From a virus: a stretch of DNA of 41,596 bases. The stretch spans positions 1 to 41,596 of the IMG/VR virus record IMGVR_UViG_3300021959_000105. One strand, 5' to 3'. The notes beneath the pieces are model-generated. The model saw nothing but the letters and a program-made list of their open reading frames with translations. It was not told the DNA's origin and made no database searches. This document shows, in pieces, positions 1 through 41,596 of this stretch. Position 1 is the first letter of the stretch. Each line of letters starts with the position of its first letter. The position numbers and the translations under genes are program-made.

Positions 1-37
1 GCCACTACGTTTTAATAAGACCTGTAAAAAACAGTTC

Positions 38-67
38 TTGACATATGATGTGACTTTTTGGTATAAT
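38..67 (+). promoter_or_regulatory. Sigma70-like late promoter P1 with extended -10
   Basis: TTGACA at 38-43 and TATAAT at 62-67 are both perfect consensus hexamers with an 18-base spacer. A TG one base upstream of the -10 (59-60) makes it an extended -10. It lies 20 bases upstream of the HNH start and faces into the head operon. A second copy with the same spacing and the same T-run before the -10 occurs at 21633-21662, which supports a shared, host-RNA-polymerase-recognised phage promoter. Activity is inferred, not shown. Confidence 0.85.
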
Positions 68-86
68 TCTAATTAAGAGTTGAAAT

Positions 87-458
87 ATGAAATTAAAAAG
101 AGATTTAGTTAAATATGTAAGAGACAAGGCTAAATCTAAATATAAAAAACAAACTAGTTGTTATATTTGCAAAAGCAGTATAGACTTAGACTTTCATCAC
201 TACTATGGACTGACCGAATTACTAGAAACTTGGTTGAAAAAAGAAAAATATATTATAGAGAATGAGCAAGACATACTAGCACTTCGAAAGTCCTTTATTG
301 ATGATAACTGGGAGAAAGTGTATGATTATACAGTAACCCTCTGCCACAAACATCATTTACGATTACATTCAATATATGGAAAAAGACCCAGATTGATTAC
401 AGCAGAAAAACAAAAACGTTGGGTCGAGAAACAGAGAAACAAATATGGCATGGTATGA
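87..458 (+). CDS. HNH-endonuclease-like protein
   Basis: 123 residues. Two Cys pairs frame a histidine-rich core: CYIC (C25, C28), DFHH (H37, H38) and CHKHH (C86, H89, H90) followed by LRLH (H94). This is the zinc-stabilised HNH plan, with H37/H38 in the place of the catalytic His and the late His set as metal ligands. In many HK97-type phages an HNH protein sits beside the terminase genes and helps cos cleavage or packaging. Here it is the first gene after promoter P1 and directly precedes the portal, overlapping it by 14 bases. It could instead be a free-standing homing nuclease, but the tight coupling to the portal argues for a packaging role. The ribosome site is weak (AGAG about 8 bases before ATG). 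Confidence 0.75.
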   Translation: MKLKRDLVKYVRDKAKSKYKKQTSCYICKSSIDLDFHHYYGLTELLETWLKKEKYIIENEQDILALRKSFIDDNWEKVYDYTVTLCHKHHLRLHSIYGKRPRLITAEKQKRWVEKQRNKYGMV

Positions 459-1659
459 CACATTATTAGGTAGAACTCCAGAGACTGAGGAAAAACTCAA
501 TCCTGCCCAATACGTTATTTCTCGAAATGAGGGAATGACAGTAGACTCTCGTGAAATTGTTACTAACTACCAAAATGCATATGAGCAATTAGAGATTGTA
601 AATAGAGCAGTCAACATGATCGTTGACGATGTAGCGGATATACCTTTTACACTAGGTAACCAATCACCAAACACAAGTAATATTGTAAAAAATATAAGAA
701 GATCAAAAGTTGACCTTTTAATTAATAGAGAACCAAATCCTTTTCAGGATATTAACTCATTTAAAAGGAACTTAATAATTGATTTAATGATAGATGGTAA
801 CATCTTTATTTATTTTGATGGAGCTCACTTATATCATTTACCAGCAAACAAAGTAAGAATAGAAACAGATCCAGATACTTTTGTTGCAAAATACACATAT
901 GAAAACAGTTTAGATTATAGTCCTAATGAGATTATACACATAAAAGAAAACAGTTTCAAATCAATTTATAGAGGTGTACCAAGATTAAAGCCTGCATTTA
1001 GAACTATGCAGCTTTTATCAAGTATGAGAAACTTTCAAGATAACTTCTTCAAAAATGGAGCAGTTCCAGGACTTGTACTAAAATCACCAAACACACTTTC
1101 AGAAAAGATCAAAGAAAGAATGTTACAGGCTTGGGTTGCACGATACAATCCACAATCTGGCGGTCGTCGTCCACTATTCTTAGATGGCGGACTAACAGTT
1201 GAGAACTTAACAGAAATAAATTTCAAAGATTTAGACTTCCAAGAAGGAATCAAATCAAACGAAAGAATTATACTAGAAGCAATGGGAATACCACCCATTT
1301 TACTAGATGGCGGTAATAATGCTAATATAAGACCTAATCATAGGCTTTACTATTTAGAAACAGTTTTACCAATCGTAAGAAAATTAGGGTATGCATTAGA
1401 GCGATACTTTGGTTTTGCAGTATCTGAGGATGTAACAGGAATACCTGCTTTACAACCAGAACTAAGAGATCAAGCAGCATATTATGCTACTCTTGTAAAT
1501 ACAGGGATTATGTCCCCGAATGAAGCAAGAGAAGCTTTAGGCAAAGATCCAGTAGATGGATTCGATTCACCTAGAGTACCAGCAAATATAGCAGGCTCAG
1601 CAGTAAACCCGGAAGAAGGAGGTAGACCTCAAGAGGCTGCCCCAGGCGAAGAGGAATAA
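445..1659 (+). CDS. Portal protein, HK97 family
   Basis: 404 residues, a usual length for HK97-type portals. The family's landmarks can be read in order: an early helix with NRAVNMIVDDVADIPF (about 52-67), the wing segment GNIFIYFDGAHLYHLPANKV (about 118-137), NEIIHIK and the YRGVPRLKPA stretch, then FFKNGAVPGLVL, and the clip/stem region with SNERIILEAMGIPPILL and the helix LPIVRKLGYALERYF. The C-terminus ends in an acidic, Gly/Pro-rich tail. The portal forms the dodecameric ring at the unique head vertex through which DNA is packaged and ejected. It overlaps the HNH gene by 14 bases and is followed one base later by the next gene, so translation is probably coupled. The terminase that should dock on it is not in this window. 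Confidence 0.93.
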   Translation: MAWYDTLLGRTPETEEKLNPAQYVISRNEGMTVDSREIVTNYQNAYEQLEIVNRAVNMIVDDVADIPFTLGNQSPNTSNIVKNIRRSKVDLLINREPNPFQDINSFKRNLIIDLMIDGNIFIYFDGAHLYHLPANKVRIETDPDTFVAKYTYENSLDYSPNEIIHIKENSFKSIYRGVPRLKPAFRTMQLLSSMRNFQDNFFKNGAVPGLVLKSPNTLSEKIKERMLQAWVARYNPQSGGRRPLFLDGGLTVENLTEINFKDLDFQEGIKSNERIILEAMGIPPILLDGGNNANIRPNHRLYYLETVLPIVRKLGYALERYFGFAVSEDVTGIPALQPELRDQAAYYATLVNTGIMSPNEAREALGKDPVDGFDSPRVPANIAGSAVNPEEGGRPQEAAPGEEE

Positions 1660-1660
1660 T

Positions 1661-1933
1661 ATGACAAAAGATATGATGGCAAAAGCATTATCCAACTTTC
1701 TTGCAGAGCAAGGAGTTGAAACTATGGATTTGACAACCTACAAAAGTCATGGTAATGATGTACCAGTAAAAGACTATATGCTTAGACGAGCATTTGGGTC
1801 TTGGAGCAGAGTTTTATCAGCCATGAAGAAAAGACATCCAGTAGTTGTAGCTGTTAAAGCTCCAACCCCTGCCCCCGCACCAGCTCCAAAGGCTAAAACA
1901 GCCCCGAAGGCTACGAAAAAAGCGGAGAAATAG
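1661..1933 (+). CDS. Small protein with homing-endonuclease-associated-repeat-like motif
   Basis: 90 residues, function not established. Residues about 27-58 (TYKSHGNDVPVKDYMLRRAF followed by GSWSRVLSAM) resemble the short DNA-binding repeat found beside HNH nucleases, whose hallmark is an Arg-rich helix followed by FGSW and a second helix. The rest is a low-complexity Ala/Pro/Lys tail (APTPAPAPAPKAK), typical of flexible, basic linkers. It sits one base after the portal and two bases before the capsid polyprotein, so it belongs to the head operon. It may be a minor head protein that touches DNA, or work with the upstream HNH protein. The repeat assignment rests on pattern only. Confidence 0.6.
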   Translation: MTKDMMAKALSNFLAEQGVETMDLTTYKSHGNDVPVKDYMLRRAFGSWSRVLSAMKKRHPVVVAVKAPTPAPAPAPKAKTAPKATKKAEK

Positions 1934-1935
1934 CA

Positions 1936-3990
1936 ATGGAAAAGATTTTTCACTGGACTAGCACTTTTAAGGCGCTAGGCGAAACAGAAGACGGCGGCGT
2001 CGATATTAAAGGGTCAGCAAGTACTAATGGACTTGATAGAGCTGGAGATATAATTGAAGCCGATGCTTGGACAAAAGGTGGATTGGAAAACTATAAAGGT
2101 AATCCAATTATTCTGTTCAATCATAACTACGACAAACCGATTGGTCGTGCAAAAGATTTACAAGTTACTGAGAATGGACTCGAGATTTCTGCAAAGATTT
2201 CAAAGGGTGCAGGCGATAACGTAACACAATTAATTAAAGACGGTGTCCTTGGAGCTTTTTCTGTCGGTTTCAAAGTCAAGGACGCTGATTATATGACCGA
2301 AACCGATGGATATAAAATAAAGGACGCTGAACTTTTCGAAGTTTCTGTAGTATCTGTGCCATGCAACCAAGGGGCAACTTTTGGACTAAGCAAGTCATTC
2401 GATAATATGGAACAATACAATAAGTATAAGCAAACTTTTTATAAGGCTAACTCAGACGATTCAGCAGATGCTGTTGAAATTGAGCAGCCAAGTACGGCGA
2501 AAGCCACAACGGAGACAAATATGTCAAAAGAAAATAATTCTCCTGAGAGCAACCCAGAGTTTAATCTTGAGTCGTTTGCTACTGAAGCTGCTGAAAAAGC
2601 AGTTGCACAGTACGCAATGAAACAAGCTGAACTTAAAGCTGCTGAACTTAAATTAGCTGAAGAAGCTGCTGAAAAAGCTGCTACTGACGTCGAAGTTCAA
2701 AAAGCCTCCGAGGAAGCAAAACAGGAAGAGCAAAAAACTGTAATCCAAGCTGGATTAACAGGTGCTGAAAAATTAATGTCTGACGTTGAGAAACGCGTGA
2801 ATGATAACTACTCTAATTTAGAGACTGTTGTTAAATCACTAGAAGCTCAACTAGCAGAGAAGTCTGAAGAAATCATGAATATTCGTGAGTCAAAAAGACA
2901 CTTTGCCGACAGACAAGGAAACAACAGCGATTGGAAAAAATCATTCGAAAGCGATATTGCAGACGCAAAATTCGCAGGTCTTGCAACAGGACGCGGATGG
3001 GACACACCAATGGCAAAATCTTTGATGGAAAAAGTAAATCAACATTCAGGTGTTGAAGTTTCTTCCGCTGATTTTGAACAAGTTGTTTCAACAAACATCG
3101 AAAGAGATATCGAAAACGAATTAGTACTAGCTCCTCTATTTAGAGAAATTGCTATGACTTCTGCGAATATGATTATCCCAATCTTGCCAGATGCTGGTTA
3201 CGCTGAATTCGCTTCAGGTACTGCTGCTGCTGGATCCGCTCCTTATGGTAACTTAGATACCAGAGGCGACGGAGTTGGAGCACCATATACTGGTGTCACA
3301 ATGACTGAAAGAACTCTTTCAACTAAGAAACTTATTTCTCAGTCTTACTTAGGTAATGAAACTGAAGAAGATGCTATCTTACCGATTCTTCCTTTAATTA
3401 GAGAGTCTATGGTACGATCACACGCTAGAGGTATTGAAAATGCAATCCTAGCTGGTGATGATGCTGATGGTGTATACGGAACAAGTGGTGCGGCTTTTGA
3501 AGGACTCCTTCATTTAGCACGTAATGACAGTGATTATACACAGTCAGCTACTGCTTTCGCAACTGACACTGTTACAGCTGCAGAACTTCTTTCAATGAGA
3601 AAAAATATGGGCAAATATGGTGTTAACCCAGCAGACGTAGTTTATGTCGTTTCACAACGAACATACTTCGAATTGCTAGAAGATCCAGAATTCCAAGATG
3701 CTAATTTAGTGGGCGACATGGCTACTAAACTAAGTGGCGAAATCGGACAAGTATTCGGATCAAGAGTACTACTATGTGACGAGTTCAAAACTCCAGCAGT
3801 TGGAACATTCGCAGCTATCGCTGTTAACCCAAGAAACTTTGTATTACCAAGATTACGTGGTGTAACCGTGGAATCTGATTACGAAGTTGCTGCTCAACGC
3901 AGAGTGCTTGTTGCTTCACAAAGAATTGGCTTCACCGATCTAATCGATGGTGCTACTTCTAAATGGGGACACATGTACAAAGCTTCTTAA
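1936..3990 (+). CDS. Fused prohead protease, scaffold and major capsid protein
   Basis: 684 residues in one frame. Residues about 1-155 are an S78/U35 (HK97 gp4-type) prohead protease: the His motif FNHNYDKPIG (H63), the Ser motif GAFSVGF (S109), and AELFEVSVVSVPCN with E132 or E135 as possible third catalytic residue. Residues about 195-330 are Ala/Glu/Lys-rich with coiled-coil character, as expected for a scaffold (delta-type) domain. From about 376 to the end the HK97 coat fold can be recognised (ADFEQVVSTNIERDIENELV, the glycine/alanine loop, and AAQRRVLVASQRIGFTDLID near the end). Protease, scaffold and coat are usually two or three genes; here they are one polyprotein that should cut itself during maturation. 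An in-frame ATG at 2521 with its own ribosome site could give scaffold-coat alone (see separate entry). Confidence 0.92.
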   Translation: MEKIFHWTSTFKALGETEDGGVDIKGSASTNGLDRAGDIIEADAWTKGGLENYKGNPIILFNHNYDKPIGRAKDLQVTENGLEISAKISKGAGDNVTQLIKDGVLGAFSVGFKVKDADYMTETDGYKIKDAELFEVSVVSVPCNQGATFGLSKSFDNMEQYNKYKQTFYKANSDDSADAVEIEQPSTAKATTETNMSKENNSPESNPEFNLESFATEAAEKAVAQYAMKQAELKAAELKLAEEAAEKAATDVEVQKASEEAKQEEQKTVIQAGLTGAEKLMSDVEKRVNDNYSNLETVVKSLEAQLAEKSEEIMNIRESKRHFADRQGNNSDWKKSFESDIADAKFAGLATGRGWDTPMAKSLMEKVNQHSGVEVSSADFEQVVSTNIERDIENELVLAPLFREIAMTSANMIIPILPDAGYAEFASGTAAAGSAPYGNLDTRGDGVGAPYTGVTMTERTLSTKKLISQSYLGNETEEDAILPILPLIRESMVRSHARGIENAILAGDDADGVYGTSGAAFEGLLHLARNDSDYTQSATAFATDTVTAAELLSMRKNMGKYGVNPADVVYVVSQRTYFELLEDPEFQDANLVGDMATKLSGEIGQVFGSRVLLCDEFKTPAVGTFAAIAVNPRNFVLPRLRGVTVESDYEVAAQRRVLVASQRIGFTDLIDGATSKWGHMYKAS
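2511..2523 (+). promoter_or_regulatory. Internal ribosome-binding site and in-frame start inside the protease-capsid gene
   Basis: GGAG at 2511-2514 stands six bases before an ATG at 2521-2523 that is in the same frame as the 1936 start (codon 196). The ATG falls exactly at the junction between the protease domain and the scaffold-like helix. Initiation here would make a 489-residue scaffold-capsid product without protease, in excess over the full-length fusion. The arrangement recalls lambda C/Nu3 nesting. The site is plainly visible; its use is inferred. Confidence 0.6.
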
Positions 3991-4010
3991 TTTAAGCTTA
4001 GACAGGATTC

Positions 4011-4040
4011 GTGGGGCGGCCTTAATCGCCCCACACTTTT
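4011..4040 (+). terminator. Hairpin after major capsid gene (terminator or attenuator)
   Basis: GTGGGGCG (4011-4018) pairs perfectly with CGCCCCAC (4027-4034) around an 8-base loop. The right arm is followed by AC and TTTT, so the U-tract is short. It is likely a partial terminator or an mRNA 3'-end protector that keeps capsid message abundant while reducing read-through into the connector genes. Confidence 0.7.
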
Positions 4041-4047
4041 AATAATT

Positions 4048-4644
4048 ATGGCAGATTTAATAACAGTACAAGAATACAAGAACGCAGAAGGGTTAGCCAG
4101 TCAAAAGGATGATCAGCGTCTTGACATTATTGTACCACAAGTTAGTGATCTTGCAAAGAAGTATTGCGGTACTTCATTTGTTGATTATTATAGTAGTGAT
4201 AAAACCGAGACTTTTTCAGTTTCCGACAACTTTACTAGTACTATGATCGTCAGTGAAAGTCCACTTATAAGTGTGACTACCGTAAAAGAAAGAGGCACAT
4301 ATGCAGCTGACTATGAAACTCTTTCAACAAGCGACTACGAATATTACGTAGATCTTGCCGCAGATGCAATAGTAAGAACAACAAATCAAGGCTCAAAGAA
4401 AGCTTTTCCGCAAGGAATGGGTAGCGTACAGATAGCATATAGAGCAGGCTACAGTACTACTCCAAAAGATCTCAAATTAGCACTTTTTGATTTAGTTACT
4501 TACTATTTAAAAGACGAACACAAAGAACGAAGAAGTATTGCAGGAGCATCACTTCAAAATCAAGGAACATCTGGAGTACGAGACAACACAGACTTTCCAG
4601 ACCACATAAAAAGAGTACTTGATTTATATAGAGTTATAATTTAG
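4048..4644 (+). CDS. Head-tail connector protein (gp6-like adaptor)
   Basis: 198 residues. The helical N-terminus (MADLITVQEYKNAEG, then a helix ending in LAKKYCGTSF), a central beta section starting SPLISVTTVKERG, then VQIAYRAGYSTTPKDLKLAL and a C-terminal helix fit the phage connector family that includes HK97 gp6 and SPP1 gp15, which binds below the portal. Position right after the capsid supports this. No clear Shine-Dalgarno precedes the ATG; the upstream hairpin ends only 13 bases before it, so expression may be low compared with the capsid. A second domain inserted around residues 75-115 is possible. Confidence 0.75.
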   Translation: MADLITVQEYKNAEGLASQKDDQRLDIIVPQVSDLAKKYCGTSFVDYYSSDKTETFSVSDNFTSTMIVSESPLISVTTVKERGTYAADYETLSTSDYEYYVDLAADAIVRTTNQGSKKAFPQGMGSVQIAYRAGYSTTPKDLKLALFDLVTYYLKDEHKERRSIAGASLQNQGTSGVRDNTDFPDHIKRVLDLYRVII

Positions 4645-6068
4645 TGTCTAGTGAAAACTTAAAAGCTTTTTTAAATAATGTTGCTGTTCCACATTTTAAG
4701 AAAAGAGCAGGAAGTAAAGGACTACGAAAGCAAACTATATATGAACAAGGACAGATATTTGTAGTTGATCAAGACGAATACTTAACTGAATTTTACAAAA
4801 TAGGCAAATTTCTTGGAATAGAAAAAGGAGAATTAAAGAAAAAAGAAAAAGCAGCAGTAAGCTTACTACAAGCATTTGCTGGTCCAAAAGCACGAGACGA
4901 TTTAACAGAGGAAAGACTACAAGAACTACAAGCTTTACTAAAAGACAAAACATTCCTTAGTAAAATTAAGACTAAAGGTAAAAGGCATTTATTTATTATT
5001 AAGGACTATAGTAGAATTGGGGAATGGAAAAAGAAAAGAAATCCGAACTTTGGCGCGCCTTTAGTCGCAATATATGAAGAATTAGGTGCCGATAAAAAAC
5101 TAGCAGGGATCGCCGTTGGTGGAAATGCAGGAACTCAAACGAAACATGGAGTAGCTACAGGCATTGAGGACATGAAAGGCTTCCAGTTAGGACATGGAGA
5201 TCATGGTACTGCGGTATCGGGTTTAACAGCAAGAGAAGTAAAAGAAAAAACACAAAAAGAGGGGAGTTTAACTTCAAAAGACAAAGATAAGATATATAAT
5301 GTTTTTGCAGAAGTAAATGATGAATTAAAAATTGATATACATCATGAGTTTGTTTTTGAAGATAATGGAAAATTTAGAAAAGACTATGTATTAATACTGT
5401 CTCTACAATCAGCAGCTATTAACCAAAAAGATGCAAAGAGAGAAAGCGACGCTCTTAAAAAGTTAAAAGGAGATTTAGTAGCTTTAGCAGAAGATGAAAA
5501 CTCAACAAGATTGAGAGATGCTATAAGATTATCTTTGATGCACTCAATGGCAAAAGGAAAATATCTATCTACGAGTGCAAAGACAAAAGCTAAGTTTAAT
5601 GAAAGAAGTAACGCAGAGACTAAGAAAAAAATAAAAAGAAAGACAAATACACGCATTGTTTCCTTAGCTTCTATAACAACAAGAGACCAAGTAAAAAAGT
5701 TAAAAGGAAATAAGAGACAACATACAAGAAAAAAAGCAGGAGATGAAAGAAGTTTACTAACTTACATAAATGAAATAAATAAAAGATTACCAGGTAAAGT
5801 AGAAAAAAATATGGGAGCTCCGGGCTTAGAAAATAGAACAGGAAGATTTGCACAAAGCGCAAAAGCGGTAAATGTAACCAAGACAAAACAAGGGCACCCA
5901 AGTATAGGATATACATATGCTAAAAATCCTTACCAAGTATTTGAGCCGGGACAAGGTAAAAAACCTTGGGCGTCTACAGAAAGAGACCCAAGACAAGTAA
6001 TTGATAGGTCTTTACGAGAAATAGCAGTCGAACTAGCTTTAGGTAGATTCTACACAAGGAGATTATAG
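4644..6068 (+). CDS. Large neck/head-closure candidate with HK97 gp10-like C-terminus
   Basis: 474 residues, GTG start whose G is the last base of the previous TAG stop (TAGTG). The last about 105 residues (NMGAPGLENRTGRFAQSAK, YTYAKNPYQVFEPG, RDPRQVIDRSLREIAVELAL) have the RTGRF...S and basic helix pattern of HK97 gp10-type neck proteins, normally only 120-150 residues. The preceding about 370 residues are unrecognised: a Lys-rich part, then a glycine/histidine stretch GFQLGHGDHGTAVSGLTARE (about 175-194), then a long basic segment. Its position between connector and tail terminator fits a head-tail joining role. The large N-terminal extension is unusual and could be an enzymatic or head-lining domain. 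Function beyond neck is not known. Confidence 0.6.
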   Translation: MSSENLKAFLNNVAVPHFKKRAGSKGLRKQTIYEQGQIFVVDQDEYLTEFYKIGKFLGIEKGELKKKEKAAVSLLQAFAGPKARDDLTEERLQELQALLKDKTFLSKIKTKGKRHLFIIKDYSRIGEWKKKRNPNFGAPLVAIYEELGADKKLAGIAVGGNAGTQTKHGVATGIEDMKGFQLGHGDHGTAVSGLTAREVKEKTQKEGSLTSKDKDKIYNVFAEVNDELKIDIHHEFVFEDNGKFRKDYVLILSLQSAAINQKDAKRESDALKKLKGDLVALAEDENSTRLRDAIRLSLMHSMAKGKYLSTSAKTKAKFNERSNAETKKKIKRKTNTRIVSLASITTRDQVKKLKGNKRQHTRKKAGDERSLLTYINEINKRLPGKVEKNMGAPGLENRTGRFAQSAKAVNVTKTKQGHPSIGYTYAKNPYQVFEPGQGKKPWASTERDPRQVIDRSLREIAVELALGRFYTRRL

Positions 6069-6517
6069 TGGCAAATAGAGATTACACAACAAGACGCAGT
6101 AGCATAGTAAATGCCTTCGTGGAATTACTAAGACAAATAAACGGAACAGGAAAATTTAAGTCTGATTTAGCAAGCGTAGAACCTAGAATAAAATTTTGGG
6201 ATGAAGTTGAAGAATTCCCCGCTATTCATGTAAATTCAGGTAGCGAAACCAGAGAATATTTAGGTGGCGGAGAAAAATTTAGATTTCTAACTTTAACTTT
6301 TCGTTGCTATGTAAATGAAGAAGATGCTGTAGTGGCATTAGAAAAATTATTAGAGGATGTTGAAACAATTATTGAAGATAATAATCCTTTAACTTATACG
6401 GACCCTTTGGGGAATACTATAAATACTATACAACATACTATAGTTAGCATAGATACCGATGAAGGGGTTTTAGAACCTTTGGGTATTGGTGAAATTATCA
6501 CTGAAATTCAATATTAA
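6068..6517 (+). CDS. Tail terminator protein (lambda U-like position)
   Basis: 149 residues, again a GTG start sharing one base with the upstream TAG. An N-terminal helix (SSIVNAFVELLRQI) is followed by beta strands FPAIHVNSGSETREYLGG and FLTLTFRCYV, then the helix VVALEKLLEDVETIIEDNNP and a C-terminal beta strand. This alpha/beta plan is typical of tail terminators, which cap the tube at its head-proximal end and stop polymerisation. It lies just before the tail tube gene, matching U-V order in lambda. Confidence 0.75.
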   Translation: MANRDYTTRRSSIVNAFVELLRQINGTGKFKSDLASVEPRIKFWDEVEEFPAIHVNSGSETREYLGGGEKFRFLTLTFRCYVNEEDAVVALEKLLEDVETIIEDNNPLTYTDPLGNTINTIQHTIVSIDTDEGVLEPLGIGEIITEIQY

Positions 6518-6583
6518 TGAAAACGGATAAGCAGATAAAATTCTAGCTGACCCCTTTTCAAAGCAAAAATAGGAGAATGTAAA

Positions 6584-7897
6584 ATGGCAGATACATTTTA
6601 TTACTCGAGAGATACCAAAGTCCATCTTACTGATAGCGCAGGAGCAATCTATAAGATACCAGTACTGGATGGATTCAGTTTTTCTCAAGCAACCAATGCA
6701 ACAGAAGTTACATTGAACGAGATGGCCACAGCAGGTGGTGTGAGTAGAAGAGCTAGACAAATGTTTACTGATTCTTACGCTCCAGCGGAATGGTCGTTTC
6801 AAACCTACATCAGACCTTTTAAGTCTGGTGGATCAGGTACAGGAAATCACTCAGCAGCGCATCATCACATGGTTGAAGAACCTTTGTGGAATGCTTTAGC
6901 AGGTAGTGCAGCAATAGGCGTATCTGGAACAGCTTTAACAGCTGACGCAAGCGACGCAAACATTGCATTTACTAACTCAAACAAAGTAGCATTAGACACA
7001 TTTGACTTGTTCTTTGAAATGGGAACAGGAAAAGCAAATCCAACTATTTATAAAATAGAAGGATGTGTTGTAAATGAAGTTTCAATCGATTTTGATATTG
7101 ATGGTATTGCAACAGCAAACTGGTCAGGAATGGGCTCAATCATAACAGATGTAGCTTCCATGACAACTGCAACCATCGATGAAGGAACAGCATCAGCAGA
7201 TACTAATAACTTTATTAGAAATAGATTAACAGACTTAACTGTAACTAATGATGTTACAACAGCTACAGTTAATGGAGCAACATCAAACACTGTAACTGTA
7301 GTTTTAGATAGTGGTAGTTATCCTTTAATTAAAGCCGGACAAGTAATCAAAGGAAGTGGCGTAACAGCAGGTACAACTGTAAGTGCAATAGTAAACAATA
7401 CTATAACACTAAGTGCAGCAATGTCTATTCCAGATGATACAGAACTTACGTTCTCAAACGCAGGTATGACTGATACTTATGCATTAACACTAACTGGTGG
7501 AAATGTTACTATTTCAAACAATATAACTTTCTTAACACCAGAAACACTAGGCGTTGTAAACCAGCCTTTAGGACATGTTACAGGAACTCGTTCCGTATCA
7601 GGTAACTTTACTTGTTACTTAAATACTCCTTCATCTGGCGCATCTAGTGCAGATTTATTTGAGGACATCATTGAATCCACTTCAGTAATAACAAATTCAT
7701 TTGATTTGACATTTGTTGTAGGTGGCACAGGTAAAACTCCAAGAATGGAAATTAATATGAATAATTGCCATTTGGAAGTACCAACACATTCAATTGATGA
7801 TATCATAAGCTTGGAAACAACTTTCCATGCCTTACCAACCTCAGTTGACGCTGTAGACGAAATAGACTTAGTCTTTGTCGGACCAACAGTAACATAA
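6584..7897 (+). CDS. Major tail tube protein
   Basis: 437 residues. The start MADTFYYSRDTKVHLTDSAG and VLDGFSFSQATNATEVTLNE, followed by SYAPAEWSFQTYIRPF, are typical of siphophage tube proteins; the second half has beta-rich stretches and ends with a strand-rich segment (DLVFVGPTVT). Residues about 205-290 (TVTNDVTTATVNGATSNTVT to LTFSN) look like a separate beta-sandwich, probably an Ig-like decoration inserted into the tube fold. The longest gap in the head-tail region (66 bases) precedes it, with a strong ribosome site (AGGAGA about 8 bases before ATG), as expected for a product needed in many copies. A GC-rich hairpin follows it. Confidence 0.85.
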   Translation: MADTFYYSRDTKVHLTDSAGAIYKIPVLDGFSFSQATNATEVTLNEMATAGGVSRRARQMFTDSYAPAEWSFQTYIRPFKSGGSGTGNHSAAHHHMVEEPLWNALAGSAAIGVSGTALTADASDANIAFTNSNKVALDTFDLFFEMGTGKANPTIYKIEGCVVNEVSIDFDIDGIATANWSGMGSIITDVASMTTATIDEGTASADTNNFIRNRLTDLTVTNDVTTATVNGATSNTVTVVLDSGSYPLIKAGQVIKGSGVTAGTTVSAIVNNTITLSAAMSIPDDTELTFSNAGMTDTYALTLTGGNVTISNNITFLTPETLGVVNQPLGHVTGTRSVSGNFTCYLNTPSSGASSADLFEDIIESTSVITNSFDLTFVVGGTGKTPRMEINMNNCHLEVPTHSIDDIISLETTFHALPTSVDAVDEIDLVFVGPTVT

Positions 7898-7905
7898 CTT
7901 TAGAA

Positions 7906-7923
7906 GGGAGGGGCAACCCTCCC
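7906..7923 (+). terminator. GNRA-capped hairpin after tail tube gene
   Basis: GGGAGGG (7906-7912) pairs perfectly with CCCTCCC (7917-7923) around the tetraloop GCAA (GNRA class). The following bases are CTCATTT, a poor U-tract, so partial termination or 3'-end protection of the tube mRNA is more likely than full termination. The ribosome site of the next gene (AGGAAA) lies a few bases further on. Confidence 0.65.
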
Positions 7924-7944
7924 CTCATTTAACCAGGAAACAGA

Positions 7945-8376
7945 ATGACAGAACAAGAAAACAAATCAGTATCACTAGCGAGTTTATTAACTCCAAGCAA
8001 AACAGTAGCAGTAGACTATCCCAGCATGCCTGGATTCTCTGTTGACCTTTGCTATCTAGCAAGGGAAGAATTACTAAAACTACGAAGTCGTTGTCTTTCA
8101 CAAAAGTTTAATCGTAAAACAAGAGCATTTGATGAACAACTCGACGAAGATAAGTTTTTAGTAGAGTACGTAAAAGCTGTAATCAAAGGATGGAAAGGCT
8201 TAAAATATTCTTACCTCGAAGAGCTTCTATTGGTGGACATTAGTAGTCTTGATCCCGACGATGAACTTATATTTACTCAAGAAAATGCTGAAACGCTGAT
8301 GAAAAACGCAGCGGATTTCGACACTTGGGTTACAGAAGTAACAGGTGATCTAGAAAATTTTACCAGAGCCAAGTAA
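7945..8376 (+). CDS. Tail assembly chaperone (lambda gpG-like)
   Basis: 143 residues, lying between tail tube and tape measure, where long-tailed phages encode the chaperone that coats the tape measure protein. It is largely helical and acidic, with a conserved-looking middle (YLAREELLKLRSRCLSQKFN, then DEDKFLVEYVKAVIKGWKGL). The 3' end holds a slippery heptamer and stem-loop from which a minority of ribosomes shift by -1 into the next segment. The normal product stops at TAA 8374-8376. Confidence 0.85.
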   Translation: MTEQENKSVSLASLLTPSKTVAVDYPSMPGFSVDLCYLAREELLKLRSRCLSQKFNRKTRAFDEQLDEDKFLVEYVKAVIKGWKGLKYSYLEELLLVDISSLDPDDELIFTQENAETLMKNAADFDTWVTEVTGDLENFTRAK

Positions 8377-8394
8377 CTCAAATACTTGGTCTCT
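8355..8394 (+). promoter_or_regulatory. Programmed -1 ribosomal frameshift signal
   Basis: The heptamer A AAT TTT (8355-8361) is in the correct phase for tandem slippage: zero-frame codons AAT TTT re-pair as AAA TTT. Downstream, CCAAGTA (8369-8375) pairs with TACTTGG (8383-8389) around a 7-base loop, extended by AGAG (8365-8368) with CTCT (8391-8394) across one bulged T. The zero-frame stop is inside the hairpin. The -1 frame is closed just upstream by TGA at 8346-8348, so the shift must occur within 8349-8376, where this is the only good slip site. Confidence 0.88.
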
Positions 8395-8780
8395 TAGACA
8401 AACAATATAAAGACGGACAACTAGCTTTTGACACTTACATAGATTTATGTGAGCAACGAGGAGAGGACCCCGACTTTAATGAAATGCCACCGACTACCGA
8501 GGATTATCCTATGGAAGTTCAGGTGGCTTTTTTATTGCACGACCTTTTACCAGATCGCTGGGAAGGTATGAGTGGTTCTTATATGGGAAAAGATTTTTCC
8601 TGTATGGGAAGTCTATTTGACATATGGGAAGTAGAAGATAAAAAAAGTTGCTTGTATTTTATAAAGCATATTGAAGCAAGAAATACAAATAAAGTAAATA
8701 AATCTCAAGAACGAAAACGAAAAGCTTCCGAAAGTAAAGCTAAAGCTGGTGGAAAATCAGGAATTAACGTACAAGGCTAA
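8361..8780 (+). CDS. T-segment of tail assembly chaperone, made by -1 frameshift (gpGT-like)
   Basis: After slippage the new frame reads YQSQVTQILGLLDKQYKDGQ and stays open to TAA at 8778-8780, adding 139 residues to the first 139 of the upstream gene (278-residue fusion). The ATG at 8484 inside it has no good ribosome site and is unlikely to be the real start. The segment has acidic and hydrophobic helices (MEVQVAFLLHDLLPDRWEG) and a basic Lys/Ser/Ala tail. In lambda the T part binds the tail tube protein while G binds the tape measure. The stop overlaps the tape measure start (TAATG). Confidence 0.85.
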   Translation, partial: YQSQVTQILGLLDKQYKDGQLAFDTYIDLCEQRGEDPDFNEMPPTTEDYPMEVQVAFLLHDLLPDRWEGMSGSYMGKDFSCMGSLFDIWEVEDKKSCLYFIKHIEARNTNKVNKSQERKRKASESKAKAGGKSGINVQG

Positions 8781-11700
8781 TGGCAAAAAAAGACGAAATA
8801 AAGATAAAGATTAATGTCGACGGCAAGGACATTGAACTTACAAAAAAACAGGCAAAACAACTAGGTAAAGACCTAGATAAAACAGGTACTTCTGCGCATT
8901 CTGCAGATAGACGATTAAAAGGTGCTGCTCAGGCATCTTCAAACACAACTAAAAACTTCTCTAAGATGGCTCAGGGCATCTCAGGAGGACTTGTGCCTGC
9001 ATATGCTACCTTAGCCGCTAATATATTTGCCATTGGAGCAGCTTTTAGATTCTTACAAAGTGCTGCAGACTTTAGAATATTAACACAAGGACAAGCAGAA
9101 TACGCTCAAAGAACAGGACAAAATTTAGCAATTATGACTCGTCAACTACAAGCAGCTACCGATGGTCAGTTAGCGTTTGCAGATGCGGCTCAATCAGTAG
9201 CGATTGGAACAGCCGCAGGACTTTCAATCAAACAAATTAATCAACTAGGTGTTGTTGCAAAAAATGCATCACTTATGTTAGGTCGAGATCTTACAGATTC
9301 ATTTAATAGATTAGTAAGAGGTGCTGTAAAAGCAGAACCAGAACTATTAGATGAATTAGGTATTATTCTACGACTCGAAACCGCATCAGAAAAGTATGCG
9401 CTCGCTTTAGGTAAAAACAAAGACCAATTAAATATATTTGAAAAATCTCAAGCAGTTGTAAACGAAGTTTTAGAACAAGGTTTAGAAAAGTTTGGTGGAG
9501 TAGAAACTCAAACAAACTCATTAACAAAATTAGCAAAATCATTTGATGACTTAGTAAACTCTATTAAGGGTGCAATTGGACCTTTTGCAGAATTTATGGC
9601 AACGGCCTTATCTCAAAACACAGCAGCAACGGCGGGTATGGGGCTATTAGCAGGAGGGAGTGTTATTAGCGCTCTAACACCTAAACCTACACCAATTGAT
9701 GCCGTTGGACTACAAGGAGGTGCACGTTCTGGAATACAAGGTATGTTATCGAAGGCAGGACAAGAAAAATTCGGAGCTTTAGACAGTCCTAAAGCTATTG
9801 CACAGTTTGAAACAGCAATGAGCCGTAAACAATCATCTTTTTTAAACTATTCTACCTTTGTACAACATGAAGGCAAAAGAATGGCTTCTATTTTAAAAGT
9901 TCAACAACATCAGTCACAATTAGACTCTGCAGGTATGTTCAAAAGAATGAGACTTAACTGGAAAATAGAAATGGAACTAATGGTTGCAGAGCATGGAAAA
10001 GCAATGGGACGAATCAAAATGGCAGGAAGAACTCTATTAAAAGGAGTAGCTCTTTTAGGTTATGTAGGATTGTTTATAAGTTTAACAGCAATGGCAGCCC
10101 AGTATTTTGATATGTCATCTGAGGCTGAGCAAAAAGCAAAAGCAGCTTCAAAAGAATTTGGTAACTTATTTTCTAAAAATGCAGAAGATTTAGAGGAGAT
10201 GATTGATGGATTAAAAACTTATGACTCACTGCTAACAAATGCGTTACAAACCTCAAGAGCACTATCAAATATAGACTATAGTCAAATAACAAAAGCTTTT
10301 AGAGGAGGATTTGGAGGTTTACAGGAAACGGGCGGAGGTGTTGCAGGAAGAAATGCTTTTACAACTCATCTTATGAAATTAGGGGCAAGTGTAGGACTAG
10401 TATCTAGAGAAGATGCTACAATGAAAAAAACTTTAAGTGCTGGTCAATTTGAGGGAATGGAAGGAGTACTTTCTACGCTTAATACTCAAATGAAGTTGCT
10501 TACTGAAACAGGAGACGCACATAAAGAATTAGACGGAATAGCTACTGGCATAGAAAAAGTACTAGAATCTTTCCGCAAGGGTAGTAACGACCCTGAAAAA
10601 GATTTTGAAGCTTTAATGGGATTTGTAGATCAGCTTTCTGAGGGAACAATAGCAAGCAAAGCTATGAATAATTTAGCACAGACAACACAAATTATGACAA
10701 GTTCTGCTCAAGATTTTGCAAAAGCATTAAGTTCATTTAAGGCTCCGCAAACTCAACTAACTCGATTAACTTCAAATATAAAAGCTGTTGGAAATGCACT
10801 TACAGGAGTTGGAGAATCCTTTGCATCTGGAAATGTTAAAATGAAATTCAATAACGAAACAGGAACTTTATTTGATAAAGCAACAATGGATATGCTTCAT
10901 ACATTCTTAACTCCAGAACAGTTAGCAGGAATGGACGCCGATATGAGTACGCTTAGAGATATGGCAGGGGGATCGGGACCAAGCAAATTCAGTGACAAAC
11001 AAGTCGCAGCACAAGGAGGAGCATTTATTGCTAAATATGGCGAACTAGTAGAGGCCGAAGCAAAACGATTACATGATGTAGAAATGAAAATGATCACAGG
11101 AAAACTTGAGCTAGAAACGGCACTTCTTGATCGAACAATGGGTCAATCAAAAATGAGAGCAGGACAAATGGCAAAAGAAGGAAAAATACTAGAACTTCAA
11201 AGACAGCAAGCCGACGCAATGACACTAATCCAAGAAATAAAAGATAAAGATGGAACTAAAGATCACGCACAAATAGCACTGGAAAACGAAAAACTAAACA
11301 ATATAAATGCTAAAATACGAAAAGCAAAAATGGAAGCAAGCGCTTTACACCAAGTACAGCAAGCTTTCCGAGATTCTTTTGAATCAAGCATGGCAACAGC
11401 TTTCCAAAGTATTATAGAGGGTACTTCAAACATGAAAGACGCTTTCTTAAGTATGACAAAATCAATACTATCAGCAATGGCACAAGTACTTGCTCAACAA
11501 GCAGCAATTGCAATCATGGGGTCTATACCTTTCTTTCCCGGACTTGGACCAACAGGTAGAGATGGAGGCATAATGAAGTCTCCCGGGTATCGTTCCTTTA
11601 GCGGCGGCGGAGTAGCAAGTGGACCAGACTCTGGGTATGCAGCAACACTTCACGGAACAGAAGCAGTCGTACCACTTCCAAACGGAAACAGTATACCAGT

Positions 11701-11881
11701 AGAAATGTCTGGAGGCTCAGGTGTAAACAATGTTAGTGTAAATGTAAATATGACAACAGGAGAATCTTCTAGCACAGGAGACGGAGAAGAAGCTTATGCC
11801 ATGGGAAGAGCAATATCAACAGCAGTAACAAACGAAATATCAAAACAACAACGACCAGGCGGCTTATTAAGCCCTTATTAA
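8780..11881 (+). CDS. Tail tape measure protein (lambda H-like)
   Basis: 1033 residues, by far the largest gene of the shaft module; its length sets tail length. The N-terminal part is Lys-rich and helical. Hydrophobic helices lie at about 69-91 (VPAYATLAANIFAIGAAFRF) and about 419-443 (KGVALLGYVGLFISLTAMAA), as expected for a protein that enters the host membrane during ejection. Residues about 760-900 are long charged helices. The C-terminus carries the usual motif, Gly-rich and then SGYAATLHGTEAVVPLPNGN (about 951-970). No lysozyme, peptidase M23 or NlpC motif was noticed. It shares one base with the chaperone stop, so it is probably coupled to arrival of frameshifted ribosomes. Confidence 0.93.
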   Translation: MAKKDEIKIKINVDGKDIELTKKQAKQLGKDLDKTGTSAHSADRRLKGAAQASSNTTKNFSKMAQGISGGLVPAYATLAANIFAIGAAFRFLQSAADFRILTQGQAEYAQRTGQNLAIMTRQLQAATDGQLAFADAAQSVAIGTAAGLSIKQINQLGVVAKNASLMLGRDLTDSFNRLVRGAVKAEPELLDELGIILRLETASEKYALALGKNKDQLNIFEKSQAVVNEVLEQGLEKFGGVETQTNSLTKLAKSFDDLVNSIKGAIGPFAEFMATALSQNTAATAGMGLLAGGSVISALTPKPTPIDAVGLQGGARSGIQGMLSKAGQEKFGALDSPKAIAQFETAMSRKQSSFLNYSTFVQHEGKRMASILKVQQHQSQLDSAGMFKRMRLNWKIEMELMVAEHGKAMGRIKMAGRTLLKGVALLGYVGLFISLTAMAAQYFDMSSEAEQKAKAASKEFGNLFSKNAEDLEEMIDGLKTYDSLLTNALQTSRALSNIDYSQITKAFRGGFGGLQETGGGVAGRNAFTTHLMKLGASVGLVSREDATMKKTLSAGQFEGMEGVLSTLNTQMKLLTETGDAHKELDGIATGIEKVLESFRKGSNDPEKDFEALMGFVDQLSEGTIASKAMNNLAQTTQIMTSSAQDFAKALSSFKAPQTQLTRLTSNIKAVGNALTGVGESFASGNVKMKFNNETGTLFDKATMDMLHTFLTPEQLAGMDADMSTLRDMAGGSGPSKFSDKQVAAQGGAFIAKYGELVEAEAKRLHDVEMKMITGKLELETALLDRTMGQSKMRAGQMAKEGKILELQRQQADAMTLIQEIKDKDGTKDHAQIALENEKLNNINAKIRKAKMEASALHQVQQAFRDSFESSMATAFQSIIEGTSNMKDAFLSMTKSILSAMAQVLAQQAAIAIMGSIPFFPGLGPTGRDGGIMKSPGYRSFSGGGVASGPDSGYAATLHGTEAVVPLPNGNSIPVEMSGGSGVNNVSVNVNMTTGESSSTGDGEEAYAMGRAISTAVTNEISKQQRPGGLLSPY

Positions 11882-11887
11882 TAGATC

Positions 11888-12283
11888 ATGGCATTTGGAA
11901 TATATAAAGCAGACAACGGAAATATAACAGGATTCTCTGCACCTGTACAACCAGACAAAGGACTTTCTCGATCTAATACTCCAAGAGTGCTATTAGCAAA
12001 CTTCGGAGATGGGTATGAACAACGACTCGCAGACGGAATCAATGTACTAGATCAAAATATGACCATATCTTTCTCTACAAGACCAAAAGCAGAAATAGAT
12101 GATCTTGTAGCATTTTTTGAAAGCTTGAAAGGAGTAAGTAAATTTAAATTTAACTTAGAAGATAGTAACGAAGGGTCTAGCACGGAAACAATTTTATGTG
12201 TTTGTCCTTCTTGGAGTCAAACTTGGGCTTTTGACAATTTTTATACTTTAACAGCAACATTTAGGAGAGTTTACGAGTCATGA
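11888..12283 (+). CDS. Minor tail protein M-like
   Basis: 131 residues, usual family length. Motifs of the lambda gpM family can be read: PRVLLANFGDGYEQRLADGI (about 33-52), MTISFSTRPKAEIDDLVAFF, GVSKFKFNLED, and the closing strand FYTLTATFRRVYES. It joins the tail tube to the tip complex. ATGA overlap with the next gene (12280-12283) matches M-L coupling seen in lambda-type tails. Confidence 0.9.
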   Translation: MAFGIYKADNGNITGFSAPVQPDKGLSRSNTPRVLLANFGDGYEQRLADGINVLDQNMTISFSTRPKAEIDDLVAFFESLKGVSKFKFNLEDSNEGSSTETILCVCPSWSQTWAFDNFYTLTATFRRVYES

Positions 12284-13515
12284 CATTAACAAGCGATTTT
12301 CAGAAACAGTCACCAGGTTCGGAACTTGTTGAACTTTTTGAAATAGAAAAACCAGACGGAACTTTTGCATACTTTACAAGAGGAGAAGATTCTGATGGTT
12401 CATCTTTGCAGCTATATGATTATAGCTCAAATAGTACTTTAAGAACATATGCTCCGTGCCCAATTACAATGGACGGCTTTGATATAAAAGTAACAGGAGC
12501 CATGGCAAGACCTGTTTTCAATGTTGCAATTCTAGATAACACATTTTCTACAGCAGTAGGAACAACAGATTACGATACTTTACTAGGCAAAAAAGTAATA
12601 CGTCGTGTTACTTTAAAAAGATATCTACAAGGAGAAGCCTCTGATGCAGGCTCAGGAAATACTCCAGTAGAATTTACAAGACAAGTTTGGACGATATCAA
12701 AAATAAATGCAAGAGATGCTACAGTTGTTTCTTTCGAATTGACTTCTCCCTTTGACATACAAGGAGTAAATATACCTGCCAGAGAAATTGTATCAAATGC
12801 ATGTCCTTGGGAATATACAGGAGCAAGCCCAGACTTAGCTGAACATACAAAGTGTGGGGGATGTACTTGGGATCGACAAGGTAAATTTACTCGTCAAAAT
12901 TATACTAATACAGGAACAGCAGCAAACGGAGTAGAGCATACAGTATATGTCACCGTAGACAATGAATATATTGTACCAGCAAGCGGAAGTTTTACAAATT
13001 ATACAGCTGCAGCTGGGTCCGCTAGCTTCGCATTAGGAGCTTATATAACAACAACAGGAACAGCTGTCAAAGTAAATCCAAACGGTTCTTTAGCAGCAGG
13101 AACTTCTATACTAGAATATTGGGTAGTAAATATTGCAGGCACAAAAACAGCACTCGGAACACCTGCGGATACAAACGCAAAATTTGACAGAGTAAGAGTA
13201 CACCAAGGGGCATACTCAGCAAGCACAACTTATAATGCTTTTACAGATGATAAATTAAATGATATTGTTACTTTTGCAAGTTCGGGTCTAACCCATGTTT
13301 GGAAGACAAAAGGTACACACGCAGGAAATACTCCAGGCTTTAGTGATTTTTGGAAAAGAGCAGATGAATGTGGAAAAACATTAAAATCTTGTGGAAAACG
13401 ATTTGGATTTTCCCCCGCAGATGCAACTACAGCAGCCTCAAGAGCAACAGCAGGAATCAATACTACAGTAACATTACCATTTGGAGCTTTTCCAGGCTCA
13501 AAGAACTTTAATTGA
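12280..13515 (+). CDS. Minor tail protein L-like, Fe-S cluster tip protein with large insertion
   Basis: 411 residues, well above the about 230 of lambda gpL. The N-terminal domain (SPGSELVELFEIEKPDG, FDIKVTGAMARPVFNVAIL, QVWTISKINARDATVVSFEL) matches the family. Cysteines C175 (NACPWEYTG), C192 and C195 (KCGGCTW), C364 and C371 (ECGKTLKSCGKRFG) form the cluster-binding set; the seven-residue step between the last two is as in lambda gpL. Between C195 and C364 lie about 146 extra residues, including the Tyr/Trp-rich pattern GAYSASTTYNAF and HVWKTKGTHAGNTPGFSDFW, reminiscent of small chitin/carbohydrate-binding modules. The gene ends LPFGAFPGSKNFN, typical for the family. Confidence 0.88.
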   Translation: MTLTSDFQKQSPGSELVELFEIEKPDGTFAYFTRGEDSDGSSLQLYDYSSNSTLRTYAPCPITMDGFDIKVTGAMARPVFNVAILDNTFSTAVGTTDYDTLLGKKVIRRVTLKRYLQGEASDAGSGNTPVEFTRQVWTISKINARDATVVSFELTSPFDIQGVNIPAREIVSNACPWEYTGASPDLAEHTKCGGCTWDRQGKFTRQNYTNTGTAANGVEHTVYVTVDNEYIVPASGSFTNYTAAAGSASFALGAYITTTGTAVKVNPNGSLAAGTSILEYWVVNIAGTKTALGTPADTNAKFDRVRVHQGAYSASTTYNAFTDDKLNDIVTFASSGLTHVWKTKGTHAGNTPGFSDFWKRADECGKTLKSCGKRFGFSPADATTAASRATAGINTTVTLPFGAFPGSKNFN

Positions 13516-13832
13516 AATTTCTCGATGAAATATTTGCTCAGGCAGCTGCCGAGGCACCTCGTGAAATGTGTGGACTTATTGTTGAGGAAAATGATGAAGA
13601 AAAATATATTCCTTGTGAGAATATATCCACAGAAGAAAATCAATTTGAAATTGACGTAAAAGTTTTAGGCAAGTATCAGTTAATTTCTAAAATAAAATAT
13701 ATAGTCCATAGTCACTACAACCAAAATTGTCATCCGAGCAAGTATGACAAAGACATGGCAAAAGCATTACAGATACCATATTTAATCGTATCATACCCAG
13801 ATAAAGGAGTAGAAATATATGACCCACGTTAA
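13512..13832 (+). CDS. JAMM/MPN metalloprotease-like tail protein (K N-terminal domain)
   Basis: 106 residues. The start is best read as TTG at 13512, overlapping the upstream TGA by four bases (TTGA); the next in-frame ATG is residue 19, inside the domain. A full JAMM motif is present: E18 (REMCGLI), H66-S-H68, seven residues, S76, two residues, D79. These are zinc and catalytic residues of the family. Lambda gpK joins such a domain to an NlpC/P60 peptidoglycan hydrolase; here only the JAMM half exists and no NlpC/P60 gene follows. Its position between L and I fits K. Its substrate is unknown; it may trim a tail tip protein or act at the cell wall. Confidence 0.85.
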   Translation: MKFLDEIFAQAAAEAPREMCGLIVEENDEEKYIPCENISTEENQFEIDVKVLGKYQLISKIKYIVHSHYNQNCHPSKYDKDMAKALQIPYLIVSYPDKGVEIYDPR

Positions 13833-14598
13833 GCTAATGGGAGAACTCGGAGAAAAGTTCGGAACGGACTGGCATATGGCCACGTCCAGCTTTCGTGATA
13901 TATTTAAACTTATAGACTGTCAGACAGAAGGCTTCAAAGACTATATTAGAGAAAGTGCAAATAAAGGAATTGATTTTGACATACTCAATGGAGAAGATTT
14001 TTTAGAAGATGGGTATTCAGTCATGTTAGAAAAGCCTCAAGATCTTGTAATTATAACCCCAATTGCAGCCGGAGCAGGAGCAAGCGATATATTCAAAATA
14101 ATAATAGGAGTAGTCCTATTTTGGTTTGGACCAGGTTGGATAGAAGGATTAACAGCAGAGGCACAAGTAGCAGCGGGAGTTGCAAATACAACTGGAGTTA
14201 CTACACAAGCCTCTCAAATGGCTATAGCAACCTATGGAAAAGTAGCAGCTTGGGGAGTATCAACACTTGGAGTAGGGCTTGCAATGTCAGGTGTTGTAGG
14301 ATATATGACACCAGAAAGTCCTTCAGAAGCAGGAGACAGTTATCTCTTTGACGGACCGCAAAATAATACAAAACAAGGTGTTCCAGTTCCTTTACTCTAT
14401 GGACAACTCATAGTAGGCGGAGCAATTACAAATTTCGGATTTATAGATAGTAAAATAAGCTATCAACAAACAGGATATACAATTATTTCACCAGATTCAA
14501 GTTCACCTGCTGGCTCATACGGAGACTCAGGGCAAGATGCAGGCGGACATAACAAAGCAGGTGGTGGCGGTAATGGAGCGTCAGGACAGAAGAAATGA
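13819..14598 (+). CDS. Tail assembly protein I-like
   Basis: 259 residues. The start (MTHVKLMGELGEKFGTDWHM) and the short ubiquitin-like N-terminal domain ending near LVIITPIAAGAGASD match the lambda I family. Two hydrophobic stretches follow, about 86-107 (IFKIIIGVVLFWFGPGWI) and about 145-165 (AWGVSTLGVGLAMSGVVGYM). The family signature QGVPVPLLYGQLIVGGAITN is present near residue 190. The C-terminus is a Gly-rich tail. It overlaps the JAMM gene by 14 bases and J by ATGA at 14595-14598, so K-I-J are translationally coupled. It acts in tail tip assembly. Confidence 0.9.
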   Translation: MTHVKLMGELGEKFGTDWHMATSSFRDIFKLIDCQTEGFKDYIRESANKGIDFDILNGEDFLEDGYSVMLEKPQDLVIITPIAAGAGASDIFKIIIGVVLFWFGPGWIEGLTAEAQVAAGVANTTGVTTQASQMAIATYGKVAAWGVSTLGVGLAMSGVVGYMTPESPSEAGDSYLFDGPQNNTKQGVPVPLLYGQLIVGGAITNFGFIDSKISYQQTGYTIISPDSSSPAGSYGDSGQDAGGHNKAGGGGNGASGQKK

Positions 14599-17500
14599 AA
14601 AATTTAGGTAGATTTTATAACTTAACAAATGGTGGTCAAGCTGAAGGAGCAGGAACAAGCTCGGGCATAGTAAATAATCCAAACGAATATCAAACAGCTG
14701 TTGTATATGATCTTATATCAGAAGGTCCAATCGAAGGACTTGTAAATGGTACTGACTCTATTTATCTTGATAAAACTGCAGCAACCATTGGATCAATCGG
14801 AACAAAGCATAATATTGCAGAAAGTTTAGATGTTTCATTTACAGCAAGTTCTCTTACTATTGTAGATAATGTAAGTTCTATGTTTGATGGATTATCAACA
14901 AATGATGGGGACAGATTTATTACTATAGCAGGAGCAAAGAAAGCTATTACGAATGGACTTAGTATGGCAAAAGGAAGCTCAACAGTAACGGCAGGATCTA
15001 GCTTCTTTAATGCAAATGATCGTTATATACCTGGCACTGTTGATGGCATGAAACAATATGTAACAGTAGCAGGAGCAGGAGTAAATGGAGGAGTTCTTCG
15101 TTCAGAAATAATTGCCTTCACTTCAGCCACTTCTGTACAACTAGCTTTGCCAGCAGTAACAGCCGTATCAAACGTTAGTGGAACAGTAGATAAGGTCGGG
15201 AAAATAGCATCAATTACAAATGCTACAACAGCAGTAATCTCAAACATATCAGCACAAGGAACGGATGCACGAAATGTTGCAAATGTTACTGCTTTTACAA
15301 CTACCCCTAAATTAACACTTTCAGACACTCCTATTTATAATCATGGAGCATTCCAATATGCTTTTATGAATGGCTATAGAGATCAGCCTCTTCTTCAAAA
15401 CTTTGCAGGCATTGGTTCTGCTTCTATAGTTCACTCTGCAGGTACAGAAATAAATCAAACAGATCTATCTTCTATAACAGGAAGTGCGAGCAATGTAACA
15501 AGCGGTGGCTATACTACTGCTTCAGGAGATGCAACCGCATCTGCAACAACAATATCTGCCTCTACAATGGGAGTAACCAATCAACCAGAAGTAGATAAAC
15601 TTAAATTAACATTTAAGATGCCTACTCTTATTGCAACTAAAGCAAGCTCAGGCGATGAAGCAGTATGTCATATAGAATTACGAATATTTTTAGGGTTTAA
15701 ACGAGCAGGGGATTCTTCATTTACAGAAGTTCAAGTGTTCGGACCAACAAATGCACAAATTAGTGCTCGACCAGTTGGTAGTAGAACATCAAACTTTGAA
15801 GGAAGACATGGGATAAATACTGGGTTTATTCAAGCAGAAACAAAAGCACCCTTTATTGAAAGTTTTACAATTAATATGGAGGAATTTCAACCTTTCTCAG
15901 ACTTTCAAGTAAAAATAGAAAGAGTCAATCCAACAAATGCAAGACATGGCGACTACGATCATACAAATCCTTGTACTCTTACTTCAATCGAAGCAATAGT
16001 AGAGGACAAACTTTCATATCCGTTATCCGCTTATGGTGCACTTATATTTGATGCACAATCTTTTGGTAAATTACCTACTCGTGGATATGAAGTACGAGGA
16101 AGATTATTACAAGTACCTACAAACTATTTTCCACGAACTGAAGGAGATAGAAGTATTGCAGGATACGACAGAAATGTAAGTTCAGGCGCAGACGAAAATT
16201 CATACCAACAATGGGACGGAAACTTTCGAGGAGACAAAGCAACTTTTAATGGTGCACATATAAATCACCAGCCTGTATATACAGATAACCCAGCATGGGT
16301 ATTTTATGACTTAGTAACAAACGATAGATACGGAATTGGTAAATATATTGATTCAACACAAATAGACAAATACGAACTTTATAGAATTGCAAGATATTGT
16401 GATGAACTTGTAAGCGACGGACAGGGAGGAACTGAACCTCGATTTACTTGTAATTTATATCTAGCACAAGCAGCAGAAGCTCTAAAAGTACTAAAAGATG
16501 TTACAAGTGTATTTAGAGGAATGATGTTTTGGTTAAATGGGGAAATACAGTTCTCTCAAAATAGATTTCAAAGTCCTGTATATACTTTTTCAAAAGCTAA
16601 TGTAATCGCAGGAAAATTTGCATATACATCTACAAAATCTCAGTATAGAAGTAACCAAGTACGAGTAACATGGAATGATCCAGATGCTATGTATAAAAAA
16701 GCAGTAGAGATTGTTGAAGATACAAATAATATACTTGAGACTGGAAAGATAGTTTCAAAAGACATTGTTGCATTTGGATGCACATCAAAAGGACAAGCAC
16801 ATAGATTTGGTAAGTGGACTCTTCTTTCCGAGATCATGGAGACAGAAGGAATTAGTTTCGAAACTAGTTATAATGCAGGATTCCTAAAACCGGGAGACGT
16901 AGTAAATGTACAAGATGCAGATAGAGACCATATAAGATTCAGCGGAAGAACTTCTAGCAGTAATAGTACTACTACTATAAATGTAGATAGTGCAATAAAT
17001 CTATCCGGTGGCAATACTTTTGAACTTTCAATTGTATTTCCAAGTGGTGGAGCATTTCTTGGACAAGAAAGTGCAACAATTAATAGTGTTGCATATATAA
17101 GAGGCGACTATATTCCATCGGCAACAGTTGGCGGTAGTTTAGTAACTATTGATACAAGTGCAGAGGCTTCAAATGCAGTGGATGATAGTGGGAATGTATT
17201 AGTATTAAACTGGAATCCAAATAGTAGAGTTGAAACTAAAACTATTTCAAGCACAGGAAGTTCTGTAACTGCAATACAAGTATCAAGCGCATTTAGCGCT
17301 GCTCCAGCACAAGATATGCCTTGGGCAATAAAAGAGATAAAAGCAGATGGCTCACTTGATGCAGGTTCTGCAAAACAATATTTAATTACTGGTATCAATG
17401 AGTCCAATAAGGGCAGATATGAAATAACAGGTATAAAATATGAACCAAGTAAATTCGACTTAGTTGACAGAGGCTATGCACTACAACAAGATCAAACAAT

Positions 17501-19535
17501 TAGAACACTTCCATCTTATATAGATGAAGTACCTGTGCCAAAATCTGTCATTTTATCACTTAAACAAGATATTAATGCAAGTACAGAAGAAGGAAGTGAT
17601 AATGTATCAGGCGTACCAAAAATTATAAGAGTACAATGGCAACATCCAACTAGTACAAGAACAGACTCAGCAGGGAATGCAGTAAATTCAATTTATGAGC
17701 ATTTAAACTATTACGAAATAGAACACAATGCAAGTGGTAAACCAGTTTTTGAAAAAATCTTTGCAACAAAAGACACAAGTTTTATAGATATTCCAATAAG
17801 TGGCTATGGAATATATACAGTACGAATACGAACAGTAAACTCAGAACAAATAAAATCACCTATAGTTCAGAAAACTATAAGCGCAGGTAATCATCAGTCT
17901 GCTCCTACTGCAAGTCAAATTGGAAAACTATATCCTGGCGGGTCACTCAATGCAGGACTTAGTATCAATTCAAGCAGTGGAGTCGCAACAATTGGTTCAT
18001 CAACCTATACATTTTACTCTAGAAACGAAGAAGAATTTATACTTTCTGGCACAGGCACAGGAAACACACAACAAGCATTCTCAGGAATGGGCGCAAGTGC
18101 AACAGCTTTCTTACTCTTTGATGCAGATGCAACTTCAGATCATCTTAAAGCAATAGAAACACAAGTAGATACAACAGCTGTAGATGCTGACGGTAATAAG
18201 TATAATTTTGAATATTTTGCTGAAGTTGGAGCATCCAATGCAGGTATTTCAAGTGCAACGGGAACTGTTACTATAGCCATAGAAGAAGGAACTGTAACAG
18301 GTTCAAGCACTACATTTTTAACAGACTATAAAGTAGGTGACTTATTTATTGTTGGTGCGGCAGGAACTAGCCGATTTATGGCAAGAATTACAAATATCGC
18401 ATCCGACACTTCACTAGAATTAGATGCAGTTGTACCACGAGCATACTCTGGAACTTCAATATTTAAACAAAGTTTTAAACCTGATATTGCACGAGATACT
18501 ATTATGGCGAAGGTGGTAACAAGTTCAGGAACTGTATACTCTTTCGAAATAATATACTCACTTACAGCAGGAGTAGTAGGAGCAGACGGAGCAAACGGTC
18601 CAAAGACATTAACACACTTTGTGTATCATCAAGCAAGTGCTTCAACTCAACCAAACACTCCTTCAGCAACAAGTTATACTTTTAGTACAAATAGTTTTAA
18701 TGGATTAACAGATGGTTGGGGAACAACTCCGGGAACCTTTGCAGCAGGAAATGCAAATAAATATTGGTATTCATACTTTGTGGCAGAAGAAAATACAGCA
18801 GGTGGGGACACATCATCAGGAAGTAACTTAACTTTCCAAGCATCTCAACAAGGTATTGGATTTAGTGGGCTTGTAACTTTTACAAGTGGAAGCAGTGGTG
18901 CAATAACAGGATATGATCCAGCAGATATTATTAATAATAATACTACTACGATTGACGGTGGGAAAATAACAACAGGAAGTATTGATGCAGACAGATTATC
19001 AGCAAATACAATTACTGCAGCAAAGATAGCGGCAGGAGCCATTGAACTTAATGGCACTTTAATAGGAAGCAATCTTTTACCAGCAGCTAAAGGCGGAACA
19101 GGTTTAAATAGTGTTGCATCTTTAACAAATTCTTCAATTACAATGAATGCAAATGGTACTTTAAGTGGAGCAGGTAGTGGACAAGTAACTGCTGCAGGAA
19201 TACAGGCTCACCCGACAAGTACAACAATACCTACAGCTTTATCACAATTAAGCGGAGTACTAGCAGCGGGGGCAGGTGGAACAGGCACTACTGATACTAC
19301 TTTATTCTTAAACTCAAGTGTTTCAGCTTCAAGTATAGGACTAAGTGCAGTAGCAAATTTAAGTTCGGCAGGACAATTACAAGCAGCTTTTGAATCAGAT
19401 ACGAGTATGAGTGCGGGACAAATTAAAGTAAGTTCGAGTGCAATGGTATTTGGGGATAGCCAAAGTATATCAAGTAACTCAATATTAATAGAAGCAGACA
19501 GCTCAGCTGGAGCAAGGATAATCATAGCAGACTAA
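14595..19535 (+). CDS. Tip attachment protein / central fibre, J-like
   Basis: 1646 residues. The N-terminus has the J signature YDLISEGPIEGLVNGTDSIY (about 38-57). The middle holds tip-hub sequence (ALIFDAQSFGKLPTRGYEVR; WVFYDLVTNDRYGIGKYID; QVRVTWNDPDAMYKKAVEIV). About residues 995-1095 look like a fibronectin-III-like domain (IIRVQWQHPTST to YTVRIRTVNSEQIKSP). The last about 190 residues are low-complexity fibre repeats, with GGKITTGSIDADRLSANTIT and AAKGGTGLNS. In lambda this protein binds the receptor; here later fibres may share that job. The gene ends in TAATG shared with the next. Confidence 0.9.
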   Translation: MKNLGRFYNLTNGGQAEGAGTSSGIVNNPNEYQTAVVYDLISEGPIEGLVNGTDSIYLDKTAATIGSIGTKHNIAESLDVSFTASSLTIVDNVSSMFDGLSTNDGDRFITIAGAKKAITNGLSMAKGSSTVTAGSSFFNANDRYIPGTVDGMKQYVTVAGAGVNGGVLRSEIIAFTSATSVQLALPAVTAVSNVSGTVDKVGKIASITNATTAVISNISAQGTDARNVANVTAFTTTPKLTLSDTPIYNHGAFQYAFMNGYRDQPLLQNFAGIGSASIVHSAGTEINQTDLSSITGSASNVTSGGYTTASGDATASATTISASTMGVTNQPEVDKLKLTFKMPTLIATKASSGDEAVCHIELRIFLGFKRAGDSSFTEVQVFGPTNAQISARPVGSRTSNFEGRHGINTGFIQAETKAPFIESFTINMEEFQPFSDFQVKIERVNPTNARHGDYDHTNPCTLTSIEAIVEDKLSYPLSAYGALIFDAQSFGKLPTRGYEVRGRLLQVPTNYFPRTEGDRSIAGYDRNVSSGADENSYQQWDGNFRGDKATFNGAHINHQPVYTDNPAWVFYDLVTNDRYGIGKYIDSTQIDKYELYRIARYCDELVSDGQGGTEPRFTCNLYLAQAAEALKVLKDVTSVFRGMMFWLNGEIQFSQNRFQSPVYTFSKANVIAGKFAYTSTKSQYRSNQVRVTWNDPDAMYKKAVEIVEDTNNILETGKIVSKDIVAFGCTSKGQAHRFGKWTLLSEIMETEGISFETSYNAGFLKPGDVVNVQDADRDHIRFSGRTSSSNSTTTINVDSAINLSGGNTFELSIVFPSGGAFLGQESATINSVAYIRGDYIPSATVGGSLVTIDTSAEASNAVDDSGNVLVLNWNPNSRVETKTISSTGSSVTAIQVSSAFSAAPAQDMPWAIKEIKADGSLDAGSAKQYLITGINESNKGRYEITGIKYEPSKFDLVDRGYALQQDQTIRTLPSYIDEVPVPKSVILSLKQDINASTEEGSDNVSGVPKIIRVQWQHPTSTRTDSAGNAVNSIYEHLNYYEIEHNASGKPVFEKIFATKDTSFIDIPISGYGIYTVRIRTVNSEQIKSPIVQKTISAGNHQSAPTASQIGKLYPGGSLNAGLSINSSSGVATIGSSTYTFYSRNEEEFILSGTGTGNTQQAFSGMGASATAFLLFDADATSDHLKAIETQVDTTAVDADGNKYNFEYFAEVGASNAGISSATGTVTIAIEEGTVTGSSTTFLTDYKVGDLFIVGAAGTSRFMARITNIASDTSLELDAVVPRAYSGTSIFKQSFKPDIARDTIMAKVVTSSGTVYSFEIIYSLTAGVVGADGANGPKTLTHFVYHQASASTQPNTPSATSYTFSTNSFNGLTDGWGTTPGTFAAGNANKYWYSYFVAEENTAGGDTSSGSNLTFQASQQGIGFSGLVTFTSGSSGAITGYDPADIINNNTTTIDGGKITTGSIDADRLSANTITAAKIAAGAIELNGTLIGSNLLPAAKGGTGLNSVASLTNSSITMNANGTLSGAGSGQVTAAGIQAHPTSTTIPTALSQLSGVLAAGAGGTGTTDTTLFLNSSVSASSIGLSAVANLSSAGQLQAAFESDTSMSAGQIKVSSSAMVFGDSQSISSNSILIEADSSAGARIIIAD

Positions 19536-20068
19536 TGGCAAATAGAGTACTAGCAGGAAACAGAGCGTCAGGAGGATACGGACTATATGTGTCTAAAGCA
19601 AATAGCAATGTCTTAACTTGTGATGATAAAGACTTACTTTTTTCTACAAAAGAAAAAGTAAGTGGAGCAGCACAAGTATACGCAGGTGGAACTCTTTCAT
19701 CTCTTTCTTCATCACAAAACTTTTTAACAACTGGCTCTAAAGATAATTTAGGATATATACCATTAGTTATAACAAATGAAGACTATAATGCAATATGGAA
19801 CTGGGGAGCAAAAAGCGGTGGATCAAACATAACAATAAGACTGGTACAAAGTAATGTATCTATGTTTGCTTATACAAGCAGTACTTTAACTCCTTGCCAA
19901 GTAGATACTTTTCCTGCAAATAATCCTGCGGGAGTAACAGAATCAAGAAGAACAAGTGTATCTGAATATGGAGGAGGTACAGGAGGAAGTCAAGCTTGTG
20001 TTAACCTTAATTTTGTTGTCTTAAAGATTCCTTGTGCTTTTGGGTACATGAACGCTACTTACTTTTAA
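19535..20068 (+). CDS. Tip-associated small protein A with MANR-type N-terminal module
   Basis: 177 residues, first of three tandem paralogues. The module MANRVLAGNRASGGYGLYVS plus VLTC is nearly identical to those of the next two proteins, while the remainder (about residues 35-177) is different and rich in Ser, Thr and beta-strand patterns. The start shares a base with the J stop (TAATG). A reasonable guess is a short attachment module for the tail tip with a variable outer domain. No known enzyme motif was seen. Confidence 0.75.
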   Translation: MANRVLAGNRASGGYGLYVSKANSNVLTCDDKDLLFSTKEKVSGAAQVYAGGTLSSLSSSQNFLTTGSKDNLGYIPLVITNEDYNAIWNWGAKSGGSNITIRLVQSNVSMFAYTSSTLTPCQVDTFPANNPAGVTESRRTSVSEYGGGTGGSQACVNLNFVVLKIPCAFGYMNATYF

Positions 20069-20070
20069 TC

Positions 20071-20517
20071 ATGGCAAATAGAGTGTTAATGGGTAATCGC
20101 GCAACCGGAGGATATGGACTATATGTCTCTGAAACTGGTGAAAACGTACTTACTTGCAATAAAAGTAAATTATTATTTTACACAGATTCAGGAGAGACAG
20201 GAAGTAACTTTGTATCAAAAGGTACCAATCAAGCTGTTCCATATTCTGGTGGATCAGGATCAACTGCTCCTACAATAATAAACAATGTAAGTATAAGTAG
20301 TGGAGCAAATGCTAGCGTTAGTTACCAAAATTTAGGAGATGATAATTTCTTATACACTAAAAAAGGATTTACTGCCGATGCATCTTCAAGCACTTTTCGA
20401 CAAGGATTAAAGTTTTCTAGTATTGGAGAAACAGGTGCTACTCTGACAAGTTTAGGAACAGGAACAACTTTTGGAGTTGTAGTATTTAAAAAATTAAGCA
20501 GTGCGGGGTTATACTAA
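20071..20517 (+). CDS. Tip-associated small protein B with MANR-type N-terminal module
   Basis: 148 residues. ATG 20071 is chosen because translation from there begins exactly with the shared module (MANRVLMGNRATGGYGLYVS, then VLTC); an upstream in-frame ATG at 20032 would add 13 residues from inside the preceding gene without homology. The outer region differs from A and C (Gly/Ser-rich, then GLKFSSIGETGATLTSLGTG and VVVFKKL at the end). It overlaps the following start by one base (TAATG). Function inferred only from location. Confidence 0.75.
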   Translation: MANRVLMGNRATGGYGLYVSETGENVLTCNKSKLLFYTDSGETGSNFVSKGTNQAVPYSGGSGSTAPTIINNVSISSGANASVSYQNLGDDNFLYTKKGFTADASSSTFRQGLKFSSIGETGATLTSLGTGTTFGVVVFKKLSSAGLY

Positions 20518-20996
20518 TGGCAAACAGAATATTAGCAGGAAATAGAGCATCAGGGGGCTATGGTTTATATGTCTCTAAAACAGGAGAAGATGTACTTACT
20601 ACTACAGAAGGTTTAGCTTTTGATTCAAGAGCAGGAAACTCAACTGGAATAAAAACTATGGGAGAAGGTTCTACAGCTGCCACAGCGGAAATAGTACACG
20701 GTCTTAGCTACGAGCCTTTATTTGCTGTTCGATGGTGCACTTCGGCTGAACTAGATGGTAATAATATAGCAACTAAAGTTTTTGATCCAAGATACCAACA
20801 GATGATATCCGTAACGGGTGGGTCAGAACCAGACTTCTCTTTTACAGGATATGGCTGCAAGGCTTTTCACGCTACTAACGCAAGCAGCCAGAAGTGTTTA
20901 CGTATAATTTCAGTAGCACCAAGCCAAAGTTTAACTATATACTACTCATACATAATTTTTCACGAACCAGACTACACAGGAGGACTAGGACTATGA
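20517..20996 (+). CDS. Tip-associated small protein C with MANR-type N-terminal module
   Basis: 159 residues. It begins MANRILAGNRASGGYGLYVS and VLTT, like A and B, then diverges to a segment with EIVHGLSYEPLFAVRWC and a C-terminal strand region (QSLTIYYSYIIFHEPD). The wording 'VHGLSYEPL' resembles the 'HGLGKAPEF' strand of the distal fibre proteins at 34520 and 39915, which hints at a common beta-module. A strong AGGAGG at its 3' end serves the next gene. ATGA overlap at 20993-20996. Confidence 0.75.
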   Translation: MANRILAGNRASGGYGLYVSKTGEDVLTTTEGLAFDSRAGNSTGIKTMGEGSTAATAEIVHGLSYEPLFAVRWCTSAELDGNNIATKVFDPRYQQMISVTGGSEPDFSFTGYGCKAFHATNASSQKCLRIISVAPSQSLTIYYSYIIFHEPDYTGGLGL

Positions 20997-21415
20997 TCTA
21001 TCACATATTTTACGATAGCAATAAAAACATAATGTGGTCATGCACCGCACCAATTACTGACAGCATAAAAACAGAACAAAAGTCGGCACACAACTATGAC
21101 TACTTAGAAGCAGATATAGATTTAGCACCTGTAGGTGATTCTTTCTACATTAATTCAGATGGTGACGCAGTAGTTGCACGACCTACTTTTGATCCAACAT
21201 ATAGTACAGTAACACCAGTACTTGATGCAACAATAAATATCACAGGAGTACCAGCAGGTACAGAAGTATTTTTAGATGGCACATCAGCAGGTACAATGTC
21301 AGATACCACACTAACACTAACGGCATCAGAGGCAGGAGCTTTTGATGTAGTATTAACAAAAGATAAATATATCGATCACACTACACAGATAATAGTAACG
21401 AGGTACGGAGCATGA
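20993..21415 (+). CDS. Small tail protein with PEGA-like C-terminal domain
   Basis: 140 residues from ATG 20993, which overlaps the previous TGA and has a very strong ribosome site (AGGAGG about 12 bases upstream, with AGGA closer). The N-terminal part (MIYHIFYDSNKNIMWSC) is unassigned. The last about 70 residues (ATINITGVPAGTEVFLDGTS, DVVLTKDKYIDHTTQIIV) resemble a PEGA-type beta domain: short, Gly/Thr-rich with a VPAGTxVxLDG turn. It probably is a structural or fibre-accessory protein. An in-frame ATG at 20894 would extend it into the previous gene without support. Confidence 0.7.
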   Translation: MIYHIFYDSNKNIMWSCTAPITDSIKTEQKSAHNYDYLEADIDLAPVGDSFYINSDGDAVVARPTFDPTYSTVTPVLDATINITGVPAGTEVFLDGTSAGTMSDTTLTLTASEAGAFDVVLTKDKYIDHTTQIIVTRYGA

Positions 21416-21600
21416 ATGTAAATCTAACAAAAGCGGGAGCTACTGCTATAACTAAACGAGAAGCTTATTATGAAACTCTAGCAACACAACTAGATAAACT
21501 ATACCATGATATAGACTCTGGTAAACTTGGAGACGACGCTAAAACAGGCGACTTCTATGTCGGAAGAAAAGCAGTAAAAGATAAATACCCTAAAGGATAG
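21412..21600 (+). CDS. Small tail-fibre-associated protein (QLDxLYHDI / KAVKDKYPK type)
   Basis: 62 residues, ATGA overlap with the previous gene. The motif TQLDKLYHDIDSGKLGDDAK and FYVGRKAVKDKYPKG at the C-terminus is a pattern common at the ends of small phage tail or fibre-assembly proteins. It closes the first transcription unit: the next promoter begins 33 bases after its stop. Probably a chaperone or minor tail component. Confidence 0.7.
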   Translation: MNVNLTKAGATAITKREAYYETLATQLDKLYHDIDSGKLGDDAKTGDFYVGRKAVKDKYPKG

Positions 21601-21632
21601 AGCATAATGATTTCACATTCCAAAAATAATCC

Positions 21633-21662
21633 TTGACATCAGGTGTTATTTTTTGGTATAAT
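21633..21662 (+). promoter_or_regulatory. Sigma70-like late promoter P2 with extended -10, driving the fibre region
   Basis: TTGACA at 21633-21638 and TATAAT at 21657-21662, with an 18-base spacer and extended -10 TG at 21654-21655. The T-run and GG before the -10 and the T after it are the same as in P1 (38-67). It sits in the 91-base gap between tip and fibre genes. GGAGG at 21673-21677 serves the next ATG at 21692, though 14 bases away is longer than usual. Confidence 0.88.
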
Positions 21663-21691
21663 TAACAATATTGGAGGTATAAGAAATAACC

Positions 21692-22024
21692 ATGAGTGCT
21701 GGTAATTACAACATAAAAATAGATCAGGGATCAGATTTCTCTTTACAGCTTACTGTACAGGAAGATGGATCCGCAAAAAATCTTACAGGCTTTAGTGCAC
21801 GTGCACAGATGCGCCCCACAATCGATTCTAGTACTCTTACAGCTACGTTCACTTGTACAATATCAAATGCTAGTAGTGGAGTACTAACTATGGCACTTGC
21901 AAATACATTAACAGACGATATAGATGTTGGACAGTATTACTATGACTTAGAGTTATTTACAAGTACTACCTCACAAAGACTGGTTCAAGGAACTGTTACT
22001 GTAGCAGGCGAAGTTACGAGATGA
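21692..22024 (+). CDS. Baseplate/fibre-base protein with BppU-like N-terminal domain
   Basis: 110 residues, first gene after promoter P2. The pattern NYNIKIDQGSDFSLQLTV, DGSAKNLTGFSARAQMRPTI and DDIDVGQYYYDLELFT is a small immunoglobulin-like domain often seen in phage baseplate and fibre-base proteins (BppU N-terminal type): 'xIxQGxDFxLxLxVxxxxGxxxxLTGxxARAQxR'. It could anchor the fibres encoded downstream. It ends in an ATGA overlap with the next gene. Confidence 0.7.
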   Translation: MSAGNYNIKIDQGSDFSLQLTVQEDGSAKNLTGFSARAQMRPTIDSSTLTATFTCTISNASSGVLTMALANTLTDDIDVGQYYYDLELFTSTTSQRLVQGTVTVAGEVTR

Positions 22025-22428
22025 GCCGTTTAGGGCAAAATAGACTTGCAAGAACAAATATTATTGCAGCTCACCCTATAATTTCTATTACGGAGAGTGC
22101 ACTCAATGATGTAGTTGCAAACATTACAACATCTTCATCAACGATAGCGGTAGAACAATATTTTCGTGCTTTTGTAGCTAGCGATGTAGTTTCTACAACA
22201 CATAATACAATATCAGTAGCAAACGTACAAGACGCAATAGAACAATTAGAATCTCAATTTTCAAGAGGAGACACAGATCCTACCACAAGTAGTGAGACTT
22301 ATCTTGACAATGGAGATTTATTTTACAATACAAATACAAATCAATTAAAAGTTTATAGAGATGGTGCATGGCAAATTCTCCTCGAAGCAGAGGGAGACAT
22401 GGACACATTAGATGGGAGTACATTTTAA
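22021..22428 (+). CDS. Small fibre protein, paralogue 1 (VQDAIEQL module)
   Basis: 135 residues. The second half carries VANVQDAIEQLESQFSRGDT and LFYNTNTNQLKVYRDGAW, matched closely in the next gene. The N-terminal half differs. The protein ends GDMDTLDGSTF, a C-terminal signature also seen (as GSF or GTF) in the two following genes. The 'VQDAIEQLE' helix followed by 'GDLFYNTNTNQLKVYR' is typical of marine phage fibres. Role presumed structural. Confidence 0.7.
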   Translation: MSRLGQNRLARTNIIAAHPIISITESALNDVVANITTSSSTIAVEQYFRAFVASDVVSTTHNTISVANVQDAIEQLESQFSRGDTDPTTSSETYLDNGDLFYNTNTNQLKVYRDGAWQILLEAEGDMDTLDGSTF

Positions 22429-22773
22429 ATGGCAACAACAATCACAGTAGTAGAAGATGTAACAAGTGTAAGCGTGAGTGCAATCTCACCAACAGATGCT
22501 TCTACTAATGCACAAAACTTGACATTTACACCTCACAATGTAATCACTGCTACTAACGTACAAGATGCGTTAGAACAATTAGCAGACCAATTTTTTAGAG
22601 GAAATGATGTACCAAGTGCATCAACAACAAATTTAGAAGAAGGAGACTTCTTTTATGATTTAAATGATAATCAACTCAAAGTTTACAGAGAAACATCATC
22701 CAACGTTTTTCAGTTCGTACCCTTAGCACAAGCGACAGGCGACATGGAAACAGTAGATGCGGGAAGCTTCTAA
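22429..22773 (+). CDS. Small fibre protein, paralogue 2 (VQDALEQL module)
   Basis: 114 residues, starting immediately after the stop of paralogue 1. It shares ATNVQDALEQLADQFFRGND, GDFFYDLNDNQLKVYRE and the end GDMETVDAGSF with that protein, while residues 1-45 are unrelated Thr/Ser-rich strand sequence. It looks like a tandem duplication with domain replacement. Role presumed structural, in a fibre or its collar. Confidence 0.7.
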   Translation: MATTITVVEDVTSVSVSAISPTDASTNAQNLTFTPHNVITATNVQDALEQLADQFFRGNDVPSASTTNLEEGDFFYDLNDNQLKVYRETSSNVFQFVPLAQATGDMETVDAGSF

Positions 22774-22795
22774 AAGGCTTCATTAGGAAAATAAA

Positions 22796-24970
22796 ATGGC
22801 AACAACAATAAAGATAAAAAGATCGACAGGTACTTCGGCTCCTAGTAGCCTTACTGCAGGTGAGCTAGCTTATACAGGTGGAGCAGGTGCACAAGGTGGT
22901 GCAGGTTCTAGACTTTTTGTAGGTAACCCTGCAGATGGTAATAATCTGGTAATAGGTGGTAAATACTTTACCGATATGCTTGACCATGTACACGGTACAA
23001 ACACAGCGAGTTCAGCATTAATTGTCGACTCCAATAAAAAAGTAAATGAATTACTAAGTGGTAACATTGTAGTTACTGGTTCAAGTAATACTATTTCTAC
23101 ATCAAGTGGTACTCTTACTATTGCTCCTACAGGTAATTTAATAATTACTCATGGCGGCACTATAGATTTAGACGCACAAGCAAATGCACTAACAATTATT
23201 GATAACAATGCGGCATCTCTTGATATAAAAGAAGGATCAACTTCTTACTTAAAATTCGTAACAACAAATTCAAGCGAAAAGATAGTAGTCGGACAAGACA
23301 CTACATTCGCAGATGATGTATCCTTAGTTTCAGATGCAGCCGTATTAAACTTTGGAGCAGACTCAGATGTAAACTTAACTCATGTTGCCGATACAGGTTT
23401 ACTTCTTAACAGCACTAGCGTTTTCCAATTCAGAGATTCAGCACTAAGCATCGGATCTTCTGCAGACGGACAATTAGACATCAATGCAGATACATTATTA
23501 GAAATCACAGCACCAACAGTACAATTTGATACTGATGGTCAAGTAATATCTTTTGGAGCAGACGGAGATGTAACACTTACACACGTTGCAGATGCTGCTT
23601 TAATGTTAAACTCAGCCATGGGTTTAAGATTCAGAGATTCTGCACTTAGCATTAACTCTAGTACAGATGGGCAATTAGATATTGACGCTGATACAGAACT
23701 TGAAATTACATCACCGATTGTTGACATAAATGCTTCAACATCAGTAAACATTAGTAACGATCTTAAACTTGACAGCGACTCAGCAGTCTTAGGATTTGGT
23801 GCTGATAATGACGTAACATTAACACACGTTGCTGACACAGCTCTAATGCTGAACAGCTCAATGGCTTTAAGATTCAGAGATTCCGCACTAAGCGTTTCTT
23901 CTCCTTCAGATGGCACATTAGCAATCGCAGCAGACACAGAAGTTGATATTACTGCAACTACTATTGATATCAATGGTAACGCAGATATTAGTGGCTCACT
24001 TGGTGTGGGTTCAACAACAGCTTCTACTTTAAAAGTTTCAGACTTAACAAATAATAGAATTGTTATCGCAGGCGCTTCAGGTGAAATTGAAGACGACGCT
24101 AACTTTACATTTGATGGTACAACATTTGCAGTTACAGCTGCTACAGATATTACTGGAGACTTAGATGTCGACGCAGTAAATATCAATGGTAGTACTATTT
24201 CTACAACTACTTCAAATACAGACTTAACTTTATCTCCAAATGGTACAGGTACAGTTAAAGTTCCTTCAGGTTATGATGATAGAAGTGGACAAAATTCACT
24301 TACACTTGTAACAAAAGGATATGTTGATGCAGTAAAACAAGCACTTGATATTAAAGCATCAGTACATGTAGCTTCAACAGCAAACGTTTCTTTAACTGCA
24401 GGTTCTTCAGGACTAGAAGCAGGAGATGCTATCGATGGAGTTACTCTTGTAGCTGGCGATAGGGTTCTTCTTAAAAATCAGACAGATGCTTCAGAAAATG
24501 GTATCTATGTAGCAGTTGCTTCAGGTGGAACACCAGCTCGTTCAGACGATGCTAACGCCAGTGTAGATGTTACTTCAGGTATGTTTGTATGGGTAGAAGA
24601 AGGTACTGCAAATGCTGATCAAGGTTATGTACTTACAACAAATAATGTAATTACACTAAATACAACAAACTTAACATTCACACAATTCTCAGGTGCTGGT
24701 CAAATAACAGCAGGGAATGGTATGACAAAATCTGGCAACACACTTAATGTTGTTCCAGACAATGTAACTTTATCTGTAACTGCAGATGAAATCAAATTAA
24801 AAGGAGATGTTACAGCAACAGCTCTTGGTGATTTATTAATCGGTAAAGCCTCAAATGGTGGCTACAAACGATTAGCAGTTTCAACAGGTGGAGCAAATCA
24901 ATTATTACAAATTAATTCTTCAGGAAACGATCTAGAGTTTACAAGTACTATAGACGGAGGAACATTCTAA
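22796..24970 (+). CDS. Tail fibre protein with tandem FGAD/FRDSALS repeats
   Basis: 724 residues. It starts MATTIKIKRSTGTSAPSSLT, a common fibre N-terminus. Residues about 183-395 hold three tandem repeats (FGADxDVxLTHVADxxLxLN, then FRDSALS, DGxLxI and ADTxxxIT). From about 502 a further module follows (GYVDAVKQALDIKASVHVAS; VTLVAGDRVLLKNQTDASEN; GTANADQGYVLTTNNVITLN), widespread in phage fibres. The C-terminus ends STIDGGTF, the same short tag as the two small upstream proteins. It has a ribosome site (AGGA about 9 bases before ATG). No chaperone domain was seen. Confidence 0.85.
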   Translation: MATTIKIKRSTGTSAPSSLTAGELAYTGGAGAQGGAGSRLFVGNPADGNNLVIGGKYFTDMLDHVHGTNTASSALIVDSNKKVNELLSGNIVVTGSSNTISTSSGTLTIAPTGNLIITHGGTIDLDAQANALTIIDNNAASLDIKEGSTSYLKFVTTNSSEKIVVGQDTTFADDVSLVSDAAVLNFGADSDVNLTHVADTGLLLNSTSVFQFRDSALSIGSSADGQLDINADTLLEITAPTVQFDTDGQVISFGADGDVTLTHVADAALMLNSAMGLRFRDSALSINSSTDGQLDIDADTELEITSPIVDINASTSVNISNDLKLDSDSAVLGFGADNDVTLTHVADTALMLNSSMALRFRDSALSVSSPSDGTLAIAADTEVDITATTIDINGNADISGSLGVGSTTASTLKVSDLTNNRIVIAGASGEIEDDANFTFDGTTFAVTAATDITGDLDVDAVNINGSTISTTTSNTDLTLSPNGTGTVKVPSGYDDRSGQNSLTLVTKGYVDAVKQALDIKASVHVASTANVSLTAGSSGLEAGDAIDGVTLVAGDRVLLKNQTDASENGIYVAVASGGTPARSDDANASVDVTSGMFVWVEEGTANADQGYVLTTNNVITLNTTNLTFTQFSGAGQITAGNGMTKSGNTLNVVPDNVTLSVTADEIKLKGDVTATALGDLLIGKASNGGYKRLAVSTGGANQLLQINSSGNDLEFTSTIDGGTF
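23342..23980 (+). repeat. Three-copy in-frame repeat in tail fibre gene
   Basis: Copies start near 23342, 23541 and 23782, each about 190 bases of repeated coding sequence. Every copy encodes FGAD-x-DV-x-LTHVAD, a hydrophobic LxLNS strand, FRDSALS, a Ser-rich turn and a DGxLxIxADTxxxIT strand. They form a beta-structured shaft and provide substrate for copy-number change by recombination. Confidence 0.8.
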
Positions 24971-24975
24971 AGAAT

Positions 24976-24987
24976 CTCTATATAGAG
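24976..24987. repeat. Perfect 12-base palindrome in the gap before the largest fibre gene
   Basis: CTCTATATAGAG is a perfect inverted repeat in the 41-base gap 24971-25011, 24 bases before the ATG. It could be a small operator or a weak hairpin. The length is short enough to be chance in AT-rich DNA. Confidence 0.4.
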
Positions 24988-25011
24988 TAAGACAACAGGA
25001 CAACCATAAAT

Positions 25012-28000
25012 ATGGCTACAATACAACTAAAGCGGTCAAATACTGCTGGCGCTAATCCTACAACTTCTAACCTTGCGTTAGGAGAACTAGGTATCAATAC
25101 CAAAGACGGAAAATTCTTTTTAAGGAAGCACGTCGATGGTAATACTAGCGGAGATACAATACTAACATATGCTCCACAGGGTATAAACCCTTTTGGAACA
25201 CAAACATATGTAACTAAAGTAGTTTCAAAAACTGCCGCACATCCATATAATGGTACTGGTAGTTCTAGTGGTTATACTATTGATGGTTTAGAAAGTCCTT
25301 ACTTACTTCTTGTACCCGGCAACACATATAAATTTGATCAAGCAGATTCAAGTAATAGTGGACATCCTTTACGATTTTATTTGGAAGCAGATAAAACAAC
25401 TGCTTATACAACAGGTGTCACAACAAACGGTACTCCAGGGTCTTCTGGAGCGTATACTCAGATTGTAGTTGCCGCTACGACTCCCCAAGTTTTATTTTAT
25501 CAATGTTCATCACATGGTTACATGGGTTCAGCATCTTACTCTGTTTCAGACGCAATAGCAGATGGCAAAGTAGGAACAGCTCAAATAGCAACTAACGCTG
25601 TAACTTCGACAAAAATTGCTCAAAACTCAATTTTAACAAAACACATTGATGACAATCAAGTAACAGCAGATCAAATAGCAGATGCGACAGTTACTACAAC
25701 TCAAATAGCCGCAAATACTATTGCAACTGGAAACATTGCAGATAATGCAGTAGACGGCACGAAGATAGCACAGAATAGTATTCTTACTAGACACATAGAT
25801 GATAATCAAGTAACAGCAGACCAAATAGCTGACGCAACAATCACAACAACACAAATAGCAGCAAATACTATTGCAACAGGCAATGTAGCAGATAACGCTA
25901 TTGATGGAACAAAAATAGCATCGAATAGTATTCTTACTCGACATATAGACGATAATCAAATTGGCATCGACCAATTAAATGTAAGTGACGGTTCAAATGG
26001 ACAAGTACTAAAAACAGACGGTAGTGGAACTCTATCTTTTGGTACTGTAACAAGTGGTGGAAGTGCCTCAAATAGTTTTGAAACTATTGCAATCTCAGGA
26101 CAAAGTAATGTAGTTGCAGACTCTTCTACAGATACATTGACACTCGTAGGTGGAACAGGAATCACACTTACAACAAATGCTAGTTCTGATACTATTACAA
26201 TTACAGGAACAACAGGAATATCAGCAAATGCTGTAAACGCAACACATATAGCAACTGGAGTAGTTGGACCAAGTGAACTTGCAGCTACGGCAGTAACAGC
26301 AGGTTCTTATACAAATGCAGACTTAACAGTTGATGCAGACGGTCGTATAACTTCAGCTTCAAACGGTACAGCAAGTGTAGCAGATGGATCAATTTCAACA
26401 GCCAAATTAGCAGACGACGCAGTAACAGCAGCAAAACTTGCAGACACAGCAGTAACAGCAGGAACATACGGTTCTACAACTGTTTCTCCACAGATTACAG
26501 TAGATGCACAAGGAAGAATTACAGGTGTATCAAACCAGACAATCTCTGGTGGGGGCGGGTCTGGTGGTATTGGTTTAAACCAAACTGTCAACGTATATGA
26601 AGGTTCAGGAGATGGATCAACAACTGCTTTTAATACTGGAACAACAATTAACGAAGAAGCCCTTACTTGGGTATTTATAGATGGTGTATATCAGGAAAAA
26701 GGAGCATACTCTACATCTGGTTCAACAGTAACATTCAGTGCAGCACCACCAAACGGAACAAGCATTGAAGTTAATAATTTATCAAACGTAACAACAGGTG
26801 GAGCATTTAATCATAACTCATATAATGGCGATGGATCTACAACAGCATTTACACTTTCAAAAGCACCAGGCTCAGATACAGACTTAATCGTATTTATAGA
26901 CGGTGTATACCAAAACGCTGATGCATTTAATGTAAGCGGTACAACTCTTACATTTGATACTGCACCAGCAAATAGCACAAAAGTTATAGCATACACAATC
27001 GGTGGCGTTGTAATGGGGAAAGCCTCAACAGTTGATAATTTCAATGGAAACGGATCAACTACAGCATTTACACTATCACTAGACCCAGTAAAAGAAGAAA
27101 ATACGCAAGTATATGTCGGTGGTGTATACCAACCGAAAGGAACATATGCTGTAAGTGGAACAACACTTACTTTCTCAGAAGCTCCTCCAAGTGGAACAGC
27201 TAATATTGAAGTAGTTATAAATCAAATTACAACTCTTACTGATGTTGGAGCAAACGCAGTAACATCTACTTCCATTGCAGCAAATGCAGTTGGCTCTGCA
27301 GAGATCGCTGCAAACTCAGTAGATTCAAGTGAATTAGTCACTGGCTCTATTGATACAATACATATTGGAGATGACCAAGTAACAAATGCAAAACTTGCAG
27401 TGAATTCAGTCTCCGCAACAGAACTTGCAGGAAACTCAGTAACAAGTACACAAATAGCAGCTAACCAAGTAGGAGCAAGTGAATTAGACTCAAGTGCTTC
27501 TCCAACTTTTACAAGTGCAAATTTAACAAATACTACTACTGGTGATTCATTACTAATTACTACAACAGAAGATTCAAGCACAGCAGCACCAGTAATTACT
27601 TTAAAAAGAAACTCTAGCTCACCTGCGGATTCAGACTACTTAGGTCAACTTAAATTTAAAGGCGAAAATGATGCCGATCAAGAAGTACTTTACGCAAAGA
27701 TTACAGGTAAGATTGATGATGCGAGTGATGGTACAGAAGATGGTTTAATTGAATTTGCAAATAAGAAAGCAGGTTCAAATGTTATTACTGCAAGACTTAA
27801 ATCAGACAAATTACAATTATTAAACAGTACAGGATTAGAAGTTGCAGGATTAACCTATCCAACATCAGACGGTTCTAGTGGTCAAGTTCTTAGCACAAAC
27901 GGTAGTGGCACTTTAAGTTTTGCTAGTGTTTCGGGCGGACCAACACACAAAGAAGCTGGAACAAACTTTACTAATTCAATAATGATTGGCGATAGCACAA

Positions 28001-29643
28001 CTGGAACCCTAAATTCTGCAGAAGGAAATACAGGACTTGGAATAGATATTTTTGCAGCTTTGACAGAAGGAGATGATAATGTTGCAATCGGATATAAAGC
28101 AGCAAATGCTTTAACTACTGGTACAAGAAATGTATTTATTGGAGAAGAAGCAGGAAGCATAGGTACAACAACAAGTTATTCAGTTGGTATTGGTAGAGAA
28201 TCACTTAAAAATGCAACTGGCGATAATAATACAGGAGTTGGTTATGTAGCCCTAAAAGGATTAACTTCAGGAGAGAGAAATACAGCAGTAGGTAGAAGTG
28301 CTATGGCAGGTGCAGTTACAGGAGATGGTAATAATGCACTTGGCTATGGAGCAGGTGATGCTATTACTTCTGGAAGTAACAATGTAGCAGTTGGAGAATC
28401 TGCACTTGGAGCAATAACTACAGGAGGCAATAATATAGGTATTGGGCATGAAGCACTTCTTGCAGCTACTTCTGAAAGTGGTCAAATTGCTATTGGATAT
28501 AAAGCCTTAACAGACGTTCATACAAATGGAAATAATACAGCTATTGGATATCAAGCAGGTAAAGGAATTACTTCAGGTGCATCTAATATCGCAATAGGTT
28601 ATCAAGCATTTGATAAAGGAACTACTGGTTACGATACAATTGCTATCGGAAATAACTGTCTTGATACCGGTTCTGCATATACTGGTTACTACAATACTTT
28701 TGTAGGAAATAGTACTGCAAGAAATATCACTTCAGCTATATGTAATACAACTTTAGGAAAGTCAGCTTTAGCTACTGAAACAGTTGGTGCAACTAATACA
28801 GCTATAGGCTACAATGCTCTTACGGCTCAAAATACTGGGTATTCAAATACAGCAGTAGGTTCTAGCGCAGGAACGGCTGTTTCAACTGGTGATGAAAACT
28901 GTTTCTTCGGTGATCAAGCAGGCATACAAACTACAAGTGGTTCAAGAAATATTGCAGTAGGTTATCGTGGGGGCAGGGGTAATAGCACTGGCTCTGACAA
29001 CATTATAATTGGTTCAGATGCTTCTTATACAAACTGTACTGGTAACAAAAATATAGCTATTGGAAACAATGCAGGATACCAATGGACTACTGCTTATAAC
29101 AATACCAATATTGGATACGATGCTAGATCAGATGAATATAATTCTTATGGAACTGTAAATTTAGGATATCAATGTAGAGGTAGAGGTAGTACATGGATAA
29201 CAATAGGTAATGGTACTTCTTCTTGGACAGCAGTTGCAATAGGAAGCACAAACTGGTCTTCAAGTTCTGATCAAAGATTAAAAGAAAATATACAAACATC
29301 AACAGCAGGATTATCATTTATAAATGACTTACGGCCAATTACATTTGATTGGAAGAAAAAGAAAGATGTACCAACTAATTTACCAGGGTACGAAAAAGAT
29401 GAAGAAACCAGACTACATGATGTCGAAAACACAAATAAACACGGATTTTTAGCACAAGAAGTTAAAACAGCTTTAGATACTCATTCAGAAGTTTTAGGTG
29501 GTAGTGATATATGGAATGAAGGACCTGATGGAGTACAAGGCGTTTCTATGACTGCACTAATACCAATGCTTGTAAAAGCACTACAAGAAGCAGACAATAA
29601 AATAGATGCCTTAACAGCAAGAATAGAGACACTCGAGGGATAA
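25012..29643 (+). CDS. Giant tail fibre: cupredoxin-like module, YadA-like shaft, S74 chaperone
   Basis: 1543 residues. In order: fibre N-terminus LKRSNTAGANPTTSNLALGE (about 7-26); a cupredoxin-like domain about 65-178 with H118 (GHPLRFY) and C165-x2-H168-x2-M171 (YQCSSHGYM); 'IAxN' repeats about 185-320 with NSILTRHIDDNQV; three beta repeats about 526-738 (NGDGSTTAFTLS and VFIDGVYQ type); a left-handed beta-roll of YadA-head-like repeats about 980-1410 (NTAIGYQAGKGITSGASNIA); and an S74 intramolecular chaperone from about 1419. There SSSDQRLKENI gives the self-cleavage pair S1419-D1420, followed by DLRPITFDWKKKKD and a terminal helix IDALTARIETLEG. It should trimerise, fold and release its last 124 residues. 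Confidence 0.9.
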   Translation: MATIQLKRSNTAGANPTTSNLALGELGINTKDGKFFLRKHVDGNTSGDTILTYAPQGINPFGTQTYVTKVVSKTAAHPYNGTGSSSGYTIDGLESPYLLLVPGNTYKFDQADSSNSGHPLRFYLEADKTTAYTTGVTTNGTPGSSGAYTQIVVAATTPQVLFYQCSSHGYMGSASYSVSDAIADGKVGTAQIATNAVTSTKIAQNSILTKHIDDNQVTADQIADATVTTTQIAANTIATGNIADNAVDGTKIAQNSILTRHIDDNQVTADQIADATITTTQIAANTIATGNVADNAIDGTKIASNSILTRHIDDNQIGIDQLNVSDGSNGQVLKTDGSGTLSFGTVTSGGSASNSFETIAISGQSNVVADSSTDTLTLVGGTGITLTTNASSDTITITGTTGISANAVNATHIATGVVGPSELAATAVTAGSYTNADLTVDADGRITSASNGTASVADGSISTAKLADDAVTAAKLADTAVTAGTYGSTTVSPQITVDAQGRITGVSNQTISGGGGSGGIGLNQTVNVYEGSGDGSTTAFNTGTTINEEALTWVFIDGVYQEKGAYSTSGSTVTFSAAPPNGTSIEVNNLSNVTTGGAFNHNSYNGDGSTTAFTLSKAPGSDTDLIVFIDGVYQNADAFNVSGTTLTFDTAPANSTKVIAYTIGGVVMGKASTVDNFNGNGSTTAFTLSLDPVKEENTQVYVGGVYQPKGTYAVSGTTLTFSEAPPSGTANIEVVINQITTLTDVGANAVTSTSIAANAVGSAEIAANSVDSSELVTGSIDTIHIGDDQVTNAKLAVNSVSATELAGNSVTSTQIAANQVGASELDSSASPTFTSANLTNTTTGDSLLITTTEDSSTAAPVITLKRNSSSPADSDYLGQLKFKGENDADQEVLYAKITGKIDDASDGTEDGLIEFANKKAGSNVITARLKSDKLQLLNSTGLEVAGLTYPTSDGSSGQVLSTNGSGTLSFASVSGGPTHKEAGTNFTNSIMIGDSTTGTLNSAEGNTGLGIDIFAALTEGDDNVAIGYKAANALTTGTRNVFIGEEAGSIGTTTSYSVGIGRESLKNATGDNNTGVGYVALKGLTSGERNTAVGRSAMAGAVTGDGNNALGYGAGDAITSGSNNVAVGESALGAITTGGNNIGIGHEALLAATSESGQIAIGYKALTDVHTNGNNTAIGYQAGKGITSGASNIAIGYQAFDKGTTGYDTIAIGNNCLDTGSAYTGYYNTFVGNSTARNITSAICNTTLGKSALATETVGATNTAIGYNALTAQNTGYSNTAVGSSAGTAVSTGDENCFFGDQAGIQTTSGSRNIAVGYRGGRGNSTGSDNIIIGSDASYTNCTGNKNIAIGNNAGYQWTTAYNNTNIGYDARSDEYNSYGTVNLGYQCRGRGSTWITIGNGTSSWTAVAIGSTNWSSSSDQRLKENIQTSTAGLSFINDLRPITFDWKKKKDVPTNLPGYEKDEETRLHDVENTNKHGFLAQEVKTALDTHSEVLGGSDIWNEGPDGVQGVSMTALIPMLVKALQEADNKIDALTARIETLEG
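25564..25970 (+). repeat. IAxN / HIDDNQ coding repeats
   Basis: Tandem in-frame units encode (AQ/AS)NSILT(K/R)HIDDNQ and DQIADATVTTTQIAANTIAT types. The 15-mer AATAGTATTCTTACT occurs exactly at 25774 and 25924, and again in other fibre genes at 29744 and 32585. They may be a triple-helical or beta shaft and are identical enough for recombination between fibre genes. Confidence 0.75.
27950..29250 (+). repeat. YadA-head-like beta-roll repeats
   Basis: About 30 coding repeats of the N-(T/N)-A-(V/I)-G-x-x-A...TTG/TSG type (for example NNVAVGESALGAITTGGNNI), each roughly 14 residues with variable spacing. In trimeric autotransporters this repeat forms a left-handed parallel beta-roll. In phages it forms fibre shafts or adhesive heads. 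The copy number is an estimate by eye. Confidence 0.75.
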
Positions 29644-29644
29644 T

Positions 29645-32482
29645 ATGGCACTCACAAAAATAACAACAGGATTAATTGCAGCAAACACTTTAGCTACAGC
29701 AAACATTGCCGATAATTCTGTTGACGCTACAAAAATTGCTTCAAATAGTATTCTTACTCGGCATATAGATGATGACCAAGTAACAGGAGATCAACTTGCC
29801 GACAATATAACAATCGCAGGTAATTTAACAATTACTGGCAATTTAACAACAAACGGATCAACTGTAACAAATTCTTCTAGTAATACAACTATTGAAGATG
29901 CAATTATAGAACTCGGAACAGGAACTTCGGGCGCACCCGCTACAGACGCAGGTATCGTAATCGAAAGAGGATCTTCTGATAATGTATTTATCGGTTGGGA
30001 TGAAAGTGCAGACAAAGTTATAGTAGGAACAGGAAGTTTTACAGGTGCAAGCACTGGTAATCTAACGATTACAGCAGCTCCATTAGTAACAGGTGCACTT
30101 ACTGCATCAGGACTTAGTTTTCCTACTAGCGATGGAAGTGCAGGACAAGTCATAAGTACAGACGGCTCTGGAGCATTAAGTTTTGCAGATAACACTACAA
30201 AGGTAGATAACTATACTGCAACAGGTAATGGATCAACAACAGCTTTTGATACAGGAACAAACCCAGGAAATGAAGTAAATACTTGGATATTTGTTGACGG
30301 TGTCTATCAACAAAAATCACAATACAGTTATAGTGGTTCAACAGTAACATTTAGTACTGCCCCAGAAAACGGAGCACTGATAGATGTTATAACAGGTACT
30401 TCAAGTAACATTACAGCATCAGACACAGTTCTCGGAGTATATGAAGCTACAACTTCAAACACAGCTGCTTACTCTACTGGAATTAGTGCAGCGAATGAAA
30501 ATAATACTTGGGTATTTGTTGGAGGAGTATATCAACCGAAGGACAGTTATACTTTCTCAAGTGGTACATTAACTTTTGATGCTAATACTCCTACAGGGCA
30601 AAAATTATCAGTAGTTGCAACAAAAACACTTACAGCAGGAACTGTTGATACAGCTTCTTTAGCTGCAAATGCTACTACGTCAGCAAAGATTGCGTCAAAT
30701 GCAATACTTTCTCGACATATAGTAAATAATAGTATCGTTGGAGCAGATATAAGTGCTACTACACAAATAACCGCAAATACATTCACAGGAGCACTTACAG
30801 GTAACGTAACAGGTAATGTTGCAGGAAACTTAACAGGAACTATACTAACAGCGGCACAAACAAACATAACAAGCGTTGGTACTTTATCAGCGGCAACAGT
30901 CTCAGGACAATTAACAGCGGGTGGTTTAGCTTACCCAACTTCAGACGGAAATGCAGATCAAGTACTTAAAACAGATGGAAGTGGTACTATATCTTTTGGA
31001 ACAGTCAGTGGCACAACACTCAATAATAACACAAATAACTATGTAATGACTGGTACAGGTTCATCAAATACATTGAATGGTGAGGCTAACTTAACTTTTG
31101 ACGGCTCTACATTGAGCGTTAATGGTTCAGCACTTAATTTTAAGACCTTTGGTACTTCATCTATAATGATTGGAGATAATGCCACAGGCACGATTGATGC
31201 GGCTAACTATAATACTGGTGTAGGTGTAGATGTTTTTGCTGATTTAACGACTGGTGATAACAACTCTGCTCTTGGATTTTTTGCTTTAGGCAACAATACT
31301 TCAGGCGGTAATAATACTATGGTTGGGGCGTATGCAGGTGCATTAAATATTGATGATTCAAATAATACAGCAATAGGCTACGCAGCAAATTACCCAGATG
31401 GTGGTTCTAACAATACAGCAGTAGGTAGTGTGGCTTTAAACGCTAATACAGCAAGCAACAACACAGCAGTTGGCTATGCAGCTTTAGAAGCAAACACCAC
31501 AGGTACTTCTAATGTTGCTGTGGGTAAAAATGCTTTAAAAGCCAATACCACAGGAAATTATAGTGTTGCTGTTGGAGAATTAGCTTTACAAGCAAACACC
31601 ACAGGTCAAAATGTTGCGATAGGACAAGCAGCAATGATTGCAAATACTACTGGAACAGGTAATGTTGCTATAGGTACTTATGATGATAATGGTTTACAGC
31701 CTTTAAAAGCAAATACAACTGGCGACCACCATATTGCTATTGGTACTGGTGCGTTGTCTGCAAATACCACAGCAGACAACAACACAGCAGTTGGGTATCA
31801 GGCTCTTACAGCAAACACCACAGGAACCGCTAATGTAGCATTAGGTCAACTGGCAGGAAACAGTACTACAACAGGAAGTAATAATATTTTCCTAGGTCGT
31901 GGAGCAGCAACAACTACTACAACAGGCACACAAAACATTGTTATAGGAACAGGAGCAAATACAGGACACAGTGGCTCTGTTGGCAGAATTGTTATGGGTG
32001 GTGGAATTGACGGAACATCAGATAACAGAATAACAATAGGAAGCTCTAATGGTAAAGCAGAGCTTGACTTAAATGGTTCAGATACATCATGGGCGGCTTC
32101 TTCTGATGAAAGATTAAAAGAAAACATCCAAGAAACAACAGCAGGACTTAGTTTTATAAATGATTTAAGACCAGTTACTTTTGACTGGAAAAAGAAAAAA
32201 GATATTACACCCGAGTTAGAAAATTATTTTAAAGCAGATTCAGACGACAGGATACATGGCGATGAAGGAGTAACTTATCATGGTTTTATAGCTCAAGAAA
32301 CTCAAGCTGTTATCAATAATCACCCCGAAATTAAAAATGGATTAGGGTTAATCAAAAGCAGAGATGATGGAGTTTTAACTGCTGCACCCTCATCGCTTGT
32401 ACCAGTTTTAGTTAAAGCAATACAAGAACAACAAACAATAATAGACGATTTAAAGTCAAGAATAGAAACATTAGAGGAATAA
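29645..32482 (+). CDS. Tail fibre with YadA-like shaft and S74 chaperone
   Basis: 945 residues, second S74 fibre. N-terminus MALTKITTGLIAANTLATAN and NSILTRHIDDDQVTGDQLAD, shared with the gene at 32486. Then a beta segment (NLTITGNLTTNG), the GQVISTDGSGALSF module, two GNGSTTAFDTG / VFVGGVYQPK-type repeats (about 187-330), a second GQ/VLKTDGSGTISFGTV module, and YadA-like repeats about 505-800 (GYAALEANTTGTSNVAVGKN). The chaperone starts ASSDERLKENI with S820-D821 as self-cleavage pair, shares SFINDLRPVTFDWKKKKD with the upstream fibre and ends in a coiled coil (LKSRIETLEE). It begins one base after the previous stop. Probably a second receptor-binding fibre or an alternative to the first. 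Confidence 0.9.
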   Translation: MALTKITTGLIAANTLATANIADNSVDATKIASNSILTRHIDDDQVTGDQLADNITIAGNLTITGNLTTNGSTVTNSSSNTTIEDAIIELGTGTSGAPATDAGIVIERGSSDNVFIGWDESADKVIVGTGSFTGASTGNLTITAAPLVTGALTASGLSFPTSDGSAGQVISTDGSGALSFADNTTKVDNYTATGNGSTTAFDTGTNPGNEVNTWIFVDGVYQQKSQYSYSGSTVTFSTAPENGALIDVITGTSSNITASDTVLGVYEATTSNTAAYSTGISAANENNTWVFVGGVYQPKDSYTFSSGTLTFDANTPTGQKLSVVATKTLTAGTVDTASLAANATTSAKIASNAILSRHIVNNSIVGADISATTQITANTFTGALTGNVTGNVAGNLTGTILTAAQTNITSVGTLSAATVSGQLTAGGLAYPTSDGNADQVLKTDGSGTISFGTVSGTTLNNNTNNYVMTGTGSSNTLNGEANLTFDGSTLSVNGSALNFKTFGTSSIMIGDNATGTIDAANYNTGVGVDVFADLTTGDNNSALGFFALGNNTSGGNNTMVGAYAGALNIDDSNNTAIGYAANYPDGGSNNTAVGSVALNANTASNNTAVGYAALEANTTGTSNVAVGKNALKANTTGNYSVAVGELALQANTTGQNVAIGQAAMIANTTGTGNVAIGTYDDNGLQPLKANTTGDHHIAIGTGALSANTTADNNTAVGYQALTANTTGTANVALGQLAGNSTTTGSNNIFLGRGAATTTTTGTQNIVIGTGANTGHSGSVGRIVMGGGIDGTSDNRITIGSSNGKAELDLNGSDTSWAASSDERLKENIQETTAGLSFINDLRPVTFDWKKKKDITPELENYFKADSDDRIHGDEGVTYHGFIAQETQAVINNHPEIKNGLGLIKSRDDGVLTAAPSSLVPVLVKAIQEQQTIIDDLKSRIETLEE
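31159..31990 (+). repeat. YadA-head-like beta-roll repeats in second S74 fibre
   Basis: Repeats of NNTAVG-x-x-AL-x-ANT-T-G type, more regular than in the preceding fibre (for example KNALKANTTGNYSVAVGELA). Several units are close at the DNA level (GCAAACACCACAGG recurs at about 31492, 31592 and 31812), so expansion and contraction are likely. Confidence 0.75.
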
Positions 32483-32485
32483 ATA

Positions 32486-33082
32486 ATGGCACTACAAAAA
32501 ATAACAACAGACCTAATATCCGCAAATACTATTGCTACAGGCAATATTGCTGATAACTCTGTAGACGCTACAAAAATAGCACAGAATAGTATTCTTACTA
32601 GGCATATAGATGACGATCAAGTAACTGGGGACCATATTGCAAATAATGCTATTTTAACGCAACACATTGATGATGATCAAGTAACTGGAGATCAATTAGC
32701 AGATGCTGTTACAGTTGTAACTTCTGTAACTTCGCCATTATTAGTAGCCTCTACATCAGCACGAGTTACTCAAGTTGCAATCACTTCATCAAGTAACGCA
32801 GTCGCATGGGATGCCGCCGCAGCAGCAAACGCATATCATGTTACAACTGAAAATACAACATTCTCTGCACCAAGTAATGCAGTTGAAGGAGCAATCATAC
32901 AAGTAGAACTAGCACAGGGCGGAACAGCAAGAACAATAGCGTGGAATACAGTCTTTGAATTTGCGGCAAGTACAGCACCAACTGTAACTGCAACAGCAAG
33001 TAAAACTGATATTTTTACATTTAGATATAATGGAACAGTCTGGCAAGAGATCGGACGAGTACAAAACTTAGCGCAGACATAA
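32486..33082 (+). CDS. Short fibre protein, cassette 1 gene a
   Basis: 198 residues. N-terminus MALQKITTDLISANTIATGN and two NSILTRHIDDDQV-type units match the fibre upstream. The C-terminal 98 residues (SSSNAVAWDAAAAANAYHVT to VQNLAQT) are about 92% identical to those of the protein at 37869. That domain is beta-rich (FSAPSNAVEGAIIQVELAQG; FRYNGTVWQEIG), probably a small fibre head. It is followed one base later by the LamG/SPRY gene, and this order repeats at 37869-41012. Confidence 0.8.
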   Translation: MALQKITTDLISANTIATGNIADNSVDATKIAQNSILTRHIDDDQVTGDHIANNAILTQHIDDDQVTGDQLADAVTVVTSVTSPLLVASTSARVTQVAITSSSNAVAWDAAAAANAYHVTTENTTFSAPSNAVEGAIIQVELAQGGTARTIAWNTVFEFAASTAPTVTATASKTDIFTFRYNGTVWQEIGRVQNLAQT

Positions 33083-33083
33083 T

Positions 33084-34520
33084 ATGGCATTTTTAACGGA
33101 AGCAGCAAATCGAGGAAGTATTTCCACTGAGTATGATATTGATAACTCATATAAAAATGAAAACGATAATACTGAAAGAATGTATCGTGCATGGGGTGGA
33201 ATTACTGCAAACACTAGAACATGGACTGTTAGCCTTTGGATTAAAAGAACTGAATTAGGTGCTTGTTATACTTGGGGAGCAGGTACAAGCGGTAATGATG
33301 TATTAGTTGTTGATTTTGATAGTAGTGATAGATTAGGGTTTAGGTCAACAAAAGACGCAGCAAATGATTGTGTTTATCGTACCAATAGAGTGTTTAGAGA
33401 TACATCAGCTTGGTATCATTTGGTTTTTGCAGTAGATACAACATCAGGTACAGCAGGGAACAGACTGCGTATTTATGTTAACGGCGTAGAAGAAACTTCA
33501 TTCGCTACGGAAACTAACTTTGACCAAAACGATTTAACATTACACAACGCAAATGGCTCATATATGGAAGTGGGTGCTGTTATTGGTGAATCACCAAGAT
33601 TTCATGGCTACATAGCAGAAGTTAATTCTATAACTGGAACTCAATATGCGCCTACTGCTTTCGGTAGGTTTGATGAGAATGGAATTTGGGTTCCTATACT
33701 ATTTGCAGGAAGTTATGCAGAAAATTCTGTATTTTTAGAGTTTAAAGATTCTTCAAGTTTAGGCACAGATACTAGCGGTAATAGTCAAACCTTTACTTTG
33801 CAAAATTTATCAGCAGCCGACCAAGCAACTGACACACCTACTAATAATTTTTGTACTCTGAATAATAATTCCAGAACTAATGCTAATATTAGAACTCAAG
33901 AAGGTGGTAGTAAAGTTACAACTGACGGGGGTTCGGGTTGGTGCTCAATGAATGCTACTATGGGTGCTAAGTCTGGTAAGTGGTACTGGGAAGCTGAGCA
34001 TATGTCTTCTGATAGTGATAATGTATTTTGGGGTGTAGCTGCAGTCGACGACCCTTATATTCCTCATAGAGCAGGTGGATATTACTTAGGTAATGTTGCT
34101 GCTTGGACTTCAATGGGATTGTATAGTTATAATGGACAAGTTTATAATGGAACTTGGCAAAATGGAACTGGTCATTTAGCTAATAGTTCTAATGATGTAA
34201 TTATGTTTGCTTTAGATGCTGACAATGGTTACTTTTATTTTGGTAAAAATGGTACTTGGGGAAATAGCTCTGATCCAACAACAACGGGGGGAACAGCGGC
34301 TGCAACTTTAAGTACTACACAAACTAACCCTTGGACGGATTTTATTGTACCTTCTGTTTCCGTTTTCCAAGGAATGAAAACAACATTTAATTTTGGGGGT
34401 TATACAGCACATACACCTAGCAGTGCAGCATCAGATGCTAATGGCTACGGAACTTTTGAACATGCACCCCCTACAGGCTACTACGCCTTATGCAGTAAAA
34501 ACTTAGCGGAGTACGGATAA
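33084..34520 (+). CDS. LamG plus SPRY-like lectin fibre protein, cassette 1 gene b
   Basis: 478 residues. Residues about 40-190 form a concanavalin/LamG-type fold (TVSLWIKRTELG, RVFRDTSAWYHLVFAVDTTS, LRIYVNGVEET). Residues about 275-460 look like a SPRY domain (GKWYWEAEHMSSDSDNVFWG, AADNGYFYFGKNGTW). The ending GYYALCSKNLAEYG recurs in its paralogue at 38516. Such two-lectin proteins are likely to bind cell-surface sugars. The stop overlaps the next start (TAATG). Confidence 0.85.
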   Translation: MAFLTEAANRGSISTEYDIDNSYKNENDNTERMYRAWGGITANTRTWTVSLWIKRTELGACYTWGAGTSGNDVLVVDFDSSDRLGFRSTKDAANDCVYRTNRVFRDTSAWYHLVFAVDTTSGTAGNRLRIYVNGVEETSFATETNFDQNDLTLHNANGSYMEVGAVIGESPRFHGYIAEVNSITGTQYAPTAFGRFDENGIWVPILFAGSYAENSVFLEFKDSSSLGTDTSGNSQTFTLQNLSAADQATDTPTNNFCTLNNNSRTNANIRTQEGGSKVTTDGGSGWCSMNATMGAKSGKWYWEAEHMSSDSDNVFWGVAAVDDPYIPHRAGGYYLGNVAAWTSMGLYSYNGQVYNGTWQNGTGHLANSSNDVIMFALDADNGYFYFGKNGTWGNSSDPTTTGGTAAATLSTTQTNPWTDFIVPSVSVFQGMKTTFNFGGYTAHTPSSAASDANGYGTFEHAPPTGYYALCSKNLAEYG

Positions 34521-35623
34521 TGGCTTATACAACTATAGATGACCCAAGTGCATACTTTCAGACTGCTGTTTATTCAGGTAATGGCTCTACTGTAGTAACT
34601 GTAACAAACGATGGAAACTCAAGCTTACAACCAGATTTACTTTGGTTTAAAAAACGAGATAGTGCTGTTACCCATGTACTTATAGATACAAATAGAGGAG
34701 CAAATGTTACTTCAGGGTTTGGACCAACAGGATATAATATAGTTTTGAACACTGACTCAAATGTTGCAGAAATAGCTGACAGTTCGGGTGTAATGACAAT
34801 TACCTCTGATGGTTTTACCTGTAAAGAACTAACCTCTGCTGCAGGTAATGTTAGCACAGGCTCTATGTGTTGCTGGCAATGGCATTGTGATGCTGGTGAC
34901 AGAATTACATTTAGTGAAAGTGGAAATAATCCCGGCGGTGTTAGACAAACAAATGCTACAGCAGGACTTAGTATTATAGTTTATACAGGTACAGGAGCTA
35001 ATGCTAGTTGTGAAATAGCACATGGATTAGGAAAAGCACCTGAATTTATTATCTTCAAAAGAGGAAATAGTACAAATGGATGGGTTGTTTATCATAAAAG
35101 TGTAGGAATTGATAAAAAATTAGTTTTAAATGACACGGCTGCAGAAGATGCAGATGGTGCTTTTATGAACGGCACAATACCAAACGCTACTAATATTTTT
35201 GTAGGTGGTACTTCAACAAACACAAACGCAGATGGGGGTGGCTATAACTGCTATGCGTGGACTTCAGTACAAGGCTACAGCAAGTTTGGCAGTTATATCG
35301 GTAATGGAAGTACAGATGGTCCGTTTGTCTATACAGGCTTCAAACCTGCTTTTTTAATGATGAAAGAATCATCAAGTGCAGGTGGTAACTGGGTTATTTT
35401 TGATAATAAAAGAGATGTTGATAATGTTCTTATACATAGACTACACCCAAATACAACGGCAGGAGATAACACTTCAAGAAATTATATAGATTTTTATTCA
35501 AATGGTTTTAAAATGAGAAACACAGATGCAGACCATAATCAAACAGGTGAAACTATGGTATACATGGCTATTGCAGAAAATCCATTCGTAACATCAACAG
35601 GAGCGCCGGCAACGGCAAGATAA
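34520..35623 (+). CDS. Distal fibre protein, cassette 1 gene c (DUF7483-like)
   Basis: 367 residues. Beta-rich, with PDLLWFKKRDSAVTHVLIDT, GLSIIVYTGTGANASCEIAH GLGKAPEFIIFKRG (split here by a gap for readability), YSKFGSYIGNGSTDG, FVYTGFKPAFLMMKE and the end YMAIAENPFVTSTGAPATAR. It resembles a phage family I believe is filed as DUF7483, usually adjacent to LamG proteins; that label is from memory. Paralogue of the protein at 39915. Probably a receptor-contacting partner of the upstream lectin protein. Confidence 0.8.
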   Translation: MAYTTIDDPSAYFQTAVYSGNGSTVVTVTNDGNSSLQPDLLWFKKRDSAVTHVLIDTNRGANVTSGFGPTGYNIVLNTDSNVAEIADSSGVMTITSDGFTCKELTSAAGNVSTGSMCCWQWHCDAGDRITFSESGNNPGGVRQTNATAGLSIIVYTGTGANASCEIAHGLGKAPEFIIFKRGNSTNGWVVYHKSVGIDKKLVLNDTAAEDADGAFMNGTIPNATNIFVGGTSTNTNADGGGYNCYAWTSVQGYSKFGSYIGNGSTDGPFVYTGFKPAFLMMKESSSAGGNWVIFDNKRDVDNVLIHRLHPNTTAGDNTSRNYIDFYSNGFKMRNTDADHNQTGETMVYMAIAENPFVTSTGAPATAR

Positions 35624-35662
35624 CATGGCGAAGTATCGCCAAAGCACACTAGGAGAAATATT

Positions 35663-36229
35663 ATGTGGGCATTAATAGAAAGTAATTCTATAACAAAAAC
35701 ATTTAACAGACCTAAAGGGTTTACACTTGGGGACATTCAATATCCCGCAAGTATTTTTACTTTATGGTCAAAGGCGGAGAAAGAAGCAATCGGACTCTAT
35801 GAAATTATTGTAGATAATAGTAATTTAAAAGATAAAGAGTACTATATTAATGGAGCAGAGTCTCTAGCATGGAATTCGAGCGCAAAAACTGCAACAAAAT
35901 CATTTGCGAGTGCGACAGCGAAAGCTATAGCAGACGTAACAGTTGATGGTGTAGTTACAGAAGGATTAAAAACTAGTCATAAACGTATTATCAATGCACA
36001 AGCAGCAGGAAACTTACAATCAACAGATTGGATGGGAATAAGAGCAGCAGAAGGCGGAACGGCAATGCCAAGTGATACAAAAACAAAGAGAGCAGCTGTA
36101 AGAACAAAAGCAAATGCAATGTGCGTACAAATAGATGCCGCATCAGATGTAGATGCTTTAGCAGCACTTTATGTTTATAACGATGCAGATCCAGCAGTAA
36201 GACCATTAGGCGAATTGCCAACAGTTTAA
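35663..36229 (+). CDS. Fibre-assembly-like protein (DUF4376-like C-terminus)
   Basis: 188 residues with a good ribosome site (AGGAG about 9 bases before ATG). The N-terminus MWALIESNSITKTFNRPKGF and IFTLWSKAEKEAIGLYEII fits small phage fibre-associated proteins. The C-terminal half is helical with Ala/Lys-rich segments (TDWMGIRAAEGGTAMPSDTK, RTKANAMCVQIDAASDVDAL) and looks like the DUF4376 family found beside tail fibres. A chaperone role is possible. It lies between the two lectin cassettes. The 39-base gap before it contains only the ribosome site. Confidence 0.7.
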   Translation: MWALIESNSITKTFNRPKGFTLGDIQYPASIFTLWSKAEKEAIGLYEIIVDNSNLKDKEYYINGAESLAWNSSAKTATKSFASATAKAIADVTVDGVVTEGLKTSHKRIINAQAAGNLQSTDWMGIRAAEGGTAMPSDTKTKRAAVRTKANAMCVQIDAASDVDALAALYVYNDADPAVRPLGELPTV

Positions 36230-36240
36230 GGAGATAAACA

Positions 36241-37620
36241 ATGACCACCAAAATCAAAGCAGGAGTAATCGGAGACGGAGTCGTAGGAACTACTCAGATA
36301 GCAGCAAATGCTGTTACGAGTGCTAAACTCGCTCAAAATTCGGTTTTAACAAAGCATATTGATGATAACCAAATTGGTATTGATCAACTTAATGTTTCTG
36401 ATGGTTCTGATGGTCAAGCTCTTACAACTAACGGAAGTGGAACTTTATCTTTTGCTTCAGTTGGAGTTTCAGGCATAAGTTCAAGTGCTGATGCAACTGC
36501 TATAACTATTGGTGCAGATGAATCAGTAGATTTTGCAAAAGGCGTGGTTGTACTAGGTTCGGGAACAACAGCAGGAGTTTACTTAAATGGCACTAACTCA
36601 GACACAGCAACGCAAGGAAATTTTGTAAGATATGGAACTAACTTTGCAACACAAAGTAATGCAAACAATAGCCTGTTAATCACAAAAGCATTTAATGGCT
36701 CAACATTTTTAGATGCTTTTACTGTAAAAAGTGATGGTAGCGTGGGTATTGGTACTACAACAACTTTTAGTAACCCATTAACTCTCAACAAAGCAGCAGG
36801 TGCTGCTAACTCGCTTAATAATCAAATAGCATTAACTCATACTGGTGCATCTACTGCTTATCACATAAAAACAATAAGAGCAGCAGGTACAGATGAACCA
36901 GCAGGTTTAGCTTTTGTTGAAAATACAACAGAACGCACGAGGATTAATAGTGGCGGTGCTTTTAAAACCAAACAAGGTACTTCAGCTTATGCTAATTCAA
37001 CAAGTAACTATAATGAAATTTGTTCTAATGCAGATGCAACAGCAAACTTATTAGTTAGACAAGGTTCAACTTATTATGCAGATTGTATAAATCTTTGGTA
37101 TTACGCTTCTACTGGACCAAATAATGTACATTCAAATTTTATACACGCTTTAGACGAACAAGCAACAAGAGCAAAATTATATTCTAATGGGGGATTTGCT
37201 AACTATCAATCAAATGACTCTAATCTTTGTGATGAAAGAGAAAAGAAAAACATAGTTGTGTCTGATAGCACTTGGAATGATGTGAAATCTTGGAATATTA
37301 AAAAATTCCATTACAACGAAGATGAGAATAGTGATTCTAAAAGATATGGTGTTATTGCACAAGACATAGAAAAAACAAATCCAGAATTAATAACAGACTG
37401 GGAAAAGAACGCAAAAAGAGAGCAAGAACTTTGGCAAGAAGACGATAGACCGCTTCCTGACGGCGTTTCTGTTGGAGACGAAAAAACTCCTGCACAAGTA
37501 CAAGTAATGAGAAAAGCTGTTAAAGAACAGCAAATGTATATTATGGCGATTAAAGCATTACAAGAAGCTATGACAGAAATAGAATCTTTAAAAGCAAGAA
37601 TAGAAACACTAGAGGGATAA
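36241..37620 (+). CDS. Tail fibre with variant S74 chaperone (Cys at cleavage position)
   Basis: 459 residues; strong ribosome site (AAGGAGA 7 bases before ATG). N-terminus VVGTTQIAANAVTSAKLAQN and NSVLTKHIDDNQIGIDQLNV, then the GQALTTNGSGTLSFASV module, then a beta-rich head (about 80-325). The S74 domain begins LCDEREKKNI: C330-D331 stands where the other two fibres have Ser-Asp. KRYGVIAQDIEKTNPELI and the terminal helix (IESLKARIETLEG) are typical of the domain. It is the only one of the three without YadA-like repeats. It may fold and cut itself differently, or not at all. Confidence 0.87.
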   Translation: MTTKIKAGVIGDGVVGTTQIAANAVTSAKLAQNSVLTKHIDDNQIGIDQLNVSDGSDGQALTTNGSGTLSFASVGVSGISSSADATAITIGADESVDFAKGVVVLGSGTTAGVYLNGTNSDTATQGNFVRYGTNFATQSNANNSLLITKAFNGSTFLDAFTVKSDGSVGIGTTTTFSNPLTLNKAAGAANSLNNQIALTHTGASTAYHIKTIRAAGTDEPAGLAFVENTTERTRINSGGAFKTKQGTSAYANSTSNYNEICSNADATANLLVRQGSTYYADCINLWYYASTGPNNVHSNFIHALDEQATRAKLYSNGGFANYQSNDSNLCDEREKKNIVVSDSTWNDVKSWNIKKFHYNEDENSDSKRYGVIAQDIEKTNPELITDWEKNAKREQELWQEDDRPLPDGVSVGDEKTPAQVQVMRKAVKEQQMYIMAIKALQEAMTEIESLKARIETLEG

Positions 37621-37621
37621 C

Positions 37622-37867
37622 ATGGCAAAAACAACAGTATCAAGCGGATATATAGCAGCAGGAGCAGTCGGAGTAACCGAACTAGCTTTCTCTGACGGTA
37701 CCGCAGGACAATTTTTAAAAACAAATGGTAGTGGAACACTTAGTTTCGGAACTGTAGGCACAGGTCTAACAGTTGTCGGAAGGGGTGCAAACACTGCCGT
37801 ATCAGTAACAAATGGCAACATAGTAGTTGTCGCAAGAAGCGGAAACGTGAACGTAGGAGTATCATAA
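37622..37867 (+). CDS. Small fibre-module protein
   Basis: 81 residues starting two bases after the previous stop (and two bases before the next gene). The central part is one free-standing copy of the module SDGTAGQFLKTNGSGTLSFG found inside three of the larger fibres. The remainder is short strand-forming sequence (TGLTVVGRGANTAVSVTNGN). It may be a separately encoded fibre subunit or a leftover from recombination. Confidence 0.65.
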   Translation: MAKTTVSSGYIAAGAVGVTELAFSDGTAGQFLKTNGSGTLSFGTVGTGLTVVGRGANTAVSVTNGNIVVVARSGNVNVGVS

Positions 37868-37868
37868 C

Positions 37869-38516
37869 ATGGCAGATAGATTTCCTCTAGTAGTAGACTC
37901 ATCTAATAATAACATCAAGGAATTACCTGATGGAGATTCCCTACTACTCGGAGACAGCGAAAAATTAAGACTCGGTGATGGACAAGATTTAAACTTGTAT
38001 CATGATGGGTCAAATTCATACTTAGCAAATAGTACAGGAGCATTAAAATTAGCAACAGAGACAAGTGGTATCGCAATAACAATCGGACACACTACTTCAG
38101 AGACTACAGTTGCAGATAATTTGACAACAACAGGTAATGCAACCACAACAGGCACAAGTACATTTACAGGAGTTGCAACAGCGTCAACTTCCTCAAATAT
38201 AACACAAACAGCACTTACTTCGAGTAGTAACGCAGTGGCATGGGATGCAGCAGCAAAAGCAAATGCATATCATGTTACTACTGAGAATACAACTTTTTCA
38301 GCTCCAAGTAACGCAGTAGAAGGTGCAATTATTAGTGTAGAGCTTGCCCAGGGTGGCACGGCTAGAACAGTTGCATGGAATACAGTATTTGAGTTCGCAG
38401 CTTCAACAGCACCAACAGTCACAGCAACAGCAAACAAAACAGATATATTTGCTTTTCGATATAATGGCTCAGTCTGGCAAGAAATTGGCAGAATACAGAA
38501 TATGGCACAAACATAA
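37869..38516 (+). CDS. Short fibre protein, cassette 2 gene a
   Basis: 215 residues. N-terminus is different from cassette 1 gene a: MADRFPLVVDSSNNNIKELP and LRLGDGQDLNLYHDGSNSYL, a motif widely used in phage fibres. The C-terminal 98 residues match cassette 1 gene a at all but about eight positions. The two coding regions differ at many synonymous positions. The stop overlaps the next ATG (TAATG). Confidence 0.8.
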   Translation: MADRFPLVVDSSNNNIKELPDGDSLLLGDSEKLRLGDGQDLNLYHDGSNSYLANSTGALKLATETSGIAITIGHTTSETTVADNLTTTGNATTTGTSTFTGVATASTSSNITQTALTSSSNAVAWDAAAKANAYHVTTENTTFSAPSNAVEGAIISVELAQGGTARTVAWNTVFEFAASTAPTVTATANKTDIFAFRYNGSVWQEIGRIQNMAQT

Positions 38517-39913
38517 TGGAAACATTACAACGGCTACATAATCGAGGAAGTATATCTACTGGTCCTTATCAGGTTGATAACTCTACTGCTTTTGATAGAA
38601 CAAGAACTGAGTATTATACACGAGATGTTTCTAGTTCAGGTAGTAGAACTACAGGCACAATTAGTATGTGGGTTAAAAGAGGTAGAGGAGATTTAGCTCA
38701 ATACCTTTTTACTTTTGGCAACACTGATAATGATGATGGCAGAACTTTTGCTAGGTTTCAGGTTGATAATACGTTATGGATTGGCGGAGGTTCTACTTTT
38801 TGGAGAAAAACAAGTAAAGTTTTTCGAGATTTTGCAGCATGGTATCACATTGTAGTTGCTTTTGATACAACCCAAAGTACAGCCAATGACAGAATTAAAT
38901 TATATGTTAATGGTGTGCAAGAAACTAGTTTTTCAGCAACAGCTAATCCAAGCCAAAACGGCAATTTAGGTCTTAATTTTCAAAAACAAGTTATAGGATA
39001 TAATTCAATAGATAATGGACAGCCTTATGATGGCAATATTTGCGAAGTTGTTATACAAGATGGAGTTGCTTCTGCACCTACAGAGTTTGGTGAGTTTGAT
39101 GAAGATACTGGTATTTGGATTCCTATTGATCCGAGTGGAGTAACTTTTGGAACTAATGGTGCTTACTTAAACTTTGCAGATTCCGGAACTATGGGGAATG
39201 ATGCAAGTGGTGGTACAGACTTCACAGCTAATAATTTAAACTCTACAGACTTGAGTGAAGACACCTGCACAAATAATTTTGCAACATGGGACTACAATAC
39301 AGGGTACTTACAAGGCGATGCTACAGCTTTTACAGCGGGTAATTTAATACGACAAGGAGGAGGTAGTGCTTATACCGCTTGTGTAGGAACTATTGGTATA
39401 AATCCTTTTTCGAATACTAATAAATGGTATTTCGAAATTGAGTCATCTGCAACTATTAATGGCTCTAGTAATGAAATTTTATTTGGATTAATTAGTACAA
39501 CAACGATGTTAGATGGATCTCATGCTAATACTAATGTCTTCAGTGGGGACAGTGGCAATTTTGTAAGATATGCATCAGCAAGTTTTGCGGGAGAAGGGGC
39601 ACTTCAGGCAGGAGGAATAGTAGGAATTTTATTAGAATGTGGTACTACTCCTGTTTTTAAAATATATAAAAATGATTCACTTGTGTGGACTAAAACACAC
39701 GGCTCAGGAGGAGTTACTTTTGAAGATGAGTTTTATTTGCCTTATGTAGCTGGAGCTAGTACAAGTTTAGAAGTAATAGCAAACTTTGGAAATCCTGTAC
39801 AAGAATTCGCTGTAGCATCAGGAAATTCTGATCCAAATGGATATGGCAATTTTGAATTTACAACAAAAGGTGGTTACGCATTATGTACAAAGAATTTAGA
39901 GGAGTTCGGATAA
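38516..39913 (+). CDS. LamG plus SPRY-like lectin fibre protein, cassette 2 gene b
   Basis: 465 residues, paralogue of the protein at 33084. Matching landmarks: NRGSIST near the start, ISMWVKRGRGD, KVFRDFAAWYHIVVAFDTTQ, IKLYVNGVQETSF, FGEFDEDTGIWIPID, KWYFEIESSATINGSSNEIL (SPRY start) and the end GYALCTKNLEEFG. Overall moderately similar, with the sugar-facing regions differing most. Likely to bind a different glycan. Confidence 0.85.
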   Translation: METLQRLHNRGSISTGPYQVDNSTAFDRTRTEYYTRDVSSSGSRTTGTISMWVKRGRGDLAQYLFTFGNTDNDDGRTFARFQVDNTLWIGGGSTFWRKTSKVFRDFAAWYHIVVAFDTTQSTANDRIKLYVNGVQETSFSATANPSQNGNLGLNFQKQVIGYNSIDNGQPYDGNICEVVIQDGVASAPTEFGEFDEDTGIWIPIDPSGVTFGTNGAYLNFADSGTMGNDASGGTDFTANNLNSTDLSEDTCTNNFATWDYNTGYLQGDATAFTAGNLIRQGGGSAYTACVGTIGINPFSNTNKWYFEIESSATINGSSNEILFGLISTTTMLDGSHANTNVFSGDSGNFVRYASASFAGEGALQAGGIVGILLECGTTPVFKIYKNDSLVWTKTHGSGGVTFEDEFYLPYVAGASTSLEVIANFGNPVQEFAVASGNSDPNGYGNFEFTTKGGYALCTKNLEEFG

Positions 39914-39914
39914 T

Positions 39915-41012
39915 ATGGCATACTCAGATATAAAAGACCCAAGTGCACATTTTCAGACTAAATTATGGACTGGTAATGCAAGTTCAAATGAAATTACCTT
40001 TGATGGTAATAGTGATTTACAAGCAGATTGGATTTGGCATAAAGAACAAAATGACACTAATGGTTGGCATCAAACTGATACTAGTATAGGAATTGCTAAT
40101 TATCTTGCTTCTGAAAGTAGTGCTGCGGAGTATGGGGTTGGTAGTGCTTATGTATCTGCAATAGGCAGCAATTCAATTACCTATGGTAGTGGTGATAGCT
40201 CTTTTAATTCTAATTCAGTAGCACAGGCTACATGGGCGTGGAAAGCCAATGGTGGAACAACGGCTAGTAATACGACAGGAAATGGTATTGACTCTACTGT
40301 TCAAGCAAATACAACAGCAGGTTTTAGTATTGTTACTTACACAGGTAATGGTACACAAAGCGGACAAACAGTAGGACATGGCTTGGGTGCTGTTCCTAAA
40401 ATGATTATTTCTAAAGATAGAAATGCATCGTCTAATGTTCCTAATTGGCGTGTTTATACTGTGGGCATGGGTAACACTAAATATTTAACTTTAGATACCG
40501 ATGCTGCTGCTGGAACTTATAACGATTGGGATAATACAACTCCAACATCTTCAGTATATTCAGTAGGTGGTGCAGGTGGTTATACTCCAACAAACAACAA
40601 TAACACTCCTTATGTAGCTTATGTATTTGCAGATGTTCAAGGCTTCTCAAAATTTGGTTCTTATGTCGGTAATGGTTCTGGAACTTCTGATGGAACTTTT
40701 GATGGAGCTTTTGTCTATTTAGGTTTTAAACCTGCTTGGGTGTTGATTAAAAGGGCAAGTTATTCAGCAGGAGATGGATGGGTACTTTTTGATAACGAAA
40801 GAGGACCTATTAATTACAACCAAAATCAACTAAACCCTGCTAGCACCGCAGCAGAATCAGGTGCGGTCTATGATGCAGTAGATTTTTTAAGTAATGGGTT
40901 TAAAGCTAGAACAGGTAGAGCAGGTGTAAATGCTTCAGGCAGTACATACATCTACATGGCATTTGCAGAAAATCCATTTGTCGCAGGTGGAGTTCCCACA
41001 ACCGCAAGATAA
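39915..41012 (+). CDS. Distal fibre protein, cassette 2 gene c (DUF7483-like)
   Basis: 365 residues, paralogue of the protein at 34520. Shared landmarks: DPSAHFQTKLWTGN, GFSIVTYTGNGTQSGQTVGH, GLGAVPKMII, FSKFGSYVGNGSG, FVYLGFKPAWVLIK, YIYMAFAENPFVAG and the end PTTAR. It is the last gene of the plus-strand late region and its stop is only 5 bases before the convergent terminator. Confidence 0.8.
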   Translation: MAYSDIKDPSAHFQTKLWTGNASSNEITFDGNSDLQADWIWHKEQNDTNGWHQTDTSIGIANYLASESSAAEYGVGSAYVSAIGSNSITYGSGDSSFNSNSVAQATWAWKANGGTTASNTTGNGIDSTVQANTTAGFSIVTYTGNGTQSGQTVGHGLGAVPKMIISKDRNASSNVPNWRVYTVGMGNTKYLTLDTDAAAGTYNDWDNTTPTSSVYSVGGAGGYTPTNNNNTPYVAYVFADVQGFSKFGSYVGNGSGTSDGTFDGAFVYLGFKPAWVLIKRASYSAGDGWVLFDNERGPINYNQNQLNPASTAAESGAVYDAVDFLSNGFKARTGRAGVNASGSTYIYMAFAENPFVAGGVPTTAR

Positions 41013-41016
41013 TAAA

Positions 41017-41037
41017 AAAGGGGCATATAGCCCCTTT
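41017..41037. terminator. Bidirectional rho-independent terminator
   Basis: AAAGGGGC (41017-41024) pairs with GCCCCTTT (41030-41037) around the loop ATATA. On the minus strand the hairpin is followed by a run of six T (the A-run 41014-41019), an excellent terminator for the convergent genes. On the plus strand ATTGTTT follows. It separates the late region from the nrdB side. Confidence 0.85.
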
Positions 41038-41042
41038 ATTGT

Positions 41043-41264
41043 TTAACTTTCTTCACTCACAGGTGGTTCAAGTAATTTTTCCAATCTCTGACTAAAACCT
41101 TCTCTAGCCAAATTCATGGTATCCTGATTCATCTTTATTTGCGAAAGCTGATTATCAATATTGCTAATGCAGTTGATAAAGTACTTCGCGTCATCTGAAA
41201 GATCGGAAATATTGTACTCTACATCATTAATTGTGATAGTAGGGTTTTCTGATTGTACACTCAT
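41043..41264 (-). CDS. Small conserved phage protein (DUF6447-like)
   Basis: 73 residues on the minus strand. The motif ITINDVEYNISDLSDDAKYF followed by a helix (IDNQLSQIKMNQDTMNLARE) matches a small family common in marine phages, which I recall as DUF6447; the label is unverified. Its ATG overlaps the nrdB stop (ATGA), so it is the last gene of a transcript that includes nrdB. Function unknown; helical, cytoplasmic, possibly a small partner protein. Confidence 0.75.
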   Translation of the reverse strand: MSVQSENPTITINDVEYNISDLSDDAKYFINCISNIDNQLSQIKMNQDTMNLAREGFSQRLEKLLEPPVSEES

Positions 41265-41596
41265 TTAAATATATCCTGCCAATTTCCTTGTGTACTAGCT
41301 TTAGCATACTCAGTAGCACGGTTTTCAAAAAAGTTGGTATGCTCAACTGCGTTAACTTGCATATCAATCCACGGCAAAGGGTTCTCATCACTACTATGAA
41401 AGATATTTTTCATACCTAATCCTAGTAATCTTCTATCCGCAATATAACGAATATACTCTTTTACCTCAGCTGCTGTTAGATTTGGAATGTCTGCTTTATC
41501 AAAACAAATATCAATAAACTTATCTTCTAGTTCTACTACTCTTTCAGCAGCACAATAGATTTCATACTTTAGTTTATCTGTCCATATCTCTGGATT
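41261..41596 (-). CDS. Class I ribonucleotide reductase beta subunit, 3' end (partial)
   Basis: The last 111 codons plus stop are present; the gene continues beyond the window. The sequence has unmistakable NrdB features: LTAAEVKEYIRYIADRRLLG, ENPLPWIDMQ, VNAVEHTNFFENRATEYAKA and the tail STQGNWQDIFK, the part that docks into NrdA. The iron ligands and the radical tyrosine lie upstream, outside the window. Phages carry this to raise dNTP supply for DNA replication, common in marine phages. It probably marks the start of the replication/nucleotide module transcribed towards the late region. Confidence 0.93.
   Translation of the reverse strand, partial: NPEIWTDKLKYEIYCAAERVVELEDKFIDICFDKADIPNLTAAEVKEYIRYIADRRLLGLGMKNIFHSSDENPLPWIDMQVNAVEHTNFFENRATEYAKASTQGNWQDIFK

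Follow-up and report, generated by a model that had tools for sequence, protein, structure and literature searches.

A cupredoxin-like domain with a predicted type-1 copper site in a viral tail fibre, one copy of a mobile module of marine phage tail and baseplate proteins

Residues 64-178 of a tail fibre encoded on a viral contig are best explained as a cupredoxin domain that carries the complete ligand set of a type-1 copper site and serves as a metal-stabilised structural or adhesive module; we give this explanation as a whole a probability of roughly 60%. The domain is one copy of a mobile module that occurs across the tail and baseplate proteins of marine phages. Both the fold and the site are known, and what we rate as new is their unexpected and abundant viral setting; our search of the open-access literature found no paper on a cupredoxin domain in phage tails.

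The window, that is, the whole stretch of DNA that was analysed, is a 41.6-kb virus contig from IMG/VR (41,596 nucleotides). Its fibre gene (Table 1) lies within a siphovirus-like structural region, downstream of genes for the portal, the major head protein, the tail tape measure and tail assembly proteins, and upstream of several more fibre-like genes. The N-terminus of the fibre (residues 1-63) is also found in two homologous proteins (L002 and L003), the closest among the relatives listed. A search of the entire window at an E limit of 10 detected the cupredoxin-like module in a single copy. Elsewhere on the contig, positions 33084-35623 and 38516-41012 hold two diverged copies of one two-gene fibre module, a duplicated fibre gene set of which both copies match PHROG families 27411, 19943 and 24898.

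Table 1. Features of the fibre gene and of its cupredoxin-like domain (window coordinates)
Feature	Position	Strand	Evidence
Tail fibre gene, 1543 aa, carrier of the domain	25012..29643	+	ORF; PHROG tail fibre / tail spike families
N-terminal fibre region, aa 1-63, preceding the cupredoxin-like domain	25012..25200	+	
Cupredoxin-like domain, aa 64-178	25201..25545	+	AlphaFold2 pLDDT 94.4; fold searches; homologues
His118, first predicted copper ligand	25363..25365	+	72/72 invariant; aligned with first ligand His of plastocyanin and NirK
Cys165, predicted copper ligand	25504..25506	+	Conservation; profile alignment to PDB cupredoxins
His168, predicted copper ligand	25513..25515	+	Conservation; profile alignment to PDB cupredoxins
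Met171, predicted axial copper ligand	25522..25524	+	Conservation; profile alignment to PDB cupredoxins
DUF4183 match, best of three stretches, aa 534-585	26611..26766	+	Pfam, E 3e-7
Peptidase_S74 intramolecular chaperone domain, aa 1419-1490	29266..29481	+	Pfam, E 9.6e-12; typical of trimeric fibres

The sequence-only reading of this DNA had described residues 65-178 (positions 25204-25545) as a compact beta domain, and AlphaFold2, run on an alignment of 27 sequences, returned a confident all-beta model with nine strands (pTM 0.86). The structural search that the same reading had called for gave near-uniform cupredoxin matches. Foldseek placed rusticyanins first among PDB entries (E ~1e-3, probability 1.00, TM 0.5), and the rest of its top 50 includes the purple cupredoxin of Nitrosopumilus, a nitrite reductase with an amicyanin loop, amicyanin, plastocyanin, laccases and domains of clotting factors. 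When the model was structurally re-aligned, the N-terminal domain of Hyphomicrobium NirK scored a Z of 8.9 across 100 residues, with NirK, small laccase or rusticyanin in 50 of the 50 rows listed. An independent model of a cyanophage gp9 domain (pLDDT 89.1) drew mixed Foldseek matches, amicyanin and pseudoazurin being prominent beside Ig-like domains, and was re-aligned onto the same NirK domain (Z 8.8, 2.3 Å over 86 residues); all 50 rows listed for it were cupredoxin folds. As Z values near 8 are modest by the re-alignment tool's own note, the weight of the fold evidence is in the uniformity of these lists and their agreement with the sequence profile rather than in Z itself. Collectively, the models support a Greek-key beta sandwich of the cupredoxin superfamily, about 100 residues in size, as the predicted fold of residues 64-178.

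Profile searches against the PDB point in the same direction. The two best matches of a profile built from the window's own subfamily were a multicopper oxidase and a pseudoazurin, at E values of only 0.16 and 0.3. A profile of divergent relatives reached NirK (1.2e-5), plastocyanins (6e-4) and the NirK variant with an amicyanin loop, 2vmj (8e-4), and 52 of the 60 PDB sequences listed were cupredoxins. These alignments pair the His, Cys, His and Met of the phage domains with known copper ligands, and the loop aligns without gaps to that of 2vmj (CTPHPFM); the score is, however, partly driven by the ligand motif itself. Since two unrelated repeat-protein chains rank top when a gp9-only profile is used, we rely on the divergent profile and on the folds. 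Searches of Pfam, and single-sequence searches of the PDB, with the window domain returned nothing significant. The plastocyanin/azurin family PF00127 has no match in the window and matches 3 of 18 divergent members weakly (best E 0.0058); the amicyanin model TIGR02657 likewise matches 3 of the 18, at a best E of only 0.011, which is not significant. The curated Pfam and NCBIfam cut-offs are unmet by the phage domain, and because no curated family is convincingly matched, our assignment stays at the superfamily level: we place the module in the cupredoxin superfamily but outside every named cupredoxin family. Weak sub-threshold matches to the At5g54830-like domain PF25489, in 6 of 27 and 5 of 18 members, give a hint of eukaryotic relatives.

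The type-1 ligand set had been placed by the sequence-only reading at His118 in SGHPLRFY and at Cys165, His168 and Met171 in YQCSSHGYM, and the open reading frame holds all four residues at these positions. The predicted set includes an amicyanin-type C-x2-H-x2-M loop, and the cupredoxin-like character that had been deduced from it is now backed by the model, the fold and profile searches and the conservation of the ligands. Chance is a poor source of such a pattern: when the whole fibre protein (6 Cys, 16 His, 7 Met) was shuffled 20,000 times, C-x2-H-x2-M arose in three shuffles, and in two (~1e-4) it was accompanied by a His 30-60 residues upstream. A scan of IMG/VR confirmed at least 581 relatives among 600 candidates, and the best 80 loci yielded 72 unique domain sequences, in which each of the four ligands is invariant (72/72); free variation among homologues, the outcome named beforehand as speaking against a metal site, did not occur. 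Further residues invariant in the same 72 domains include His77, Tyr106, Phe108, Asn115, Phe122, Tyr123 and Tyr163, among others. His77 (25240-25242), a fifth His, is invariant in this window-type subfamily (72/72) but not family-wide, and may play a structural role or act as an additional ligand.

The ligands persist at far greater distances. Relatives from bacterial and single-cell assemblies, with identities down to ~42%, keep all four, and in a divergent set of 18 phage domains (gp9, long tail fibre, podovirus, pelagiphage and other proteins; mean column identity 37%), exactly five columns are invariant, namely the four ligands and the Tyr two residues before the Cys. In a family-wide alignment of 459 domain copies, 287 unique rows span the four ligand positions, and all but one of them (286) show H-C-H-M; as the scan patterns behind this set excluded the Cys loop, its conservation was not imposed by the search. 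By unaligned text matching, the C-x2-H-x2-M loop is present in 46 of 47 ligand-bearing representatives at 70% clustering, the remaining one being a matching artefact. The loop residues between the ligands vary freely. His118 and Cys165 behave in an all-or-none manner: 287 unique domains carry both, 26 carry neither, and none carries only the one or only the other (0 and 0); the corresponding counts of both, either single residue and neither are 48/0/0/13 after clustering at 70% and 15/0/0/3 at 50%. Nearly all of the ligand-less copies represent one paralogue, the second copy in a cyanophage baseplate protein, and some have a His one position off, so that few evolutionary events are involved and the statistic for coordinated loss is weaker than its p-value. 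This paralogue (L208-L287; for instance L235, residues 573-681) adjoins a copy with the Cys loop in the same protein and provides a natural metal-free control.

The sequence-only reading had mentioned similar modules in marine phage fibres, and relatives are indeed found in fibre and baseplate proteins of marine phages and cyanophages. A tblastn search with the copy of P-GSP1, a member of the gp9-type branch, found matches in 351 of 50,697 phage records, nearly all of them named cyanophages or marine phages, while no relative of the module was found in plasmids. Relatives of the gp9 type are most commonly carried by gp9, the connector between baseplate wedge and tail fibre, and others occur in gp7, in tail fibres and in giant flavobacterial surface proteins; the window's own subfamily is found in phages of Synechococcus, Prochlorococcus, Pelagibacter and Methylophilales. 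In the giant Flavobacteriaceae proteins (L105, L107 and L108, around 5001-5291; L107 is open for 3429 aa), the module is accompanied by a C-type lectin domain and by DUF11/DUF7507 repeats. Their copy and the one in cyanophage S-TIM5 have an identity of ~53%, which points to exchange between marine bacteria and phages. Across carriers, the domain begins from ~44 to more than 1800 residues after the first Met. A fixed role at the joint between fibre and baseplate was not adopted, as the position of the domain is too variable for it.

We think it probable that the predicted site binds copper. The sequence-only reading had put forward stabilisation of the fibre trimer, redox sensing and targeting of metal-related receptors as conceivable roles for such a site. 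The fibre folds in the host cytoplasm, and because free copper is vanishingly low there, the metal would probably be loaded after lysis. Once bound, it would mainly rigidify the sandwich and the ligand loop, which would yield a compact, stable structural or adhesive module within the fibre. As the main role of the metal, this is the most likely one in our view, although we propose it tentatively. The near-absolute conservation of exactly four ligands, combined with free variation of the loop residues, argues for selection on the metal site rather than on a binding surface for a single partner, and such selection favours a structural or adhesive module over a dedicated electron carrier, a role that we consider less likely. 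Dedicated electron carriers usually keep a docking patch. The residue directly after the first ligand His is usually Pro in the phage domains and Asn or Ser in classical cupredoxins; Pro would deprive the Cys sulphur of one backbone hydrogen bond, and the potential might drop. That substitution also weighs against our explanation, as do the Foldseek values of only ~1e-3 at a TM of ~0.5, the curated Pfam and NCBIfam cut-offs that the domain does not reach, the unrelated chains on top of the gp9-only profile together with the motif-driven part of the PDB profile score, and the persistence of ligand-less copies, according to which the fold can serve without metal.

That the classical ligand set is kept in full, with its axial Met, would also suit a redox-active site at which copper takes or gives electrons at the host surface or reports the redox state, for example by triggering a change in the fibre or baseplate on envelope contact. 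Type-1 sites of the cupredoxin fold are usually electron carriers. We nevertheless regard this as unlikely, as the residues around the exposed His vary and thus leave no fixed docking patch, and as unrelated proteins carry the module at many different places. Still less probable is copper-mediated adsorption, in which the metal or the copper-loaded domain would dock to metal-uptake or outer-membrane receptors of the host, in analogy to the iron Trojan Horse idea. The domain sits in host-contacting fibres, the module is common to giant flavobacterial proteins with a lectin domain, and iron in fibres has been proposed to mediate such docking (PMC11705849). Most copies, however, reside in the baseplate protein gp9 and not at fibre tips, and the window domain lies near the N-terminus of a fibre whose S74 chaperone marks the C-terminal end. 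We assign a similarly low likelihood to a purely structural site for another thiophilic metal, zinc or iron, that never holds copper in nature. A His2-Cys-Met set can hold metals other than copper, zinc is often incorporated when cupredoxins are produced in E. coli, and the fibre is made in a cytoplasm where free copper is scarce; against this, copper proteins keep the axial Met and the amicyanin-type spacing of the loop, as the phage domains do, and zinc sites rarely conserve Met. Finally, a metal-free Ig-like spacer, in which the Cys/His/Met pattern survives only for structural or historical reasons, would fit the ligand-less copies that persist in cyanophage baseplate proteins and the frequency of Ig-like domains in phage fibres, but is very improbable given that no positions are better conserved than the ligands when very divergent sequences are compared, that His118 and Cys165 are never lost singly, and that fold and profile searches favour cupredoxins.

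Comparison with known systems places the predicted metal-stabilised module close to, and yet apart from, established cupredoxins. With amicyanin (TIGR02657; PDB 1aac, 3ply) and with NirK carrying a grafted amicyanin loop (2vmj), it has in common the fold, the His...Cys-x2-His-x2-Met spacing and the Tyr two residues before the Cys, but the identity is ~20% or less and the usual Pro after the first His sets it apart; moreover, amicyanin is a soluble periplasmic electron carrier, whereas the phage domain is embedded in a fibre and scores below the curated cut-offs. The cupredoxin domains of NirK (2dv6, 6tfd) and rusticyanin (1rcy, 2cal) are the best structural matches of the two independent phage-domain models; the former is an enzyme domain, the latter an acid-stable electron carrier, and their ligand-loop lengths differ from that of the phage domain. 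Cyanophages encode a soluble plastocyanin, PetE (gene petE), that has a type-1 copper ligand set and belongs to the same superfamily (PMC3037559), but it is a separate photosynthetic protein active in the infected host, while the present domain is part of a virion protein. Iron-binding HxH sites have been shown or proposed in the fibres of T4 (gp37) and of the Alteromonas phage R22Y (PMC11705849). In contrast, no two His residues stand two positions apart anywhere in the window fibre, and its predicted site lies inside one folded domain.

These data suggest that the tails of many ocean viruses contain copper or a metal like it. Should the site be loaded, viruses of great abundance in the sea would have copper centres in their host-contacting machinery, and the concept of tail-borne metal in phages would widen from iron to copper; the domain would also offer a spectroscopic handle (a ~600 nm band, EPR), and phage particles would be a possible organic copper ligand. 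A more far-reaching proposal, which we consider doubtful, is that marine virions are copper metalloproteins, with most T4-like cyanophages and many other ocean phages bearing multiple functional type-1 centres in baseplate and fibres for adsorption or host-surface sensing, and contributing to the copper ligand pool of seawater. In any case, a module recorded only as tail fibre, virion structural or hypothetical protein gains a testable identity. In a viral structure library, the same domain is seen in many marine phage proteins, including those of P-SSM2, P-TIM68 and S-TIM5; more distantly, three pithovirus- or marseillevirus-like 'beta-sandwich' proteins in BFVD (A0A481Z6J5, A0A481YY19, A0A481Z7Q7) match its fold closely, at TM 0.74-0.78 with 20-28% identity.
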